Shown piece by piece: positions 1 to 64,000 of a stretch of DNA of 64,000 nucleotides. Source of the stretch: Acidobacteriota bacterium (lineage in GTDB: Bacteria > Acidobacteriota > Vicinamibacteria > Vicinamibacterales > UBA8438); NCBI GenBank assembly GCA_009838525.1, contig VXRJ01000018.1, positions 335,087 to 399,086 of the forward strand, in the 5' to 3' direction. Both the position numbers and the translations under genes were made by a program. The notes under the pieces were generated by a model. It had not been told where the DNA came from and ran no database searches. It saw only the letters and a program-made list of their open reading frames with translations. Numbering within the stretch: the first letter of the stretch is position 1; every line of letters begins with the position of its first letter.

Positions 1-1520
1 ACGCTGGCCGGGAAGCGGTCGTCGACGGAGCGCTGCGGCTGACCTACGCTGACCTCTTCGACCGCTGCGACCGGTGGTCCGCTGCGTTGCAACGCCTCGA
101 CGTCGGCAAGGGCGACAGGGTCGCCTATATCTCGCCGAACACGCACGCGCAGCTCGAGTCGTTCTATGCCGTGCCTCAGCTTGGCGGGGTGCTGGTCCCG
201 ATCAACTTCCGCCTCACGCCGGAGGAAATCGCGTACATCATCCGACACAGTGGTGCGAAGGTGGTATGCGCGGCCGCCGAGCACGTCGAGGCGGTCAACG
301 GCATCCGGCCGGATTGCCCGGCGGTGGAGCATTGCGTCGCGCTCGAGGGGCCGCAGGAGGGATGGCTCGACTACGCGGCGCTCATCGACTCGGAGGCGCC
401 GGACTTCGAGTCGCCCGCGATCGACGAACGCGACCTGCTGACGATCAACTACACCAGCGGCACGACGTCGCGTCCCAAGGGGGTGATGATCACCCACCGC
501 AACGCGTACATGAACGCAGTCGGCTCGCTCATTCACTGGCCGATGACGGTTGGGGCCCGGTACCTGTGGACGCTTCCGATGTTCCATGCGAACGGATGGA
601 CGTTCACCTGGGTCGTCACCGCGGCCGGCGGCACGCACGTCTGCCTCCGGGCCGTCGATCCGGTGAAGGCGTTCGGCTTGATGCGTGATGAATCGGTGAC
701 GCATCTCTGCGCGGCGCCAACTGTGTTGATCATGCTGGCGAACGCGCCTCCCGACGTGCGGTCGGCAGCCCCCGAGGGGGTGCGCGTCCTGACCGCCGGC
801 GCCCCGCCGGCCGCGGCGACCATTCAGCGGATCGAGGGCGAGCTGGGATGGACGTTGCAGCATGTCTACGGGCTCACGGAGACGGCGCCGCTCATTACGG
901 TCTGCGAACCACGCCCGGAACACGCGGAGCTGCCGCTCGAGGCACGCGCCACGATAAAGGCCCGCCAGGGGGTGGAGCTGATCACGTCCGGCGAGCTGCG
1001 GGTGGTGGACGACGATGGCAACGACGTTCCGCCCGACGCGGCGACGCTCGGGGAGATCATCGTCCGCGGCAACGTGGTGATGGCGGGCTACTACGACGAC
1101 CCGGAGGCCACCGCCACCGCGATGCGCGACGGCTGGTTCCACAGCGGCGACGCCGCGGTGGTCCATCCTGACGGGTACGTCGAGATCCGCGACCGCTTCA
1201 AGGACGTCATCATCAGCGGCGGCGAGAACATTTCCTCCGTCGAGGTGGAAGGCGTCCTGATGCGCCACCCGGCGGTGCTGGAGGTCGCCGTCGTCGGCGT
1301 GCCGGATCCCCAGTGGGGTGAGACTCCGCATGCCTTCGTCGTTCCCGCTGTTGACGCAGCGGTCACCGGGGAAGAGCTCATCGCCTGGGCCCGCGACGAG
1401 ATGGCGCACTTCAAGGTGCCGCGCCACGTGACGTTTACCGATCAGTTGCCGAAGACGGCGACCGGGAAGATACAGAAGTACGTGCTGCGCCAGGGCCGGT
1501 CGGCCATCGGCCGGCAGTGA
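1..1520 (+). CDS. acyl-CoA synthetase (AMP-binding), 5' end outside window
   Basis: ANL-superfamily adenylating enzyme that activates a carboxylic acid with ATP and joins it to CoA in the cytosol. Reading in frame from base 3 gives 505 residues with no start, so perhaps 25-40 residues lie upstream. Seen: the P-loop TSGTTSRPKG (bases 450-480), YGLTET near base 870, the hinge region GYVEIRDRFKDVIISGGEN, and the catalytic C-terminal lysine in PKTATGKIQKY. Closest in feel to medium/long-chain fatty acyl-CoA synthetases, but the substrate cannot be read from sequence. A PQQ-type dehydrogenase follows 70 bases later on the same strand with its own ribosome binding site. Confidence 0.93.
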   Translation, partial: AGREAVVDGALRLTYADLFDRCDRWSAALQRLDVGKGDRVAYISPNTHAQLESFYAVPQLGGVLVPINFRLTPEEIAYIIRHSGAKVVCAAAEHVEAVNGIRPDCPAVEHCVALEGPQEGWLDYAALIDSEAPDFESPAIDERDLLTINYTSGTTSRPKGVMITHRNAYMNAVGSLIHWPMTVGARYLWTLPMFHANGWTFTWVVTAAGGTHVCLRAVDPVKAFGLMRDESVTHLCAAPTVLIMLANAPPDVRSAAPEGVRVLTAGAPPAAATIQRIEGELGWTLQHVYGLTETAPLITVCEPRPEHAELPLEARATIKARQGVELITSGELRVVDDDGNDVPPDAATLGEIIVRGNVVMAGYYDDPEATATAMRDGWFHSGDAAVVHPDGYVEIRDRFKDVIISGGENISSVEVEGVLMRHPAVLEVAVVGVPDPQWGETPHAFVVPAVDAAVTGEELIAWARDEMAHFKVPRHVTFTDQLPKTATGKIQKYVLRQGRSAIGRQ

Positions 1521-1590
1521 TCCGCGTTCGCACCGAGCCGCGGTCGGCATCGTGTTCCGGGGCTGCCCGGGACAGGCCGGGGAGGTCGAG

Positions 1591-3546
1591 ATGAGACGTA
1601 TGCGATCCGCTCCGCCGCTCTGTCTGCTGGGGATGGCGGTTGCGCTGGTGGTGGTGGCTGCGGGTGCGGCTCTGGCGCAGGACCGGGCCGGGGAGTCGGT
1701 GGAGTGGCCTTTCGTCGGCGGTGATGCCGCGAACACTCGATTCTCCGCGGCGGGCAGACTGACTCCGGACAACGTCGACGAGTTGCAGGTGGCTTGGACC
1801 TGGCGTCCGGCGGACCGGCCTCGGGAGGAGTTCGGCACCGTGCCGGGCAGCTTCACGAGCACGCCGATCATGGTCGACGGCACCGTCTACGTCAGCTCGA
1901 ACTACAACCGGGTCGCGGCGCTGGACGCCGAAACGGGCGCGGAACGCTGGGTCTTCGATCCGCGGGCCTACGCGGACGGCATGCCCGCGCTGGGAGGCGG
2001 CTTCCGTCATCGCGGAGTGACGTTGTGGCGTGACGGCGAGGATCTCCGGATCTTCCTGGCGAGCCGCTACCGCCTCTTCTGTCTCGACGCGGCAACCGGC
2101 GACGTCGTGACGTCTTTCGGCGACAACGGCGTGGTGGATCTGAGCCAGGACCTGATCTGGCCGATCGATCGCAGCCACTTCGAGTTCAACGCCGCCCCGG
2201 TGATCTACAAGGACCTGGTGATCGTCGGCAGCGCGGTCGGCGATCGCGTCATCTATCCGCGTACTCCCCCGGGTGACGTGCGCGCGTACGACGCGCGCAC
2301 CGGTGCACTGATCTGGAGCTTCCACACCATTCCCCAGGAGGGCGAGTTCGGGAGCCAGACCTGGGAGAACGAAGCGTGGCGCCATACCGGCGCGACCAAT
2401 GTCTGGGCCGGCGTGACCGTCGACGAGGAGCGCGAGCTGGTGTTTCTCCCGGTCGGCAATCCGACGAACGTCTACTACGGTGGACAGAGGCTGGGTGACA
2501 ACCTCTTCGCGGAGAGCCTGGTCGCCCTCGATGCGAATACGGGCGAACGGGAGTGGCACTTCCAGATCGTCCACCATGGAGTCTGGGACTACGACCTGCC
2601 CACGCAGCCGATGCTGACCCCGATCACCGTCGATGGCCGGCGCATCGAAGCTGTCGTCCAGCTTACGAAGCAGGGCCTCGTTTTTGCTTTCGATCGCGTG
2701 ACGGGTGAGCCGGTCTGGCCGATCGAGGAACGCCCGGTGCCGCAGAGCGATGTGCCCGGCGAGCGGACGGCGGCGACGCAGCCGTTTCCCACGCGGCCGC
2801 CTTCGCTGCTGCCCACCCTCGGCATGACGCCGAACGACGCGTTCGATCTGACTCCGGAACTGCAGTCCGCGGCGCAGGCGGCGATGGAGGCGTTCCGGAC
2901 CGGGCCGCTCTACACGCCGCCCAGTCTGGAAGGGTCTCTCGTGCGGCCAAGCGGCGGCGGCGTGGTCAACTGGGGCGGCGGGGCGTTCGACCCGGAATCG
3001 GGACTCCTCTACGTCAAGTCCTCCAACGTGTCGGGCTTGCAGCGCCTCGTGAAGTTCGACCCGGAGACGACGACCAATCCGTTCGCCGACACCACGGACC
3101 CCGACTATGTCGGCTACGACGCCGACCTGGGCGGGCGGGCCACGTTCGAGGACGGCATTCCGCTGAACAAGCCGCCGTACGCCTACCTCGTGGCTCTCGA
3201 CCTGAGTACCGGCGACATCGCGTGGCGGGTTCCCTTCGGCCGGGGCAGCGACCGTCTGCGGGCCCATCCGGCTCTGCGGGGCGTCGACGTCCCGGACCGG
3301 TTGGGCACGCCGGGCGCTCCCGGTTCCATCGTCACCAGGGGAGGGCTGGTGTTCGTCGGCGGCGGCGAGGACGCCCTGTATGCCTTCGACAAGCGCACGG
3401 GGCGCGAAGTCTGGTCGGCGCCGCTCACGGAGCGCTCGGCGGCAACCCCGATGACCTACCAGACCGCCGGCGGGCGCCAGTTCGTGCTGATCGCGACCGG
3501 CTCCGGAGCGAATCAGGAACTCGTGGCGTTCGCGACGCCGGACTAG
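1591..3546 (+). CDS. exported PQQ-dependent dehydrogenase (glucose/alcohol type)
   Basis: Predicted periplasmic quinoprotein dehydrogenase, 651 residues. The ATG at 1591 is chosen over an upstream in-frame GTG at 1552 because GGGGAGG sits just ahead and the signal peptide then begins properly (MRRMRS, hydrophobic core, cut near ALAQ). Seen: an N-terminal WPFVGGDAANTRFS segment, repeated propeller W-motifs, and HHGVWDYDLPTQP, which is characteristic of the membrane or soluble PQQ glucose/quinate dehydrogenase group. There is no CXXCH, so no fused cytochrome c; electrons must go elsewhere. No pqq synthesis genes are in the window. Exact sugar or alcohol substrate unknown. Confidence 0.88.
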   Translation: MRRMRSAPPLCLLGMAVALVVVAAGAALAQDRAGESVEWPFVGGDAANTRFSAAGRLTPDNVDELQVAWTWRPADRPREEFGTVPGSFTSTPIMVDGTVYVSSNYNRVAALDAETGAERWVFDPRAYADGMPALGGGFRHRGVTLWRDGEDLRIFLASRYRLFCLDAATGDVVTSFGDNGVVDLSQDLIWPIDRSHFEFNAAPVIYKDLVIVGSAVGDRVIYPRTPPGDVRAYDARTGALIWSFHTIPQEGEFGSQTWENEAWRHTGATNVWAGVTVDEERELVFLPVGNPTNVYYGGQRLGDNLFAESLVALDANTGEREWHFQIVHHGVWDYDLPTQPMLTPITVDGRRIEAVVQLTKQGLVFAFDRVTGEPVWPIEERPVPQSDVPGERTAATQPFPTRPPSLLPTLGMTPNDAFDLTPELQSAAQAAMEAFRTGPLYTPPSLEGSLVRPSGGGVVNWGGGAFDPESGLLYVKSSNVSGLQRLVKFDPETTTNPFADTTDPDYVGYDADLGGRATFEDGIPLNKPPYAYLVALDLSTGDIAWRVPFGRGSDRLRAHPALRGVDVPDRLGTPGAPGSIVTRGGLVFVGGGEDALYAFDKRTGREVWSAPLTERSAATPMTYQTAGGRQFVLIATGSGANQELVAFATPD

Positions 3547-3559
3547 CAGCCCTTCCGGC

Positions 3560-3590
3560 GGGTGGGAACTCGCCGGCGCGAGACTTCCGA
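3560..3590 (+). repeat. dispersed imperfect palindrome, copy A
   Basis: Intergenic copy lying in the gap between two convergent genes. The core is GGGAACTCGC followed by CGGC and GCGCGAGACTTC. It resembles copies at 16896-16930 (+) and 47507-47540 (-). This copy is the most diverged of the three: its inner stem is only five pairs. Not a known element that I can name. Confidence 0.4.
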
Positions 3591-3604
3591 GTCGCCAGGG
3601 CGCA

Positions 3605-4636
3605 CTAGCGGCCGCCGGCGGCGTCTTCCGCCCGCGAGCCCGCCAGCATGTTCGTCAGCCCGTAGTTGCCTTCGTGGCAGGCGTACTCGAAAACCGGGCC
3701 CTCGGCGCGCCACATCGGAAGCGATCCGCTCCACGGCCGGGTCCAGACGTTGGGATCCGTAACTGTGAACTCGTAGTCGAGCGTGTCGCCGTCGGCGCGC
3801 CGGAAGCGCTCGATGACGTGCAGATCCTCGGTCAGATTCGCGTTGAAGTTCCGGATGAACGCCTGGTTGTTGAAGTGGGTCGTTTCCACGATGAGGGTGT
3901 CGCCTTCCCAGCGGCCGCGTGAATCGCCCGCGAACTGCCGGATCGCCGGATCGATGTGCGGGCGGCCGTCGAGGGCGATGAAACGCACGTCATGGATGTG
4001 CTCCTGGAGAATCGCCACCCACGATGGCGTCTGCACGATCTGGTAGTGGTTGTTGTAGGCGGTGGGGAAGGACGGTATTCCGCGGTACCAGAGGCAGCGG
4101 TCGCCGCCGTCGAGTTGATCGTAGTGGTCGGTCGGCAGGCGACCACCCCGGACGTCCGCCAGGCGCGCCGCTTCCGGCGACGCGAGCCACGCGGCGACGG
4201 CCGGCGTCGGCTCGGGCAGCCGTCCGTTCGGCGGATCGGTGACGATGGACGTGCGGCGGGTCGCGACCACGGTCGTGCCCCGTTCCATCCAGAAGTTGTT
4301 GTACGAGCCGGGCGCGCCATCGACGCCCCGGTCGACGTTACCGCTCGGATCCGCTTCCGTGCGCAGTGCGGGCCGGCCGGCCAGGTCCGCGTTGCGGTCG
4401 GCGTTGGTCTGCTCGATGTCGGCCGCTTCCTCTTCGGTCAGGAACTCGCGATCCGCCAGATGTTCGGGACGCTGGAACGGCGTAAGCGTCGAGTTATTCC
4501 AGATCCCCTGCAGATCGGGGTCGCCCCAGGGCGTACGAAGTGACGATTCGGCGGCCGATTGCCCGTTCGCCGCCAGGGGCGTCAGCGCGAGACAGGCGAT
4601 CAGGACCGAAACCACGGTCCGCTGGCGCTTGGTCAT
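3605..4636 (-). CDS. secreted protein of unknown function (PDLQG/CHEGNY family), paralogue 1
   Basis: 343 residues with a clear Sec signal (MTKRQRTVVSVL... cut near NGQS) and a strong ribosome binding site GGGAGGA before the ATG. No family function is known to me. It shares the order of motifs with the next gene: PDLQGIW, TPFQRPEHLADR, TRRTSIVTDPPNGR, a conserved RCLW, GDSRGRWEGDTLIVET, and near the end FEYACHEGNYG. The invariant Cys in RCLW and the Cys/His of CHEGN could form a disulfide or metal site; that is inference. Similar proteins are, as I recall, strongly expanded in Acidobacteriota. It converges on the PQQ dehydrogenase and lies 37 bases downstream of its paralogue. Confidence 0.85.
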   Translation of the reverse strand: MTKRQRTVVSVLIACLALTPLAANGQSAAESSLRTPWGDPDLQGIWNNSTLTPFQRPEHLADREFLTEEEAADIEQTNADRNADLAGRPALRTEADPSGNVDRGVDGAPGSYNNFWMERGTTVVATRRTSIVTDPPNGRLPEPTPAVAAWLASPEAARLADVRGGRLPTDHYDQLDGGDRCLWYRGIPSFPTAYNNHYQIVQTPSWVAILQEHIHDVRFIALDGRPHIDPAIRQFAGDSRGRWEGDTLIVETTHFNNQAFIRNFNANLTEDLHVIERFRRADGDTLDYEFTVTDPNVWTRPWSGSLPMWRAEGPVFEYACHEGNYGLTNMLAGSRAEDAAGGR

Positions 4637-4673
4637 TGCAATCCTCCCGCCTCGGAAAGCCGGGGGAAGCGGA

Positions 4674-5744
4674 CTAGCGGCGCTCGCCCGCGGCTTCCTG
4701 GGCTTCGATGTTGCGGTAGATCTCCAGGATGTGCCGGATGTCGTAGTTGCCTTCGTGGCAGGCGTACTCGTACATCGGGCCCTCGGTCGTTACCATCGGG
4801 ATCTCGACGCTCCACGGCACGTTCCAGGTAGCCGGATCGGTCACCGTCCACTCATAGCGGATCTCGGTGTCGGAGACACGGGTAAAGCGCTCGACGGCGC
4901 GCAGTTGATCGCTCGAACCGCGCCATCGGCCCTTGTCGTTGTAATGCGATGTCTCCACCACGAGGGTGTCACCGTCCCAGCGGCCGCGCGAGTCGCCCGG
5001 GTACAGCCGGATCTTGTCGGACATCGGCGGCAGTCCGTTGGTCGGGATGATCCGCGGGGGGTTCGTGTTCAACTCCGTGAAGATGACGACATAGTCCTCG
5101 GTCTGGAAGATCTGGTGGATGTCGTTGTAGGCGGGCGGCAGCATCGGGGGTCCATTGTGAGGCCAAACGAGGCATCGTTCGGCCAGTGGCCGCAGCTCGT
5201 GGCCGTCGAACTGGCCGCGCCCCTCCCGCGCCGCGCGACGCTCGCTCGCACGCTGCTCCGCCTGTGCGTTCGTCGGCGGGATCCGTCCGTTCGGCGGGTC
5301 GACGACGAGGGAGGTCCGACGCGTCGAGAGTCCCTTGGGAACCGGTGTCCGGAGCCAGAGTTCGTTGTCGTAGTGGATGTAACCCGTCCTGTCCCGGTTT
5401 TCCTGATAGAGCACCTGGTCGCGCTCCTCCGGATCCTCGATGTTGATCGCTCCGCCGGCCAGCGGGTCGACCCCCTCGGCCGTCAACTGGGCCTGGAGCT
5501 CCGCCGTTTCCTCCTCGGTGAAGAACGCCTTGTCGGCGAGGTGCTCCGGCCGCTGCAGCGGGGTAAACGTCTGGGTGGTCCAGAATCCCTGCAGGTCGGG
5601 GCGTCCGTCCGGCATCCTCGGCGGCTCGTAGGCCGTCGAGGCGTCAGCATCCTGCGCCTGCGTCTGCCCCGTTGCCGGTAAGGCCTGCGCCAGCAGTCCG
5701 ATCGCCACGATGACGGCGAACGCCACAAGACGTGGGTAAGTCAT
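4674..5744 (-). CDS. secreted protein of unknown function (PDLQG/CHEGNY family), paralogue 2
   Basis: 356 residues. The ATG at 5744 (MTYPRLVAFAV) is chosen over a longer reading because GGAGGAACAG precedes it and a Sec signal starts there (cut near ATGQ). It repeats the family motifs: PDLQGFW, TPLQRPEHLADK, TRRTSLVVDPPNGR, RCLVW, GDSRGRWDGDTLVVET and YEYACHEGNYD. The two paralogues are clearly homologous over their whole length but far from identical, so this is an old duplication rather than a recent one. Same strand and close spacing suggest co-transcription. No function is assigned; an exported enzyme or binding protein acting with the neighbouring dehydrogenase or sugar genes is possible. 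Confidence 0.85.
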   Translation of the reverse strand: MTYPRLVAFAVIVAIGLLAQALPATGQTQAQDADASTAYEPPRMPDGRPDLQGFWTTQTFTPLQRPEHLADKAFFTEEETAELQAQLTAEGVDPLAGGAINIEDPEERDQVLYQENRDRTGYIHYDNELWLRTPVPKGLSTRRTSLVVDPPNGRIPPTNAQAEQRASERRAAREGRGQFDGHELRPLAERCLVWPHNGPPMLPPAYNDIHQIFQTEDYVVIFTELNTNPPRIIPTNGLPPMSDKIRLYPGDSRGRWDGDTLVVETSHYNDKGRWRGSSDQLRAVERFTRVSDTEIRYEWTVTDPATWNVPWSVEIPMVTTEGPMYEYACHEGNYDIRHILEIYRNIEAQEAAGERR

Positions 5745-5811
5745 CTGTTCCTCCCGCCCGGCCGATCCCCGCCATGATCGCCCAGTCGCCACGGTTTTGC
5801 AAACATCCTGG

Positions 5812-7020
5812 CTACGTCTCGGCGGTCTTGTCCGTCGTCTCACGGTGCGTGAAGAAGAGGGCGAAGAGCACCAGGACGACGGCGGCCCACACGGCGGGGA
5901 TGGGCCAGATCTCGGGCCACGCATGGCCACCGCTGGTTGTCGCGTAAGCGTCGACGATGCGGCCGGAGAGCCAGGTACCGATGAAGCCGCCGACGCCGTA
6001 GGTGATCAACGTGATGAATCCCTGCGCCGCCGCGCGCAGATCGGCGGGCGCCTTCCGGTCGACGTAGATCTGTCCGGTGACGAAGAAAAAGTCGTAGCAG
6101 ATCCCGTGCAGGAGGATCCCGCCGTAGAGCATCCACATGCCGTCCCCCGGATCGCCGTACGCGAAGAGAACGTACCGGGCGGCCCAGGCGAGCATGCCGA
6201 TCAACAGCAGGTTCTTGACGCCCAGGCGGATCAGGAACCAGGGCATCAGCAGCATGAAGCCGATCTCCGACATCTGGCCGAGGGTCATCTTGCCGGCCGC
6301 GTTCTCGACGCCGATCTCGTTCAGGAAGAGGTTCGTGAACGCGTAGTAGAACTGCAGCGGAATGCACACCAGGAACGAGCCGATGACGAACACCGCGAAG
6401 GCCCGCTCGCGGAGCAGCCGAAGCGCGTCGAGGCCCAGGACGTCCCGTGCCGTCACGCGGTCCGCCGCCTTCGCGGGTGGCGTGTGCGGCAGGGTGAGGC
6501 AGTAGAGGCCCAGGACGACGGAGACCGCGGCGCCGATCTGCATCGGCCGCGCGGTGGCCTCCAGGCCGAGGAAGCCGACGATCAGCCCGGCGACGATCCA
6601 GCCGATCGTGCCGAGCACGCGCACACCCGGGAACTCGCGGCCGGGATCGGTCATCTGGCGGAACGAGATCGAGTTCGTCAGGGCCAGCGTCGGCATATAG
6701 AGGAGCGAGTAGGCGAGCAGCACGACGTACATGGCGCCGAACGAGGTCTGCAGCGACGCCGCGAAGAGCACGACACCGCCCAGCACGTGCACGATGGCCA
6801 GCAGTCGCTCGGTGGCGAAGTACCGGTCCGCCACCATCCCCACGAAGAAGGGGGAGACGATCGCGCCGATCGCCGTCGTGCCGACCACCAGGCCGATCTG
6901 TTCGCCGGGGAAGCCGAGGGTCTCTCCCAGGTAGGTGCCGATCGGCACGAACCATGCCCCCCAGACGACGTACTGGAGGAACATCATCACCGAGAGCTTC
7001 AGACGTATTGCGGGAGGCAT
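5812..7020 (-). CDS. MFS permease, nucleoside:H+ symporter (NupG-like)
   Basis: 402 residues, about twelve membrane helices. The N-terminus (KLSVMMFLQYVVWGAWFVPIG) is the hallmark of the NUP family, whose founder NupG carries nucleosides. In Acidobacteriota and Bacteroidetes members of this family often sit beside sugar isomerase and Gfo/Idh genes, as here, so the cargo may be a sugar or glycoside derivative rather than a nucleoside; that is inference. It is last in a minus-strand run after the two Tat-exported TIM-barrel genes, 45 bases behind the DUF1080 fusion. Confidence 0.88.
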   Translation of the reverse strand: MPPAIRLKLSVMMFLQYVVWGAWFVPIGTYLGETLGFPGEQIGLVVGTTAIGAIVSPFFVGMVADRYFATERLLAIVHVLGGVVLFAASLQTSFGAMYVVLLAYSLLYMPTLALTNSISFRQMTDPGREFPGVRVLGTIGWIVAGLIVGFLGLEATARPMQIGAAVSVVLGLYCLTLPHTPPAKAADRVTARDVLGLDALRLLRERAFAVFVIGSFLVCIPLQFYYAFTNLFLNEIGVENAAGKMTLGQMSEIGFMLLMPWFLIRLGVKNLLLIGMLAWAARYVLFAYGDPGDGMWMLYGGILLHGICYDFFFVTGQIYVDRKAPADLRAAAQGFITLITYGVGGFIGTWLSGRIVDAYATTSGGHAWPEIWPIPAVWAAVVLVLFALFFTHRETTDKTAET

Positions 7021-7065
7021 CAGTACGTCCGGTGCGTCAGGCTGCGGCCGTGGGGCGCGGGCGCC

Positions 7066-8568
7066 TCAATCGATGGGGCGGATCAGGATGTTGCGGAACC
7101 GTACGGGATCGCCGTGATCCTGAATCGCGATATGGCCCCGCCGGACGCGGCCGTAGCGCGGGAGCTCGGCGAACTTGCTGGCGGCAACGCGTGTCTCCCA
7201 GTCGCCGCTGTCCAGTTCATAGGCGAGCAGCCGCGTGCCGTTCATCCAGTGTTCGACCTGGCCGCGGTTGACGACGAGCCGCGCGCTGTTCCACTCGCCG
7301 ACGGCCCGGGTGACGTCGGCCGACGGCGGATGCACCGCGTAATTGCTGCCGGCGGAGGTGATCGGATCCGCGCCGTCCCGGTGGCCGGCATTGTGAAGCA
7401 CCTGGAACTCCGGCCCTGAGTGCCATACGGGTCCGTCGATCTCTTCAGTAACGCCGAAGAAGATGCCGCTGTTGCCGCCGGTCTCGACCTGCCATTCGAA
7501 GCGGAGCTCGAAGTTCTCGAACTGTTCGCGGGTGATGATGTCGCCCGCCTCGCCGACGCGGGCCAGCGCGCCGTCCACCACCTGCCAACCGTCGGACACC
7601 GTGTCCTGTTTGTAGCCGCGCCACGCCTCCAGGGAGCGCCCGTCGAACAGCGGAATCCAGGTGTTGCCCTCCGCGAGCGCCTCGCGGCAGTAGTCGAGGC
7701 AGCGGCGCAGCTCGGTCACCGTGTCGCCGCCGTCGTGCTCGTACTCGATGTTGGCGGGGATCGCCCATCCCTCGTCGCGCAGCAGGTGAAGCGTCTCGCG
7801 GATCGGCGTGTCCCCTTCGCCCCACGGCGTGTTCGGGCCCTGATTGCGCTTTCGGTCCTTGAGGTGAAGCGTCACGATGCGCTGGTGGTTTTCCCGCAGG
7901 TACGCGATCGGGTCGTGATTGGCGGCGACGAAGTGGCCGATGTCCAGATTGACCGCAATCGGCGCCGCGCCACCCATCTCGATCGCGCGGGCGAAATCGT
8001 CCGGACTCGAGAACTCGTTGGGGTCGACCCGCGAGTGATTGTGCATCGCCACCGGCATGCCGTGCCGGTCCGCGTAGCGCGCAATCCGCGGCACGGCGTT
8101 CATGTTGGCGGACGAGGTGATGGCGGGGGCGCCGAGGGCGCGCGCCATTTCGAAGCCGCGGTCAATCTCGGCGTCCGAGAAGTGGTCCTTGAAGCTGAGG
8201 TTGTAGGAGTTCAGCTCGATGCCCGCCTCCTGGAACCGCGCGCCGATCTCCTCGAAGTAGTCGAGCGGGACGGTCGTCCGCCAACGGCGCAACTGCTCCC
8301 GGTTACCCGCCTGGCGCAACTCGCGCGGCTCGACGTGCACCTCCCACAGCTCGCAGCTCGTGATGCCGAGATCATTCATCGCCGCGATGCCCTCATCGAG
8401 GCTCATGTCCCGGAAGCTGTAGCTCTGGAGGCCGATCAGCACGCCGGCGAACGTCGACCCTGCGGCATTGGCGTGCCGCACGCCCGCCGGCAGCCAGCCG
8501 GCCGCGGCCGCGCCGAGCGCACCCCCGATTGCCAGGCGGTGCCACTCGCGGCGGGTGATGTGGGGCAT
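7066..8568 (-). CDS. Tat-exported sugar isomerase TIM barrel fused to DUF1080 (3-keto-disaccharide hydrolase domain)
   Basis: 500 residues. The ATG at 8568 has GGAGGACAGG before it and opens with a Tat-like signal (ITRREWHRLAIGG). Residues about 40-290 form an AP-endonuclease-2-like TIM barrel of the sugar phosphate isomerase/epimerase class, with VNLDIGHF and LHLKDRK metal-site strands. Residues 300-500 are a DUF1080 domain: WIPLFDGRSLEAWRGY, GGNSGIFFGV, VWHSGPEFQVL, GHIAIQDHG. Pfam names DUF1080 after 3-keto-disaccharide hydrolase. The fusion suggests cleavage of an oxidised glycoside and isomerisation or elimination by one exported polypeptide. It lies 14 bases downstream of the hydroxypyruvate-isomerase-like gene. 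An alternative open frame extending to 9309 is rejected because it runs over that gene. Confidence 0.85.
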   Translation of the reverse strand: MPHITRREWHRLAIGGALGAAAAGWLPAGVRHANAAGSTFAGVLIGLQSYSFRDMSLDEGIAAMNDLGITSCELWEVHVEPRELRQAGNREQLRRWRTTVPLDYFEEIGARFQEAGIELNSYNLSFKDHFSDAEIDRGFEMARALGAPAITSSANMNAVPRIARYADRHGMPVAMHNHSRVDPNEFSSPDDFARAIEMGGAAPIAVNLDIGHFVAANHDPIAYLRENHQRIVTLHLKDRKRNQGPNTPWGEGDTPIRETLHLLRDEGWAIPANIEYEHDGGDTVTELRRCLDYCREALAEGNTWIPLFDGRSLEAWRGYKQDTVSDGWQVVDGALARVGEAGDIITREQFENFELRFEWQVETGGNSGIFFGVTEEIDGPVWHSGPEFQVLHNAGHRDGADPITSAGSNYAVHPPSADVTRAVGEWNSARLVVNRGQVEHWMNGTRLLAYELDSGDWETRVAASKFAELPRYGRVRRGHIAIQDHGDPVRFRNILIRPID

Positions 8569-8582
8569 CCTGTCGTCCTCCG

Positions 8583-9434
8583 TCAGACGCGGCAGCTCGC
8601 GACTGCCTCGCGCAGCGACGTCATCGGATCGCGCGTCGGAATGAACTCGTGCGCCAGGTAGCCGCGGAAACCGGTTTCCGCGATCGCCCGGGCGATGGCC
8701 GGCCATTGCAGCTCCTGCTGCCGGTCCAGCTCGTGGCGGCCCGGCACGCCGGCCGTGTGGTAATGCCCGATGTGCTGATGGTTGTCCCGGATGGTCTGGA
8801 TGACGTTCCCCTCCATCACCTGCATGTGGTAGACGTCGTACAGCAGCTTGACGCGGGGCGAGGCAACCCGTTTCACCACCTCGACGCCGAACGAAGTCCG
8901 GTCGCCCTGGTAGTCGGGATGGTCGACCCGGCTGTTGAGCAACTCCACGACGACGGTCACGTCTTCGCTTTCCGCGATCGGTGCGATGCGCCGCAGCGCC
9001 GTCACGCAATGGTCGACCCCTTGGGCGTCGCTCAGGCCGCGCCGGTTGCCGAAGAAGGCGATGACGTTCGGCACGCCGGCGCGCGCCGCCGCCGGCAGGC
9101 TCCGCGCCAGATTGCGGACGATCGCCTTGTGATTGGCCGGGTCGTTCAGGCCGTCGGAGATGGTCCCCCCGCCGCCGTAGCCGGTGGAACAGGCGAGCCC
9201 GTACTCGCGGGCGATCGCCCATTCCTCCTCGTCCAGCAGGTCGACCGCGGTGAGTCCGCTGGCGCGCACCTGCCCGAAGAAATCGCGGAGCGGAATGTCG
9301 CTGAAGCACCAGCGGCAGACCGATTGGCGGAGCGCGCCCGCCGTGGCGTGCGCGGGCAGGGACGGGCCGACCGCGGCCCCGACCGCCGCTACGCCTACCA
9401 TGCCCATTGCCTCGCGCCTGGTCAGTTCAGCCAT
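8583..9434 (-). CDS. Tat-exported hydroxypyruvate isomerase-like TIM barrel
   Basis: 283 residues. The signal is twin-arginine ([16 protein letters not shown], cut near AHA). The rest matches the Hyi branch of the xylose-isomerase-like TIM barrels: [21 protein letters not shown] with the first metal glutamate, LLYDVYHMQ with the aspartate and histidine, [15 protein letters not shown], and YLAHEFIP with the last glutamate. Classical Hyi interconverts hydroxypyruvate and tartronate semialdehyde in the cytosol; a Tat-exported relative probably acts on another keto-acid or keto-sugar. GGAGGTTGTCCG gives a good ribosome binding site. First gene of a minus-strand run and divergent from 9485. Confidence 0.85.
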
Positions 9435-9452
9435 CGGACAACCTCCGCCGCC

Positions 9453-9460
9453 ACTATACT
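9453..9460. promoter_or_regulatory. overlapping divergent -10 elements
   Basis: The eight bases ACTATACT read TATACT (9455-9460) toward the plus-strand isomerase, whose ATG is 24 bases downstream, and TATAGT (9458-9453) toward the minus-strand Hyi-like gene, whose ATG is 18 bases downstream. Both fit a sigma-70 -10 hexamer, so the two halves of the sugar cluster may share one symmetric promoter. No convincing -35 boxes were seen. Confidence 0.5.
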
Positions 9461-9484
9461 CGACACCGGCTGACCACCCAAGCG

Positions 9485-10513
9485 ATGGCGCGCGCAGTCA
9501 CGTTGTTCACTGGGCAGTGGGCGGACCTGCCGCTGGCGGAGCTCGCTCCGAAGGCGGCGGAGTTCGGCTACGACGGCCTGGAACTCGCCTGCTGGGGCGA
9601 TCATTTCGACGTCGACCGCGGCGCCGCCGACGACGACTACTGTGCGGAGCGCCGCGCTCTGCTGAAGGCCTCCGGCCTGGATTGCTGGGCGATCTCGCAT
9701 CACCTGGCGGGCCAGCTCGTCTGCGATCCGAACGACGAAAGGTCGGACGCGTTCGCGCCGCCCGAGCTGGCCGGCGACTCCGAAGGGAAGCGGGCCTGGG
9801 CGGTAGAGACGATGAAGAACGCGGCGCGGGCCGCGCGGCGCTTCGGCGTTCCGGTGGTCTGCGGCTTCACCGGCTCACCGATCTGGCACCTGCTCTATTC
9901 TTTCCCGCCGGTCGGCGCGGCGACGATCGCGGCCGGTTACGAGCGGTTCGCGGAGTTGTGGCATCCAATCCTCGATGTCTTCGAAGAGAACGGCGTCCGG
10001 TTCGCGCTCGAGGTGCACCCGACCGAAATCGCGTTCGATCTCGTCACGGCGCACCGCGCCCTCGACGCGATTGGCGGTCGCGAGGTTTTCGGCTTCAACT
10101 TCGACCCGAGCCACCTGGAGTGGCAGGGGGTCGATCCGGTCCGCTTCCTGGAGGAGTTTTCCGACCGTATCTACCACGTCCACATGAAGGACGCGGCCGT
10201 CACGCTCGACGGCCGGAGCGGGATCCTCTCGTCGCATCTCGAGTTCGGCGCGCCTGGACGCGGGTGGGACTTCCGCTCGGTCGGCCGGGGCGACGTCGAC
10301 TTCGAGGGGATCATCCGCGCCCTCAACCGGATTGGCTACACCGGCCCCCTGTCGGTCGAATGGGAGGACTGCGGGATGGACCGGGAGCATGGCGCCCGCG
10401 AGTCGTGCGAGTTCGTCCACTCGATCGACTTTCTGCCCTCCGGCCTGGCCTTCGACGCCGCATTCGATCGGCGGAGCAACGATCCGGGCGACGCCGGCGG
10501 CCAGGACCGCTGA
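9485..10513 (+). CDS. sugar phosphate isomerase/epimerase (TIM barrel)
   Basis: 342 residues, no export signal, so cytosolic. The ATG at 9485 ([10 protein letters not shown]) is preferred to a longer reading from 9407 that would overlap the divergent gene. Motifs of the AP-endonuclease-2-like fold with a divalent metal site: [34 protein letters not shown] and [11 protein letters not shown]. Related proteins act on inosose, ketoses or 3-keto sugars. The next gene, a Gfo/Idh/MocA dehydrogenase, starts 4 bases after this stop, so the pair is an operon and probably interconverts an alcohol sugar and its keto form. Substrate not known. Confidence 0.87.
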
Positions 10514-10517
10514 GCCG

Positions 10518-11762
10518 ATGGGAGCGACTATCGGCCGGACGCTCAAGCTCGGCATGGTGGGTGGCGGCCCCGGCGCCTTCATCGGCGACGTTCACCGTCG
10601 CGCTGCCTTGCTCTCCGGCGGGGTGGAGTTCGTCGCCGGGGCGTTCTCGTCCAGCCCGCGGCGCTCGCGCGCCAAGGGGCGCGAGCTGATGCTCGATCCG
10701 TCGCGCGTCTACGATTCGGTCGAGCATCTGATCGCGGAGGAAGGCCGGTTGCCAACGGGGAAGCGGGTCGATCTCGTGACCATCGTCACGCCGAACCACC
10801 TCCACTTCCCGGTCGCGAAGGCCCTGCTGGCGGCGGGCATCCACGTCGTATGCGACAAGCCGATGACCTTCGACGTCGCCGAGGCGCGGCGGCTCCGGCG
10901 GCTCGTCGCGCAGTCCGGACGCGTCTTCGCGCTGACGCACAACTACACCGGCTACCCGATGGTCAAGCTGGCCCGCGACCTGGTGCGCGGCGGCCGCCTG
11001 GGGCCTGTCCGAAAGGTCGTGGTCGAGTACCCGCAGGGCTGGCTCGCAACCCCGATCGAACGGAGCGGCCAGAAGCAGGCGGCGTGGCGGACCGACCCAA
11101 AGCGAAGCGGCGCGGCCGGTTGCCTCGGCGACATTGGCACGCATGCGGAGAACCTGGCCGAGTACGTGACCGGCCTTCGCATCGCGGCCCTCTCCGCCGA
11201 CCTCGCCACGTTCGTGCGTGGACGCCGCCTGGACGACGACGCCAGCGTCCTGCTGCGCTTCGCGGGCGGCGCCCGCGGGGTTCTGTTGGCCAGCCAGGTG
11301 TCGGTGGGCGAGGCTAACGGCCTGACGCTCCGGGTCTACGGCGAGGAGGGCGGCCTCCGCTGGCGGCAGGAAACTCCCGAGACCCTGGAGGTCACCTCTC
11401 TCGATGGCCCGGAGACGATCTGGCGTCGCGGTGACCCGAACGTGGTGGCGGCGAGTCCCGCCGCGGCCCGTGCTACGCGCCTGCCGGCCGGTCATCCGGA
11501 GGCGTTTCTCGAGGCGTTCGCGACGATCTACGCCAACGCCTGCGACACCATCCGCGCCCGCATCGCAGGCGAGTCTCCCGACCCTCTCGCCCTCGACTTC
11601 CCGACCGTCGAAGACGGCCTCCGCGGCATGATCTTCGTCGAGACCGCGGTGAAGAATGCCGCTTCCACCGAGAAGTGGACGCGTATGCTCCGCCTCCCTC
11701 CGACGCGCCGCGCGGCGGCGCGAATCCGCGCGGCTACCGGGAGAAGAGGTAGGTCATCTTGA
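10518..11762 (+). CDS. Gfo/Idh/MocA-family NAD(P)-dependent sugar dehydrogenase
   Basis: 414 residues. The ATG at 10518 begins MGATIGRTLKLGMVGGG, with the Rossmann glycine motif GMVGGGPGAFIGDVH directly after, so the longer reading from 10332 is rejected. Seen: VTPNHLHFPVAKALLAAGIHVVCDKPMT with the catalytic-lysine motif in DKP form, HNYTGYPMV, and GCLGDIGTHAENLAEY, the substrate-side GDIGxH motif. Family members oxidise or reduce a hydroxyl of sugars, inositols or glycosides with a nicotinamide cofactor. Co-transcribed with the isomerase upstream. Its last 29 bases overlap, tail to tail, the end of the DUF5916 barrel gene. Confidence 0.9.
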   Translation: MGATIGRTLKLGMVGGGPGAFIGDVHRRAALLSGGVEFVAGAFSSSPRRSRAKGRELMLDPSRVYDSVEHLIAEEGRLPTGKRVDLVTIVTPNHLHFPVAKALLAAGIHVVCDKPMTFDVAEARRLRRLVAQSGRVFALTHNYTGYPMVKLARDLVRGGRLGPVRKVVVEYPQGWLATPIERSGQKQAAWRTDPKRSGAAGCLGDIGTHAENLAEYVTGLRIAALSADLATFVRGRRLDDDASVLLRFAGGARGVLLASQVSVGEANGLTLRVYGEEGGLRWRQETPETLEVTSLDGPETIWRRGDPNVVAASPAAARATRLPAGHPEAFLEAFATIYANACDTIRARIAGESPDPLALDFPTVEDGLRGMIFVETAVKNAASTEKWTRMLRLPPTRRAAARIRAATGRRGRSS

Positions 11763-14058
11763 TCGCGAGCTGCCGGTTGCGGATCCAGGGCGAGTAGCGC
11801 CGGATGCCGCCGACCGTCGGCTGGTAGTCGAGGCGCAACTCGTCGTAGGCGATGTAGATGTCGCTGCCCGGGCTGTAGATCCAGTTGAACCGGATGCTGT
11901 TGCTCAGCTCGCCGGTGGTCGAGACGTACTGCGACAGCGTGCGCAGGGTCACGTTGGGCGAGACGGCCCAGTCGAACGTCAGGGCGGCCAGGTCGGCGAT
12001 GAACGAGCCCCCCGCCAGATCGACGTTGTTCCGCGTGAAGCGAAGCTCGGTGGCGAGCGACTGCGTGAAGCGGATGCCAAGCGACGCCGTGGTGTCGAGC
12101 CGGGTGCCGTCGAAGAAAGTCTGCGGCGTGTAGCCGAGTTGGCCGTAAACGCGCTTCGACGGATCGCTCCGGTACCGGAACATCCATTGCCCGAAGTGGT
12201 ATGGGCCGACCGGAATTGTGACGTTCTTCGCGGGGTCCTTGATGTCGCGGTGGATCAGGAACGGCTCGTCGAGCTGTTCGAACAAGTCGTTGTAGATGAC
12301 GGTGAATGAGGAGCCGTCCTCGAAGTAGGTGCCCACCATGTGGTGCATGCGCCGTGTCACCAGCCGGTTGTTCTGATCCGTCGTGTACTCGATGTTCCAC
12401 ATCGGATCGAACTGCCGGATGCCCCAGCGGCCGGGCCGCGGATCCCACTCGCCGTGGAACTTCGACGTGCGGATGCCGACCCGCGGAACGAAACCGACCT
12501 CGGCGTTGAAGTTGTCCTGGATGTCCGTGTACTCGCCGTAGATTCGCCAGGACGGGCTCAGCCAGACTGCCGTGAAGTAGCTGGCCATGTCGTTCCCGGT
12601 CATGCCCGGCGTCTCGGTCTTGGCGAGAAACGCCGTCATGGACATGTGCGGGTGCGGCGCGAGCGTCGTGTCGAGGGCGAAGGTCCGGTTGTAGTGGCCG
12701 CCGCCGACGGATTCCTTGTTGACGACGATGCCCCCGACCTTCGAGCGCGCGAAGATGTCGCGACTGTAGCGGCCGACGAAGAAGTTCTCGCCCAGGCGGC
12801 GGGCGTCGCCGGCGCCGTGCGCCTGCGTTGTGATGTTCAGCGCCGCGATGTTGTTCCGGTCCACCTTGCCGGTGAGCCGCGCGCCGCCCACGATGGGGAT
12901 CGCCTGCCCGGTCCGCGACAGGCCGATCCGCCGCGTGAAGAAGAGGTCGGCGGCGCGGTTGAACCCCTGGGTCCGGACGCTGAACAATCCGGCGTTCTCC
13001 AGAAAGAAGTCGCGTTTCTCCGGGAAGAAGAGGGGGAACCGGGTCAGGTTCACCTGCTGCTCGTCCACCTCCACCTGGGCGAAGTCGGTGTTGTACGTGA
13101 GATCCAGGTTCAGGCCGGAGCCGAGGCCGTACTTCACGTCCAGCCCGGCGTCCCCGAGGCCGCTGCCCGCGAGGCTGATGTTCGCGGAACTCCGGGCCTG
13201 GCTGCCGCTGGCCAGCAGGTACGGGGTCACGCGGAGGTCGAGCCCGCGGTTGACCTGCGTGATCCCGCTCATCGTTCCCGCCAAGCTGACCCGGGTCAGC
13301 GTGTACGCCCTCGGAATCGGCGCCCAGAAGACCTGCTCGTTCTTGCGGCGGATGTTCCGCATGAAATTGACGCCCCAGACCTGCCGCTCGACGCGCGGGA
13401 AACGCAGGGTCACCATGGGGATGCCGATTTCCGCCACCCAGCCGTCGGGATTGCGCCGGGTGGCGACGTCCCAGACGCCGTCCCAGTTCAGGTTGATGTT
13501 CGAGCTGTTGCCGCGGAAGCCACCCTCGCCCTCCTCGGCCACCTGCTGCTCGAGTTTGGCGCCGAGCGGATTGGTGACGAACATGTAGCCGGACCGGCGG
13601 TCCCGGAACGTGTCGATGATGATCTGGAAGTTGTCCTCGTCCAGAAGACGAAGCGAGTCGCGCCGCTTTTCGGTCGCCACCAGGCCGTTCGGATCGTCGT
13701 CGTACGCCTCCACCCCGATGTAGAGCATCTCCGCGTCATACATCAGGCGGACGATGGTGGATTCGGTCGCCGGGTCGCCTTCGGACGGTTCCTGCTGCAC
13801 GAAGTCGTCGATCACGGCGGCAAGGAGCCACTCCTCCTCGTCCAGGCGACCGTCGATCGACGGCTTCGCGTCGACGCGGACCGGTTCTACGCGGTAGCGC
13901 TCGGCCGGTGGGAGCTCAGCTCCCCCCGCGATGCCCTCCAGGACAAGCGGCGGCTGGCTTCCCGGGTCTTGGGATTCGGTTGGATCCTGTGCGGCCACGC
14001 CGGATGGGGCGGCCAGTGCCGCGAGGGCGGCAACCGTGACGAACGTGATGACGCGCAA
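11734..14058 (-). CDS. outer-membrane protein, CBM9-like domain plus DUF5916 barrel (1)
   Basis: 774 residues with a Sec signal (cut near GVAAQ). Residues about 55-210 match the family-9 carbohydrate-binding-like fold that heads this family (IDGRLDEEEWLLA, MLYIGVEAYDDDPNG, QIIIDTFRDRRSGYMF). The rest is the DUF5916 region with its signature FPLFFPEKRDFFLEN and FFTRRIGLSR, ending in alternating aromatic strands typical of an outer-membrane beta-barrel; the last residues are YLFSR. Function of the family is unsettled; uptake or surface sensing of carbohydrate is often proposed. It lies beside the sugar cluster. A second member is at 49217-51565. Confidence 0.86.
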   Translation of the reverse strand: MRVITFVTVAALAALAAPSGVAAQDPTESQDPGSQPPLVLEGIAGGAELPPAERYRVEPVRVDAKPSIDGRLDEEEWLLAAVIDDFVQQEPSEGDPATESTIVRLMYDAEMLYIGVEAYDDDPNGLVATEKRRDSLRLLDEDNFQIIIDTFRDRRSGYMFVTNPLGAKLEQQVAEEGEGGFRGNSSNINLNWDGVWDVATRRNPDGWVAEIGIPMVTLRFPRVERQVWGVNFMRNIRRKNEQVFWAPIPRAYTLTRVSLAGTMSGITQVNRGLDLRVTPYLLASGSQARSSANISLAGSGLGDAGLDVKYGLGSGLNLDLTYNTDFAQVEVDEQQVNLTRFPLFFPEKRDFFLENAGLFSVRTQGFNRAADLFFTRRIGLSRTGQAIPIVGGARLTGKVDRNNIAALNITTQAHGAGDARRLGENFFVGRYSRDIFARSKVGGIVVNKESVGGGHYNRTFALDTTLAPHPHMSMTAFLAKTETPGMTGNDMASYFTAVWLSPSWRIYGEYTDIQDNFNAEVGFVPRVGIRTSKFHGEWDPRPGRWGIRQFDPMWNIEYTTDQNNRLVTRRMHHMVGTYFEDGSSFTVIYNDLFEQLDEPFLIHRDIKDPAKNVTIPVGPYHFGQWMFRYRSDPSKRVYGQLGYTPQTFFDGTRLDTTASLGIRFTQSLATELRFTRNNVDLAGGSFIADLAALTFDWAVSPNVTLRTLSQYVSTTGELSNSIRFNWIYSPGSDIYIAYDELRLDYQPTVGGIRRYSPWIRNRQLAIKMTYLFSR

Positions 14059-14092
14059 CTATTGCTCCAGTCTCTGCTTGACTAGACGACGG

Positions 14093-15454
14093 CTACTCGG
14101 CTGCCGCTTCACCTGCCGGCCGCTGCCGGCGCGCGAATCGCAGGCCGTACCAGGCGATGGTCGCGGCCAGCATTATCGCGATCAGCCAAGGAATGATCCC
14201 GACCAGCAGGGCACTCAGCACCGCGCCCCACGTGAGGGGGTACTGGCTAAGCGTTTCGTAGCGGTCCGCCATCCAGTGCCAGCTCGTGTGGGCCACGAGG
14301 ACGGAAATGAGGATGGTTCCCATCCGCTCGCTGATGACGAACCGGAAGAGCAGCTCCAGGATGGGCACGGCGAGCGCAATCACCAGTAGTTGACCCAACT
14401 CGACGCCGATGTTGAACGAGAGGAGCGACGTCAGCAGGTGCGAGCCGGCGAACTGCAGCGTCTCGCGCAGGGCGAACGAGAAGCCGAAGCCATGGATCAG
14501 GCCGAAGCCGAACGCCACGACCCAGCGCCGCCGGATCCGTCCCACCTGGCCCGCGTCCGCGGCGACGATGTTTTCGAACGCCATGTAGAGGATCGAGAGC
14601 GCAATGAGGGTCTCGACCGCAGGTGGGAACCAGAGCGTGTCGGGCGCCATGTCGTAGGCGGAGGCGATCAGCGTGACCGAATGCGCGACGGTGAACCCGG
14701 TAACGATGGGCACCAGCGCCCGCAGCCGTCGGAATGGCACGACCAGGCAGAGAAGGAACAACAGGTGGTCGGTCCCGTCGAGGATGTGATCGAAACCGGA
14801 AACGACGAAGCGCCAGGCGGCCTGGTGCCAGCGGGGATCGAGAGTGACGACGCCCGGATCGCCACGCAGTTCGAACGCCCGCTCCGCCCCCGTCGGGGTG
14901 ATGAACCGGATGACCGAGATCACCCGAAGGCCGAGACGTTCGACCCCAGGGCGGATTGCGAAGCTGGACTGGTCCGACACCGTGTCGTAGTCGAGCAGGA
15001 CGTCGAGCATCGCCTGCCGCCAGATGATCTGCGTGGTCGGGGGAAGACGCGGGCCGGACGTCACATGCTCCAGGGCGGAGTCGTACTCGTCGAACGACCG
15101 GTCCGAGGGAATCGACAGGCGGATCGCCTCGATCGTCGGCTCCGCAAGGCGGTTGCCGTCCTCGTAGATCTCGATTTCCTGTCCCAGCCAGAGCATGGCG
15201 GCGTCCGGAAGGAGCTCCCGGGCCGGTTCGATGTCCAGGTAGCCGGGTCCGTAAAGGGGGAAGTTGACGTCCAGCATCGCCTCGAGCGGGACGCGGATCA
15301 GCATCCGGAGGCGATCCCCTTCCGGCTTGACGAAGGCCCGGACCGTCACGTCGGTCGGGATGTCGTGGGCGACCGGGATGGCGGGAGCCGCCAGCATGAA
15401 GGCGACAGCCGCGGCCGCAACGATCCAGGGTCCGTGTCTGGTCGGCAAGTTCAT
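14093..15454 (-). CDS. HupE/UreJ_2-family membrane protein with exported N-terminal domain
   Basis: 453 residues. A signal peptide (cut near PVAHD) is followed by about 200 exported residues and then seven or so membrane helices. The membrane half shows the HupE/UreJ_2 signature: FDHILDGTDHLLFLL, VTGFTVAHSVTL, FGLIHGFGFSFAL and LLSFNIGVELGQL, rich in conserved His and Asp that could bind a metal. HupE/UreJ proteins carry nickel or cobalt in some species, but this longer form is common in bacteria with no hydrogenase or urease nearby and its cargo is not known. No such genes are here. It sits 34 bases upstream, in transcription order, of the DUF5916 gene. Confidence 0.82.
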   Translation of the reverse strand: MNLPTRHGPWIVAAAAVAFMLAAPAIPVAHDIPTDVTVRAFVKPEGDRLRMLIRVPLEAMLDVNFPLYGPGYLDIEPARELLPDAAMLWLGQEIEIYEDGNRLAEPTIEAIRLSIPSDRSFDEYDSALEHVTSGPRLPPTTQIIWRQAMLDVLLDYDTVSDQSSFAIRPGVERLGLRVISVIRFITPTGAERAFELRGDPGVVTLDPRWHQAAWRFVVSGFDHILDGTDHLLFLLCLVVPFRRLRALVPIVTGFTVAHSVTLIASAYDMAPDTLWFPPAVETLIALSILYMAFENIVAADAGQVGRIRRRWVVAFGFGLIHGFGFSFALRETLQFAGSHLLTSLLSFNIGVELGQLLVIALAVPILELLFRFVISERMGTILISVLVAHTSWHWMADRYETLSQYPLTWGAVLSALLVGIIPWLIAIMLAATIAWYGLRFARRQRPAGEAAAE

Positions 15455-15523
15455 ATCGCCGTCGTGAGATTGCTTGGTCCGCGGCGTTCGGGAGCCCCTT
15501 GCCCCGCCGGGACGATTTGCAAG

Positions 15524-15529
15524 TATACT
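15524..15529 (+). promoter_or_regulatory. possible -10 element
   Basis: TATACT in the divergent gap between the HupE-like gene and the NHL lipoprotein. A TTGCCC at 15499-15504 could be a -35 but the spacing of 19 is long. The downstream gene has a good ribosome binding site, so the leader would be about 70 bases. Confidence 0.3.
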
Positions 15530-15608
15530 GTTGCCGGTTCGAGCGTAGCGAAGTGTGCCTGCCTTGCGCGATGTTGTGTCGGCCGGCACCGGTTTCTGGG
15601 AGGACACG

Positions 15609-16880
15609 ATGAGTCGGAAGTACGCATTTGTTCTAGTCGCGCTCGCGGGTGCCGTGGCGGTTGCCTGTGGCGGCGGCGCTGCCGGCGGCGGCGAGGAAGC
15701 CGCAGCGGACATGCCGCCGGCCGATCCCAATGCGGCGCAGGCGCCGATGTTCGAGGTGGATCCCACCTGGCCGTACAACCTGCCGAACCACTGGCTGATG
15801 GGCGCCACGATCGGCGTCGATGTCGACTCCCAGGATCTCATCTGGGTACTCCATCGCAACACGATGGATCAGTTCGTGCTCAACACTGAGGTCGGCATGA
15901 TGGCCGATCCCCCGGTGAGCGAGTGCTGCCAGCCCGGCCCGCCCGTCCTGATCTTCAACCAGGAGGGTGAGTTGGTCGACAGCTGGGGAGGCCCCGGCAC
16001 GGAGACCGGCGACTACGTCTGGCCGGAGTCGAACCACGGCATTACCGTCGACCACATGGACAACGTGTGGATCGGCGGGAACGGCCAGGGTGACGCGCAC
16101 GTGCTGAAGTTCACGCGGAGCGGCGACTTCCTCATGTCGGTCGGCACCCACAACGCGCGGCTCGTGCGCGAGGAGGATGGCCGCCGGATCTTCGAGCGCG
16201 ACAGCCACGCGGCCGACAGCTACGGCCGCGTCGCCAAGATCGGGATCGACCCGGATGCGAACGAGGCGTACTTCGCCGACGGTTACTACAACAAGCGTAT
16301 GGCCGTCGTGGACGCCGACACCGGCGAGCTGAAGCGCTACTGGGGCGCCTACGGGAACGATCCGGACGATGACTACGACTTCGGCGGGCCGTACGAACCG
16401 GGCGGCGCGCCGGCGCAGCAGTTCCGCGGCCCGGTCCACTGCGGCGAGATCTCGAATGACGGCCTCGTCTACGTCTGCGACCGCGCGGAGGATCGGATTC
16501 AGGTCTTCCAGACGGACGGCACCTTCGTGGACGAGTACTTCGTCGCGACCCACACCCGGTCGCAGGGCTCGACCTGGGACATCGACTTTTCACCCGACCC
16601 CGAACAGACCTACCTCTACCTGGCCGACGGGCAGAACATGAAGGTCTACATCATCGAGCGGGAGACCATGGAGGTGCTGACCGCGTTCGGGGACGGCGGC
16701 CGCCAGCCGGGGATGTTCTTCGCCGTGCACAGCATCGCGGTCGACTCCGACGGCAACATCTACACGACCGAGACCTACGAGGGATCGCGCGTGCAGAAGT
16801 TCGTCTACAAGGGGATCGGTCCGGTTCCGGCGGGAGCCGAGGGCGAGAACAGCCAGGGCGTGCTCTGGCCGACCAACTAG
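15609..16880 (+). CDS. NHL-repeat beta-propeller lipoprotein
   Basis: 423 residues. The ATG at 15609 follows TGGGAGGACACG and opens a lipoprotein signal (MSRKYAFVLVAL... AVACGGG, lipid cysteine near residue 20). The mature part has repeated NHL-type blades, for example WPESNHGITVDHMDNVWIGG, AHVLKFTRSGDFL and FFAVHSIAVDSDGNIYTTE. The arrangement resembles peptidyl-alpha-hydroxyglycine amidating-lyase-like propellers often annotated in Acidobacteriota; enzymatic activity is not shown by the sequence alone. Divergent from the HupE-like gene. Followed by a strong bidirectional terminator. Confidence 0.82.
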   Translation: MSRKYAFVLVALAGAVAVACGGGAAGGGEEAAADMPPADPNAAQAPMFEVDPTWPYNLPNHWLMGATIGVDVDSQDLIWVLHRNTMDQFVLNTEVGMMADPPVSECCQPGPPVLIFNQEGELVDSWGGPGTETGDYVWPESNHGITVDHMDNVWIGGNGQGDAHVLKFTRSGDFLMSVGTHNARLVREEDGRRIFERDSHAADSYGRVAKIGIDPDANEAYFADGYYNKRMAVVDADTGELKRYWGAYGNDPDDDYDFGGPYEPGGAPAQQFRGPVHCGEISNDGLVYVCDRAEDRIQVFQTDGTFVDEYFVATHTRSQGSTWDIDFSPDPEQTYLYLADGQNMKVYIIERETMEVLTAFGDGGRQPGMFFAVHSIAVDSDGNIYTTETYEGSRVQKFVYKGIGPVPAGAEGENSQGVLWPTN

Positions 16881-16895
16881 CCCGCGCGCCGCGGA

Positions 16896-16930
16896 GGGCG
16901 CATTGGAAGTTTCGCTAGCGCGAAATCTCT
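16896..16930 (+). repeat. dispersed imperfect palindrome, copy B
   Basis: Core GAAGTTTCGC, loop TAGC, then GCGAAATCTC, preceded by GGGCGCATTG. Matches copy C at 47507-47540 (opposite strand) at most positions over 30 bases and copy A at 3560-3590 more loosely. It stands between the stop at 16880 and the terminator at 16948, in a gap between convergent genes. Confidence 0.5.
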
Positions 16931-16947
16931 GGGCTGGGCGAGACAGG

Positions 16948-16982
16948 AAGAGCCGGTCCGGCGCCATGCCGGACCGGCTCTT
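16948..16982. terminator. bidirectional intrinsic terminator
   Basis: Perfect 15-base inverted repeat, AAGAGCCGGTCCGGC and its complement, around the 5-base loop GCCAT. The A-rich outer ends give T residues after the stem on either strand (CTTCGTTTG on plus). It sits between two convergent genes, ending at 16880 (+) and 17027 (-), and can serve both. Confidence 0.85.
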
Positions 16983-17026
16983 CGTTTGTACGGGCGACGT
17001 GGCTGGACGCGACGAGGCGACGTCGC

Positions 17027-17467
17027 TTATTGCAGGGCTGACGGCTTGATGCGGAAACCGTCCGCCGTTTCCTCGCGGAACTGCTCGTGGCAGGCGGCGC
17101 AGGCGCCCCGGAGATCCTCAAGTCCCGCCGTTGCCGCACTCGGATCCTGCGCCCCCGATGCGCGGGCGATGGCGCGGGCAGCCTCGATGGCGTTCCCGGC
17201 TAGCTCAACCGCCTCCGCCTGCCCCTGGGCCTCCCAGAACGACACGACCCTCGCGAACTGCTCCCGCATCTTGTCGGTGTCCTCGCCCAGATCGCCCCAA
17301 TAGCTCGCGTCGAGGTGGATCGAGGCATCCGACACCAGGTAGCGGAGCTCCTGCATCGCGTCCTCGTAGTCTTCGACGCTCACTGCTTCCTGCGCGCCGG
17401 CGAGCCCTCCGCCCGCCGCGAGTCCGAGCAGCGCGCCGAGTAGCGCTGCCTGTCGCAACTTCTGCAT
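17027..17467 (-). CDS. cytochrome c'-like monohaem protein
   Basis: 146 residues, signal peptide cut near LAGAQ. The mature part is nearly all helical and ends with a single haem-attachment motif CAACH about 20 residues from the C-terminus (RGACAACHEQFREET). One CXXCH near the end of a four-helix bundle is the layout of cytochrome c' and related c-type cytochromes, which bind NO/CO or carry electrons in the periplasm. The exact subfamily is uncertain. The gene converges on the NHL lipoprotein across the terminator at 16948. Confidence 0.78.
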   Translation of the reverse strand: MQKLRQAALLGALLGLAAGGGLAGAQEAVSVEDYEDAMQELRYLVSDASIHLDASYWGDLGEDTDKMREQFARVVSFWEAQGQAEAVELAGNAIEAARAIARASGAQDPSAATAGLEDLRGACAACHEQFREETADGFRIKPSALQ

Positions 17468-17633
17468 GCCATCCTCCTTACGGTCCGGTGTCCGATGGAA
17501 CGTTCGTCGGAACCGTTCGAATCATACCGGCAGAGAGGAACTCCCGGTTGCCGCTTGTGGCAACATGTCCGTGGGTATAGGCTGTCGATTGTTTGCGGGC
17601 GCGCCGTGCGCCACATCCATGGGAGAGCGACAG

Positions 17634-18242
17634 ATGCGACTCAACGGACGATTCGTGGCGGCGGTGGCATTCCTGGCGGTGGCAGGCGCGACGGTTGATG
17701 TTGCGGCCCAGGCGCGAGTCACTGGCAAGATAACTGACGAGTGGGGCAACGGCCTGCCGGGCGTCCTGGTTTCGGCGCAGCGCGACGGCGGCGGAACACC
17801 GACGACGACCACGACGGAAGACAACGGCGAGTTCTTCATGATCGGTCTGTCGTCGGCCCAGTACGACATCACCTTTACGCGCGATGGCTATCAGGGGATA
17901 CGGACGCCGGCGTTGATCCGGAGTCGCGACAACCAACCCATCGAACTGGAACTGGAGGCGCTCCCGACCGGCGGTCGTCTGCGCGGCGAGCAGGAGTTTC
18001 AGGCCCAGGGCGGATCGCCCTGGATGAAGTTCAACGAGGAAGGCTTCTTCGAGTTCGAGGACGCCGACGGTGAAGAAGGGATGGGCACCTACGGCATCGT
18101 CGAGCAGGATGCCCTGCTGGTCGTGCGCGAGTACGACGGCGACGACGACAAGTACTCGATCGTCGTGCCGGTCGTCGTCAGTTTCAGCAGCGATCAGTTC
18201 ACCAGCTTCACCTGGGACGGGGTGGAGCTGACGAAGCAGTAG
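17634..18242 (+). CDS. exported protein with carboxypeptidase-regulatory-like domain
   Basis: 202 residues. The ATG at 17634 (MRLNGRFVAAVAFL) follows GGGAGAGCGACAG and starts a Sec signal cut near AAQA, so a longer open frame from 17466 is rejected. Residues about 27-100 form a CarboxypepD_reg-like beta-sandwich: VTGKITDEWGNGLPGVLVSA, a Thr-rich loop, and EFFMIGLSSAQYDITFTRDGY. The C-terminal half is acidic and unrecognised (EFEDADGEEGMGTYG). Such domains usually act as a structural module at the cell surface. No partner gene is obvious. Confidence 0.8.
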   Translation: MRLNGRFVAAVAFLAVAGATVDVAAQARVTGKITDEWGNGLPGVLVSAQRDGGGTPTTTTTEDNGEFFMIGLSSAQYDITFTRDGYQGIRTPALIRSRDNQPIELELEALPTGGRLRGEQEFQAQGGSPWMKFNEEGFFEFEDADGEEGMGTYGIVEQDALLVVREYDGDDDKYSIVVPVVVSFSSDQFTSFTWDGVELTKQ

Positions 18243-18244
18243 AT

Positions 18245-18269
18245 CGGCGCGCCGCAGGTCGGCGCGCCG
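18245..18269. terminator. GC-only hairpin between convergent genes
   Basis: Two copies of the self-complementary decamer CGGCGCGCCG separated by CAGGT fold into a 10-pair stem with a 5-base loop. It fills the 36-base gap between stops at 18242 (+) and 18279 (-). There is no T-tract, so it may stop or protect transcripts rather than act as a classic intrinsic terminator. Confidence 0.5.
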
Positions 18270-18278
18270 GCACGCCGT

Positions 18279-18737
18279 CTACTGAATCGAGATCAACTCG
18301 ACGTCGAACACCAGCATGCCGGCCGGGTAGCCGGGGCGGCCGCCGTAGGCCAGGTCTTCCGGGATCCAGAACCGGCGCTTCTCTCCCGCCACCATCAACT
18401 GCACGCCCTCGGTCCAGCCCGCGATCACGCGGTTGAGGGGAAACGACGCCGGCTGGCCCCGCGCAACCGAGCTGTCGAACATCTCGCCGTTGGTGTGCCA
18501 GCCGGTGTAGTGGACCGTCACGGTGGAGGTCGGCCCGGGATGCTGACTGCCGGTGCCCGCCTCAATTACCTTCGAGGCGAGGCCGGACGCGGTGGTCTCG
18601 GCGTCGGCCGGCGGCGCGGCGACATCTTCCGGTGCGGGAATGGTTCTCTGCGCCGCAAACGCGGCCACGCCGACGACGAGCAGGGCAACGAGCATGAAGG
18701 CGAAGGATGACGATGTCTGCGTGGTGGTCATGATCAT
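18279..18737 (-). CDS. FKBP-type peptidyl-prolyl cis-trans isomerase, exported or membrane-anchored
   Basis: 152 residues from the ATG at 18737; an ATG at 18731 and a GTG at 18755 are alternatives. A hydrophobic N-terminal segment (FAFMLVALLVVGVAAFAAQ) directs it across the membrane. The FKBP domain fills residues about 55-152: VTVHYTGWHTNGEMFDSS, FPLNRVIAGWTEGVQLM, GEKRRFWIPEDLAYGG, and MLVFDVELISIQ at the end. It speeds proline isomerisation during folding of exported proteins. Single-domain length is normal. Divergent from the BamB-like gene with about 50 bases between starts. Confidence 0.92.
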   Translation of the reverse strand: MIMTTTQTSSSFAFMLVALLVVGVAAFAAQRTIPAPEDVAAPPADAETTASGLASKVIEAGTGSQHPGPTSTVTVHYTGWHTNGEMFDSSVARGQPASFPLNRVIAGWTEGVQLMVAGEKRRFWIPEDLAYGGRPGYPAGMLVFDVELISIQ

Positions 18738-18776
18738 GGGCGGATTGTATCCCACCCATCAGCGGATGCGTCCGGC

Positions 18777-18782
18777 TATGAT
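18777..18782 (+). promoter_or_regulatory. -10 element, leaderless type
   Basis: TATGAT followed by CGCGTG and then the ATG at 18789. Transcription would begin at or next to the start codon. No Shine-Dalgarno is present. Confidence 0.5.
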
Positions 18783-18788
18783 CGCGTG

Positions 18789-20144
18789 ATGCGTCTTCTT
18801 CACATGGTGCGCCGACCCACGGCGCGCCTCGCCGCCGTCGGTTGCCTCATTGTGCTCGGTGCCGCGACACTTCTGGCTCAGGCCCCGGAAGGCGACGACT
18901 GGCCGCAGTGGCGCGGGCCACTGGCGACCGGTGTCGCTCCGTCGGGCAATCCACCGCTCCGCTGGAGCGAGACGGAGAACATACGCTGGAAGATCCCCAT
19001 TCCCGGTGGCGGCTCCGCTTCGCCGATCGTGTGGGGCGACCATGTCTTTGTCCTGACCGCGGTCCCCGCGGGGGAAGGTGAAGGTGGCACCGGCTTCTTC
19101 GGCCGGCTTCGCAACCGCATCATGGGAACCACCGGGTCCGATGAGTTGCTGCACTTCGTCATCGTGGCGATCAACCGCCGCGACGGCTCGGTCGCCTGGG
19201 AGCGGACGGCGGTTACCCAGCAGCCGCACGAGGGACGTCACAACACGAACAGTTGGGCATCCGCCTCCGCGGTGACGGACGGGGAAGTGGTATGCGCGTT
19301 CTTCGGGTCGCGTGGCCTCTACTGCTACGACATGGACGGGACGCCGCTGTGGGACCACGACTTCGGCGATATGCGGATCCGCCTCGGATTCGGCGAGGGG
19401 GCGTCGCCCGTGCTGCACGGCGACTCGATCATCGTGCTCTGGGATCATCAGGGACCCTCGTTCGTTACGGCGCTCGACAAGCGGACCGGCGCCGAACGCT
19501 GGCGCGTCGACCGGGCTGAAGAGACGACCTGGACGACGCCGCTCGTCGTCGAGCATGACGGTCAGGCCCAGGTGATAACGAGCGCCACCGACCGCATACG
19601 GAGTTACTCGGCGGAGACCGGTGCGCTCCTCTGGGAGGGGGAGGGCGTCACGCTGAACGCCATCCCGTCACCCGTGGCGGCCGACGGGGTGGTCTACCTG
19701 ATGAGTGGCTACCGCGGGAACCGGCTGTATGCCGTCGACCTGTCTCGCGCGCAGGGCGAGATCACCGAGAGCGACGCGATCGTCTGGTCTCTTGAGCGCG
19801 ATACGCCGTATGTGCCGTCACCCGTCCTGCACGATGGCATTCTCTATTTCACCAAGAGCAATTCGGGGATACTCTCGGCCCACGATGCGGCTACCGGCCG
19901 TCCGCTCTACGGCCCGGAGCGACTGCCCGGCATCCGAGAGATCTACGCCTCGCCGGTGGTAGCGAACGGCCGGCTCTACATCACGAGCCGCGACGGAACG
20001 ACGCTGGTAATCGCGACGGGGCCGGAGATGGAGGTGTTGGCGACCAACACCCTGGACGACGCAATCGACGCCTCCGCCGCCGTCGTGGGAGACGAAATCT
20101 ACCTGCGGGGCGGGCAGTTCCTCTACTGCATTGCCGCTAGCTGA
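18789..20144 (+). CDS. exported PQQ-like beta-propeller protein (BamB-like)
   Basis: 451 residues with a Sec signal (cut near LLAQAP). The mature part opens with WPQWRGPLATGV and has repeated PQQ-like blades such as DKRTGAERWRVD, SAETGALLWEGE and HDAATGRPLYGPE. These propellers are common in Acidobacteriota and Planctomycetes with mostly structural or unknown roles; it lacks the catalytic motifs of a quinoprotein dehydrogenase, so an enzyme call is not justified. True BamB lipoproteins have a lipobox, which is absent here. The start has a -10 hexamer only 6 bases upstream, suggesting a leaderless transcript. Confidence 0.82.
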   Translation: MRLLHMVRRPTARLAAVGCLIVLGAATLLAQAPEGDDWPQWRGPLATGVAPSGNPPLRWSETENIRWKIPIPGGGSASPIVWGDHVFVLTAVPAGEGEGGTGFFGRLRNRIMGTTGSDELLHFVIVAINRRDGSVAWERTAVTQQPHEGRHNTNSWASASAVTDGEVVCAFFGSRGLYCYDMDGTPLWDHDFGDMRIRLGFGEGASPVLHGDSIIVLWDHQGPSFVTALDKRTGAERWRVDRAEETTWTTPLVVEHDGQAQVITSATDRIRSYSAETGALLWEGEGVTLNAIPSPVAADGVVYLMSGYRGNRLYAVDLSRAQGEITESDAIVWSLERDTPYVPSPVLHDGILYFTKSNSGILSAHDAATGRPLYGPERLPGIREIYASPVVANGRLYITSRDGTTLVIATGPEMEVLATNTLDDAIDASAAVVGDEIYLRGGQFLYCIAAS

Positions 20145-20185
20145 CGGGCTTTGCACGGACCGACGTGCGATGGTTTCGGCGCAGC

Positions 20186-20256
20186 GTGCATATTAAATGC
20201 ACATGGCGATGCAGTTAATATGCGGAGGCTTGGCGCGTGCCTCATATTAATAGCAC
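20186..20256. promoter_or_regulatory. three-copy AT-rich operator array upstream of glycosyltransferase
   Basis: Three copies of CATATTAA followed by a GCAC-like arm lie 26-28 bases apart: CATATTAAATGCAC at 20189 (+), CATATTAACTGCAT on the minus strand (20222-20209), and CATATTAATAGCAC at 20243 (+). The first is a full dyad, GTGCATATTAAATGCAC (20186-20202); the third is flanked by GTGC and GCAC (20237-20256). The block is strikingly AT-rich within GC-rich DNA. It looks like a cluster of binding sites for a dimeric regulator or an AT-binding protein; the factor is unknown. Confidence 0.55.
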
Positions 20257-20272
20257 GACGTAAGACTTTAGT

Positions 20273-21589
20273 ATGCGGATCCTGACCCTGACCGCGGGCG
20301 CAGGCGGCATGTATTGCGGCAGTTGCATCCGCGACAACACGCTGGCGCAAGCGCTCACGCGGCTGGGTCACGAGCCGATTCTGGTTCCGCTCTACACGCC
20401 TCCCCGCACCGACGAACCCAGCGCCAGCAGCGGACGTCGCATCTTCTTCGGCGGCGTCAGCGTGTTCCTGGAGCAGCAGGCCGGTTTCTTCCGGGGGACG
20501 CCGTGGCTGGTCGATCGTCTCTGGGATTCACGCTGGCTCCTGCGGCTCGTGTCGAAGTTGGGGATGCCGACGCAGCCGGAGGCGCTCGGCGCGCTCACAG
20601 TTTCCATGCTGGAGGGTCGCCACGGCCACCAGCGCAAGGAATTCGACAAGCTGCTTCACTGGCTTCGCACCGAACCGCGTCCCGATGTCGTCGACATTTC
20701 GTACTCGCTGCTGATTTCGCTGGCGCCGGAGCTGCGCGCCGCCCTCGACCGTCCCATTTGCTGCACGCTGCAGGGAGAGGACATCTTCCTCGACCACCTG
20801 GTCGAGCCTTACCACAGCCGCGCCCTGGCGTTGATCCGGCAGCACGCGCAGGCGGTCGATCGTTTCATCGCGGTGAGCGACTACTACGCTGGCCATATGG
20901 CGGAATACCTGCAGATTCCGGGAGCGAAGATCGACGTTGTGCCGTTGGGCATCACCGCCGACAACTATCCGCCGCAGGATCGCGGCGAGAAGGGCGATGC
21001 GCCGTTCACTATCGGCTATCTGGGACGCATCGCGCCGGAAAAGGGAGTGCACCTGCTCGCCGATGCCTATCACCGCCTGCGCTCCGATGGTCAGCTGGAG
21101 GGCAGCCGCCTCGAGCTGGCCGGCTGGGTCGGCCCCGAGCACCGTGGCTATCTCGACGGCATCCTCGCATCGGTCCGTGAGCGGGGCCTGGGCGACGCCG
21201 TGCACTACCGCGGCGTTCTGGAGCTCGAGGACAAGGTAGCGTTTCTTGGCCGCCTCGATCTGTTTGCCGTCCCCGCTACCTACGACGACCCGAAGGGACT
21301 GTCGCTGATCGAAGCTATGGCCTGCGGCACGCCGGTCGTCGCGGCCCGCCGCGGCACCTATGTCGAGCTGCTCGAGCGCACGGGCGGCGGCGTATTGATT
21401 CCCCCGGACGATATCGACGCCCTGACGGAGACACTCCGGTGTCTCCACGAAGATGGCGATTCGCGCCGCGAGCTTGCCACGCGTGGCGCCGCCGCCACTC
21501 GTGAGCACTACACCGCCGAGGTGATGGCCCGCCGCGCCCTTGACGTATATCGGCGGCTCACCGAGCGTCCCGAAGCCGCGACGGCATAG
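20273..21589 (+). CDS. glycosyltransferase family 4
   Basis: 438 residues, GT-B fold. N-terminal acceptor domain: TLTAGAGGMYCGSCIRDN and LGHEPILVPLYTPPR. C-terminal donor domain: IGYLGRIAPEKGVHLLADAY, VPATYDDPKGLSLIEAMACGTPVVA with the EX7E-type glutamates, and GGGVLIPPDDIDALTETL. It would transfer a sugar from a nucleotide donor to a glycan, lipid or small molecule at the inner face of the membrane; the acceptor is unknown. No Shine-Dalgarno precedes the ATG at 20273 (CTTTAGTATG). The upstream gap holds the three-copy operator array, so expression is probably controlled. No other polysaccharide genes are near. Confidence 0.9.
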   Translation: MRILTLTAGAGGMYCGSCIRDNTLAQALTRLGHEPILVPLYTPPRTDEPSASSGRRIFFGGVSVFLEQQAGFFRGTPWLVDRLWDSRWLLRLVSKLGMPTQPEALGALTVSMLEGRHGHQRKEFDKLLHWLRTEPRPDVVDISYSLLISLAPELRAALDRPICCTLQGEDIFLDHLVEPYHSRALALIRQHAQAVDRFIAVSDYYAGHMAEYLQIPGAKIDVVPLGITADNYPPQDRGEKGDAPFTIGYLGRIAPEKGVHLLADAYHRLRSDGQLEGSRLELAGWVGPEHRGYLDGILASVRERGLGDAVHYRGVLELEDKVAFLGRLDLFAVPATYDDPKGLSLIEAMACGTPVVAARRGTYVELLERTGGGVLIPPDDIDALTETLRCLHEDGDSRRELATRGAAATREHYTAEVMARRALDVYRRLTERPEAATA

Positions 21590-21639
21590 TCCAGTCCGTT
21601 CGCGCCGTCCGTCTTAGGTGCGATCCGCCGGGGCGGAGA

Positions 21640-21645
21640 TATAAT
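21640..21645 (+). promoter_or_regulatory. -10 element
   Basis: TATAATCG, 16 bases before the ATG at 21662. A start about 7 bases downstream would leave a leader of about 10 bases. It is the likely promoter for the run of genes from 21662 to 28351. Confidence 0.5.
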
Positions 21646-21661
21646 CGCCCCTTCTCGGTCT

Positions 21662-22741
21662 ATGTTCATGACGCGAGGCTCGGCGTTTCCTGCGGCGGCA
21701 CTGTCGGCCGCTCTGGCGGTTGGCGGCCTCGTCCTTTCGGCCGCCGAGACGCGGACGATACCTGGGCTGCCATCCCTGGCGGCGGAGGCTCGGGATGCGA
21801 TCGTCGATCGTGCCGGGGAGTTGCCCCGCCTCCGCAGCCTGCTCATGTCGGTCGACGGCGAGCTGATTGAAGAGCATTACTTCAACGGCACGAGCGAGCG
21901 GACCGTTGCCAACCTGAAGTCGGCGTCGAAGTCGATCATCTCGGTCCTGGTGGGGATCGCCATCAACCGGGGCGACATCCGGAGCGTCGGTCAGCCCATT
22001 GTCGATTTCTTCCCGGAAGAGCTGGCCGGCGCCGAGGCGCCGAGGCGGTCGATCACGGTAGAGGACCTGCTGACGATGCGAGCCGGCCTCGAGACCACCT
22101 CGAACCGGAACTACGGCCGGTGGGTGCAGAGCCGCAACTGGGTGCGGCACGTGCTGACACGGCCGATGGTGGACCAGCCCGGCGGGCGGATGATCTACAG
22201 CACCGGGAGCACGCACCTGCTCTCAGCCATCCTGACCCGCGCCACGGGCATGAGCACGCTGGAGTACGGGCGCCGCTACCTCGCGCGGCCCCTCGGCATC
22301 ACGCTGCCGGCCTGGTTGCGCGACCCGCAGGGCGTCTATTTTGGCGGCAACGAGATGACCATGACGCCGCGCGCGATGATGGCAGTGGGCGACCTCTACC
22401 GGCGCGGCGGATCAGTTGACGGGTTCGAGGTAGTGTCGCCCGAGTGGGTGCGGGAGTCGTTCACGCCTCGTACCGCGTCCCGCTACAGCCGGCGTCAGTA
22501 CGGCTACGGCTGGTGGATGCGCCTGTTGGGCGGACACCCCGCGTACTACGCGTGGGGCTACGGCGGTCAGTTCATATTTGTCGTTCCGGACCTGGACAGC
22601 GTGATCGTGGCCACGTCGTCGCCGAATCCCGGAGACGGTCGGCGTACGCACCGGCGGGAGCTGGACAGGCTGCTCGAGCGGCAACTGGTGCCCGCACTCC
22701 GGCGGGCCAAGGCAGCGGCGACAGCGAACGGGAACAGCTAG
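21662..22741 (+). CDS. exported serine hydrolase (beta-lactamase class C/PBP-like)
   Basis: 359 residues, N-terminal hydrophobic signal (ALSAALAVGGLVLSA). The serine-hydrolase nucleophile motif SxxK is SASK (KSASKSIISVLVGIA); the second motif is YSTGSTHLL where class C enzymes have YxN; the third is probably in WGYGGQFIFVVPD. EDLLTMRAGL is a typical beta-lactamase-fold helix. Such proteins include esterases, D-amino-acid peptidases and lactonases as well as beta-lactamases; resistance should not be assumed. First gene of a plus-strand series that includes two epoxide hydrolases and a lactonase-like protein. Confidence 0.84.
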   Translation: MFMTRGSAFPAAALSAALAVGGLVLSAAETRTIPGLPSLAAEARDAIVDRAGELPRLRSLLMSVDGELIEEHYFNGTSERTVANLKSASKSIISVLVGIAINRGDIRSVGQPIVDFFPEELAGAEAPRRSITVEDLLTMRAGLETTSNRNYGRWVQSRNWVRHVLTRPMVDQPGGRMIYSTGSTHLLSAILTRATGMSTLEYGRRYLARPLGITLPAWLRDPQGVYFGGNEMTMTPRAMMAVGDLYRRGGSVDGFEVVSPEWVRESFTPRTASRYSRRQYGYGWWMRLLGGHPAYYAWGYGGQFIFVVPDLDSVIVATSSPNPGDGRRTHRRELDRLLERQLVPALRRAKAAATANGNS

Positions 22742-22771
22742 AGCCATGTTCTAGGGACGGGAGTTAACGAC

Positions 22772-23851
22772 ATGCCTGACGACAGCACAACGAAGAGGAC
22801 AACGCTGCTTGTGACGCTGGCGGCGTTGAGCGTGGCGGCGGGTGCGGCCTGCGGCGGGGGCGGAGGGGGCGAACCGGCACCCGCGATGGAGGAGTCGGCC
22901 GACGGCGCGCCGGTGACCGAACCCGCCGGCGCGGGCAGCATTCTGCGGGTCGACTCGCGTCTTGACGCGCTGGTGCCGACCGGCGCGCAGATCGAGAAAC
23001 TGGCGGACGGCTACGTCTTCACCGAGGGGCCGGTTTGGATCCGGAGCGAGTCACGCCTTCTGTTCTCCGATGTCCGGGCCAACGCCATCCATGAGTGGTC
23101 GGAAGAGGCAGGCGCCAGCCCCTTCATCGATCCGGTCTTCGAAGGCGATGCGGAGGGGCTCCGGTCGCTCTCGTCGAACGGACTCACGCTCGACGCCGAG
23201 GGCCGCGTAGTCATCTGCGAGCATGGCAACCGGCGCATCTCGCGGCTCGAGCCGGACGGCACGCGGACCACGCTGGTGGACAACTTCGAGGGTAGCCGCC
23301 TCAACAGTCCGAACGACGCGGCGTACGGCTCGGACGGATCGCTCTACTTCACGGATCCGCCCTACGGGCTGGAGGGTCTGGAGGAGTCGCCACTGCGCGA
23401 GCTGGACTTCAACGGCGTTTACCGCCTCCACCCGGACGGCGAACTGGAGCTTCTGGTGCGGGATCAGAGCCGCCCGAACGGCATCGCCCTCTCACCCGAT
23501 GAATCGGTCCTGTACGTTGCCAACTCCGACGAGAACCAGAAGGTCTGGTTCGCGTACGACCTGGACGAGAACGGCGCGAGCAACGGCCGCATCTTCTACG
23601 ACGTGAACGATCAGACGGCCGAGGGCGGGGCCGACGGCCTGAAGGTTGACCGCGCGGGTCACCTCTTCGCCACCGGCCCGGGAGGCGTCTGGGTCTTCGC
23701 GCCGGACGGCAGCCACCTCGGCACGATCATGCCGGACGAGGTGCCGGCCAACGTCGGCTGGGGCGACGACGGGCGTACGCTCTATATGACGGCGCGGACC
23801 GGCCTCTATCGCATCGCCCTCTCCACGCAGGGCGTTCTCCCAGGACCATGA
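22772..23851 (+). CDS. SMP-30/gluconolactonase-like lipoprotein
   Basis: 359 residues, lipoprotein signal with the lipid cysteine at about residue 27 (VAAGAACGGG). The rest is a six-bladed SMP-30/LRE propeller: YVFTEGPVWI, SSNGLTLDAEGRVVICEHGNRR, LNSPNDAAYGSDGSLYFTDPPYG, SRPNGIALSPDESVLYVANSD. The glutamate of TEGPVW and the Asn/Asp residues in LNSPND and RPNGIAL are the metal ligands of this family. Likely a lactone hydrolase anchored in the periplasm. GGGAG precedes the ATG. Its stop overlaps the start of the first epoxide hydrolase (ATGA), a sign of coupled translation. Confidence 0.88.
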   Translation: MPDDSTTKRTTLLVTLAALSVAAGAACGGGGGGEPAPAMEESADGAPVTEPAGAGSILRVDSRLDALVPTGAQIEKLADGYVFTEGPVWIRSESRLLFSDVRANAIHEWSEEAGASPFIDPVFEGDAEGLRSLSSNGLTLDAEGRVVICEHGNRRISRLEPDGTRTTLVDNFEGSRLNSPNDAAYGSDGSLYFTDPPYGLEGLEESPLRELDFNGVYRLHPDGELELLVRDQSRPNGIALSPDESVLYVANSDENQKVWFAYDLDENGASNGRIFYDVNDQTAEGGADGLKVDRAGHLFATGPGGVWVFAPDGSHLGTIMPDEVPANVGWGDDGRTLYMTARTGLYRIALSTQGVLPGP

Positions 23852-25179
23852 AGAATACAGAAGCTTCGCTCACCGACCGGTGCGCCGGCCTCCAGGCCGG
23901 CATTCTCCATTGCGCCGGCATTCTGATTATCACGGCGCTCGCCACGGCATGCGCCGGCCAACCGCCGCCGGTCCCCGCCGCCGGCTCCGGCCCCCCGCCC
24001 GCGATGGAGCTCCCAGAGAACACCACCGGCGATCCGGAAGCGATCCGTCCGTTCACGATCGACGTTCCCGACGCCGTGCTCGACGACCTCCAGGCACGTC
24101 TCCACCGCACCCGCCTGCCCGATCAGCTACCGGGCACGGGCTGGGACTACGGCACGGAGCGCTCCTATCTGGACGAGTTGCTCGTCTACTGGCGTGATGA
24201 ATTCGACTGGCGCGTCCAGGAATCGATGCTGAACGAGTTCGATCAGTACCTCACCACGATCGACGGTCTCGACATCCACTTCATTCATCAGCGGTCTCCC
24301 CACGAGGACGCCCTCCCGCTCCTCATCACCCACGGCTGGCCCGGCTCGGTCATGGAGTTCCACAAGATCATCGGGCCGCTCACCGATCCGACCGCGTACG
24401 GCGGCGATGCGGCCGACGCGTTCCATGTCGTCGCACCGTCGATCCCCGGATACGGCTTTTCCGACAAGCCGGCCGAGCCCGGCTACCACCCGGAGAAGAT
24501 GGCCGAGCTGTTCGGCAAGCTGATGGGGCGGCTTGGCTACGAGCGGTGGGGCGCGCAGGGCGGCGACTGGGGGAGCAGCATCAGCCGCTGGCAGGCGGTC
24601 CACCACCCGGACCGGGTGGTGGGCGTCCACCTGAACATGGTGTCGGCGCCACGCCCCGACGTGGACGACCCGGAGGCGGGCGTGCCGCCGGACGAGCTGG
24701 CCCGGACGCGCGAGCGCCAGGAAGCCTTCGCGGACGAGCGGGGCTACAGCAACGTGCAGGGGACGAAACCGCAGTCCCTCGGCTACGGGCTGAACGATTC
24801 GCCGGCCGGCCTCGCCGCCTGGATTGTCGAGAAGTTCCACACCTGGTGCGACTGCAACGGTGACGTAGAAAGCCGCTTCACGAAGGACGAGCTGCTGACG
24901 AACGTCACCATCTACTGGGTGACGCAGACGATCACGTCGTCGACGCGAATCTACTACGAGTCACGCCGCGCGCCGCGCCGCGGCACCGGCTACATCGAGA
25001 CGCCGGTCGGCGGCGCCATTTTTCCGAAGGAAATCACCATCCCGCCCCGCGCGTGGGCCGAGGCGGCGTACAACCTGGTGCATTGGACCGAGATGCCCGA
25101 GGGGGGACACTTCGCCGCCCTGGAGCAGCCGGACCTGCTGACGGAGGACGTCCGGGCGTTCTACCGGGGGTTGAGGTAA
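23848..25179 (+). CDS. epoxide hydrolase lipoprotein, paralogue 1
   Basis: 443 residues. Lipoprotein-like signal ending LATACAGQ (cysteine near 35). The EHN domain of microsomal-type epoxide hydrolases follows (IRPFTIDVPDAVLDDLQARL, RLPDQLPGTGWDYG), then the alpha/beta-hydrolase core: oxyanion hole HGWPGS, nucleophile aspartate in GGDWGS, lid tyrosine region, and base histidine in EGGHFAALEQP. Family chemistry opens an epoxide to a diol through an aspartyl ester. An exported, lipid-anchored member is unusual because most are cytosolic or ER-bound. Start overlaps the preceding stop. The signal peptide region is built from a palindromic repeat (see 23881). Nearly the same gene follows 6 bases later. 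Confidence 0.88.
   Translation: MKNTEASLTDRCAGLQAGILHCAGILIITALATACAGQPPPVPAAGSGPPPAMELPENTTGDPEAIRPFTIDVPDAVLDDLQARLHRTRLPDQLPGTGWDYGTERSYLDELLVYWRDEFDWRVQESMLNEFDQYLTTIDGLDIHFIHQRSPHEDALPLLITHGWPGSVMEFHKIIGPLTDPTAYGGDAADAFHVVAPSIPGYGFSDKPAEPGYHPEKMAELFGKLMGRLGYERWGAQGGDWGSSISRWQAVHHPDRVVGVHLNMVSAPRPDVDDPEAGVPPDELARTRERQEAFADERGYSNVQGTKPQSLGYGLNDSPAGLAAWIVEKFHTWCDCNGDVESRFTKDELLTNVTIYWVTQTITSSTRIYYESRRAPRRGTGYIETPVGGAIFPKEITIPPRAWAEAAYNLVHWTEMPEGGHFAALEQPDLLTEDVRAFYRGLR
23881..23925 (+). repeat. palindromic GC element inside signal-peptide codons (EH1)
   Basis: An 8-base inverted repeat, GCCGGCCT and AGGCCGGC with CC between (23884-23901), followed by a second GCCGGCATTCT. It encodes residues of the signal peptide (CAGLQAGILHCAGIL). 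The same backbone appears at 25210-25262 in the paralogue, where 12 extra bases are inserted, so length differs while frame is kept. Confidence 0.55.
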
Positions 25180-25185
25180 GACAAC

Positions 25186-26517
25186 ATGCATTCATGGTAC
25201 GCCCCTCGGTGCGCCGGCCGATGCGTCGGCCTCCAGGCCGGCATTCGCCGGTATGCCGGCCTTTTGCTCGTCGCCTCCATCGCCGCCGCGTGTGCTTCCG
25301 GGCCGCCGCCAACGGGCGAAACACCGTCTGGACCCCCACCCGCCATGGAACTTCCCGCCAACACGACCGGCGACCCCGAGGCCATCCGCCCGTTCACGAT
25401 CGACGTGCCGGCCGCAGTCCTGGACGACCTCCGACTGCGCCTGGAGCAGACGCGGCTGCCCGATCAACTGCCCGGCACGGGCTGGGACTACGGCACGGAG
25501 CGCGCCTATCTGGAGGAGTTGCTCACCTACTGGCGTGATGAATTCGACTGGCGCGCCCAGGAGACGATGCTGAACCAGTTCGATCAGTACCGCACGACGA
25601 TCGACGGCCTCGACATCCACTTCATCCATCAGCGGTCGCCTCATGAGGATGCACTGCCGCTCGTCATCACGCACGGCTGGCCCGGCTCGATTCTGGAGTT
25701 CCACAAGATCATCGGGCCGCTGACCGACCCGACCGCGCACGGCGGCGACGCGGCCGACGCGTTCCACGTGATTGCGCCCTCGATTCCGGGTTACGGCTTC
25801 TCCGACAAGCCGACCGAACGGGGCTATCACCCGGAGAAGATGGCGGAGATCATCGGAGAACTCGTGGAACGGCTCGGCTACGAACGCTACGGCGTCCAGG
25901 GTGGCGACTGGGGGAGCATCATCAGCCGCTGGCAGGCGGCGCAGCATCCGGATCGGGTCGTGGGCGTTCACATCAACATGGTTACCGCGGGTCCGCCGCC
26001 TGGCGCCGACCCGACGGAAGGCGTGCCGCCGGAGGAAATGGCCCGGTTCCAGGCGAGGAACGAGTTCTGGCAGGGTGAGCAGGCCTACCTGAACCTGCAG
26101 GGAACCAAGCCGCAGACGCTCGGTTACGGGCTGAACGACTCCCCGGCCGGTCTCGCCGCCTGGATCGTCGAGAAGTTCCACACCTGGTGCGACTGCAACG
26201 CGGATGTCGAGAGCCGCTTCACGAAGGACGAGTTGCTGACGAACATCACCATTTACTGGGCGACCCAGACGATGACGTCGTCGACGCGTATCTACTACGA
26301 GTCGCGGAGGGCGCCCCGTGGAACCGGCTACATCGAGGTGCCGGTCGGCTGCGCCATCTTCCCTGGGGAGATCTTCCTCCCGCCGCGCGCATGGGTGGAG
26401 GCGTCGCACAACGTCACACGCTGGACCGAAATGCCCGAAGGCGGACACTTCGCCGCGCTTGAGCAGCCGGAGCTCCTCACCGACGACATCCGCGCCTTCT
26501 TCCAGGACCTCCGGTAG
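25186..26517 (+). CDS. epoxide hydrolase lipoprotein, paralogue 2
   Basis: 443 residues, very similar to the gene just upstream along its whole length, so a tandem duplication. It keeps every catalytic feature: HGWPGS, GGDWGS with the aspartate nucleophile, and EGGHFAALEQP with the histidine. The signal peptide ends SIAAACASG (cysteine near 36). Differences cluster in the cap region after GGDWGS (for example GPPPGADPTEGVPPEEMARF), where substrate choice is made in this family, so the copies may have divided substrates between them. Six bases separate it from paralogue 1 and 36 from the cupin gene. Confidence 0.88.
   Translation: MHSWYAPRCAGRCVGLQAGIRRYAGLLLVASIAAACASGPPPTGETPSGPPPAMELPANTTGDPEAIRPFTIDVPAAVLDDLRLRLEQTRLPDQLPGTGWDYGTERAYLEELLTYWRDEFDWRAQETMLNQFDQYRTTIDGLDIHFIHQRSPHEDALPLVITHGWPGSILEFHKIIGPLTDPTAHGGDAADAFHVIAPSIPGYGFSDKPTERGYHPEKMAEIIGELVERLGYERYGVQGGDWGSIISRWQAAQHPDRVVGVHINMVTAGPPPGADPTEGVPPEEMARFQARNEFWQGEQAYLNLQGTKPQTLGYGLNDSPAGLAAWIVEKFHTWCDCNADVESRFTKDELLTNITIYWATQTMTSSTRIYYESRRAPRGTGYIEVPVGCAIFPGEIFLPPRAWVEASHNVTRWTEMPEGGHFAALEQPELLTDDIRAFFQDLR
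25210..25262 (+). repeat. palindromic GC element inside signal-peptide codons (EH2)
   Basis: Expanded version of the element at 23881. The CGGCCT/AGGCCG inverted repeat is at 25227-25240, preceded by an extra 12 bases containing CCGATGCGTCGG and followed by GCCGGTATGCCGGC. It falls in codons for residues 9-26 of the precursor (CAGRCVGLQAGIRRYAGL). Confidence 0.5.
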
Positions 26518-26553
26518 CGTTCAGACCGTTCAACAGGAGCAGGAGCAGGACCG

Positions 26554-27057
26554 ATGACCACGACCTTTCTGCACCGCGCGTTCACCGTCGCCTGGCTTCC
26601 CGTCCTCTGTCTTGGCGCCGGTTTCTTGCTGGGCCTGGCCGCCTCCGGCGGCAACAACGGAATCGCCGACGGAGCATTGCACGCCCAGGAGCGCACGCCG
26701 ATCCGCGTCACGCGCATCTACACCGGAGACGACGGCAAGACGCACGCCGAAGAGTACGACGTGCCGCTCACCTCACAGCGCGGCGCCACCGAGCTCTCCG
26801 ACCCCGTCGACGTCGCCAGCGTCCAGTTCCGCCGCACGTCGCCCGACTACTTCATCGACTGGCACACCGCGCCCCGCCGCCAGTACGTGATTACCCTTGC
26901 AGGCGAAAGCGAGGTGGAGATCGGCGACGGATCAGTCATCCGCCTCCACCCGGGCCACATCCTCCTCGCGGAGGATACGACCGGCCAGGGCCATATCTCC
27001 CGGGCCGTCGGCGTGGACGATCGAATCTCGATCTTTCTTCCGCTGGTCGAGCAGTAG
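26554..27057 (+). CDS. exported cupin-fold protein
   Basis: 167 residues with an N-terminal signal or anchor (VAWLPVLCLGAGFLLGLAA). The cupin barrel covers residues about 50-165: VQFRRTSPDYFIDWHTAPRRQYVITLAGESEVEIG, then RLHPGHILLAEDTTGQGH. Histidines in DWHTAPRRQYV and GQGHISR are candidate metal ligands, though the motif is not a classic germin pattern. Role unknown; it could bind or convert a product of the hydrolases upstream. AGGAGCAGGAGCAGGACCG forms a strong ribosome binding site. bioA follows 16 bases later. Confidence 0.78.
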   Translation: MTTTFLHRAFTVAWLPVLCLGAGFLLGLAASGGNNGIADGALHAQERTPIRVTRIYTGDDGKTHAEEYDVPLTSQRGATELSDPVDVASVQFRRTSPDYFIDWHTAPRRQYVITLAGESEVEIGDGSVIRLHPGHILLAEDTTGQGHISRAVGVDDRISIFLPLVEQ

Positions 27058-27073
27058 ATACGGGCGCGCGCCC

Positions 27074-28351
27074 GTGACCGATTCCCTAGCGTTCGACCGG
27101 CGCCACATCTGGCACCCCTACACGTCGATGGTCGATCCACTGCCGGTGTATCAGGCGGTGTCCGCCGAAGGCGTGCGCATCCGGCTCGCGGACGGCCGCG
27201 AACTGATCGATGGCATGGCGTCATGGTGGTGCGCCATCCACGGCTACAACCATCCCGCTCTCAACGCCGTCATGCGGCAGCAGCTCGACGACACCGCGCA
27301 CGTCATGTTTGGCGGCCTCACCCACGAACCGGCGATCGAGCTGGCGCGGCTGCTGATCGAGTTGACTCCGCCCGGCCTGCAGCACGTGTTCTTCTGCGAT
27401 TCCGGTTCGGTCGCGGTGGAAGTGGCACTCAAGATGGCGCTTCAGCACTGGCACGCGCAGGGGCACCCCGGGAAGCGGCGGTTCGCGACCATTCGGGGCG
27501 GCTACCACGGCGACACTCTCGGCGCCATGGGCGTCTGCGATCCCGTAACCGGCATGCACGAACGCTTTCGCGGCATCCTGCCCGATCACCGGTTTGCCGA
27601 CCGGCCCAGAACCCGTCCGGGAGAGCCGCTTCACCCGGACGACGAGGCGGGTATCCGGCGCATCCTCGAGGAACATCACGCCGAGATTGCCGCGGTCGTG
27701 CTCGAGCCGATCGTGCAGGGGGCGGGCGGCATGTGGTTCTATGACGCCGCGTACCTGCGACACGTCAGGACGCTCTGCGACCGGTTCGACGTGCTGCTGA
27801 TCCTGGACGAGATTGCCACCGGTTTCGGGCGCACCGGCCGGATGTTCGCCTGCGAGCACGCCGGCGTGGCGCCGGACGTCCTCTGCCTCGGGAAGGCGAT
27901 GACCGGCGGCTACCTCAGTCAGGCCGCGACGCTTGCCACGACGCGTGTTGCCCGGGGGGTCTCCGCGGACGGCGGCGTGCTGATGCACGGGCCCACCTTC
28001 ATGGCCAACCCGCTTGCTTGCGCGGTCTCGAAGCGGAGCGTCGAACTGCTCCTCGAAGGGCCGTGGGAGGAGCGGGTGGCGTCCATCGAGACCCAATTGG
28101 CGGCGGAACTCGGGCGCTACGCGACGCATCCCGCGGTGGCCGACGTGCGCGTGCTCGGGGCGATCGGCGTTGTGCAGACGCGCGCTGCCGTGCCGGTGGC
28201 GGCCCTCCAGCGGATCTTCGTGGAAGCGGGCGTCTGGATCCGGCCGTTCAGCGACCTGATCTACCTGATGCCGCCCTACGTGATCGACGCTGACGAACTC
28301 ACGCAGCTCACGCGGGCCATCGGTATGGGGCTGGACGCAATGGTGGAATGA
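27074..28351 (+). CDS. bioA: adenosylmethionine-8-amino-7-oxononanoate aminotransferase
   Basis: 425 residues from a GTG at 27074 ([19 protein letters not shown]), matching the usual BioA length and N-terminus. PLP-dependent class III aminotransferase that makes 7,8-diaminononanoate with S-adenosylmethionine as amino donor, the second-last step before dethiobiotin. Seen: [67 protein letters not shown] and the PLP lysine in [13 protein letters not shown] in MASWWCA is typical of BioA over other class III enzymes. No other biotin genes are in the window, so it is split from the pathway cluster and may be carried by the operon ahead of it. Confidence 0.93.
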
Positions 28352-28363
28352 CGTCTGTCGGCG

Positions 28364-29320
28364 TCAGTCCCGATGTGGGGAAAGCCCGGGTGGCAGCTTC
28401 TCGTCGAAGAACGTCAGCACACGATCCCGGTACTCGTCCGGGGCATCTATCGATACCCGGTCGTGGGATGAGCCCGGGAAGATCCAGAGGTCGTAGACGG
28501 CAGGTCCCGCCGCGGCGGCGATGCGGTGGGCGTGGTCGACCGGGATAAGCCGGTCCGCCTCGGCATGAATGACGAACAGCGAGTCCGGTGGGAGTCCCGC
28601 GACCACATCCACCGGGTTGACGATGGACGCATCCGCGTCGAACACCGTTCGCGTGAAAAAGAGGATGGGCGGATTGAAGAAACCCGGCAGTCCGCTCGCG
28701 ATGGGCAGTTGCCGGGCCAGAAGGTCGTCGAGCCGGGCGAAGCTGCTGTCAGCCACGATGTTGCGGACGTCGGGTGAACCCGCGGATGCCAACAGGACCG
28801 CGGCGGCGCCCATCGAGTGAGCCCAGAACCCCATGCGTTCCGACCGAAACCCGCGGGCCTTGAGGTGGTCGACCGCGCCCAGCAGGTCGCCCTGCTCGGC
28901 CCATCCCAGCGTGTAGCGGACGCCGCCGGACTCGCCGTGCGCGCGGAAGTCGAACAGCAGCGCGTTGAAGCCCGCGTCGACGAGGGCCGCGGCATGGGGC
29001 ACCAGCTCGCCGTCGTCACCGGTGCGGGTCGAGTTGCGCCCGTGCGCGATGACCACCACGCGGTCGCTGCCGTCGGCCGGGGCGAACCAGCCGCGCAAGG
29101 GAATGCCATCGCCGCGGCTGTCGAACGCTACGTCTTCGTAGGTCAGGTTCAGGGCCGCGGGTGACGACACCAGGGCGCGGCGGCGCGGTTTCGTCAGCGT
29201 CTCGGCGGCGGCCAGGGCGACGGCGAGGTATGCCAGCAGGACGGCGGAGACGATGGACGGGAGGGCGACCGCCAGGACGGGGTGCCGCCGCCAGACGGCC
29301 GGACGACCAGCTTCGGGCAT
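28364..29320 (-). CDS. membrane-anchored alpha/beta hydrolase
   Basis: 318 residues with one N-terminal helix (LAVALPSIVSAVLLAYLAVALAAA) and then an alpha/beta hydrolase of the Bem46/YqkD type: VVIAHGRNSTR for the oxyanion strand, LFDFRAHGESGG, FWAHSMGAAAVLLAS with the serine nucleophile, HAEADRLIP with the aspartate and GSSHDRVS with the histidine. Probably an esterase or thioesterase facing the periplasm; substrate unknown. It converges on bioA with a 12-base gap. A second protein of the same kind is at 48368. Confidence 0.86.
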   Translation of the reverse strand: MPEAGRPAVWRRHPVLAVALPSIVSAVLLAYLAVALAAAETLTKPRRRALVSSPAALNLTYEDVAFDSRGDGIPLRGWFAPADGSDRVVVIAHGRNSTRTGDDGELVPHAAALVDAGFNALLFDFRAHGESGGVRYTLGWAEQGDLLGAVDHLKARGFRSERMGFWAHSMGAAAVLLASAGSPDVRNIVADSSFARLDDLLARQLPIASGLPGFFNPPILFFTRTVFDADASIVNPVDVVAGLPPDSLFVIHAEADRLIPVDHAHRIAAAAGPAVYDLWIFPGSSHDRVSIDAPDEYRDRVLTFFDEKLPPGLSPHRD

Positions 29321-29334
29321 CGCGGAAGGCGCCG

Positions 29335-30177
29335 TCAGCTCCCCGGCAGGGGCTTCGTCGCGCGCACGAAGGCGGACATGAACCGTCCGGCCACGGTGCG
29401 CGCGATGCTGTCCGCGTCTTCCGTCCGGTTGGCTACGAGCGCGCGGGTTTCCTCGAGATCGTAGACCCGGGTCGGCTCAATGGCGATGTTGCTGAACCCG
29501 GCCGTCGCCAGATAGTCGCGGTACTGCGTTTCTTCAAGGGCTCCCGCCACGCAGCAGATCCAGAGTTCTACGCTCTCGCGGATACGTCCATCGACTGCGC
29601 CGCGCACCACGATGTCGGACACGGCCAGCCGCCCGCCGGGCCGAAGGACCCGGAACGCCTCGTCCAGCACGCGCGGCTTGTCGGCGGAGAGGTTGATGAC
29701 GCAGTTCGAGATGATCACGTCCACAACGGCGTCCGGCAGCGGGATGTTCTCGATCTCGCCCCTGAGGAATTCGACGTTCGTGACGCTGGCGTTCGCCTGG
29801 TTCGCCCGCGCCAGTTCGAGCATATCGTCCGTCATGTCCAGGCCGTAGGCCTTGCCCGCCGGCCCGACGCGGCGGGCGGAGAGCAGGACGTCGATCCCGC
29901 CGCCGGAGCCGAGATCCAGGACTACCTCGCCGGGGGAGAGTTCGGCAAGGGCGGTCGGGTTGCCGCATCCCCGCGACGCCAGCAGGGCAGCGTGCGGCAG
30001 CCCGCCCGTCTCGTCGGCGGAGTAGAGGTTCGCGGTTACGGGGTCGACCAACTCCACCGGTTCGGAACCGCAGCAGGATGTCCCGGCGGATCCACCGTCG
30101 CCATCAGCTTCGGCCGCGGCTTGGCGTGCCGCCGCGCCGTACCGGTCACGGACGGCGGTGCGCAGATTCTCGTCCAT
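29335..30177 (-). CDS. arsM: arsenite S-adenosylmethionine methyltransferase
   Basis: 280 residues from the ATG at 30177. Class I SAM methyltransferase that methylates As(III) to volatile or organic forms in the cytosol. Seen: TSCCGSE near the N-terminus, [22 protein letters not shown] site [44 protein letters not shown], and [13 protein letters not shown]; the cysteines in CCGS, GCGNP and CCVAG are those expected to bind arsenic. No arsR, arsB or arsC lies near, so it stands alone. A TAGAAT hexamer 8 bases before the ATG, with no Shine-Dalgarno, suggests a leaderless mRNA. Confidence 0.92.
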
Positions 30178-30185
30178 ACAACCCG

Positions 30186-30191
30186 ATTCTA
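30186..30191 (-). promoter_or_regulatory. -10 element of arsM, leaderless type
   Basis: On the minus strand TAGAAT is followed by CGGGTTGT and the ATG at 30177. It mirrors the plus-strand promoter at 30201: both read TANAAT, then CGGG, then four bases, then the start codon. Confidence 0.55.
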
Positions 30192-30200
30192 CCGGCTCAC

Positions 30201-30206
30201 TATAAT
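30201..30206 (+). promoter_or_regulatory. -10 element of the acyl-CoA synthetase, leaderless type
   Basis: A consensus TATAAT followed by CGGGCGCG and the GTG at 30215. The bases ACTATA at 30199-30204 also read TATAGT on the minus strand, so divergent transcription from one element is possible. Confidence 0.6.
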
Positions 30207-30214
30207 CGGGCGCG

Positions 30215-31855
30215 GTGGCCGCATCTTCGTACGTGCACGGCGCAACCGACGCGCCCCTGCTGGGCGAGACCGTCGGCGAGAACCTTCGCGCCACGGTCGA
30301 ACGGTTCCCCGAGCGCGATGCTCTTGTCGTTTGCGACCAGGGCTTTCGGGCCAGTTACCGGCAACTCTGGGACCTGACCACGCGCCTCGCGCTCGCGCTC
30401 CTCGCCCACGGCATAGCCCGCGGCGACCGCGTCGGGATCTGGGCGCCCAACCGCTACGAGTGGGTCGTCACGCAGTATGCGACCGCCCGTATCGGCGCGA
30501 TACTCGTCAACGTCAACCCGGCGTACCGGGCTCACGAGCTGGAGTACGCGCTCAAGCAGTCCGGAATCCGCTTCCTCCTGCACGCCCGGCGGTTCCGTTC
30601 GGCCGACTACGCGGCGATTGTCGGCAGCGTCCGCGCCGGCTGTCCGGCACTGACCGAAACGGTGGTTCTGGACGACGGGTGGGACGCGCTGCTCGAGGAA
30701 TCGGCCGCTGTCGACGACGCCACGCTCGCCGAACGCGAGGCGAGCCTACGCTTCGACGACCCGATCAACATCCAGTACACGTCGGGCACGACCGGTGCGC
30801 CCAAGGGGGCGACCCTCTCGCACCACAACATCCTGAACAACGGGTACTTCTGCGGCGAGATCCTGGGCTATACGGAAGCTGACCGAATCGCGGTGCCGGT
30901 TCCCTTCTACCACTGCTTCGGCATGGTCATCGGTAACCTCGCCTGCACGTCGCACGGGTCGTGCATCGTCGTGCCGTCCGAAGGCTTCGATCCGGCCGCC
31001 ACCCTCGCCGCGGTCGAGAAAGAACGGTGCACGTCCATCTACGGCGTGCCGACGATGTTCATCGCCCAGTTGAACCACGCCGACTTCGACCGAACGGATT
31101 TCTCGTCGCTGCGCACCGGCGTGATGGCCGGCTCGCCCTGCCCGATCGAGGTGATGAAGCAGGTTCGCGAGCGGATGAACGTCCGCGAGATAACCATCTG
31201 CTACGGCATGACCGAGACGTCGCCCGTCTCGACCCAGACCCGCGTCGACGACTCGGTCGAGAGGCGCGTCTCCAGCGTGGGCCGCATCCATCCACACGCC
31301 GAAATCAAGGTCATTGATCCGGAGACCGGCCGGGTAGTGCCACGGGGAACGTCCGGGGAGCTCTGCACGCGTGGCTATTGCGTCATGCTCGGCTACTGGG
31401 ATGACCCGAAGGCGACGGCCGTGGCGATAGACGAAGCACGCTGGATGCACACGGGCGATCTCGCGACCATGGACGGCGATGGCTACGTCAGGATCGTCGG
31501 GCGCATCAAGGACATGATCATCCGCGGGGGCGAGAACGTCTACCCGCGGGAAGTGGAGGAGTTCCTCTATACGCATCCCGACATCGAGGATGCCCAGGTC
31601 ATCGGTGTGCCGTCGGCCCGGTACGGCGAAGAAGTGATGGCGTGGGTGAGGCTGAAGGCGGGCGCCGCCGTGACCGGGGAGCAGCTGCGCGCCTTCTGTC
31701 ACGGCGAGATCGCGACCTACAAGATCCCGCGCTACTGGAAGTTCGTTGAGAGCTTCCCGCTGACCGTCACCGGCAAGGTGCAGAAATACAAGATGCGCGA
31801 GATTTCGACCGCCGAGTTGAAGTTGACGGCGGCGGCCGGTATCGAAACCGCCTGA
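30215..31855 (+). CDS. acyl-CoA synthetase (ACSF2-like AMP-binding enzyme)
   Basis: 546 residues starting with GTG at 30215. Full-length ANL enzyme: [20 protein letters not shown] and [12 protein letters not shown] near the N-terminus resemble ACSF2-type medium-chain acyl-CoA synthetases; the P-loop is [26 protein letters not shown] is the A5 motif; [27 protein letters not shown] is the hinge; and the C-terminal lysine is in [12 protein letters not shown]. Activates a fatty or other acid to its CoA ester. The promoter suggests translation directly from the transcript end. Divergent from arsM with no obvious functional tie. Confidence 0.93.
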
Positions 31856-31873
31856 CGCGCTCGGCGCCGGCTG

Positions 31874-32668
31874 CTAGCGGGTTCGTGCGCCTGGCATCGC
31901 GACCTGCTCCGGTAGCTCTCCAAACTTCCGTTTGTAGTAACGCGTCCAGACATGAAGCGCCGGGATGCCGACTGCGGCCGGCAGAATCCATGGCAGGAAG
32001 GACCATGTGCCCTGCATGAGGGCGCCGTCGAACAGGCGTTGACCGCCGAAGACGAGGAAAGCGGTATGGAAGGCGATTCCCGCTCCTCCCATTGTCTCCA
32101 TGTGCTTGTACCACCAGGCCATTGGCGTGGGGCGGGGATTCGCGAGGAATCGGCGATCTTCGAAGTAGCCGGCGATGCCGAAGGCTCCCAGCGCCATCGG
32201 GATCAGGAACGGGCCGCCGCTGCTACGGACGACGTGGAACAGGCCGAAGACGACTAGCGCCATGCCGGCTGCGACCTGCGCCAGGTTGAGGGCCCGGAGG
32301 CGCCACCCTGCGAACTGGTCCGGCTGGCGGCGCGTCCGCGTCGCGCGGAGACCCCACTCGACGCCGGCCAGCAGCAGAAGACCAAGGAAACCGAGAATGG
32401 CGACGAACATGATTTCGCTGGCAGGGACCTCTGCCAACGTCAGCGCACCGGGCCGGCCGGCCCAGCTCGACGGATGCAGCAGCGCCCAGAAGGTAGAACC
32501 GATCGCAGTCAGCGCCACGACATAGGCGCACCAGACGAACACGCGGCCAGCGCCGACGTGCAGGCGGCCGCCCTTTCGCGCAAGGACCGGGATCCAAAAG
32601 GCCGCAAGGCCGACGAACCCGGTCGAGATGTGCAGCCCGCGAAGCAGGTCGTGAATCGTCTCAGCCAC
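31874..32668 (-). CDS. multi-pass membrane protein (DUF2306-like)
   Basis: 264 residues, about seven membrane helices. GTG at 32668 is chosen: GTGGCTGA overlaps the stop of the PadR gene by 8 bases, so the two are translationally coupled; a TTG at 32674 is an alternative. The N-terminal LHISTGFVGLAAFWIPVLARKGGRLHVGAGRVFVW resembles DUF2306-type membrane proteins with conserved histidines and a GRxHxxxGR pattern. Its function is unknown. Coupling to a PadR repressor suggests it is the regulated target, possibly a stress or drug-response membrane protein. Confidence 0.75.
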   Translation of the reverse strand: MAETIHDLLRGLHISTGFVGLAAFWIPVLARKGGRLHVGAGRVFVWCAYVVALTAIGSTFWALLHPSSWAGRPGALTLAEVPASEIMFVAILGFLGLLLLAGVEWGLRATRTRRQPDQFAGWRLRALNLAQVAAGMALVVFGLFHVVRSSGGPFLIPMALGAFGIAGYFEDRRFLANPRPTPMAWWYKHMETMGGAGIAFHTAFLVFGGQRLFDGALMQGTWSFLPWILPAAVGIPALHVWTRYYKRKFGELPEQVAMPGARTR

Positions 32669-33272
32669 CGCCAAGCGCCTCGGTCGGCTCCGCTACATTC
32701 TCGGCGGCGACGGGGCGGGGCCGCCGCCGGCGTTCGATTCGCTCCAGCGCTTCGTCGCACCAGTCGATCTTGGCCAGCAGCGAGCGTACGCCCATGCGCA
32801 CGGCCAGATAAACGTGAAAGTCCTCGGCGCCGAGGGACTCCAGGCGGGAGCCATCCGCCCCCGCGGTATCCGATTCCGCCTGCCGCAAGAGCGCCAAAAA
32901 CGTGGTCAGCCGGGAGCGCAGTTCCAGGATGAAATCACCGGTCGCTTCCAGGTCGTCCACTTCGTGCATGAAGCACAGTTGGGCGATATAGGCGAATCGT
33001 TCGGTGCCCATCTGCGGGCCGGCGGTGAGCCAGCGCATCAGTTCCTCGCGTCCGTCGGTGGTCCGCTGATAAACGCGCCGCGTCGGGCCTTTGGCTGGCG
33101 GTTCCAGCCAGCTCCGCAGCAAGCGGCGTTCCTCCAGCTTCTTCAGGGCCCGATAGATCTGGCTCAATTCGGCCGACCAGAAGTGGCGGGCGCCCTCGCT
33201 GAAGTCGCGCTTGATGTCGTAGCCGCTCGCCGGCTTGCCGAGCATGCCGAGCAGGATGTGGTCAAGGCTCAT
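32661..33272 (-). CDS. PadR-family transcriptional regulator
   Basis: 203 residues. Winged-helix DNA-binding domain at residues 1-80 (MSLDHILLGMLGKPASGYDI, SQIYRALKKLEERRLLRSW) and a C-terminal helical dimerisation domain of the Vir_act_alpha_C kind (ERFAYIAQLCFMHEVDD ... LAVRMGVRSLLAKIDWCDEALERIERRR). PadR proteins repress genes for phenolic-acid or drug response and are released by ligand. The dyad at 33295-33314, overlapping its own probable -10 (TATAGT), is a good candidate for autoregulation. Co-transcribed with the membrane protein at 31874. Confidence 0.92.
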   Translation of the reverse strand: MSLDHILLGMLGKPASGYDIKRDFSEGARHFWSAELSQIYRALKKLEERRLLRSWLEPPAKGPTRRVYQRTTDGREELMRWLTAGPQMGTERFAYIAQLCFMHEVDDLEATGDFILELRSRLTTFLALLRQAESDTAGADGSRLESLGAEDFHVYLAVRMGVRSLLAKIDWCDEALERIERRRRPRPVAAENVAEPTEALGGG

Positions 33273-33294
33273 TCTGGAGTCCGTACGGAGACAA

Positions 33295-33314
33295 CTATAG
33301 CACTAGTCATATAG
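33295..33314. promoter_or_regulatory. candidate PadR operator (20-base dyad)
   Basis: CTATA-N2-ACTAGT-N2-TATAG: 16 of 20 positions are symmetric around the centre of ACTAGT. It lies 23 bases upstream of the padR start and overlaps ACTATA (33294-33299), which reads TATAGT toward padR. A second, shorter palindrome TCCGTACGGA is at 33280-33289. AT-rich in a GC-rich setting. Confidence 0.55.
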
Positions 33315-33368
33315 AAGGCAGTCCCGCATTCGACCCGATGGCCCGGCTGCGGGCAGAATACGCACACG

Positions 33369-34082
33369 ATGTCCACCGACGAGTTGGGCTGGCTACGCCC
33401 GGAGGTCGCCGCCCTGATGTTCGATCAGTACGGCACCGTCGTCGACATGCAGGGCGGCCTGACGGAGATGGCCGCGCCTTTCCTGGCGGAGAAGGGGTGG
33501 CGCGGCGACCCCCACCGCTTCGTCACCTGGTGGCGGCGGACGCACTTCGAGGACTCGATGATCGACGCCCTGTGCGATGCGGGTCACACCTCCTACCGCC
33601 GGATCGGGGAGCGTGCCGTATCGCAGGTGATGCGGCGGGCCGGGATCGACTTCACCGACGACGACGCGCGCCGGCTGGTCGCCTGCATCGAGCGGTTGAA
33701 GCCTTTCCCCGACGTACTCGAGGCGCTCTCGCGGCTACGCCGTCACTACCGGCTGGCGATTCTCTCCAATGGCGACCGCGACATGCTGGAGGCAGCGAAG
33801 CCGCACGTCGGATTCGGCTTCGACGCAGTGATCTCGGTGGAAGAGGCCGGCTACTTCAAGCCGCACCGGGCGACCTATGCAATGGCGTGCAAGCGGCTCG
33901 GTCTCGACCCGGCCCGCGTGCTTTTCGTTGCCAACCACACGTTCGACTGCATCGGGGCCAAGGCGTCCGGGATGCGTACGGCGTTCATCGATCGTCGCCG
34001 GCGGCCCTTCGGCGATTCGCCGCACCAGCCCGACCTGATTGTCGAAGACTTCACGGCGCTGGCGAACGCGCTCTGCGACTGA
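33369..34082 (+). CDS. haloacid dehalogenase-like hydrolase, type II (1)
   Basis: 237 residues, HAD superfamily. Nucleophile motif MFDQYGTVVDM, where haloacid dehalogenases have FDxYGTxxD; motif II in RLAILSNGDRDML; motif III lysine in AGYFKPHRATYAMA; motif IV as FVANHTFDCIGAKASGM, with the Asn and Asp of L-2-haloacid dehalogenase. Chemistry would be hydrolytic removal of a halide or a phosphate from a small molecule; the 2-haloacid activity is plausible but unproved. It ends in a hairpin shared with the convergent phzF-like gene. A second type II homologue is at 40529. Confidence 0.87.
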   Translation: MSTDELGWLRPEVAALMFDQYGTVVDMQGGLTEMAAPFLAEKGWRGDPHRFVTWWRRTHFEDSMIDALCDAGHTSYRRIGERAVSQVMRRAGIDFTDDDARRLVACIERLKPFPDVLEALSRLRRHYRLAILSNGDRDMLEAAKPHVGFGFDAVISVEEAGYFKPHRATYAMACKRLGLDPARVLFVANHTFDCIGAKASGMRTAFIDRRRRPFGDSPHQPDLIVEDFTALANALCD

Positions 34083-34103
34083 GGCGCGGGATTCGGCGCC
34101 TCA
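34080..34103. terminator. hairpin containing both convergent stop codons
   Basis: TGAGGCGC (34080-34087) pairs perfectly with GCGCCTCA (34096-34103) around an 8-base loop. The TGA that begins the left arm is the stop of the dehalogenase and the TCA that ends the right arm is the stop of the phzF-like gene on the other strand. No T-tract follows. Confidence 0.5.
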
Positions 34104-34895
34104 GGCCACCAACTCGCCGCGCATCACGGTGACCGCCTGACCCGACAGCAGGACGCGGTCCCCGCGGACCGTGACCCTGACCAGCCCGCCGCGCGCCGAT
34201 GCCTGCCACGCCGTGAACGCATCCCGGTCGAGCTTGCGCTTCCAGTAGGGTCCCAGGCAGCAGTGGGCGGATCCGGTGACGGGGTCTTCGTCGATACCAG
34301 TGCATGGCGCGAAGAACCGCGATACGAAGTCGAACCCCTCGGTTTCGGCGCGGGCGGTGACGATGAGCCCGCGCCCGCCGAGTTCCGCGATCCGTCGCAA
34401 ATCCGGAGCCAGGCCTCGCACCGTCGCTTCGGTGTCCACTTCGACCAGGTAGTCGAAGCGGTTGCGTCCAACATAAGTTGCCTTGGCTCCGAGGGCATCG
34501 GCCAGCCAGGCCGGACCGATCGCCGATTCGTCCGGTTCCGCGGGGAAGTCCATCTCGATCCAGCCGTCGCGTGGGGACGCCGCCAATTGGCCCGAGCGCG
34601 TATGGAAGACCAAGGGTGCGTCCGGCGCTGCATGCCCGGATTCCCACAGCACATGGGCGCTTGCCAGCGTGGCGTGGCCGCAAAGGTCGACTTCCACACC
34701 GGGCGTGAACCAGCGTAGATCGAAGTCGCCGTCGCTTCGGCGCACGAGGAACGCTGTCTCCGACAGGTTCATCTCGCGCGCCACCCGCTGCATCCAGCCG
34801 GCGTCCGCCGGTTCGGGCAGCAGGCAGACCGCGGCCGGGTTGCCTTCGAACGGTTTGGTGGCGAACGCGTCGACCTGTGTGATTGTCAGCGCCAT
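34101..34895 (-). CDS. PhzF-family isomerase
   Basis: 264 residues of the DAP-epimerase-like PhzF fold. Seen: VDAFATKPFEGNPAAVCLL at the N-terminus, NLSETAFLV with the catalytic glutamate, TPGVEVDLCGHATLASAHVL, and EDPVTGSAHCCLGPYW. The family includes the phenazine isomerase PhzF and many uncharacterised isomerases; no phenazine genes are present, so only the family is assigned. Its ATG overlaps the stop of the membrane protein ahead of it by 10 bases (ATGGCGCTGA), so the two form an operon. Confidence 0.9.
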   Translation of the reverse strand: MALTITQVDAFATKPFEGNPAAVCLLPEPADAGWMQRVAREMNLSETAFLVRRSDGDFDLRWFTPGVEVDLCGHATLASAHVLWESGHAAPDAPLVFHTRSGQLAASPRDGWIEMDFPAEPDESAIGPAWLADALGAKATYVGRNRFDYLVEVDTEATVRGLAPDLRRIAELGGRGLIVTARAETEGFDFVSRFFAPCTGIDEDPVTGSAHCCLGPYWKRKLDRDAFTAWQASARGGLVRVTVRGDRVLLSGQAVTVMRGELVA

Positions 34896-35338
34896 GTTTC
34901 GTTCTCGTCTCGCGTGTACCGCAGCGCGGCCACCCCGACCGCGATCAGCATCGCGACCTTCAGGATCTCCAGCAGGACGAAGACCAGGTGCAGGTGACTC
35001 TCGCCGACCGGTTCGCCGGCAATCCTCCGCACCGTCCGGTCGTCGAGAAAGGGCATGACGATGAGCCATTGCACGCCAAAGACGAGGATCGGCGCCCCCA
35101 TCCGTAGCCGGGCATTGGCGGGACGTAACGCCAGGGCCCCGATCAGGGCGGCGCACAGCAGGCTTTCGGCGACGCCCAGCCAGAAGAACTGGGCGCGGCC
35201 TACCTCGAGCGTCTGCGCCAGAGTCAGCGAAGCCGCCTGGAACTTGGACGGGGCGGCAATCAGCGACCCGCCGATCGTTACGCCGGCCCAGACCAGGGCG
35301 ACCACGGGGATGGCGACTGCGTTGCGTGTCACTTGCAT
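34886..35338 (-). CDS. small four-helix membrane protein, unknown
   Basis: 150 residues with four predicted membrane helices (VVALVWAGVTIGGSLIAA, FFWLGVAESLLCAALIGALAL, MGAPILVFGVQWLIVMPFL, LVFVLLEILKVAMLIAVGVAAL). The second loop carries APSKFQAASL and there is a conserved-looking GEPVGESHLHL before the last helix. I do not recognise the family. Ends inside the start of the phzF-like gene, so translation is coupled. No clear promoter was seen in the 190-base gap upstream. Confidence 0.7.
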   Translation of the reverse strand: MQVTRNAVAIPVVALVWAGVTIGGSLIAAPSKFQAASLTLAQTLEVGRAQFFWLGVAESLLCAALIGALALRPANARLRMGAPILVFGVQWLIVMPFLDDRTVRRIAGEPVGESHLHLVFVLLEILKVAMLIAVGVAALRYTRDENETWR

Positions 35339-35468
35339 GGACTGGCCAGACGCCCAGGAGCCCGTGGTGAAACCCCCGCTGCATTCGAACAGCGACGCAT
35401 CCCGGCTGAACGGGCAGCGGAGGGTCAGTCTATCGGAAGTGTGCGGTTCGGAGCAGGAGCCCGCAGGG

Positions 35469-35474
35469 TTGACA
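35469..35474 (+). promoter_or_regulatory. possible -35 of the phd-vapC operon
   Basis: A consensus TTGACA stands 58 bases before the antitoxin ATG. The matching -10 would fall near 35492-35497 (GAGACT), which is weak, so the call is tentative. Confidence 0.35.
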
Positions 35475-35494
35475 GGCTGCGGATGAAATGTGAG

Positions 35495-35514
35495 ACTTAG
35501 TCCGACTTAGCTAA
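35495..35514. promoter_or_regulatory. candidate autoregulatory operator of phd-vapC
   Basis: Direct repeats ACTTAG at 35495 and 35505, one helical turn apart, run into the palindrome TTAGCTAA (35507-35514). They lie just downstream of the probable promoter and 17 bases before the antitoxin start. Phd antitoxins commonly bind such repeats in their own promoter. Confidence 0.4.
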
Positions 35515-35531
35515 TTTTTGGAGGCTGGCCA

Positions 35532-35786
35532 ATGAAGGTCAACATGCACGAGGCGAAGTCGCAGCTCTCGCGGCTCGCCAAGGCGGCCTGGGAAGGCGAG
35601 GATGTCGTAATCGCCAGGGCCGGCGAGCCGTATCTGCGTCTGGTGCCGTACCGCGAACGGAAGGCTCAACGCAAGCTCGGAGCACTGGAGGGTCGAATCT
35701 GGATTGCTCCGGACTTCGATGAAACGCCCCCCGAGGTCATCGAGGCCTTCTGGAACTCGAAGATATTCCCCGACGAAGAGGACTAA
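35532..35786 (+). CDS. Phd/YefM-family antitoxin
   Basis: 84 residues. The N-terminal MKVNMHEAKSQLSRLAKAA is the Phd/YefM DNA-binding fold; the C-terminal tail (PDFDETPPEVIEAFW, then an acidic end) would wrap the toxin. TTGGAGG precedes the ATG. Two bases separate its stop from the PIN-domain toxin gene. In this type II pair the antitoxin both neutralises the RNase and represses the operon. The gene lies in a locally more AT-rich patch. Confidence 0.92.
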   Translation: MKVNMHEAKSQLSRLAKAAWEGEDVVIARAGEPYLRLVPYRERKAQRKLGALEGRIWIAPDFDETPPEVIEAFWNSKIFPDEED

Positions 35787-35788
35787 TC

Positions 35789-36166
35789 GTGCGCCTGCTA
35801 CTGGACACGCACGTGTTGCTATGGTCACTGACGGAGCCGCGCAAGCTGAGACGCGAGACACGTGAGGCGCTGGAGGACGAACACAACGATGTATTCGTCA
35901 GCGCGGTCAGCGGCTGGGAGATCGCCGTGAAGCGGGCACTCGGAAAACTCCGCGCGCCGGATGACCTGGAAGCGGGCGTCAGGCAGCAGGGTTTCCTGCC
36001 GCTGCATCTGACGTTTCTGCACGCGGAACAGGCCGGCGCGCTTCCACCCCATCACGGCGACCCGTTCGACCGGATGCTGGTCGCTCAGGCGCAGGTGGAG
36101 GGGCTGGCGATCGTCACGCGTGATGCCCGGATACCGCTCTACGGCATCCGTACGATGAAGGCGTAG
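35789..36166 (+). CDS. vapC: PIN-domain toxin (VapC)
   Basis: 125 residues from a GTG at 35789. PIN-domain ribonuclease with the acidic metal site spread over the chain: LLLDTHVLLW (first Asp), SGWEIAVKRALGKL (Glu), DPFDRMLVAQA (Asp) and TRDARI (last Asp). This is the PIN subgroup that pairs with Phd-type antitoxins. Full length, so probably active. It follows the antitoxin by two bases. Confidence 0.92.
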   Translation: MRLLLDTHVLLWSLTEPRKLRRETREALEDEHNDVFVSAVSGWEIAVKRALGKLRAPDDLEAGVRQQGFLPLHLTFLHAEQAGALPPHHGDPFDRMLVAQAQVEGLAIVTRDARIPLYGIRTMKA

Positions 36167-36260
36167 TCAGGCAGGCCCGAATTCGCACACGATCGGAAGA
36201 TGATCGCTCAACCGCTACGGTAGCACTACCGGACCGGACGTCGCGGAAGGCGGTTTCCGC

Positions 36261-36266
36261 TACGAT
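36261..36266 (+). promoter_or_regulatory. possible -10 element, leaderless type
   Basis: TACGAT with 9 bases to the ATG at 36276 and no Shine-Dalgarno between. Just upstream, GGTAGCACTACC (36219-36230) is an inverted repeat whose right half equals part of the GACACTACC arm found at 37281. Confidence 0.35.
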
Positions 36267-36275
36267 GGAATCATC

Positions 36276-36662
36276 ATGGGTGCGTTCACCGTCGACTGTG
36301 AGCTTCAGGAACTCACCAGAAAGCGACCACCGGTCAACGTCCGGAAGGTGATCGTGGATACGGGCTCCGAGTACACATGGCTGCCGGAAACGGTCTTGGC
36401 AGAGGCAGGAATCAGCGTGAGCAAGAAGGGACTGACGTTCGTGATGGCGAACAGCATCACGATTGCGCGTGATGTCGGTTACGCGTACTTGCGCAGCGCC
36501 GAGTTCGAGACGGTTGACGAAGTCGTCTTCGCGAAGCCTGGAGATCTGCGCCTGCTTGGCGCGCGCACGATCGAGGGGTTCGCCGCCCTGGTCGATGCAC
36601 GACAGAAACGCCTCGTCGCATCCGGACCGATACCGGCAGCTGGCCAGGGTCAGGACCAGTAG
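36276..36662 (+). CDS. retropepsin-like aspartic protease-fold protein
   Basis: 128 residues. The only recognisable signature is KVIVDTGSEYTWLPETVL, which matches the single-domain, dimeric retropepsin-type aspartyl protease active site (DTGS), followed by GLTFVMANSITIARDVGYAYLR and a GARTIEGFAALVD segment typical of the second half of the fold, where LLGA replaces the usual LLG. Such small bacterial proteins are known as gag-polyprotein-like aspartyl proteases, sometimes near toxin-antitoxin pairs. No signal peptide, so cytosolic. Substrate unknown. Confidence 0.72.
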   Translation: MGAFTVDCELQELTRKRPPVNVRKVIVDTGSEYTWLPETVLAEAGISVSKKGLTFVMANSITIARDVGYAYLRSAEFETVDEVVFAKPGDLRLLGARTIEGFAALVDARQKRLVASGPIPAAGQGQDQ

Positions 36663-36842
36663 CCCGACCATTGTTGCCTCCGGCTCCGAGGGCCGCCGCG
36701 ACCGGTCACGTAATGGTTTTCGGGTATGCGGCAACCGACGCTGTCACGCAGTTGCCTTCTGGCTCCGTGCGAGCGGAACCCCGGTCCAGGCCGGAGGCGC
36801 GGACGCCGTTGGCAGCGGGTGCACCGCCGGCTGCGTGGAGCG

Positions 36843-37075
36843 CGGCTCACCGTAGGCCTCGAGCGTAAGGCCGAAATCCTCCTCGGGCACCGCGCGGTGA
36901 TGCCGGCGGCACAGCAACACGAGGTTTTCAGGTTTCGTGGCGCCGCCGTGCGCCCAGTGCCTGACGTGGCGCCCGACCAGCCCCCGAGTTCATCGAAGCG
37001 TCGGATGCGGACGAGCAGTTTGTAGACGGCGGCGTCGATTGGTTCAACATCCGTTTCGACACGCTGTCGTGACCA
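36843..37075 (-). pseudogene. remnant of an HNH endonuclease (frameshifted)
   Basis: On the minus strand one frame (bases 36983-36843) reads GRHVRHWAHGGATKPENLVL followed by LCRRHHRAVPEEDFG, the C-terminal half of an HNH nuclease of the DUF222-associated kind. The stretch just upstream, in a different frame (to about 37075), reads RVETDVEPIDAAVYKLLVRIRRF and stops matching. No intact start or zinc cysteine pair is left, so this is a decayed fragment. The whole 36663-37289 interval holds no complete gene apart from this remnant and the dyad at 37236. Confidence 0.5.
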
Positions 37076-37235
37076 CCGCGGCCTAGCCGGAAGACGCTCG
37101 CCGGATAGCGAAGAACGACCCGACCTGGGAGTCGCGCCTTGCGGCCTCCATTGGCGGGGTGGTTGTGAGGTAATGGCATGCCGCGTCGCCTCAGCGTGAC
37201 TCCACTGCTCGGTCACCATGTGGTGATGCGGTAGA

Positions 37236-37289
37236 GGTAGTGTCCACCACGGAAAAAATGGCCTACCCTATAGGGCAGTAGACACTACC
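37236..37289. promoter_or_regulatory. inverted-repeat operator at the MalT-like regulator
   Basis: GGTAGTGTC (37236-37244) and its exact complement GACACTACC (37281-37289) frame the probable promoter; 11 of 12 bases match if extended to GGTAGTGTC(C/T)AC. Between them is the palindrome CCCTATAGGG (37266-37275). The right arm ends directly at the GTG (37290). It looks like a two-site operator that could be looped by a dimer. Confidence 0.5.
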
Positions 37290-40070
37290 GTGGCCGTTCC
37301 GCTTCGCCACGGGCAGGGTGGCGCGTCCGGAATGTCCCTACTGTCCTCGCAGCCGTTTCACGCCGCGTCCGATGCCGGCGGAGCAGCCGGCCACGAAGCG
37401 CCCGCGTCCAGCATCGTTCCATCCTGGCTGTTGAAGGCAAAGGTGACCGAGGCGGCCCTGCCGGACGGGTACCTGCGGCGTCCACGACTGCTGCAACGCC
37501 TCGACGGGCTGCTCGAGCGTCGCCTTACCGTGCTGCGGGCTCCGGCGGGATTCGGCAAGACTACCGTTCTGGCGGACATCGCTTTAGCCGCGCGCGAACA
37601 GGAACGGGTGGTCGCATGGGTCTCGCTGGACGATGACGATACGCCGGATGTGTTCGGCGACTACCTTGCCAGTGCCCTCGAGCATGCGGGCTTGGATCTC
37701 AGCTCACTCGGCGCGCAGGAGTCGTGGTCGTCGGCGCCAGCCATGCACCGGATCGGAATGCTGGCGCGGGCGGTTGAACGGCACGCGGAGCCTTGCCTGC
37801 TGGTGCTTGACGAGGTCGATAGACCGCCGCACTCCACCGTGCGGTTGATCGACCTGCTGTTGAAACGGTTGCCGCCCAATCTGCATGCGGCTGTGGCGTT
37901 CCGTGGCGATCCGGGTCTTGAGCTGGCGACGCATCTGCTCGAGGGCGAGGCGATCGTGGTGAATTCGCAGGAGTTTCGATTCACCAAACCGGAGATTGCG
38001 CGCTTCTTTGGTGGCGAACTCTCACGGCGCGAGCTGGCGGCGGTGGAGGAGGGGACGGCGGGCTGGCCGGTGGCGCTGCTGGTCCACCGGAACCTGCGGG
38101 ATCGCGAGGCCGGAGGCCTCGGGGCGGAAGCTACCGTACTGATGCACAACTACATCGGGGTGCGGCTGTTGCGGGATCTGTCGGCGGAGGAGCGCGCCTT
38201 CCTCCTCGACCTTGCGGTGTTCGACTGGCTAGAGGCGGACCTTGTGGACGAGGTCCTGGGATCGAGCGAAGCTCGACTGCGGATCATGGGGCTGGCGCCC
38301 CTGGACGGCTTGCTGCTACCCGTGGACCGGAACGAAGAGGCGGTTCGACTGCACCCGATGCTCAGAGAGCACTGTCTCAATGTGCTGGCGGTTGACGATC
38401 AGGCCCGCAAGGGCAGGTTGCACAAGAAGATCGCACAGGCGCTAATTGGCCGGGGACATCTCACGCCGGCATGGCGCCATGCCCAGGCGACGGGTGATGG
38501 CCAGTTGCTGGCTCAACTCATCGAACGCCTCGGGTGCTTCCAGTTGTGGCTGCGGGAGGGTGCCGGGCAACTTGTCTCGGCCGGCCGGTTCCTTACGTCG
38601 AAGGTCACGGATCCGTATCCGCGTCTCGAACTCCTCCGCTCCGTTCAACTTCGTCTCTCTTCGAAGCTCGAAGAGGCGCATGAGCTGTTGGAAGCCGTTG
38701 CGGTGCGAACCGATGGTTTCACACGCGACCGGGACGGCGGCGACGACGAGGCGTTGGCCGTCGACGGGCTCTTTGCGCAGGCAATACAGTCAGGCTGTGC
38801 GCCACCCGCCCCGAGCATCGAGCCCGGGTGCGTCTCGTCGGAATCCGGGATGATGACAGAGAACGATGAACGCGCACGCTCCATCGCGGGCTGCCGGCAC
38901 ATCTGGCTGTGTATCGCCTGCCACGAGCACGCCGACTTCGAAGAGAGTCGGCGGCATGGATTGCAGGCGCGGAAGAACTTGAACGAGTACTCGCACTACG
39001 GCGAGGTCATCGTTGATATCTACCAGGGGATGTCTGCGATGGCGCAGGGCCGCGTGGAGGATGCGGTCGAGTCGTACCGTCGGGCGCGGCAGGGAGTCCG
39101 GAGCTTCCTTCCTTCGGATTCCTGTCTCAGCGTGAGCATTGACGCGTTGGCGACGGAGCTCGACCTGGAGCGTGATCGTGCGAGAGCGATTCAGAAGCGA
39201 ACCCTCAAGAGCCTGATGGAGTTGCGGGAAGTCTGGGTCGACATCTACACCGTGGCGTTTGCGGTAAGCGCGGAACTGACCCTTGAGCAACAGGATGAGG
39301 AAGCCGTCATTCAGCGTCTGACGGCGATGGTCGGCGACGTAGGCGCGAAGGGAATCGACAACCTGTCGAAGAACCTGTCGGCGCTGCTCGCGAACTACCT
39401 GGCGGAAGCCGGGCGCCCGGACGAGGCCGAACGGGTATGGCGGGACCGTGAGCTGCCTTGCGACATGCCTGAACTGCTCGATCTCGACCGGCAGTCGTGG
39501 CGCACGGTCGAACTGCTGTCGTGCGCGCGGATTCGGCTGCTCGCCGAGCGCGGCGATTCGGTCGCTGCCGGAGAACTTGCGGACGGTTTGTGCAGGACGG
39601 CCTCGGAGCGTGGACTGACTCGCACGCTGATGCGAGGGCTGGCGCTCGCCATGGTTGCGGCATACCGTGCCGGACAGCAGGAACGGGCGCAGGCCCGGCT
39701 GGTCGAGTTCCTGCACCTGACCCACAAGGTGGACTTTGTCCGGCCGCTGGTCCGCCATCGGGACATCAGCCGTGCAGTCGCCCGGCAACTGGCGGGCACG
39801 GATCTCTCGGAAGATGTCCGGAAGGCGGTCGGTACGGTCCTTGCGCGGCTGGACGAGCCAGCCGGGGCGAACACGGAGATCTTCTCGATGCGGGAGCTGG
39901 AGGTGCTCTCGAGAGTGCGGGAGGGCCTGCACAACTCGGAGATCGCCGTTCACCTCGGGGTGACCGATGATGGCGTCCGGTACCACCTGAAGAACATTTA
40001 CCGCAAGACCGGGGTCAGCAGCCGCGTGCAGGCGGTGCGTTACGCGCAGTCTTTGGGTGTTCTCGCCTAA
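37290..40070 (+). CDS. LuxR-family regulator of the MalT/LAL type
   Basis: 926 residues from the GTG at 37290; an ATG at 37332 (MSLLSSQPFH) is a possible start. Large ATP-binding LuxR regulator. After about 45 residues comes SWLLKAKVTEAALPDGYLRRPRLL, the family entry motif, then Walker A RAPAGFGKTTVL (about residue 84), Walker B CLLVLDEVDR, a long helical TPR-like middle, and a C-terminal LuxR helix-turn-helix: MRELEVLSRVREGLHNSEIA, then VRYHLKNIYRKTGVSSR. These proteins sense a small molecule and activate transcription when bound to ATP. The dyad over its start may be its own or a repressor's site. Target unknown; a small membrane protein gene follows 36 bases later. Confidence 0.92.
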   Translation: MAVPLRHGQGGASGMSLLSSQPFHAASDAGGAAGHEAPASSIVPSWLLKAKVTEAALPDGYLRRPRLLQRLDGLLERRLTVLRAPAGFGKTTVLADIALAAREQERVVAWVSLDDDDTPDVFGDYLASALEHAGLDLSSLGAQESWSSAPAMHRIGMLARAVERHAEPCLLVLDEVDRPPHSTVRLIDLLLKRLPPNLHAAVAFRGDPGLELATHLLEGEAIVVNSQEFRFTKPEIARFFGGELSRRELAAVEEGTAGWPVALLVHRNLRDREAGGLGAEATVLMHNYIGVRLLRDLSAEERAFLLDLAVFDWLEADLVDEVLGSSEARLRIMGLAPLDGLLLPVDRNEEAVRLHPMLREHCLNVLAVDDQARKGRLHKKIAQALIGRGHLTPAWRHAQATGDGQLLAQLIERLGCFQLWLREGAGQLVSAGRFLTSKVTDPYPRLELLRSVQLRLSSKLEEAHELLEAVAVRTDGFTRDRDGGDDEALAVDGLFAQAIQSGCAPPAPSIEPGCVSSESGMMTENDERARSIAGCRHIWLCIACHEHADFEESRRHGLQARKNLNEYSHYGEVIVDIYQGMSAMAQGRVEDAVESYRRARQGVRSFLPSDSCLSVSIDALATELDLERDRARAIQKRTLKSLMELREVWVDIYTVAFAVSAELTLEQQDEEAVIQRLTAMVGDVGAKGIDNLSKNLSALLANYLAEAGRPDEAERVWRDRELPCDMPELLDLDRQSWRTVELLSCARIRLLAERGDSVAAGELADGLCRTASERGLTRTLMRGLALAMVAAYRAGQQERAQARLVEFLHLTHKVDFVRPLVRHRDISRAVARQLAGTDLSEDVRKAVGTVLARLDEPAGANTEIFSMRELEVLSRVREGLHNSEIAVHLGVTDDGVRYHLKNIYRKTGVSSRVQAVRYAQSLGVLA

Positions 40071-40106
40071 CGCGAGTTGTGATAGCCCGGGGAGGGAGGG
40101 TGATCC

Positions 40107-40532
40107 ATGAATGCCGACCGATTGGCAGCGACGGGAGCTGGCGCCTGGAGGATATGGCTGCGAACGGTTCTCGCCGCGGTGGCGGCCACTCTGGCGGTGC
40201 GGGCGGCGGCGATCATGACCCTGGACATTCCGGCCGAGTTTCAACCGCTGGCGGTCGCGGGACCGACCGTATTCCTGACCTCCGTCGGCGTCGTGGCCGG
40301 GTTGACGGTCGCACTTGCCATCGACAGATGGTCGGCGCGCCCGGTCCAACTGTTTCGCCGGATTGCCATCGCCGCCCTGCTACTTTCGCTGCTTCCCGAC
40401 TTCTGGTTGCTGACTGACGTGGGCAGCGAGGCCTTTCCGGGCGCCACCGTTCCGGCCGTCGTCACCCTCATGGTGCAGCACGTTGCCGCCGCCGCGGTGG
40501 TGATTCTGGTAGCGGGGCGACCGCGTTCCTAA
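40107..40532 (+). CDS. small membrane protein (DUF6069-like)
   Basis: 141 residues, four membrane helices. GGGGAGGGAGGGTGATCC is an excellent ribosome binding site before the ATG. The pattern FRRIAIAALLLSLLPDFWLLTD and GATVPAVVTLMVQHVAAAAVVIL is that of DUF6069 membrane proteins, whose function is not known. It follows the LuxR-type regulator and may be its target. The stop overlaps the stop of the convergent dehalogenase gene (CTAA serves both). Confidence 0.75.
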   Translation: MNADRLAATGAGAWRIWLRTVLAAVAATLAVRAAAIMTLDIPAEFQPLAVAGPTVFLTSVGVVAGLTVALAIDRWSARPVQLFRRIAIAALLLSLLPDFWLLTDVGSEAFPGATVPAVVTLMVQHVAAAAVVILVAGRPRS

Positions 40533-41266
40533 ATGGCGAAGGCGGCAGATGCCGCGTCGGCCATCTCGCCGAGTGAGCAGAACACGAAGTTGGTGGACGG
40601 CATGGTCGGAACCGGTTCCGTAGCTCCCCAGCTTCCACCCTCCGAGAGCCGCTGCCGGTCGATCCAGGCATTGGCGAGCCCGAAACGGTTCGCCGGTGCG
40701 TGATCGTGGTGCAGGCTTTGGGCCGTGTGCAGGATGTCGGTCGGACCCATGCCGAAATCCGCCTTGAGATGGGCCAGCAGGTACTCGAAGTTGGCGTCGG
40801 CGGGTTTGTAGGAGCCAATTTCCTCGGCCGTGTAGACGGCATCGAATTCGACACCGAGCTTGCGGCCCGAGGCAGCGATGCCGTCGCGGTGCACGTTGGA
40901 GAGGATGACGAGTCGGTAATGCTGCTTGAGAATGCGCAGCGCGTCAGCGGTGTCCGGGAACGCGGGCCAGTGAGGCACGGAGGCGCCGAACGTCTTGTCG
41001 AGCATGTTGCTGGTTGGAAGCCCGAAGTGCTCGGCGATGGCGTGGTGCACGCGGGATAGCACGTCCGGATAGGTAAGGTCCGGCGCTGCCTGTTGCTGGC
41101 GGCCCTCGCTCTCCGCGAAGGCGCGCAGTGCGACCTCGCGAGTCACACCGGAAGCGGCGTTCTGCATAATCAATGGCTGCAGGGCGTCCCAGATTCCCGT
41201 TTCCCAGTCGATCAGCGTGCCGTAGCAATCGAACGTGAGGACGCGGAAGTCGCTGAGTTCACGCAT
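40529..41266 (-). CDS. haloacid dehalogenase-like hydrolase, type II (2)
   Basis: 245 residues, HAD superfamily. Nucleophile LTFDCYGTLIDWE; motif II RLVILSNVHRD; lysine in IGSYKPADANFEYLL; motif IV region ILHTAQSLHHDHAPANRFGL. The AQSLHHDH form differs from the ANxxFD of the gene at 33369, so the two belong to different subgroups and probably have different substrates. Enzymes of this branch act on small phospho- or halo-acids. Tail-to-tail overlap of 4 bases with the DUF6069-like gene. Confidence 0.86.
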   Translation of the reverse strand: MRELSDFRVLTFDCYGTLIDWETGIWDALQPLIMQNAASGVTREVALRAFAESEGRQQQAAPDLTYPDVLSRVHHAIAEHFGLPTSNMLDKTFGASVPHWPAFPDTADALRILKQHYRLVILSNVHRDGIAASGRKLGVEFDAVYTAEEIGSYKPADANFEYLLAHLKADFGMGPTDILHTAQSLHHDHAPANRFGLANAWIDRQRLSEGGSWGATEPVPTMPSTNFVFCSLGEMADAASAAFAI

Positions 41267-41314
41267 CGCAGTGGGCTCGGGTTGCCGGGTAGCGACTCGG
41301 GGGCTGTCGGCGAG

Positions 41315-41692
41315 CTACTGATCCCGAAAGTAGTCGTCGGTGTGGTCCAGCCAGTCCTGCCGCGGCGGGCTGAAGATGTCGACGTCGAGAGTCTCCTCGA
41401 GTGCTTCGGCCTTGTGCGGAACGTTCGACGGCAGATGGAGCACCTCGCCCTCGGCGACGTCGAAGACCTCGGACAGGTCGGCGCCGACCCAGAACCGGAG
41501 CTTGCCCTTCAGGATGTACGTGAGCTGCTCGTTGTGATGCGAGTGCTCGGGCACGACTGCGCCTTTCTGCAGGTAGACGTGGGCCACCATCGTGCTCTCG
41601 CCGCAGACGATCCGACGGTCGATGCGGTTGGTGACCCGTTCCCGGGGCATCTCGTTCCACGTAAACTTCGTGACGGTCGCGGCGTTGGGCAT
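41315..41692 (-). CDS. cupin-domain protein
   Basis: 125 residues from the ATG at 41692 (MPNAATVTKFTWNEMP). Single small cupin barrel with the metal-binding motif EHSHHNEQLTYILKGKLRFWVG (two His plus Glu) and a second motif around LHLPSNVPHKAEALE. No signal, so cytosolic. Such proteins bind sugars or serve as dioxygenases or isomerases; function not assigned. Transcription would start at TACACT, only 7 bases before the ATG, without a Shine-Dalgarno. Divergent from the phytanoyl-CoA-dioxygenase-like gene. Confidence 0.85.
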   Translation of the reverse strand: MPNAATVTKFTWNEMPRERVTNRIDRRIVCGESTMVAHVYLQKGAVVPEHSHHNEQLTYILKGKLRFWVGADLSEVFDVAEGEVLHLPSNVPHKAEALEETLDVDIFSPPRQDWLDHTDDYFRDQ

Positions 41693-41699
41693 GGCGCCC

Positions 41700-41705
41700 A
41701 GTGTA
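41700..41705 (-). promoter_or_regulatory. -10 element of the cupin gene, leaderless type
   Basis: TACACT on the minus strand, then GGGCGCC and the ATG at 41692. Confidence 0.45.
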
Positions 41706-41727
41706 CGCGAGGGGAGGGAGCACGAGC

Positions 41728-42522
41728 ATGAAGCTGACCGCCGACGAGCTCGCCCGGTTCGACGATCAGGGCTATCTCTTCTTCCCGTCACGTTTTTCGA
41801 GGGAGGAAGCGGCGATGCTGCGGGCCGCCGCGGACGATGTCTACGCGCTGGACCGCGAGGAGGTGTGGCGCGAGTCGAGCGGCGTGGCCCGCACCGCGTT
41901 TGCCGCGCACACCTACAACGAGGCGTTCCGGCGCCTCGGACGCCACCCGCGCCTGGTCGAGCCGGTCATGCAACTCGTCGATGGGCCGGTCTACATGCAC
42001 CAGTACAAGGTGAATGCCAAGGCGGCGTTCGATGGCGAGGTCTGGCAGTGGCATCAGGACTTCGGCACCTGGCATCGGGACGACGAGATGCCGGAGCCGC
42101 GAGCGATGAACATCGCGGTTTTCCTCGACGAGGTGACGGCTGCCAACGGGCCGTTGCTGTTCCTTCCGGGGAGCCACCGGCAGGGAGTGTTCGACGCCGG
42201 CCACGATCTGGAGACGACCAGCTATCCTCTCTGGACTCTTGATCGCGCCACGGTGACGCGCCTTGCGGAGCGGGGCGGATGTGCGGCACCGACCGGGCCC
42301 CCCGGCAGCGTGATCGTCTTCGCGTCGACCCTGGTCCACGCGAGCCCGCCGAACATCAGCCCGTTGAGCCGCAGCATCGTCTACCTCTCACTTTGTCACG
42401 TCGACAACCACATCCGACGGTTCAAGCGGGCGGCGTGGATCGCACATCGCGACTTCGCGCCCATCGTTCCGCTGGCCGACGACTGTCTCGCCGAGCTCGT
42501 GCGGGCCGGCGCGACGGCCTGA
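41728..42522 (+). CDS. phytanoyl-CoA dioxygenase-family Fe(II)/2-oxoglutarate enzyme
   Basis: 264 residues from the ATG at 41728, preceded by GGGAGGGAG; a longer GTG reading from 41701 is rejected. PhyH fold: QWHQDFGTWHRDDEMP carries the HxD iron ligands, NIAVFLDEVTAANGPLLFLPGSHR is the family core, and HASPPNISPLSRSIVYLSL supplies the distal His and the 2-oxoglutarate arginine. It would hydroxylate a small acid or amino-acid-like molecule; ectoine hydroxylase is in this family but no ectoine genes are here. The next gene, an oxidoreductase, starts 10 bases later. Confidence 0.87.
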   Translation: MKLTADELARFDDQGYLFFPSRFSREEAAMLRAAADDVYALDREEVWRESSGVARTAFAAHTYNEAFRRLGRHPRLVEPVMQLVDGPVYMHQYKVNAKAAFDGEVWQWHQDFGTWHRDDEMPEPRAMNIAVFLDEVTAANGPLLFLPGSHRQGVFDAGHDLETTSYPLWTLDRATVTRLAERGGCAAPTGPPGSVIVFASTLVHASPPNISPLSRSIVYLSLCHVDNHIRRFKRAAWIAHRDFAPIVPLADDCLAELVRAGATA

Positions 42523-42532
42523 TCGGGGCTCG

Positions 42533-43843
42533 ATGTATCTCCACGACGAGCTTCGTGCGCGCGCCGACTCAGGCCGACCGGTTCGCGTCGCCCTGATCGG
42601 CGCCGGCAAGTTCGGCTCGATGTTCCTGAGCCAGGCGCCATCCACACCGGGAGTGGAAGTGTCCGTGATCGCCGACCTGGATCCCGATCGCGCCCGCAAC
42701 GCCTGCCGCGCCGTCGGCTGGAGCGAGGGATGTCTCGCGGCGACGCGGTTCATGGACCAGGCGGTGGATGCCATCGGCGACGATGGCGTCGATGTCGTGG
42801 TCGAGGCGACCGGGGATCCGGCGGCCGGCATCGGGCATGCCCGCGCCGCGTTCGCGGCGCGACGGCACATCGTGATGGTGAACGTGGAAGCGGACGTGCT
42901 GGCCGGGCCGCTGCTGGCCACGGAGGCGCGCGCGGCTGGCGTGGTCTATTCGATGGCCTACGGCGATCAGCCGGCCCTCACATGCGAGCTGGTGGAGTGG
43001 GCGCGTTCGTCCGGCTTCGACGTCGTGGCGGCGGGGAAGGGAACGAAGTACCTGCCGGCGTACCACGCCTCGACGCCGGATACGGTGTGGGACCATTACG
43101 GGCTCACCGTAGCGGAGGCCGTGGCGGCGGGCATGAACAGCCGAATGTTCAACTCGTTCCTGGACGGCACGAAGTCCGCCATCGAGATGGCCGCCATAGC
43201 GAACGCGACCGGCCTGACGCCACCGCCGGATGGGCTGCGGTTCCCGCCGTGCGGACAGCACGACCTCGCGCACGTGCTGCGGCCGTCGGAGGAGGGAGGC
43301 CAGCTTCACCACAAGGGGCAGGTCGAGGTGGTGTCGTCGATCGAGCGGGACGGCCGGCCGGTCCCCAACGACCTGCGGTGGGGCGTCTACGTCGTGATCG
43401 AGGCGCCCAACGACTACACCGCCGCCTGCTTTCGCCAGTACGGGATGAACACCGACGCGACGGGGCGTTATTCGGCGATGTACAAGCCGTTTCACCTCAT
43501 CGGGCTGGAGCTGAACGTGTCGATTCTCTCGGCGGGCCTGCTCGGCAAGCCGACCGGCGCCACCCGCGAGTTCGTCGCCGATGTGGTCGCCACCGCGAAG
43601 CGTGATCTCGCGGTGGGGGAGATTCTCGACGGCGAGGGCGGGTTCACCGTCTACGGCAAACTGCTTCCGGCGCGGACATCCCTCGACCGTGGCGCGCTGC
43701 CGATCGGGCTCGCCCACGGCGTGGTGCTGAACCGGCCTGTCCGTGCGGGCGACGTCGTGCGGTGGCAGGATGTCGAGATGGATTCGTGTCTACCATCGGT
43801 GCGGGCGCGGCGCGAAATGGAGGCTCTTGGTGTCACGGCCTGA
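42533..43843 (+). CDS. NAD(P)-dependent oxidoreductase with C-terminal SAF domain
   Basis: 436 residues. Rossmann motif VRVALIGAGKFGSMFLSQ, then DVVVEATGDPAAGIGHA and HIVMVNVEADVLAGPLLA as in homoserine-dehydrogenase-like enzymes; the middle has AAGKGTKYLPAYHASTPD and GMNSRMFNSFLDGTKSA; the end is an SAF domain (LPIGLAHGVVLNRPVRAGDVVRWQDV). This architecture occurs in catabolic dehydrogenases of branched sugars or sugar acids; the substrate is unknown. Co-transcribed with the PhyH gene. Its last 14 bases overlap the small gene that follows. Confidence 0.85.
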   Translation: MYLHDELRARADSGRPVRVALIGAGKFGSMFLSQAPSTPGVEVSVIADLDPDRARNACRAVGWSEGCLAATRFMDQAVDAIGDDGVDVVVEATGDPAAGIGHARAAFAARRHIVMVNVEADVLAGPLLATEARAAGVVYSMAYGDQPALTCELVEWARSSGFDVVAAGKGTKYLPAYHASTPDTVWDHYGLTVAEAVAAGMNSRMFNSFLDGTKSAIEMAAIANATGLTPPPDGLRFPPCGQHDLAHVLRPSEEGGQLHHKGQVEVVSSIERDGRPVPNDLRWGVYVVIEAPNDYTAACFRQYGMNTDATGRYSAMYKPFHLIGLELNVSILSAGLLGKPTGATREFVADVVATAKRDLAVGEILDGEGGFTVYGKLLPARTSLDRGALPIGLAHGVVLNRPVRAGDVVRWQDVEMDSCLPSVRARREMEALGVTA

Positions 43844-44081
43844 TGCCGCGGAGCTGCGAAGCTACGCATCCCGCGATTGGGGCACTCCCGAACGACTGGC
43901 GCGCGGGTGCCGGGCCAGACTGCCAGTGGAGCAGAAGATCCGGCTTGCGATCGATCTCTACGAGGCAGCACGGAGGACACGGCCCGACTGGCCGACGGAA
44001 GCGACTCGCCGTGACGACCTTGCGACTCATGAACGCGTCCGCGCTCTCCTGGATCGGGCTGCCCATGTCGGCCGTCGCTGA
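43830..44081 (+). CDS. small protein paired with nucleotidyltransferase, putative antitoxin partner
   Basis: 83 residues from a GTG at 43830 that lies inside the end of the preceding gene. Sequence is basic and helical: AAELRSYASRDWGTPERLAR, LPVEQKIRLAIDLYEAARRT, THERVRALLDRAAHV. Proteins of this look precede AbiEii/DUF6036-like nucleotidyltransferases in other genomes, as I recall. It overlaps the next gene by 17 bases if that gene starts at 44065. Which of the two would be toxin is not shown by sequence. Start codon uncertain. Confidence 0.6.
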   Translation: MSRPDAAELRSYASRDWGTPERLARGCRARLPVEQKIRLAIDLYEAARRTRPDWPTEATRRDDLATHERVRALLDRAAHVGRR

Positions 44082-44625
44082 AGTTCTCGATGTTCTCCGC
44101 CGGATGCTCGACGAACGCGGGCTGAGGTGGTTCGTCTTCGGCGCCCAGGCCGTAGCGGTGCGCGGCGCCCCACGCGCGACACAGGACATCGACATCACCG
44201 TGCAGGTGGAGCGAACGGGAATTCAGGCACTGGTCAGGTCACTGGAGTCCGCCGGGTTGCGCCACCGTCACCCGGATCTGGCGGATGACCTGCTTGCCCG
44301 GGGGGCTGTCGTTCCCCTTGTGCATTCGTCGGGTATGGAGGTCGATCTCGTGGTTGCGGGGTCGGGTCTGGAAACGATGGCGCTCGACCGCGCGAGCCGT
44401 GTCGCCATCGATGGCGTCGAGGTGCCCGTGGCGCACGCCACGGATCTCGCCGTGATGAAGGTGCTTGCGGGTCGCGGCAAGGACCTCGACGACCTCCGCT
44501 CGTTGCTGGCGGGGGGCGAGGTGGATCTGGAGGAGGCAAGGGATCTGCTGGGCCAGTTTGAGGAAGCCCTTGGACGGGGGGATCTGCTCGCGCGCCTGGA
44601 GGAGGCGGTCGCAGCGATCGAGTGA
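44065..44625 (+). CDS. nucleotidyltransferase (AbiEii/DUF6036-like)
   Basis: 186 residues from the ATG at 44065 (MSAVAEVLDVLRRML); an ATG at 44029 would add 12 residues. The active-site strand is WFVFGAQAVAVRGAPRATQDIDITVQVE: a G-A/S motif then DxD, the hallmark of DNA-polymerase-beta-like nucleotidyltransferases. MEVDLVVAG gives the third acid and HATDLAVMKVLAGRGKDLDDL the C-terminal helix typical of AbiEii-like proteins. Known relatives are toxins that transfer nucleotides to tRNA or proteins, or abortive-infection factors. Paired and overlapping with the 83-residue gene. Confidence 0.78.
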   Translation: MSAVAEVLDVLRRMLDERGLRWFVFGAQAVAVRGAPRATQDIDITVQVERTGIQALVRSLESAGLRHRHPDLADDLLARGAVVPLVHSSGMEVDLVVAGSGLETMALDRASRVAIDGVEVPVAHATDLAVMKVLAGRGKDLDDLRSLLAGGEVDLEEARDLLGQFEEALGRGDLLARLEEAVAAIE

Positions 44626-44656
44626 CGACGGACCCGCACTCTGGCGGTTAGCTACC

Positions 44657-46225
44657 TCACGGATAGACGTACGCGCCCTGAATGCCGAGGGGCAGGCCGA
44701 CCAGCCAGTACCCGACCAGGAACAGCGTCCAGGTGACCAGCAGCACGGCGGCGTAGGGCAGCATCAGTGACACCACGGTGCCGATGCCGGTCGACTTGAC
44801 ATAGCGCTGGCCAAACACGACCACGAGGGGGAAGTATGGCATCAGCGGGGTCACGATGTTGGTTACGCTGTCGCCGACGCGGTAGGCGGCCTGCGTCAGC
44901 TCGGGGGCAATCCCCAGGTCCATCAGCATCGGGACGAAGATGCTGGAGAGCAGCGCCCACTTGGCCGAGGCCGAGCCAACGAACAGGTTGACCACTGCGG
45001 TCAGGAAGATGATGCCGATGATCGTGACCTGCGGAAAGAGGTTCAGGTCGCGCAGGAAGTTCGCCCCCTTGAGAGCGATGAGCAGGCCGATGTTCGAGCT
45101 GTTGAAGGCGGCGATGAACTGTGCCGCGAAGAAGACCATGACGAGGTAGTACGCCATGGTCCCCATGGCGTCAGTCATGCCCGCGACGACGTCGCGATGG
45201 GTCTTGACGGTTCCGGACGCGTAGCCGTGCACCACGCCCGGAATCACGAACAGGACGAAGATCAGCGGCACCATCATGCCCATCAGAGGCGCGCCGACGC
45301 TCGTCAACGATCCGTCCTCCGCGCGCAGGGGCGAACCGCCGGGCAGCATGGCCAGGCCCAACAGACCGAGTCCCGCCAACAGCGCCGCCACGCCGGCACG
45401 GAAGCCGCGCCGGTCTTCGGCGGTCAGCTCCTCCATCTTCGGCATGGCGTCGGGATCCCCATCGATGGCCGTCGTCTGCAGGCGGGGTTCTATAACGCGG
45501 TCGGTCAAGTACCAGACGATCGCGATCACGAGCAGCGACGACGCGGCGGTGAAGCCCAGATTGCTCAACGGATTGACAAGTCGTTCGGGGTCCAGGATCT
45601 GCGCCGCCGACTGCGTGAAGCCCTGAAGCAACGGGTCGATCCCGGACGGGATGAAGTTGGCTGAGAAACCGCCCGAGACGCCGGCGAAGGCCGCCGAAAT
45701 GCCGGCCAGCGGGTGCCGGCCCGCCGCGTAGAAGATCACGCCGCCGAGCGGAATCACCAGTACGTACCCGGCGTCGGCCGCCGTATGGCTGACGATGGCC
45801 GCCAGCGTCAGCATTGGTGTCAGCAGGCTGCGCGATGTCACACCCAGAATCGTCTTGAGGCCGGCGTTGATGAAGCCCGTCTTTTCCGCCACGCCGACAC
45901 CGAGGAGTGCGACGAGCACGACGCCCAGTGGTGGAAACCCGGTAAACGTCGGCACCATCCGGACCATGAACTGAGTCAACGCGGCGCCGGTCAACTGGTT
46001 CTGGATCCGCAGCGGGTCACCCGTCCGGGGATGTGTTTCCGCGAACTCGATCGGCGCCAGGATGGCCGACGCCACCCAGGTCAGGACCAGTAGCAGAAGG
46101 AACAGAATCGCGGGGTCCGGCAACCGGTTGCCCACCGCCTCGATGCTGCTCAGGAAGCGGTCCAGGATGCTGGCGCGTCCGTCGTTGTCGGGATGCTGGT
46201 TCTCGTCGGTCCGTGAGTCCGTCAT
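44657..46225 (-). CDS. AbgT-family transporter
   Basis: 522 residues, many membrane helices. AbgT (p-aminobenzoyl-glutamate transporter) family: VGNRLPDPAILFLLLLVLTW, LGVGVAEKTGFINAGLKTIL, IVSHTAADAGYVLVIPLGG, NFIPSGIDPLLQGFTQ, and MLMDLGIAPELTQAAYRVGDS with NIVTPLMPYFPLVV. Members import p-aminobenzoyl-glutamate or export sulfonamides. The E. coli gene travels with abgAB hydrolases, which are absent. The next minus-strand gene upstream is the triple-RidA protein, 27 bases away, so co-transcription is likely. Confidence 0.92.
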   Translation of the reverse strand: MTDSRTDENQHPDNDGRASILDRFLSSIEAVGNRLPDPAILFLLLLVLTWVASAILAPIEFAETHPRTGDPLRIQNQLTGAALTQFMVRMVPTFTGFPPLGVVLVALLGVGVAEKTGFINAGLKTILGVTSRSLLTPMLTLAAIVSHTAADAGYVLVIPLGGVIFYAAGRHPLAGISAAFAGVSGGFSANFIPSGIDPLLQGFTQSAAQILDPERLVNPLSNLGFTAASSLLVIAIVWYLTDRVIEPRLQTTAIDGDPDAMPKMEELTAEDRRGFRAGVAALLAGLGLLGLAMLPGGSPLRAEDGSLTSVGAPLMGMMVPLIFVLFVIPGVVHGYASGTVKTHRDVVAGMTDAMGTMAYYLVMVFFAAQFIAAFNSSNIGLLIALKGANFLRDLNLFPQVTIIGIIFLTAVVNLFVGSASAKWALLSSIFVPMLMDLGIAPELTQAAYRVGDSVTNIVTPLMPYFPLVVVFGQRYVKSTGIGTVVSLMLPYAAVLLVTWTLFLVGYWLVGLPLGIQGAYVYP

Positions 46226-46252
46226 GCGGTTCGATCTCCGTTTGCTAACCCG

Positions 46253-47458
46253 TCACTGTTCGACGACCGCGATGCCTTCGATCTCCAGCAGCGCACCGTT
46301 CGCAAACAGCGACTGGATTCCGAGCAGCGTCGCCGCCGGGACCCTATCGTCCGGAAAACCGTGGGCCTTGCGCGCCGCGTCGACGACCGTGAAGTCGCCC
46401 CTCGAGTAATCCGGCATGTAGATGACGGTCTTCAGCAGGTCCTCCGGCGCCGCCCCGGCCGCTTCCAGGCGCCGTCGCAGGTTGCCGTACACCTGGTCGG
46501 CCTGGTCCTCCAGGGAATCGCCCGGTCGTCCCACCTGGCCGGAGATCTGGACGACCTTCGGACCCGTGCCGCGCGCCGTGACCACCTGCGTGAAGCCGGT
46601 GGCGGGATCGATGAACTCCCGGTCCACGGCGTTGCCGTCCGCGCCGACCACCGCGATGCCGTCGATCTCGACCTGGTACTGCTCGGCCGCGAGGGCCGGG
46701 ATGCCGAGCAGCGTGCTCGCCGGCATGTCGTCGAGGTCCAGCGCCTGCTCGCGGCCCGCGCGATACGCCGGCAGGTCCGTCTCCGGATCGAAATCGACGA
46801 TGTAGGTGGTGGCCTTGACCAGATCCGCGAGCGACGCGCCCGCGGCGTCAAGCCGCTGGGCAACCCGCCGCCACACCGCCGCGGTCTGCTCGGCGACGCC
46901 GTCGCCGGGACCGACCTGGCCGGCCACGTAGACTGTCTTTACGCCGTGCGCCGTCACCGCCACAGCCCCGCTGAAGCCGTTCGACGGCGAGAAGCGCTCG
47001 ATGTCCAGGTCGACGCCCGACTCGGCCACCACCGCGATCGCTTCGATCTCCACGCGCAGAGAGTCGACGGCGAGCTCGCGGACGCCGATCATCGTGCTCG
47101 CCGGCCACTGGTTCTCGTCCGGGAAGGTGGCCAGCCGTACCTCGGCGATTGTCGGATACTGCGCCGGTTCGAAGTCCTTGATGAAGATCCGGATCTTGAC
47201 GACGTCGCCCGACGTCGCGCCCGCCTGCTCCAGGCGCCGCACGACCCCCGCGAAAGCCGATTCCACGTGTTCTCGTAGCGTGTCGCCCTGCCCGACCTGG
47301 CCGGAGACGAAGATCGTCTTCACCCCGGCGTTGGTTGTGGTGACCACCTGCGTGAATCCGCCGGCGGGGTCGATGTACTCGACCTGCGCCGCGGCGCTGA
47401 GCGGTATGGCGCACGCGAGGAGGCCGACGAGGATGGAGAGCGGAAGTCTATGCGCCAC
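46253..47458 (-). CDS. exported protein with three tandem RidA (YjgF/UK114) domains
   Basis: 401 residues from a GTG at 47458 with GGGAGGAACACT directly ahead; a longer reading to 47596 is rejected. Sec signal cut near SAAAQ. Three RidA repeats follow, each with FTQVV or FSGAVAV, VSGQVG-type and VEIEAIAV-type segments: about residues 25-145 (VEYIDPAGGFTQVV... VEIEAIAVVA), 150-275 (ERFSPSNGFSGAV... VEIDGIAVVG) and 285-401 (EFIDPATGFTQVV... LEIEGIAVVE). Ordinary RidA is a 130-residue cytosolic trimer that hydrolyses 2-aminoacrylate; here one secreted chain could fold as a pseudo-trimer. The arginine region is GVREL in repeat 1 but GIPAL and GIQSL in repeats 2 and 3, so deaminase activity is doubtful. 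Confidence 0.88.
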   Translation of the reverse strand: MAHRLPLSILVGLLACAIPLSAAAQVEYIDPAGGFTQVVTTTNAGVKTIFVSGQVGQGDTLREHVESAFAGVVRRLEQAGATSGDVVKIRIFIKDFEPAQYPTIAEVRLATFPDENQWPASTMIGVRELAVDSLRVEIEAIAVVAESGVDLDIERFSPSNGFSGAVAVTAHGVKTVYVAGQVGPGDGVAEQTAAVWRRVAQRLDAAGASLADLVKATTYIVDFDPETDLPAYRAGREQALDLDDMPASTLLGIPALAAEQYQVEIDGIAVVGADGNAVDREFIDPATGFTQVVTARGTGPKVVQISGQVGRPGDSLEDQADQVYGNLRRRLEAAGAAPEDLLKTVIYMPDYSRGDFTVVDAARKAHGFPDDRVPAATLLGIQSLFANGALLEIEGIAVVEQ

Positions 47459-47506
47459 AGTGTTCCTCCCCGGGCCGCGGCGGCGCGTGCCGGAAGCTTG
47501 CACCGT

Positions 47507-47540
47507 AGAAGTCTCGCGCCAGCGAAACTCCCAACGCGCC
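47507..47540 (-). repeat. dispersed imperfect palindrome, copy C
   Basis: On the minus strand the core is GAGTTTCGC, loop TGGC, GCGAGACTT; all nine pairs form if G-T wobbles are allowed. Preceded by GGCGCGTTGG. Closest to copy B at 16896-16930. It lies in the 179-base gap between vapC and the triple-RidA gene. Confidence 0.5.
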
Positions 47541-47637
47541 CGCGAGGGCGCGCTTTCGCACCAAGGCCCAGAGGATGATAGCGCGCATGGAAGCACTCAT
47601 CGTTCAACGGGGAACTCGTGCGGGCGGGAAGACGATT

Positions 47638-48048
47638 TCAGTGGGTGGCCTTTCTCCCGTCGAGCCACTCCAGGAACTCTCGCGGCGACACCAGTCGCAC
47701 GCCTTCGTAGGCGCCCAGTACGAGTAGATCGTCATCCCCTGTCACGATTCGCTCGGCCCCCGCCGCAACCGCCGTAGCCAGTACGACGTCGTCATCCTCG
47801 TCGCGGCAGACTCGTGTCGGCAAGGGCATCGGATCGGCCAGCCTGACCTGAGCTCGAAAGGTGTTCAGAAAAGCAGCGGTGGCGCTGGTCATACCGAACT
47901 TGCGGCAGAGCGTCGATTCGAGCTCCTGCAGCAACGCTGGCGATGACACCAGGAGGCGCCTTCGGACCGCGCGCCGGAAACACTCGTGGCAGAGTCCGTT
48001 CGTGAGCAGTGCGGCGACGATGACATTCGTGTCGAAGACGACGCTCAC
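47638..48048 (-). CDS. PIN-domain toxin of a VapBC-like pair
   Basis: 136 residues. PIN_3-type ribonuclease: MSVVFDTNVIVAALLTNG (first Asp), SPALLQELESTL (Glu), RDEDDDVVLATAVAAGAERI (acidic pair) and VTGDDDLLVLGAY (last Asp). This is the subgroup of the putative toxin-antitoxin system COG1569 kind. Its start overlaps the stop of the ribbon-helix-helix gene by 4 bases (ATGA), so expression is coupled. The two open reading frames seem intact. Confidence 0.9.
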   Translation of the reverse strand: MSVVFDTNVIVAALLTNGLCHECFRRAVRRRLLVSSPALLQELESTLCRKFGMTSATAAFLNTFRAQVRLADPMPLPTRVCRDEDDDVVLATAVAAGAERIVTGDDDLLVLGAYEGVRLVSPREFLEWLDGRKATH

Positions 48049-48263
48049 GACACGATTCTGTAGACGTCTTCGTCCGTATAGATGCCCTGAGACCGGGCTT
48101 GCGGCAAAAGGTCGGCGCGGGCTGCCTCGAATGCCCCCAGGAGATCCTCCGCTTCGAGGGCCCGCCGGACGTACTGACTTACCGTGAGTTTCTCGGCCTG
48201 TGCGCGCGCCTCGAGCTTTCGCCGAGTGCCTCTGGGTACGCGGATCGTGAGGACTTCCTGCAT
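48045..48263 (-). CDS. ribbon-helix-helix antitoxin
   Basis: 72 residues from the ATG at 48263 (MQEVLTIRVPRGTRRKLEA); a TTG 36 bases upstream is an unlikely alternative. The N-terminal beta-strand LTIRVP and helices KLEARAQAEKLTVSQYVRRALEAE form a MetJ/Arc-type DNA-binding domain that should bind its own promoter; the C-terminal part (GAFEAARADLLPQARSQGIYTDEDVYRIV) would cover the toxin. No Shine-Dalgarno was seen ahead of the ATG. Confidence 0.86.
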   Translation of the reverse strand: MQEVLTIRVPRGTRRKLEARAQAEKLTVSQYVRRALEAEDLLGAFEAARADLLPQARSQGIYTDEDVYRIVS

Positions 48264-48352
48264 CTGTATTACTGTGTCATACCCGAGAGGGGCGGTCAAC
48301 CTGGCCTTCCGAGTTCGCTCATCGTCAAGCCTGCGTCGATTTGGCCGGCCGC

Positions 48353-48358
48353 TAGAAT
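48353..48358 (+). promoter_or_regulatory. -10 element, leaderless type
   Basis: TAGAAT with 9 bases to the GTG at 48368. A CGGAG touches the GTG and is too close to act as a ribosome binding site. Confidence 0.4.
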
Positions 48359-48367
48359 CCCTCGGAG

Positions 48368-49207
48368 GTGAGTTTCAGAGGCGTGGTCGGGACTGCACTG
48401 TCGCTCTTGACGTTCGCGGTGGTCGCGTGGCTCCTGCTCGTGGGCCTGCTCATGCTGCAGGAGCGCCGTCTCATCTTCTTCCCGACGACGGTGCTGACCG
48501 CCTTGCCGGCCGACTTCGGGCTCCACGCGCAGGAGTTGTCCATCACTGCCGCCGACGGAGTGCGGCTTCATGGCTGGTGGATCCAGGGGCCCGGAGACCG
48601 GGTGCTCATCTGGTACCACGGCAACGCCGGGAACATCGGCCACCGGCTGGACAACGCCCGGTGGTTCGTGGACCAGCTCGGCGTCGATGTCGTGCTCGTG
48701 GACTACCGCGGTTACGGCCGCAGCGAGGGGGCGCCGGACGAGGAAGGCATCTATCGCGATGGCCTGGCCATCTACGACGCGGTGGTGGCCCGGTCCGTGC
48801 GGGCGGAAGATATCGTCCTGTTCGGCCGGTCGCTGGGCGGGGCCGTGGCGATCGAAGTTGCGCTTCATCGGCCGGTCGGGGCGATCGTGCTTGAATCGCC
48901 GTTCCGCTCCGTGCCGGCGCTGGCTCGCGAGCACTACTGGTTCGTCCCGAGCTTCCTGGTCCGCACCCGGATGGACAACGAATCGAAGATCGGGAGCGTC
49001 GACGTCCCGACTCTCGTCCTCCACGGCGACCGGGACCGAGTGGTGCCAGTCGCCCACGGCCGGAGGCTGTTCGAGCTGGCGGCGCGCAGCGCGCAGTTCC
49101 ACCTCATCGAGGGCGCGGGGCACAACGACACGTACCTGGTTGGCGGCAGGCCCTACCGCGACGCCTGGACGGCATTTCTGCGGAGAACCGCGAGCGCGGT
49201 GGGCTGA
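48368..49207 (+). CDS. membrane-anchored alpha/beta hydrolase (Bem46-like)
   Basis: 279 residues from the GTG at 48368. One N-terminal helix (ALSLLTFAVVAWLLLVGLLML) followed by the alpha/beta hydrolase core: ERRLIFFPTT and VRLHGWWI typical of Bem46/YfhR proteins, LIWYHGNAGNIGHRL, LVDYRGYGRSEG, VLFGRSLGGAVAIEVAL with the serine, HGDRDRVVP with the aspartate and GAGHNDTY with the histidine. Likely a lipid or short-chain esterase at the membrane. Convergent with the DUF5916 gene across a small hairpin. Confidence 0.88.
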   Translation: MSFRGVVGTALSLLTFAVVAWLLLVGLLMLQERRLIFFPTTVLTALPADFGLHAQELSITAADGVRLHGWWIQGPGDRVLIWYHGNAGNIGHRLDNARWFVDQLGVDVVLVDYRGYGRSEGAPDEEGIYRDGLAIYDAVVARSVRAEDIVLFGRSLGGAVAIEVALHRPVGAIVLESPFRSVPALAREHYWFVPSFLVRTRMDNESKIGSVDVPTLVLHGDRDRVVPVAHGRRLFELAARSAQFHLIEGAGHNDTYLVGGRPYRDAWTAFLRRTASAVG

Positions 49208-49209
49208 CG

Positions 49210-49229
49210 GTTCCGGTCAGAACCGGAAC
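49210..49229. terminator. hairpin between convergent genes
   Basis: GTTCCGGT (49210-49217) pairs with ACCGGAAC (49222-49229) around CAGA. It starts 2 bases after the hydrolase stop and covers the last codons and stop of the DUF5916 gene on the minus strand. No T-tract. Confidence 0.4.
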
Positions 49230-51565
49230 AGCCGGGTGAGCTTCACGACGAACGCGCGGTTTTCGAGCCAAGGGAAGCCCCGCGTAAGGAACGTGTCTCG
49301 CTGATCGTTGTACACGATGAACAACTCGCTCCCGGGCTGATACTCCCAGCGGAGCCGTACGTTCGTGCTCAGCACGTTGTTGGTCGAGTTGTACTGCAGC
49401 AGCGCGCTGGCGAACATACGGGGTGTGAAGGTGTAGGTGAGCCGGTTCGTGGCGATCCGGGCCGTGAAGCTCCCCTGGGGCAGCGTGATCCGATTGAGCG
49501 AAACGCTCGGCTCGACAGCAAACTGCCGCGTGACCTCGATGCGTCCGCGCGAATAGCCGACAGCGGTGATGTCGCCGTCGAAGAACTCGCCGTGCTGCAG
49601 CGAAAGGCTGCCGGCTAGGCGACGCTGTGGTCCCATGCGGTAGGACACCTGGAAATCCCGGAAACGATAGCCGCCGACCGGGATCGTCACGTCGTCGGTA
49701 ATGTCGAAGGGTTCGACCAGGAACTCGTAGTCCTGCTGGACGTCGGCGCTCAGGGTGTCGCTGTTCTCGAAGTCGGTCCGGAACTGGCCCCGCAGAATCC
49801 GTGTCTCGACCTGTCCCGCGCCGTTCTCGATGTAGTCCAGGCCCGCTCCCCAGGTGAACTGGCGAACCGCCTCGATCCCCTGCGGCCGCGGGCTGAATTG
49901 CGCGTAAACGTTGGTGCGCCGGAAGTCGGTTCGGCGCATGAAGCCGACCTCGGGGTTGAAGTTCCGGCCCACGAGCAGATGATCGACAAGCAGGCCATAG
50001 AGGTCGCCCTCGTAGGAGAACGCGGCCTGGTAGCTGTCCGTGTCGCCTATGAGGCCGGGTGTGTTCGTGCGGGCGTAGTAGCCGTAGAAGTTCACGTTGT
50101 CGTAGAACGAGAACGCCCCGTCGATCCCGTACGCCTGGTTCGCCCCTTCGCCCTCCAGGGAGACGGATCGGTTCGTGAAAATGGCGCCGACGCGGCTACG
50201 GCGAAGAATGTCGCGCTTGATCCGGAGCACGCTGAAGTTCGTTGCAAGGGCGTCGGTTACCTGGGAGTCGTCGGTCTGGATGTTGATGGCGCCGACGCTG
50301 AAATCGCCCACCTTGCCGGTGAGACGCCCGCCGCCCAGAATCGGCACGGTCAGCCCCTGGTCGAGGCCGATCCGTCGGCTGAAGAAAACCGTCGGCGCGT
50401 CGCCGGCTCCGAAGAACCCGGGAGCACCGGTCAGATTCCCGCGCGACGAGCCGAACCCGCCGAAGCCGGTCCCCCTTCCGAAGTCGAAGATCCCCTGGCT
50501 CTCCAGAAAAAACTCACGCTTCTCCGGGAAGAAGAGGCTGAACCGCGTCAGGTTGATCTGCTGCTCGTCCACCTCGACCTGGGCGAAATCCGTATTCAGC
50601 GTGAAGTCGGCCGTGAGGTTCTCCGTGAGGCCGTACTTGACGTCCATCCCGCCGCTCCCGTCGCCGTCGTTCGAGATCGCGGGCATGACGGTCCGGTCGG
50701 TGGCGAGCGAGCCTATCGCGTAGGGTTTGATCTCGAACGTACGGTTGCCGTCCGGAACCTCCAGACCAACCAGCGTTCCCGCCGCCGACACCCGAAACTG
50801 CCCCGGCCCGGCCGAAATCGGCACCGGCGTGAGGTACGCCTCTTCATAGTGCGCCCGGATGTCCCGGCCTACCTGGATGCCCCACAGCTGTGCTCTCCCG
50901 CGGGGGAAGCGGAGCGACTTGAACGGGATTTCCATTTCGACGGTCCAGCCACCGTCGAAACGGCCAGTGCGCACATCCCACACGGGATTCCAGTCGGGAT
51001 TCGGGTTTCCCTCGTCGGTGATCTGGCGATCGCTGAAGCCTCCGATGGGATTGACCCTGAAGGCAAAGCCGTTCCTGCGGTCATAGAACGTGTCGAAGAC
51101 GACGATGAACCCGTCGTTGTTGATGAGTTGGAAGGAGTCCCGCTGCATCTCGTTGGCGATCCACTCCGACTCGGGAACGGACTCGTACACGCGCGCTCCC
51201 ACGTAGATCGACTGGTCGTCGAAGAGGATCCAGGTGTCCGTCGCCTCCGAGGCCGGGGCTCCTTCGTCCGGCGCCTGCTGAATGAAGTCGCCGAACGGCT
51301 CGACCCTGGCGTAGATCGGTTCGTCCAGCACGCCGTCGAGTCTCAGTGGGGCATCGATCCGTATGGCGCGGACGGTTGCCCGGCCGTTGGCGTCGCGGGT
51401 GATCGTGGCCGGAGGCACCGGCGCAGGCGGACCATCGATTTCGCTGGCGGGCGGCGCTGCCAGCTCCGAGCTCTGGGGTTCCTGCGCCGCCGCAAGCCGT
51501 GCGGTCATCGCCAGCGGAAGAGCTGCCAGCACGAGTACGGCCACAAGCCGCACCGGGTGTGCCAT
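49217..51565 (-). CDS. outer-membrane protein, CBM9-like domain plus DUF5916 barrel (2)
   Basis: 782 residues from the ATG at 51565 (MAHPVRLVAVLVLA); a GTG at 51595 is possible. Sec signal cut near RLAAAQ. CBM9-like part: LRLDGVLDEPIYARVEPF, DQSIYVGARVYES, VVFDTFYDRRNGFAFRVN. DUF5916 part: VDEQQINLTRFSLFFPEKREFFLESQG and FFSRRIGLDQG, almost the same phrases as in 11734-14058. It ends KLTRLFRF; a terminal phenylalanine is the usual recognition signal for outer-membrane barrel assembly. A serine hydrolase gene precedes it by 58 bases on the same strand. Role likely in carbohydrate binding or transport; not proved. Confidence 0.87.
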   Translation of the reverse strand: MAHPVRLVAVLVLAALPLAMTARLAAAQEPQSSELAAPPASEIDGPPAPVPPATITRDANGRATVRAIRIDAPLRLDGVLDEPIYARVEPFGDFIQQAPDEGAPASEATDTWILFDDQSIYVGARVYESVPESEWIANEMQRDSFQLINNDGFIVVFDTFYDRRNGFAFRVNPIGGFSDRQITDEGNPNPDWNPVWDVRTGRFDGGWTVEMEIPFKSLRFPRGRAQLWGIQVGRDIRAHYEEAYLTPVPISAGPGQFRVSAAGTLVGLEVPDGNRTFEIKPYAIGSLATDRTVMPAISNDGDGSGGMDVKYGLTENLTADFTLNTDFAQVEVDEQQINLTRFSLFFPEKREFFLESQGIFDFGRGTGFGGFGSSRGNLTGAPGFFGAGDAPTVFFSRRIGLDQGLTVPILGGGRLTGKVGDFSVGAINIQTDDSQVTDALATNFSVLRIKRDILRRSRVGAIFTNRSVSLEGEGANQAYGIDGAFSFYDNVNFYGYYARTNTPGLIGDTDSYQAAFSYEGDLYGLLVDHLLVGRNFNPEVGFMRRTDFRRTNVYAQFSPRPQGIEAVRQFTWGAGLDYIENGAGQVETRILRGQFRTDFENSDTLSADVQQDYEFLVEPFDITDDVTIPVGGYRFRDFQVSYRMGPQRRLAGSLSLQHGEFFDGDITAVGYSRGRIEVTRQFAVEPSVSLNRITLPQGSFTARIATNRLTYTFTPRMFASALLQYNSTNNVLSTNVRLRWEYQPGSELFIVYNDQRDTFLTRGFPWLENRAFVVKLTRLFRF

Positions 51566-51623
51566 CAGCAGCGGGATCCTGTCGTCCGGACGCACGGGCT
51601 ACTCGAGAGAGGCGGGCAGGAAC

Positions 51624-52808
51624 TCAGCGCGCCGCGGCGACAGCGTCGATGAACAGGTCCAACACCTCGGTCACGACGCCGTTGTCGGCGCGCGTCAGAT
51701 TGATCAATCCCACCACAACCACGCGCGCGTCGGGTTCCATCACCATCAACGACGTTCCGCCGACCGACCCACCGGAGTGGGAAAGCAGGCGCCGCCCGTC
51801 CTCGCGGGTCCGGATGAACCAGCCGAATCCGTAACCCACCCCCTCGCCCTCGCGGGTCCGCTGTTCGGTGAACAGAAGCTTGTGCGACGCCTCGGAGAGA
51901 AACTCGTCGTCCAGATGCGCGTTGGCGAACCGGAGCACGTCCTCGGTTGTCGAAAGAAACCCGCCCCCGGCCCACTTGTAGCTGTTGTTGACAAACGGCG
52001 CGTTGACCACGTGGCCCTCCGCGTCGCGCACGTAGTAGCTGGTTCGCCCGGGGATGATGGGAGTCACGAAGTCGGCGACGGTGTCGCGCATGCCGAGCGG
52101 CCGGAACACCGACTCGCGCATGGTGTCGAGAAACGGCTGTTCCGCGGCGCCTTCGACAACGGCGCTGATCAGGTTGAAGCCGTGGCTCGTATAGGTGTAC
52201 TTGGACCCCGGCTCGTGCAGCAGCGGATCGTCGGCGAAGATGGCCAGACCGTCCAGCACCGTCGGGTACGGGTCGCGGATGAAGTTCTCGTCTCCCTCGT
52301 AGTGACGGATTCCGCCCAGGTGCCCGCCGAGTTGCCGGGTGGTGATCGGATGGGCCTTCTCCGGGAAGGAGGGAACATACCGCTGGATCGGCGCGTCGAC
52401 GTCGAGGCGGCCTTCTTCGAACAGCTTCGCCGCGGCGGCCGCGGTCATCGACTTGGAAATGCTGCCGACGCGGAACTTCACCGATGGCAGCATCGGGACC
52501 CGATGCTCCAGGTTGGCGTAGCCGAAGCCCTCTGACCAGACGGTCTCGCCATCCACCGACACGGCGATCGCAATGCCCGGGTAGTCCCGCTTGGCGATGT
52601 CCGCCTGGACCAGGGTGCGCGCCTCCTCGACCGCTTCGGCGTAGCGAAGCGGGGCGGGCGCCGTCGCCGGCGCGCTGTCCGACTGGGCTGAGGCAATGGG
52701 CGTAACCGTGCTAGCGAGCGGCAGGGCGAGCAGCAGTACGACGCCAAGGTGTAGGCCGGCCGTCGGCAGGGGCGGTGGCATCGTCATACGTCGGGCGCGG
52801 TCCTTCAT
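51624..52808 (-). CDS. exported serine hydrolase (LACTB/class C beta-lactamase-like)
   Basis: 394 residues, Sec signal cut near IASAQ. All three active-site motifs are visible: SISKSMTAAAAAKL (SxxK), YTSHGFNLISAVVEGA (YxS/N) and SHSGGSVGGTSLM (HSG in place of KTG). YPGIAIAVSVDGETVWSEGFGYAN is the typical N-terminal strand pair. The set matches LACTB-like peptidases and esterases, so a D-peptidase or esterase is at least as likely as a beta-lactamase. AGGAATAGGAAGT supplies the ribosome binding site. Divergent from the GNAT gene. Confidence 0.88.
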   Translation of the reverse strand: MKDRARRMTMPPPLPTAGLHLGVVLLLALPLASTVTPIASAQSDSAPATAPAPLRYAEAVEEARTLVQADIAKRDYPGIAIAVSVDGETVWSEGFGYANLEHRVPMLPSVKFRVGSISKSMTAAAAAKLFEEGRLDVDAPIQRYVPSFPEKAHPITTRQLGGHLGGIRHYEGDENFIRDPYPTVLDGLAIFADDPLLHEPGSKYTYTSHGFNLISAVVEGAAEQPFLDTMRESVFRPLGMRDTVADFVTPIIPGRTSYYVRDAEGHVVNAPFVNNSYKWAGGGFLSTTEDVLRFANAHLDDEFLSEASHKLLFTEQRTREGEGVGYGFGWFIRTREDGRRLLSHSGGSVGGTSLMVMEPDARVVVVGLINLTRADNGVVTEVLDLFIDAVAAAR

Positions 52809-52915
52809 ACTTCCTATTCCTCGTTAGTGGCGTCGCGTGCGGAACCCGGAGTAGTCCATGATGGCCGCAGATGCCGCCGTGCGCAAGAGTACACCTTGCC
52901 CTGAGGGTTGCCGGG

Positions 52916-52921
52916 TAGGAT
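52916..52921 (+). promoter_or_regulatory. -10 element of the GNAT gene, leaderless type
   Basis: TAGGAT followed by CGCAACG and the ATG at 52929. No Shine-Dalgarno. Confidence 0.45.
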
Positions 52922-52928
52922 CGCAACG

Positions 52929-53522
52929 ATGGCGGCCACCGTGACGGGAGCCGGCGGGCGCGGGTCGGCGGAGAACCCTGCCCACGGACGGCGCTGCCGC
53001 ACGGCGCGTCTGGATCTGGTGCCGGTCGGAATGTCCGACGCCGCTTCCTTGCTGCGGGTCTTCACCGATTCCGACGTGCGGCGGTATCTGCTCGACGGCG
53101 ACACGGTGTCCACTGACTGGGTGGCGGAGGAGATCCGGGCAAGCACGCGACGGTTCGAGGCCGGTGCCGGGGGACTCTGGGTCGTGCGGAGACGCGATCA
53201 GGCGCCGATCATCGGTTTCGCCGGTTTCCGCGAGTTCTTCGACCCCCCGGAGCCGCAGCTCCTGTACGGACTGCTTCCGCAGTACTGGGGAGAGGGCCTG
53301 GCGACGGAGGCGGCGACTGCCGCCTGCGAGTTTGCGTTTCATACGCTGGGGTGGAGCGAGATCCGCGCAGCTATCGATGTGCCGAATACTGCCTCCCGCT
53401 CCGTCTTGGTGCGGCTCGGCTTTGTGCCGGACCGGACGACGGACGACGGCACCGCGTTCTACGTGCTCGGGCGGGATGCAGCACGGCTCCAGGTTGTTGG
53501 AGGGTTCGCCACCGGCACCTGA
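52929..53522 (+). CDS. GNAT acetyltransferase (RimJ/RimL-like)
   Basis: 197 residues from the ATG at 52929. GNAT fold of the RimJ/RimL branch: RCRTARLDLVPVGMSDAASL, IGFAGFREFFDP, LLYGLLPQYWGEGLATEAATAACEFAF with the acetyl-CoA loop in Q/R-x-x-G-x-A form, and NTASRSVLVRLGFVPDRTTD. It would acetylate an amine of a protein N-terminus or small molecule; substrate unknown. Followed 28 bases later by the dehydrogenase. Confidence 0.85.
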   Translation: MAATVTGAGGRGSAENPAHGRRCRTARLDLVPVGMSDAASLLRVFTDSDVRRYLLDGDTVSTDWVAEEIRASTRRFEAGAGGLWVVRRRDQAPIIGFAGFREFFDPPEPQLLYGLLPQYWGEGLATEAATAACEFAFHTLGWSEIRAAIDVPNTASRSVLVRLGFVPDRTTDDGTAFYVLGRDAARLQVVGGFATGT

Positions 53523-53533
53523 CCGCAGAGTGC

Positions 53534-53539
53534 TATTCT
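53534..53539 (+). promoter_or_regulatory. possible -10 element, short-leader type
   Basis: TATTCT with 11 bases to the ATG at 53551. No Shine-Dalgarno lies between. Confidence 0.35.
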
Positions 53540-53550
53540 TCTGCGCGCGC

Positions 53551-54471
53551 ATGGACAGCCGCACGGTCGGCTTCATCGGTCTCGGCCACATGGGCGCCGG
53601 AATGGCCCGCAACCTGCTGAAGGCAGGGGTTCCACTCGTGGTGTGGGATCTGGCGCCCGAAGCGGTGCGGCCCCTGACGCAGGCGGGCGCTGATGCAGCC
53701 CCTGACCCGGCTCGGCTGGCCGAGCGGGCCGGACTGCTGTTCCTCTGCGTACCGACCGACAAGGAGACCGCCGAGGTCCTTTTTGGCGATGGGGGAGTGG
53801 TTCACGGCGGAGGAACCCCGGCTGTCGTTGACACCACGACGATGAATCACCGCGCGGCCCGGCGCCTCGCGCACCAGGCCCGTGACGCCGGCCTGGCCTA
53901 CGCGGATTGCCCGGTTTCCGGGATGCCCCTGCGCGCCGAACGGGGCACGCTCACCATGATGTTCGGCGGCAGCCCCGCGCTTTTCTCCCTGGCCAGGCCG
54001 TATCTCGACGCCATGGGGGAGTTCATCGTCCATTGCGGCGACGTCGGCATGGGGCAGCTCATGAAGGCGGTCAACAACATCGTGTACGACGTCAATATCG
54101 CTGCCTTCTGCGAGGTGCTGCCGTTCGCGGTGAAGGCGGGGCTGCAGCCGGAACAGGTCGCGGAGGTGCTCACCACGGGCAATGCCCGCAGCTTCGCCAG
54201 CCAGTACTTCGTGCCGAAGATCCTGGAACGGCGGTTCGACGGCGACTTCTCGCTGGAGGCGGCCTACAAGGACGTCGTGAACATCCAGGAGGCGGCTGCG
54301 GAGGTCGATGCGTCGCTGCCTCTGGTCGAGGCGATGGTGTCCGCCTACCGCACGGCGATCGAGATGGGTCTCGGGGACGAGCCCAAGAGCGCGATGGTCA
54401 AGGTCTACGAGGCTCGGATGAACCAGGAGGTCCACGGCGCTCCAGGTGCTTCAGGGCCTCGCGACGGCTGA
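53551..54471 (+). CDS. beta-hydroxyacid dehydrogenase (3-hydroxyisobutyrate dehydrogenase family)
   Basis: 306 residues from the ATG at 53551, where the Rossmann motif TVGFIGLGHMGAGMARNLL begins, so a much longer frame from 53164 is rejected. Seen: DCPVSGMPLRAERGTLTMMFGG, the substrate-loop motif; GQLMKAVNNIVYDVNIAAFCE with the catalytic lysine; and FSLEAAYKDVVNIQEAA, the C-terminal helix of the family. It oxidises a small hydroxyacid such as 3-hydroxyisobutyrate, tartronate semialdehyde or a relative. The last 74 bases overlap the 3' end of the AlkD-like gene on the other strand. Confidence 0.9.
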   Translation: MDSRTVGFIGLGHMGAGMARNLLKAGVPLVVWDLAPEAVRPLTQAGADAAPDPARLAERAGLLFLCVPTDKETAEVLFGDGGVVHGGGTPAVVDTTTMNHRAARRLAHQARDAGLAYADCPVSGMPLRAERGTLTMMFGGSPALFSLARPYLDAMGEFIVHCGDVGMGQLMKAVNNIVYDVNIAAFCEVLPFAVKAGLQPEQVAEVLTTGNARSFASQYFVPKILERRFDGDFSLEAAYKDVVNIQEAAAEVDASLPLVEAMVSAYRTAIEMGLGDEPKSAMVKVYEARMNQEVHGAPGASGPRDG

Positions 54472-55126
54472 GCCTGGACAGGCCGGCGTGCGTGTCGACG
54501 AACGCTGCCACCCAGTCCGGATCGGTCTTCGAGTATTCGCGCAGCGCCCACCCGATGCCCTTGCGCAGGAAGAACTCCTGCTCGCCGATCGACGGCTCGA
54601 TCACGTCCGTCAGGAGCTGCTTGTCGGTCGCCCGCCTGCTGCGGAGTTGCGCGAGGATGGCCGAGCGACGTTTCCAGCTGTTGTCGCATACCGCCCAGTC
54701 GCGCAGCAGCGCCGCCGTGGGCTCGGGGTGCGCGGCAAGAAGGACTCCCAGGGCGCGTCCGGCGATCGCGTCGACATAGTCCCACCAGGCGCCGGTGACG
54801 ACGAGTTCCTCCATCATGGGAACCCGCTCCGGCGCGATCCAGTCGGAATAGCGAGGGTAGTTGAGGAGCTCGATCGCCGCGTAGCGCTCCTCACGATAGG
54901 TTGCGCCGCGCCACAGGGTGAGGATTGTCGTTTCCCAGGCCCCGGCGTTCGGCAGCGGGAGCATTCGGAACACCGCCCCGGCAATCCGTCGGCAGCGCGG
55001 GACGGTCACACCGAGGTAGGGCATGTCCGACTTCATGTAGCGTTGCTGCTGCGGTGCCCGGATCGGATCGGCGGCCCTGCGCAGCCGGGCGGTGATGGTG
55101 CTTCGAACTTCCGCTGGGGTGTGCAT
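54398..55126 (-). CDS. DNA alkylation repair protein (AlkD-like, HEAT repeats)
   Basis: 242 residues from the ATG at 55126 (MHTPAEVRSTITARL); an ATG at 55156 would add 10 residues and nearly abut mutY. All-helical HEAT-like glycosylase: KSDMPYLGVTVPRCRRIAG, ERYAAIELLNYPRYSDW, GAWWDYVDAIAGRALG with the Trp and Asp of the AlkD active cleft, SWKRRSAILAQL, and FFLRKGIGWALREYSKTDPDWV. AlkD removes N3- and N7-alkylated bases. Divergent from mutY, so two base-excision genes share a control region. Its 3' end overlaps the preceding dehydrogenase by 74 bases. Confidence 0.9.
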   Translation of the reverse strand: MHTPAEVRSTITARLRRAADPIRAPQQQRYMKSDMPYLGVTVPRCRRIAGAVFRMLPLPNAGAWETTILTLWRGATYREERYAAIELLNYPRYSDWIAPERVPMMEELVVTGAWWDYVDAIAGRALGVLLAAHPEPTAALLRDWAVCDNSWKRRSAILAQLRSRRATDKQLLTDVIEPSIGEQEFFLRKGIGWALREYSKTDPDWVAAFVDTHAGLSRLSRREALKHLERRGPPGSSEPRRP

Positions 55127-55161
55127 GCAGTCGAGCCACGTGAAGTATGACAGCATGCCCC

Positions 55162-56229
55162 ATGCCTTCCTTCGCGGATCGCCTGGTTGCCTGGTGGGAC
55201 GCGCACGGCCGCAAGGACATGCCCTGGCAACGGGAGCGCACGCCGTACCGCACCTGGGTATCGGAGATCATGCTGCAGCAGACGCAGGTGCGCACGGTCC
55301 TGCCGTACTTCGACCGCTTCGTGGCGCGCTTTCCGAACATCGAAACCCTGGCGCGCGCGAACCTTGATGAAGTGCTGCACCTTTGGAGCGGCCTGGGCTA
55401 CTACGCGCGAGGGCGTAACCTCCATCGCGCGGCTCGCACGATTGTCGAGGACCATAGTGGGGTCATACCGAATACCGTGACGGCACTCGAGCGGCTGCCC
55501 GGGATCGGCCGTTCCACGGCGGCGGCGATCGTCGCGCAGGGCTACGGGCGGCGGGCGGCGATCCTGGACGCCAACGTCAAGCGCGTGCTGGCGCGCCGCC
55601 ACCGCGTCGCGGGCGCCATGTCGTCGTCGTCCACCCTCAATGCGCTCTGGCGGTTGGCGGAGGAGCACACACCCGCCGAGCGCGCAGCGGACTACACCCA
55701 GGCCATCATGGACCTCGGTGCGACGGTCTGTCGCCGCAGTCGGCCACTCTGCGCGGACTGTCCCGTCCGCACTGACTGTCAGGCCCATATAGCGGGCGAG
55801 GTCGACCGCTATCCCGAACGGGCGCCGCGCCGGCGCCGCCGCCTGGAGCGGAGCCGGTTCTTCGTCGTCCTCGATCCCAACGGCGCCTGCCTTGTGGAGC
55901 AGCGGCCGCCGCACGGCATCTGGGGCGGCTTGTGGTCGCCGCCGGAACGGGATGCCGCCCAGTCGGTCGGCGCGTTTCTGGATCAGGCCGGCATCGATCC
56001 GGATCTCATCGACGGGGTCCGGCCGGCCGAAGTAATCCGCCACGGCTTCACGCACTTCGACCTTGACATAGAGCCGGTGTACGTGCGGCTCAAGGCGAGG
56101 CCGGCCGCGGTCCGGGAAGCCGGCATTCGCTGGATCGACGCGGCGGATCACCGGCTCGGACTCTCTGCCGTCGCGGCAACGCTGGTCAAGGAAGCAGCGC
56201 CGTTTCCCGCGTCGGAGCCCGACCAGTAG
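55162..56229 (+). CDS. mutY: A/G-specific adenine glycosylase
   Basis: 355 residues from the ATG at 55162 (MPSFADRLVAWW); an ATG at 55147 adds 5 residues. Removes adenine paired with 8-oxoguanine. Seen: MPWQRERTPYRTWVSEIMLQ and QTQV with the catalytic glutamate, LPGIGRSTAAAI (helix-hairpin-helix), ILDANVKRVLAR with the catalytic aspartate, and the iron-sulfur cysteines spaced CX6CX2CX5C in CRRSRPLCADCPVRTDC. The C-terminal third is the NUDIX-like 8-oxoG recognition domain (FFVVLDPNGACLVEQRP, GIWGGLWSPP, HGFTHFDLDI). Full length and divergent from the AlkD-like gene. Confidence 0.95.
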   Translation: MPSFADRLVAWWDAHGRKDMPWQRERTPYRTWVSEIMLQQTQVRTVLPYFDRFVARFPNIETLARANLDEVLHLWSGLGYYARGRNLHRAARTIVEDHSGVIPNTVTALERLPGIGRSTAAAIVAQGYGRRAAILDANVKRVLARRHRVAGAMSSSSTLNALWRLAEEHTPAERAADYTQAIMDLGATVCRRSRPLCADCPVRTDCQAHIAGEVDRYPERAPRRRRRLERSRFFVVLDPNGACLVEQRPPHGIWGGLWSPPERDAAQSVGAFLDQAGIDPDLIDGVRPAEVIRHGFTHFDLDIEPVYVRLKARPAAVREAGIRWIDAADHRLGLSAVAATLVKEAAPFPASEPDQ

Positions 56230-56290
56230 CCGCACGTGGCGCTGACGGCCTGCACGCGCCCCGCGTGGACGGCGATGCAGCTCGACCCGA

Positions 56291-56354
56291 TGCGGATTCT
56301 CCGCACCGAGTGAGGTCCGTTCCCCCTCTCCGGTGCTCTCGCCAACGATTGGCG
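56291..56354. terminator. two weak hairpins after mutY
   Basis: TGCGGA-TTC-TCCGCA at 56291-56305 and CGCCAA-CGA-TTGGCG at 56340-56354, each 6 pairs with a 3-base loop, lie in the 133-base gap between convergent mutY and the anion permease. Neither has a T-tract. The rest of the gap shows nothing. Confidence 0.35.
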
Positions 56355-56362
56355 GGCAGCCG

Positions 56363-57802
56363 TCACCAGAGACCGAGCAGGCGCCACCACAGGCTCCCGG
56401 CGCCCAGCCAGATGGCGATGTTCACCACGCTGATGAGCGCCCCGAGCTTCCACCAGGTGCCGATGTCGACGTTGCCGGAGCCGAAGAGTATGGGTGCGGG
56501 CGCGGTGCCGTAGTGCGTCATCGAGGCGAACAGGTTGCTGAAGAAGGCGAGGACGAGGGCGGCGAGAACCGGCGGCGTGCCGACCACGATGGCGAGGGCC
56601 AGGAACGGCGCGTACATGGCGCTGACGTGGGCCGTGTTCGACGCGAAGAAGTAGTGCACGTAGAAGTAGATCAGGCTGAGGCTGAGAAAGGCCGGGAGCC
56701 AGTGTCGTTCACCCAGCACGCCCGAGACACGCTCGGTGAACCAGTCGAGGAGCCCCAGCTCGCCGAGCTGACTCGCCATCATGACGAGCACGGCAAACCA
56801 GATCAGCGTGTTCCACCCGTTCCGTTCGTTGAGGATGTCGTCCCATGCGAGGGCGCCGGTGGCGAGCATGGCGGCCACTCCGGCCAGCGCCGTCGCGGTG
56901 GCGTTGACGCCGAGCACGCCGCCGAAGATCCAGAGGGTCAGCAGAAGGAAGAAGACGGCCAGCAGCACCCACTCGTCGCGTGACATCGCGCCCATTTCGC
57001 GGAGCCGCTCCCGCGCCAGTTCCGGCGCCTCCGGCGTGCGCGTGATCTCCGGCGGATAGAGGCGGTAGATGAGCAGGGGCACTACGAGCAGGCTGAGCAC
57101 GCCGGGCACGAATCCCGCCATGGCCCAAAGCGCCCAGGAGATCTCGACCCCCTGCTGCGCCGCAAGCTCCGCCGCCAACGGGTTGGCGGCCATCGCGGTG
57201 AGAAACATCGCGCTGGTGATGACCACGCCCTGGTAGGCGGTGAACGTCAGGAAGCCGGCGATCCGGCGCTGCGTGCCGAGGGCCGCGTCGCTTCCGAGGG
57301 AAACGCAGAGGGACTTGACAATGGGGAAGATGACGGCGCCGGCGCGGGCCGTGTTGCTGGGAATGGCCGGCGCCAGGAACAGGTCCGTCGCGACGAAACC
57401 GTAGGCGAGCCCGAGACTCCGTTTTCCGAGCAGGCGCATGAAGTGGTACGCGATGCGCGTGCCGAGGCCGGTCTTGACGAAGGCGGTCGCTATGAAGAAC
57501 GCCGCCACGACCAGCCAGACGACGGTGTTGCCGAAACCGGCGGTCGCCTCGCCAATCGTCAGCGTTCCGGAGAGCACGGCGAACGACACCGACACGAAGG
57601 CGAGCGCGCCCATGGGCATCGGCCGCATGACAATCCCGACCATCGTCGCGACGAAGATGGCAAGGAGTTGCCAGGCCCGCGGCTGCACGCCTTCCGGTAC
57701 CGGGATGAGCCAGAGAAGAGCACCGACGAGAGCCACGAGCGCGAGGCGGGTGGCGTCGACGCGTGGAGCTCGACCGATAGACGTCAACGCCGCGCCACCC
57801 AT
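56363..57802 (-). CDS. SLC13/DASS-family anion permease
   Basis: 479 residues from the ATG at 57802 (MGGAALTSIGRAP); a longer frame to 58039 is rejected because it runs into the divergent gene. Divalent anion:sodium symporter family with about eleven helices. Signatures: FGNTVVWLVVAAFFIATAFVKTG, APAIPSNTARAGAVIFPI with the SNT substrate motif, FLTFTAYQGVVITSAMFLTA, and the repeat SNTAHVSAMYAPFLA. Substrates in the family are dicarboxylates, citrate or sulfate. No dicarboxylate enzymes adjoin it. Confidence 0.92.
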   Translation of the reverse strand: MGGAALTSIGRAPRVDATRLALVALVGALLWLIPVPEGVQPRAWQLLAIFVATMVGIVMRPMPMGALAFVSVSFAVLSGTLTIGEATAGFGNTVVWLVVAAFFIATAFVKTGLGTRIAYHFMRLLGKRSLGLAYGFVATDLFLAPAIPSNTARAGAVIFPIVKSLCVSLGSDAALGTQRRIAGFLTFTAYQGVVITSAMFLTAMAANPLAAELAAQQGVEISWALWAMAGFVPGVLSLLVVPLLIYRLYPPEITRTPEAPELARERLREMGAMSRDEWVLLAVFFLLLTLWIFGGVLGVNATATALAGVAAMLATGALAWDDILNERNGWNTLIWFAVLVMMASQLGELGLLDWFTERVSGVLGERHWLPAFLSLSLIYFYVHYFFASNTAHVSAMYAPFLALAIVVGTPPVLAALVLAFFSNLFASMTHYGTAPAPILFGSGNVDIGTWWKLGALISVVNIAIWLGAGSLWWRLLGLW

Positions 57803-57892
57803 CCGCAACTGCGACCTGGAGCCAAGGGAATGCCAGTGTAGTGCAGGTCGCGGTGTTATCCTGTCGCGATCGCGATCCGGGAGGGGGGCGTC

Positions 57893-58978
57893 ATGAGCAG
57901 GGCAAGGTACGCAGCGCTCGGGTTGGTAGCACTGATTGCCGTGGGTTGCGGCGCGCCGGCGCCGGAACCAGCTCCCGAGCCGGAACCTGAGGCGGACGCC
58001 GCTCCGGACCCGCCGCAGTTCGCCGTCACCGGGGAGCACCCGTGCGACCCGGTCGGAGAGGTTCGGTTCATCTGCGACATGGTCAGTCCCGAGGACATTG
58101 CCGTGATTCCCGGGGCGGAGTGGGCGATTGCGTCAGGCGCTCGGGAGGGGGGCCGCATCCACCTGCTGAACGTGGCCGACAAGACGTCGACCCTGCTGTA
58201 CCCGACACCGTCCAGCGAGCACCGGCTGGATGCCGAACGGTATCCGAACTGCCCCGGCCCGCTCGATCTCGCCGAAGCCGAAACGTCCCGGCCCCACGGG
58301 CTCTACCTTGATCCGGGGTCCGGCAGCATTCACACCCTGCTGGTGGTTCATCACGGCCCGCGGGAGTCCATCGAGTTCTTTGAGGTAGATGCCGGGGGTG
58401 AGCAGCCGACCCTGACCTGGACCGGGTGCGCGGTGGCTCCCGAGGGCGCGAATCTCAACTCGGTCGTCGCCCTGCCCGGAGGCGGGTTCGCCACGACGAA
58501 TGCCGGAATCGGTGTTTGGGAGTGGCATGCCGACAGTGGCTGGGAGGTTATTCCGGGGAGCGAGGACACCGCCGCGAACGGCATCGAGGTGTCGGCGGAC
58601 GGGGAAGTGCTCTACATCGCGGGATGGGCGGAGGAGAAGCTGACGCGCTTGTCGCGCGGCCGGACACCGATGGAAAAGGAAGTCATCCAGCTCGGATTCC
58701 GGCCCGACAATTTGCGCATGGCGCTCGACGGCTCCGTGATCTTCGCCGCGGGTCACACCGACAGGGACGGGAATTCGATCACCGATCCCCGCGAGCCGAC
58801 GCTTGAGACGAGCAACGTGGCCGCCATCGATCCGGAGACGCTGGAATTCGAGCGCATCCTCGTGCAACCGGCGATGGCAGGGTTCATAGCATCGACCACC
58901 GCCATTCAGATCGGCGATGAAATGTGGCTGGGGTCGTACCGCGGGGACCGGCTCGCCTACCTTCCGGCCCCGGAGTAG
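57893..58978 (+). CDS. SMP-30/arylesterase-like propeller lipoprotein
   Basis: 361 residues. GGGAGGGGGGCGTC before the ATG; lipoprotein signal ending LIAVGCGAP (cysteine near 19), then a Pro/Glu-rich linker (PEPAPEPEPEADAAPDP). The body is a weak six-blade propeller: FICDMVSPEDIAVIPGAEWAI, TSRPHGLYLDPGSGSIHTLLVVHHG, GANLNSVVALPGGGFATTN, TAANGIEVSADGEVLYIAGWAEE, RPDNLRMALDGSVIFAAGH. HGLYL, LNSVV and ANGIEVS match the metal-site strands of paraoxonase/arylesterase and SMP-30 enzymes. Probably an anchored lactonase or esterase. Converges on a Tat-exported epoxide hydrolase. Confidence 0.82.
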   Translation: MSRARYAALGLVALIAVGCGAPAPEPAPEPEPEADAAPDPPQFAVTGEHPCDPVGEVRFICDMVSPEDIAVIPGAEWAIASGAREGGRIHLLNVADKTSTLLYPTPSSEHRLDAERYPNCPGPLDLAEAETSRPHGLYLDPGSGSIHTLLVVHHGPRESIEFFEVDAGGEQPTLTWTGCAVAPEGANLNSVVALPGGGFATTNAGIGVWEWHADSGWEVIPGSEDTAANGIEVSADGEVLYIAGWAEEKLTRLSRGRTPMEKEVIQLGFRPDNLRMALDGSVIFAAGHTDRDGNSITDPREPTLETSNVAAIDPETLEFERILVQPAMAGFIASTTAIQIGDEMWLGSYRGDRLAYLPAPE

Positions 58979-59003
58979 CCGTTCGGATCGGACAAGGCGC
59001 CAG

Positions 59004-60293
59004 TTACAGGGAGCGCAGGAAATCGAGCACGAGCCGGTTGACCTCGGCTGACTTCTCCTGCTGCACCCAGTGGCCGGCGCCGTCGAGCAAGTGCAGTCCG
59101 CGAAGGTCGGTGCAGGCCTGCGTCTCCATCCGTTCGAGGGCCCCCGGCCGCTGGTGGATGCCCCAGTCGTGCGCCCCGGCGATGAAGAGCGAGGGCTGGT
59201 CGATGGTCCGTCCGGCGAACACCTGGAGGTCGGCGTTGATGCCGCCTCCGAAAATGGACGATACGGAACTCACGCTGCGATACCACTGCAGCCCGCCCTG
59301 GAACCCCGTTCTCTCGTACTCCGCGCTGTAGACCCGCAGCTCGTCGTCCGGCAGCCACTCGCAGGCGGCAATCTCTGCCGGCGACGGCATGTGTTCGGCG
59401 ACCGTCTCCGCCATCCCCCGGCCGAGGTTCAGGACGTAGTAGCGGGGGAGGCGGGCCAGCGCGGCGGCAGACCATTCCCCTAGCGGCTCCGGTTGATTGC
59501 CGCTCCAGTCGGCGCTCTTCATGTGGTAGTAGGCGCGCAGAAAGTCGTGCACGCCCTGCGGCGCTCGCCACAGGTCATCGTTCGCCTCGCGCGTGGCGTA
59601 GAACCGGCGATAGTGCCAGCGGGGCGGATCAAGAGCCGCCAGGTCGGCGTCGATATCGGTTGCGGGGGCGTCAGCCGCCTCGCGGCCGGGTGACCCGTCG
59701 GCGGTGCCGAACGGCAGCCTCGCCGTCCCACCGAACGGCGCGCTCATCAGGACGACGGATCGGAACACGTCCGGACGCGCGATGGCGCACCACGATGCCA
59801 CCAGGGAGCCGAAGTCGTGGCCGGCGAGATGAATCTCGCGATAGCCAAATGCCGACACCAGCGAGAGCATGTCGCGCACCTCGTTCAGCATCCGGAACGG
59901 TCGCAGGTCGTCGTCATAGCGAACATCGGTACTGGCGGTGCGCCCGTAGCCGCGCAGGTCCGGCGCGAGGACGTGATAGCCGGCGTGGGCGAGGGCCGGA
60001 ATCAGCCGCCGCCAGCTATAGGCAAGCTCGGGGAATCCATGCAGCAGCAGGACGCCCGCCCGCGCGGTCGCGCGCCCGCCCGCTTCCAGAACATGCATGC
60101 GGATACCGTTAACGTTGCTGACGAACCGGGATCGCACGCCAGGCGGTAGCACGTCGTCAGCATACGGGCTGGCCGCATCGCGCTGGGTGGTGACGCCGGC
60201 GGCGGCGTGGGCGCGGGAAGCTCCCGCGGCGCCTACGATTCCGGCTGCGGCGCCCCGCAGAAGCTGCCTCCGCGTGAGCGGCGGGGAGGGCAT
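59004..60293 (-). CDS. Tat-exported epoxide hydrolase/alpha-beta hydrolase
   Basis: 429 residues from the ATG at 60293, GGGGAGGG ahead. Twin-arginine signal (LTRRQLLRGAAAGIVGAAG, cut near AHAA). The catalytic domain is soluble-epoxide-hydrolase-like: LLLHGFPELAYSWRRL (HGxP oxyanion hole), APDLRGYGRTAS, LAGHDFGSLVASW with the aspartate nucleophile, and DGAGHWVQQEKSAEVN with the base histidine; the cap holds tyrosines in WHYRRFYATRE and LPRYYVLN. Aspartate at the nucleophile position also occurs in haloalkane dehalogenases, so that is an alternative. It ends just 4 bases after the 4-coumarate:CoA-ligase-like gene in transcription order. Confidence 0.86.
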   Translation of the reverse strand: MPSPPLTRRQLLRGAAAGIVGAAGASRAHAAAGVTTQRDAASPYADDVLPPGVRSRFVSNVNGIRMHVLEAGGRATARAGVLLLHGFPELAYSWRRLIPALAHAGYHVLAPDLRGYGRTASTDVRYDDDLRPFRMLNEVRDMLSLVSAFGYREIHLAGHDFGSLVASWCAIARPDVFRSVVLMSAPFGGTARLPFGTADGSPGREAADAPATDIDADLAALDPPRWHYRRFYATREANDDLWRAPQGVHDFLRAYYHMKSADWSGNQPEPLGEWSAAALARLPRYYVLNLGRGMAETVAEHMPSPAEIAACEWLPDDELRVYSAEYERTGFQGGLQWYRSVSSVSSIFGGGINADLQVFAGRTIDQPSLFIAGAHDWGIHQRPGALERMETQACTDLRGLHLLDGAGHWVQQEKSAEVNRLVLDFLRSL

Positions 60294-60297
60294 GGGA

Positions 60298-61860
60298 TCA
60301 CGCCCGGGCGCGCTCGCGTTCCACCAGTTGTCTCCGGAGGATCTTGCCGGAGGGGACCTTGGGAATAGCCTCGACGAACTCCACCCGGCGGACCTTCTTG
60401 TGGGGCGCCACATGCCGGGCAACGTGGGACATGATGTCGTCCGCCGTCGCCTGCGAGCCCGGACGGAGGACGACGAACGCCTTGGGAACCTCGCCCGCCT
60501 CCTCGTCGGGACTCGGGATGACCGCGGCGTCGGCGACGGCCGGGTGGGACTGAACCGCCGCCTCCAGTTCCGCCGGGGCGATCGGGAAGCCCTTGTACTT
60601 GATCAGTTCCTTCAGGCGGTCGACGACGTACAGGTAGCCGTCGGCATCCGCCTTGCCGATGTCACCCGTATGGAGCCAGCCGTCGGCGTCAATCATGCTG
60701 CGGGTCGCCTCCTCGTTGTGGAGGTAGCCCTTCATCACCTGCGGGCCGCGCACCCAGACTTCGCCCAGCTCTCCCGCGGCGGCGTCCTCTCCGGTCTCGA
60801 TGTCGACAATCCGCCATTCGGTGTTCGGAAGCGACGTCCCCACCGACGTGATGCGCAGCTCGCGGCTCATCGGGTTGGTGTGGGTCACCGGGCTCGACTC
60901 GGTCAGGCCATAGCCTTGGCGGACCAGCATGTTGTTGCGGGTCGCCGCGCCCTTCGCGACCGACTCGGGCAGCGGCGCGGCGCCCGACATCACATCGCGC
61001 AACGAGGAGATGTCGAACTGATCGACCGCCGGGTGTTTCGCCAGCGCGAGGACGATGGGCGGCACCAGGTAGCCGGTCGTCACCTTGTACTGCTGGATGA
61101 GGCCGAGGAACTGTTCCAGATCGAAGCGCGGCATCGTGACGATCGTGGCCCCGGCGCGCAGCGCGGCGTTCATGATCACCGTCATGCCGTAGATGTGGTA
61201 GAACGGCAGGATTCCGATCAGGACGCTGTCCGAGTCGATCCCCTCCACGGCATCGATCTGCGACAGGTTGGCCACCAGGTTGAAATGCGTGAGCATGACG
61301 CCCTTCGGCATGCCGGTGGTGCCGCTGGAGTACGGCAACGCAACCAGATCCTCGCGGGGATCGAACTCTATTGCCGGCGGATCGCCTCCGCCCAACAGCG
61401 TCGCGAACGGCGTCGCCGCCTCCGCCTCGCCGAAGACGAATATCTCCTCGACGTCAGTTCCCCTGGCGCCCTCGCTGGCCGACGTGAGGAACTGCGGAAT
61501 CGTGAGCAGGAACTTGGCGCCCGAGTCGGACAGTTGGCGGTGCACTTCCTCAGCGGTGTAGAGCGGGTTCATCGTCGTCACCGCGCCCCCCGCCATGGCC
61601 ACGCCGTGAAAGGCGACCGCGTACTCCGGCAGATTCGGGCTGAAGATGGCGAAGACGTCGCCCTTCGAGAACCCGCGCGCAGCCAGACCGCCTGCGACGG
61701 CACGCACGGCGCCGCGCAACTGGGCGTAGGTAAGCGCGCGTCCCGACGGACCGTCGATCAGCGCCGGCTTGTCGGGCCACTGATCGACCCGCTCCAGCAG
61801 CATGTCGTGCAGCGGCCGGAGAGGAATCTCGATGGTGGGGAAGGGGCTCGTGTAGATCAT
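60298..61860 (-). CDS. acyl/aryl-CoA ligase (4-coumarate:CoA ligase-like)
   Basis: 520 residues. ANL enzyme of the 4CL branch: GAVTTMNPLYTAEEVHRQL, the P-loop YSSGTTGMPKGVMLTH, MSGAAPLPESV, QGYGLTESSPVTH, GWLHTGDIGKADADGYLYVVDRLKELIKYKGF as hinge, and the lysine in IPKVPSGKILRR. It would activate an aromatic or medium-chain acid to its CoA ester. GGGAGTCGAGCC is the likely ribosome binding site. It stands between an SDR gene 19 bases upstream and the Tat epoxide hydrolase 4 bases downstream, a possible operon for breakdown of an aromatic or alkene-derived compound. Confidence 0.92.
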   Translation of the reverse strand: MIYTSPFPTIEIPLRPLHDMLLERVDQWPDKPALIDGPSGRALTYAQLRGAVRAVAGGLAARGFSKGDVFAIFSPNLPEYAVAFHGVAMAGGAVTTMNPLYTAEEVHRQLSDSGAKFLLTIPQFLTSASEGARGTDVEEIFVFGEAEAATPFATLLGGGDPPAIEFDPREDLVALPYSSGTTGMPKGVMLTHFNLVANLSQIDAVEGIDSDSVLIGILPFYHIYGMTVIMNAALRAGATIVTMPRFDLEQFLGLIQQYKVTTGYLVPPIVLALAKHPAVDQFDISSLRDVMSGAAPLPESVAKGAATRNNMLVRQGYGLTESSPVTHTNPMSRELRITSVGTSLPNTEWRIVDIETGEDAAAGELGEVWVRGPQVMKGYLHNEEATRSMIDADGWLHTGDIGKADADGYLYVVDRLKELIKYKGFPIAPAELEAAVQSHPAVADAAVIPSPDEEAGEVPKAFVVLRPGSQATADDIMSHVARHVAPHKKVRRVEFVEAIPKVPSGKILRRQLVERERARA

Positions 61861-61879
61861 GGCTCGACTCCCGTCCGGA

Positions 61880-62707
61880 TCAGCCGGTGGTCACGGTTGG
61901 CGCGGACGCGCCACGGCGGGTGAGATGCGTGCCGCCGTCGACCGGGATGACCGCTCCGTTCGTATAGGCGCCGGCGGCTGAGGCGAGGTAGATCGCAATC
62001 CCCGCCATGTCTTCCAGCCGGCCGATCCGGCCCAGTGGACACGCGTCGACGATGTTCCGACCGTAGGCTTCCAGAATGCCCGCGGTCATCTTGCTTTCGA
62101 AGAAGCCCGGGGCGACCGCGTTCACGGTGATTCGGCGAGGACCCAGCTCGACCGCGAGCGTCTTCGTCAGATGATGCACCGCCGCCTTGCTCGCGGAGTA
62201 GGCGAACGTGCCCGCTTCGAGCAGTTGCGGCACATGAATGCCGTCGATGGAGCCGACGACGATGACCCGGGCGGGGTCGTTGTCCGTCGCCGCCTGCTCC
62301 AGCAGAGGTGTCAGGTCGCGGGTCAAAAGAAACGGCGCCTTCACGTTGAGATCCAGCAACTTGTCGAACGCCGACTCGGGATACTCGGCGTACGGCGCGC
62401 CCCACGCGGCGCCGGCGTTGTTGATCAGGATGTGGAGACGATCCTCACGTGCACGGAACGCTTCGAGCAGGGCGGCGCGGCCGTCGGCGGTGGCCACGTT
62501 CGCCGGGAGCGCTTCGCACCGGCCGAGGGGAGACAACGCCGCTGCCGTACGCTCGCACGGGCCGGACTTTCGCGCCGTGAGATAGACCGACGCGCCAGCG
62601 CGAAGCAGGCCTTCCGCCATCATCCGGCCGATCCCTCGGGACCCACCGGTCACCAGCGCTACTTTGCCGTCGAGAGAGAAGAGCGAGGAGAGAGCCAACT
62701 CCGACAT
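61880..62707 (-). CDS. short-chain dehydrogenase/reductase
   Basis: 275 residues, classical SDR. NAD(P) site VALVTGGSRGIGRMMAEGLL, ILINNAGAAWG, catalytic VIVVGSIDG (Ser), FAYSASKAAVHHLTK (YxxxK) and the end signature IAIYLASAAGAYTNGAVIPVDGG. The basic residue in the first loop (TARKSGPCE) suggests NADP(H). It may be an alcohol or 3-oxoacyl reductase acting with the CoA ligase downstream. A TAGAAT hexamer lies 11 bases before the ATG and there is no good Shine-Dalgarno. Confidence 0.92.
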   Translation of the reverse strand: MSELALSSLFSLDGKVALVTGGSRGIGRMMAEGLLRAGASVYLTARKSGPCERTAAALSPLGRCEALPANVATADGRAALLEAFRAREDRLHILINNAGAAWGAPYAEYPESAFDKLLDLNVKAPFLLTRDLTPLLEQAATDNDPARVIVVGSIDGIHVPQLLEAGTFAYSASKAAVHHLTKTLAVELGPRRITVNAVAPGFFESKMTAGILEAYGRNIVDACPLGRIGRLEDMAGIAIYLASAAGAYTNGAVIPVDGGTHLTRRGASAPTVTTG

Positions 62708-62718
62708 CGGGAAGGCTG

Positions 62719-62724
62719 ATTCTA
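62719..62724 (-). promoter_or_regulatory. -10 element of the SDR gene, short-leader type
   Basis: TAGAAT on the minus strand with 11 bases to the ATG at 62707. It may drive the SDR, CoA ligase and epoxide hydrolase genes together. Confidence 0.45.
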
Positions 62725-62804
62725 GCAGCCCACGGGCCGCGGTCAGCCCATGGACGACTCGTGCGGACCCCGGTCGGCCGGCGGTGCGTCCCGCCGGAGC
62801 GGCG

Positions 62805-62810
62805 TATCAT
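62805..62810 (+). promoter_or_regulatory. -10 element, leaderless type
   Basis: TATCAT with 6 bases (GGGTCC) to the GTG at 62817 and no Shine-Dalgarno. Confidence 0.4.
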
Positions 62811-62816
62811 GGGTCC

Positions 62817-64000
62817 GTGTCAAGAAGCGCAATCGTTGTGGCAGGCGCCCTTCTGACTTTCCTGACGCTGGCCGGCACGGTGGCCGGGCAGGGCCGGGTT
62901 ACGCCGATCGGACCCGACGACGACGCGTGGACGGAGGATGTCCGTGCCGGCATAGAGACCTGGGGCGTCCATCCGGACGAGGCAACCCTGTTGCTCCGGA
63001 AGCTGGCACAGCATCCGCCGGCGCTCCACGGTCTCGGACCACTCGCTCGCTACCTGCGTCAGCGCTCGACGGTGCCCGTAGTGGATGGGCTCCTGATCGG
63101 GCTGCGGCTGGCGTGGCTCTGCCAATCGGAGGCTCTGTGGGCGGAACTGGCGGCCGAGGCGCGAACCTACGGCCTGGGAGACGCCGACCTGCGCCGTGTC
63201 GCGGAAGGGACGGACGCCGGATGGGGGGTCTGGGACGGCGCCATGCTTCGCGTGGCGGATCAGATCTACCGCTACGCCATGCTTCAGGATGACACCTGGG
63301 CGGTGCTGGCCGATCGGTACAACACGCAGCAGATGATCGACGTGATCTTTACTGCCGCGGAGTACATCCTGCTGTCGATGCTTGCCAACAGTCTCGGGGT
63401 GGAACCGGACGAACGGTTCGGCGACCGGCTCCCCACTGGCGTGCGCCGCGCCATGGAGCCGGCGGGGCCGCCTCCGTCGCCGCTTGCCGAGCCTCGCTTC
63501 GACCCGATGCCGCGTAGCGAGTGGAGCGAAGAGGTGCGTGAGCTGCTCGACCCGCGAAGCGAAGGTGGTCCGGTCCTCAACTTGTATGCGACGCTGGCGC
63601 GGCATCCGGTTTTCTACCGGCCGCGCGCCGTGCAGTCGGCCTACATCCGGCTCGGCGCGACACTGACGCCGCGCGCCCGCGAGATCCTGATTCTCCGGAT
63701 CGGTTGGCTCTGCGGCTCCGAGTACGAGTGGTCGCAGCACGTCCGTGTGGCGCGCCGCATCGGTATGAGCGACGACGAGATCCGGCGCATTGCGGTGGGG
63801 GCCGATGCGCCAGGCTGGGATCCACTGGAGGCGGCGCTGATCCGCGCGACGGATGAGCTGCACCGCGACGACACCATCAGTAACCGCACCTGGCAGGAGT
63901 TGTCCGATGACTACGGCATTCCCGAGTTGATCGATGTCGTGATCACGGTGGCGGGCTACCGGATGGTCTCCATTGCGCTCAACTCGCTTGGCATCCAGCT
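62817..64000 (+). CDS. exported protein with two carboxymuconolactone decarboxylase-like repeats, 3' end outside window
   Basis: 394 codons to the window edge with no stop, starting from a GTG at 62817 (VSRSAIVVAGALLTFLTLAG), which opens a Sec signal cut near VAGQG. The body is two CMD/AhpD-like all-helical repeats. Repeat 1: LRLAWLCQSEALWAELAAEARTYGL, VLADRYNTQQMIDVIFTAAEYILLSML. Repeat 2: LRIGWLCGSEYEWSQHVRVARRIGM, LSDDYGIPELIDVVITVAGYRMVSIAL. The E-x3-H pattern of CMD active sites is complete only in repeat 2 (EYEWSQH); repeat 1 has EALWAEL. No CXXC, so not an AhpD-type peroxidase. Secretion of a CMD protein is unusual. Confidence 0.82.
   Translation, partial: MSRSAIVVAGALLTFLTLAGTVAGQGRVTPIGPDDDAWTEDVRAGIETWGVHPDEATLLLRKLAQHPPALHGLGPLARYLRQRSTVPVVDGLLIGLRLAWLCQSEALWAELAAEARTYGLGDADLRRVAEGTDAGWGVWDGAMLRVADQIYRYAMLQDDTWAVLADRYNTQQMIDVIFTAAEYILLSMLANSLGVEPDERFGDRLPTGVRRAMEPAGPPPSPLAEPRFDPMPRSEWSEEVRELLDPRSEGGPVLNLYATLARHPVFYRPRAVQSAYIRLGATLTPRAREILILRIGWLCGSEYEWSQHVRVARRIGMSDDEIRRIAVGADAPGWDPLEAALIRATDELHRDDTISNRTWQELSDDYGIPELIDVVITVAGYRMVSIALNSLGIQ

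Follow-up and report, generated by a model that had tools for sequence, protein, structure and literature searches.

A RAYT-associated REP family in an acidobacterial genome, with copies in frame in the predicted signal peptides of two tandem epoxide hydrolases

The closest described systems are the REP elements that go with a RAYT (REP-associated Y1/HUH transposase, or TnpAREP) as REPtrons and occur as BIMEs or REPINs. Short hairpins whose 5' foot is conserved, many copies, mostly extragenic locations, inverted pairs and one RAYT flanked by copies are the hallmarks of these systems, and all of them recur in the family described here. In-frame REP copies in unrelated genes, at N-terminal and linker positions, are described in PMC3733652 and PMC6006769. 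Unlike the known systems, however, the present family has the foot GTNC (GANC in its relatives) instead of GT[AG]G, its RAYT has W-M where the E. coli protein has W94-Q95, and it appears repeatedly in the n-regions of signal peptides. A foot other than GT[AG]G, a hairpin-flanked gene and a high copy number are also found with TnpAREP subclass 2.6 and the class 3 REP-like repeats (foot CnGA, e.g. in Solibacter usitatus), and class 3 is partly acidobacterial, according to the account in PMC6006769; the GTNC or GANC foot and the strong stem set the present elements apart from these.

Other palindromic repeats are known within coding sequences. Rickettsia palindromic elements (RPEs) lie in frame within conserved proteins, but are given as 105-146 bp in length in PMC2229807, as against 24-nt units and a RAYT here. 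The Yersinia RU-2/YPAL element in the signal peptide of YPO1552 is about 168 bp, with one such gene described, compared with five proteins in the present case. Borrelia lipoprotein genes carry IS605-type stem loops at their 3' ends, as reported in PMC2775950; this is a different case. REPs within genes, and one signal peptide derived from a repeat, have been published before; new are the family with the GTNC foot and the fact that it recurs in signal peptides. Among the papers listed in a search of open-licence PMC articles, none deals with a GTNC REP family or with REPs that recur in signal peptides.

The window, i.e. the whole 64,000-nucleotide stretch of acidobacterial DNA that was analysed, carries two tandem epoxide hydrolase genes, here termed EH1 and EH2 (Table 1). 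A first-pass annotation of the letters had noted a palindrome in frame within the N-terminal signal of both, and so it proves: the 18-nt palindrome GCCGGCCTCCAGGCCGGC is perfect at 23884-23901 in EH1 and has 1 mismatch at 25225-25242 in EH2. With ≤2 mismatches allowed there are 3 matches here, one being the opposite strand of the EH1 site, where shuffled sequences lead one to expect 0.04. The 12-base, frame-keeping expansion that the annotation had seen in the second gene is also present. Its flanking copies stand in part: a half copy follows the REP unit in EH1 and a degenerate one in EH2, but 20 of 100 shuffles also give a match to TGCGCCGGCATTC, so that the EH1 half copy by itself does not go beyond chance. 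The palindromic element was rightly recognized as real, and what was missed is its identity as a RAYT-associated REP. The explanation that we hold, with good confidence, is that such a REP came to lie in frame in the signal of an epoxide hydrolase ancestor, that the gene was then duplicated, and that the added codons of the n-region are near neutral.

Table 1. Features of the tandem epoxide hydrolases (window positions) and other genes with REP codons before a hydrophobic stretch (contig and position in the genome)
Feature	Position	Strand	Remarks
Epoxide hydrolase EH1, host gene	23848..25179	+	ORF 443 aa; Pfam EHN and Abhydrolase_1
EH1 N-terminal signal of 35 codons, from the start codon through the lipobox-like Cys	23848..23952	+	By eye; AGGA 5' of ATG
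REP unit in EH1, GGTGCGCCGGCCTCCAGGCCGGCA, reads (R)CAGLQAG(I)	23879..23902	+	Same as G000:C18:358965-358988
EH1 half copy TGCGCCGGCATTC	23911..23923	+	Alone within chance
Epoxide hydrolase EH2, tandem copy, host gene	25186..26517	+	ORF 443 aa; Pfam EHN and Abhydrolase_1
EH2 N-terminal signal of 36 codons, from the start codon through the lipobox-like Cys	25186..25293	+	By eye
EH2 extra 12-nt unit GGTGCGCCGGCC	25208..25219	+	Directly 5' of GATGCGTCGGCC-TCCA
REP unit in EH2, GATGCGTCGGCCTCCAGGCCGGCA	25220..25243	+	
EH2 degenerate half copy GGTATGCCGGCCTTT	~25250-25264	+	By eye; aligns with EH1 half copy
Cytochrome c-like lipoprotein	C4:67730		REP in signal n-region; GAGGAGG then GTG upstream of REP
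M16-peptidase lipoprotein	C38:93369	-	AGGAGG then GTG upstream of REP; GTG inside REP is also a possible start
Ankyrin-repeat protein	C34:226429	-	n-region MRSLVRRRPRHPGRCAGVYGRCAGVHAGI mostly REP-like units in a row, by eye

A dispersed REP family and its RAYT gene

How widespread is the palindrome? The genome to which the window belongs (G000; 4.29 Mb, 38 contigs, 96.85% complete) holds 96 exact copies of the 18-mer, and the reversed pattern gives 0. The 24-nt pattern GGTBCGCCGGCSTCCASGCCGGCA, at ≤2 mismatches, is found at 161 places, with 0 for the reversed control. The element is therefore not confined to the two hydrolases, a doubt that the annotation itself had raised.

The palindrome belongs to a REP family whose foot is GTNC. 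Its consensus, GGT[GCT]C-GCCGGC[CG]TCCA[GC]GCCGGC-A, comprises a 5' foot GGTNC, a 7-bp GC-rich stem, a 4-nt TCCA loop and a 3' A; a lone unit folds at -16 kcal/mol (z -2.44), and the consensus has no stop codon in any of the six frames. Borders are sharp in the 154 hits that have ≤2 mismatches to the 18-nt core and lie in 73 merged stretches of 534,387 bases: the foot has G in 147, G in 144, T in 140, then G in 111, C in 29 or T in 14, and finally C in 150 of the 154, i.e. GT[GCT]C and not the canonical GT[AG]G, and the 3' A is present in 129. The stem pair beside the loop covaries (C-G 112, G-C 38). Tandem Repeats Finder gave no array at the element.

Gene context was read for the 139 hits that fit the 24-nt pattern (15 were dropped), which cover 139 of the 161 copies, the other 22 lying outside the stretches; gene calls came from a simple custom caller, with genes scoring <20 ignored. 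The copies are mostly intergenic (107, against 29 within a called gene and 3 with partial overlap); of 20,000 positions drawn at random from these stretches, 6.2% are intergenic. By type of gap, 49 are convergent, 48 unidirectional and 8 divergent, the gaps available being 75, 246 and 74. Neighbouring hits ≤120 bases apart, taken from all 154, are tail-to-tail in 18 cases, head-to-head in 2 and in the same orientation in 27.

A search of the genome gave a single Y1_Tnp match, in a gene that scores above the cut-off of NF047646 REP_Tyr_transpos (89.4 vs 80 bits). Nine 24-nt units lie within ~1.6 kb of this RAYT, seven upstream on the + strand and two downstream on the - strand, and the closest copies on both sides are ~0.15 kb or less away. 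The gene and its flanking copies are a REPtron with its REPs, and the family has probably been spread by this single RAYT. The place of the HUH motif in the RAYT alignment is occupied by MPNHVHV, which we take to be that motif. On the 3' side of the gene (L032:5615-5700, contig C14), tandem degenerate half-palindromes GTGGGGAACGTTGAGGCCGGCGCACC adjoin the REPs.

Residues W94, Q95, E100, H101 and R104 of the E. coli RAYT contact the foot, as described in PMC6006769. The foot-contact segment has W-M in 11/11 loci of the present RAYT clade, W-Q in 14/18 more distant RAYT loci and W-H in genome G031 (L135); with its W-M, the RAYT of G000 departs from the guide-reading W-Q of the canonical subclasses. 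From these alignments, W-M would seem to go with the GTNC/GANC foot. A change of foot in the REP is reported in PMC8266576 to have moved the cleavage site of one RAYT, and the way in which REP foot and RAYT residue change together offers a specific prediction on guide reading by RAYTs.

Related REPs and RAYTs in other genomes

The exact 18-mer is present in 0/27 genomes of the same family and in 21/193 genomes of the class. Besides G000, more than one exact copy is found only in genus g100, which belongs to another order (2-18 copies in 7/8 genomes). A RAYT search of 192 genomes gave, among the matches listed, identities of at least 50% only in f18, the family of g100 (53-61%, long matches), and in G031 (50%); six same-family genomes give matches of ≤35% identity, again among the matches listed. 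The related-REP pattern GGWNCGCCNNNNTYCANNNNGGCA occurs at 119 places in G000, at 18-281 in each of the 8 g100 genomes, at 114 in G078 and at 12 in G031; it has 0-2 places in five same-family genomes, and the reversed control gives 0 in all 17 genomes. REPs of the relatives have the foot GANC, and their stem letters vary with pairing mostly kept (GCCGGTCTCCAGACCGGC, GCCGCTCTCCAGAGCGGC and GCCACTCTCCAGAGTGGC, among the matches listed).

REP type and RAYT lineage mostly travel together across orders. G077 is the exception: GGWNCGCCNNNNTYCANNNNGGCA is absent from this genome although its RAYT is 55% identical, and other hairpins flank the gene. Was the system transferred horizontally, or was it lost in places? 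Both are possible. A scan of wider genome contigs for the exact 24-mer gave one record with one match (VXMF01000032.1, Terriglobia bacterium SB0661_bin_30), in a collection from which records of close genomes may be omitted, and of 13 plasmid records found, the five that were listed match the enzyme part only.

Copies within genes and the reading frame

The 29 intragenic copies read mostly as GAPASRPA or a variant of it (16); 3 are of the CAGLQAGI type, to which EH2 adds a fourth, 2 are of the VRRPPGRH type and 8 lie on the opposite strand. Hosts of internal copies include DnaE, GltX, Lhr, a siroheme-synthase-like protein, ThyX and PurH, and in GltX, Lhr, the siroheme-synthase-like protein and PurH the copies fall between Pfam matches. 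Further intragenic copies are N- or C-terminal. GltX provides a comparison with empty sites: an array of three REPs over 90 nt corresponds to a net 31 extra residues relative to 11/11 relatives (L170: 33 less 2).

Do such copies respect the reading frame? The spacing between a REP and the 12-nt unit that comes next upstream is a multiple of 3 in 18/19 cases inside genes and in 24/60 outside (one-sided Fisher p = 1.5e-5), with the proviso that units of one array are not independent and that the EH2 copy, counted among the 107 intergenic ones since the caller starts EH2 downstream of it, was moved inside by hand. The sole exception inside genes is a spacing of 37 in the siroheme-synthase-like gene. 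Full-unit neighbours in one orientation show the same tendency, with 5/5 inside genes and 6/18 outside. Because the unit has no stops, this bias is not forced by an open frame alone, and selection for frame is the simplest reading of it. The intragenic spacing in multiples of 3 thus indicates that copies inside genes are probably translated. The annotation's suggestion that the palindrome can insert or expand in frame is supported by its 161 copies, by its presence in other genes and by this spacing. REPs are mostly regarded as extragenic DNA, and the spacing test separates the copies within genes from the others; one REP family can be traced from the surroundings of a transposase-like gene to an essential tRNA synthetase and on to export signals.

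Two further observations concern individual hosts. The REP in DnaE (L001:2-2254, contig C2) lies inside the HHH_6 match, and the Rickettsia conorii DnaE gene also has a REP, as noted in PMC3733652. REPs at the extreme 3' ends of a BrkB-like gene (L054:2994-3857) and a glycosyltransferase gene (L033:3042-4406) code for the C-terminal residues before, or as far as, the stop.

REP codons in signal peptides and the origin of the epoxide hydrolase element

The N-terminal sequences MKNTEASLTDRCAGLQAGILHCAGILIITALATAC (EH1) and MHSWYAPRCAGRCVGLQAGIRRYAGLLLVASIAAAC (EH2) have the palindrome in frame after the start codon and ahead of a hydrophobic stretch that closes with a lipobox-like Cys. The codons of the element make up the n-region, and the EH1 half copy gives the first residues of the hydrophobic part. 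N-region, hydrophobic core and lipobox Cys were recognized by eye, and the lipoboxes, LATAC and IAAAC, are atypical. Past the first 200 alignment columns the genes are 81% identical in nucleotides, and they have the same length despite the 12-nt extra of EH2, other indels compensating. An SMP-30/gluconolactonase-like gene (window 22772-23851), with a lipoprotein-like N-terminus of its own, overlaps the EH1 start (ATGA).

A search of the genome for the element, the check that the annotation had proposed, favours it and adds the cytochrome c-like and M16-peptidase lipoproteins and the ankyrin-repeat protein of Table 1, in which REP codons precede a hydrophobic stretch and no clear later start is seen by eye. 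By hand count, 5/11 host genes having an N-terminal copy carry REP codons in a signal n-region. At some other copies a start codon lies downstream of the REP, which may there be untranslated.

Might this apply to EH1 and EH2 as well, with the true start further down and the REP as mRNA leader? Many N-terminal REPs are perhaps extragenic for this reason, as PMC3733652 remarks, and some copies in G000 do have the start codon after the REP. Both hydrolases have a further-down ATG (PPAMELP), where the gene caller placed the start of EH2. A start at PPAMELP would, however, remove the hydrophobic stretch that most epoxide hydrolase relatives show after their start (by eye). The EH1 start is supported by the ATGA overlap with the upstream gene and by AGGA, and in EH1 the interval from REP to hydrophobic core holds no ATG, GTG or TTG. 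In the cytochrome c-like and M16 genes a strong ribosome-binding site followed by a GTG lies ahead of the REP; this and the frame-keeping spacing inside genes also speak against a leader, and we consider it unlikely.

A hairpin kept near the 5' end as an RNA or DNA structure, e.g. to slow translation, with the coding incidental, would suit the stable fold of a lone unit. The 5' regions, however, are not clearly more structured than shuffles (EH1 z -1.32, EH2 z -1.02), so that a strong structure of the leader RNA is unsupported; one stem pair of the EH2 unit is broken on the foot side, and spacing by 3 is not needed for a structural role. This explanation appears very unlikely. Slightly less credible still is the annotation's proposal that the signal arrived together with the element, its codons and half copies being recruited for export as a signal module. 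Five proteins with REP codons in the n-region, one of them (the ankyrin protein) with an n-region built mostly of consecutive REP-like units, might be taken in its favour, but the hydrophobic cores and lipoboxes are not REP sequence, and the 25 epoxide hydrolase relatives have N-termini, signal-like in most, without the element; the proposal is unsupported. Chance GC-rich sequence, or likeness through gene duplication alone, might account for the half copy by itself and is ruled out, to near certainty, for the element by 161 copies vs 0 reversed and 96 exact 18-mers vs 0.

The REP has reached signal peptides as it did other tolerant places. Under the preferred explanation, 24-nt units spread by the RAYT would have landed mostly between genes, and the stop-free unit would have survived inside genes where the frame was kept. 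In the ancestor of the epoxide hydrolases a copy would have settled, with the frame intact, downstream of the start codon and ahead of the signal peptide's hydrophobic core; duplication of the gene would have followed, the two genes would have diverged, and EH2 would have gained the 12-nt unit or EH1 lost it. The REP codons presumably lengthen the n-region, a tolerant place, with a probably near-neutral effect. The signal-peptide cases constitute natural material on how freely n-regions take foreign codons.

A broader generalization is offered tentatively, at somewhat less than even confidence: the GTNC-foot family, whose 24-nt unit amounts to 8 codons, may repeatedly have become protein, with the GAPASRPA frame in hydrophilic linkers and tails and CAGLQAGI mostly in signal n-regions, with 12-nt half units expanding in frame, so that the palindrome serves as spacer or signal extension, and with the RAYT change from W-Q to W-M going with that of the foot from GT[AG]G to GTNC.

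How did both hydrolases come by the element? In the 25 relatives there is no match to the core at ≤2 mismatches from 300 nt before to 200 nt after the alignment start, and the best match near their starts has 3 mismatches (L100 and L102). The element common to EH1 and EH2 would be explained most simply by one insertion before the duplication. The two genes are sisters in a tree of 26 sequences with the signal removed; since this grouping is weak (84/66), two separate insertions, or gene conversion, are also possible.

Two loci deserve mention beside these. Upstream of the epoxide hydrolase relative at L100, in genome G004, is another palindrome, GCAGGCCTGAAGGCCTGCGCCACAC, of which similar fragments are seen by eye near L101 and L102, perhaps a further REP family in a sister genus. 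At L070 in G000 (C34:233939-234022, minus strand), a secreted protein is preceded by three successive REPs at intervals of 30 nt; the 3' A of the last REP is the A of the ATG (GCCGGC-ATG), and the REP may here supply the start codon.
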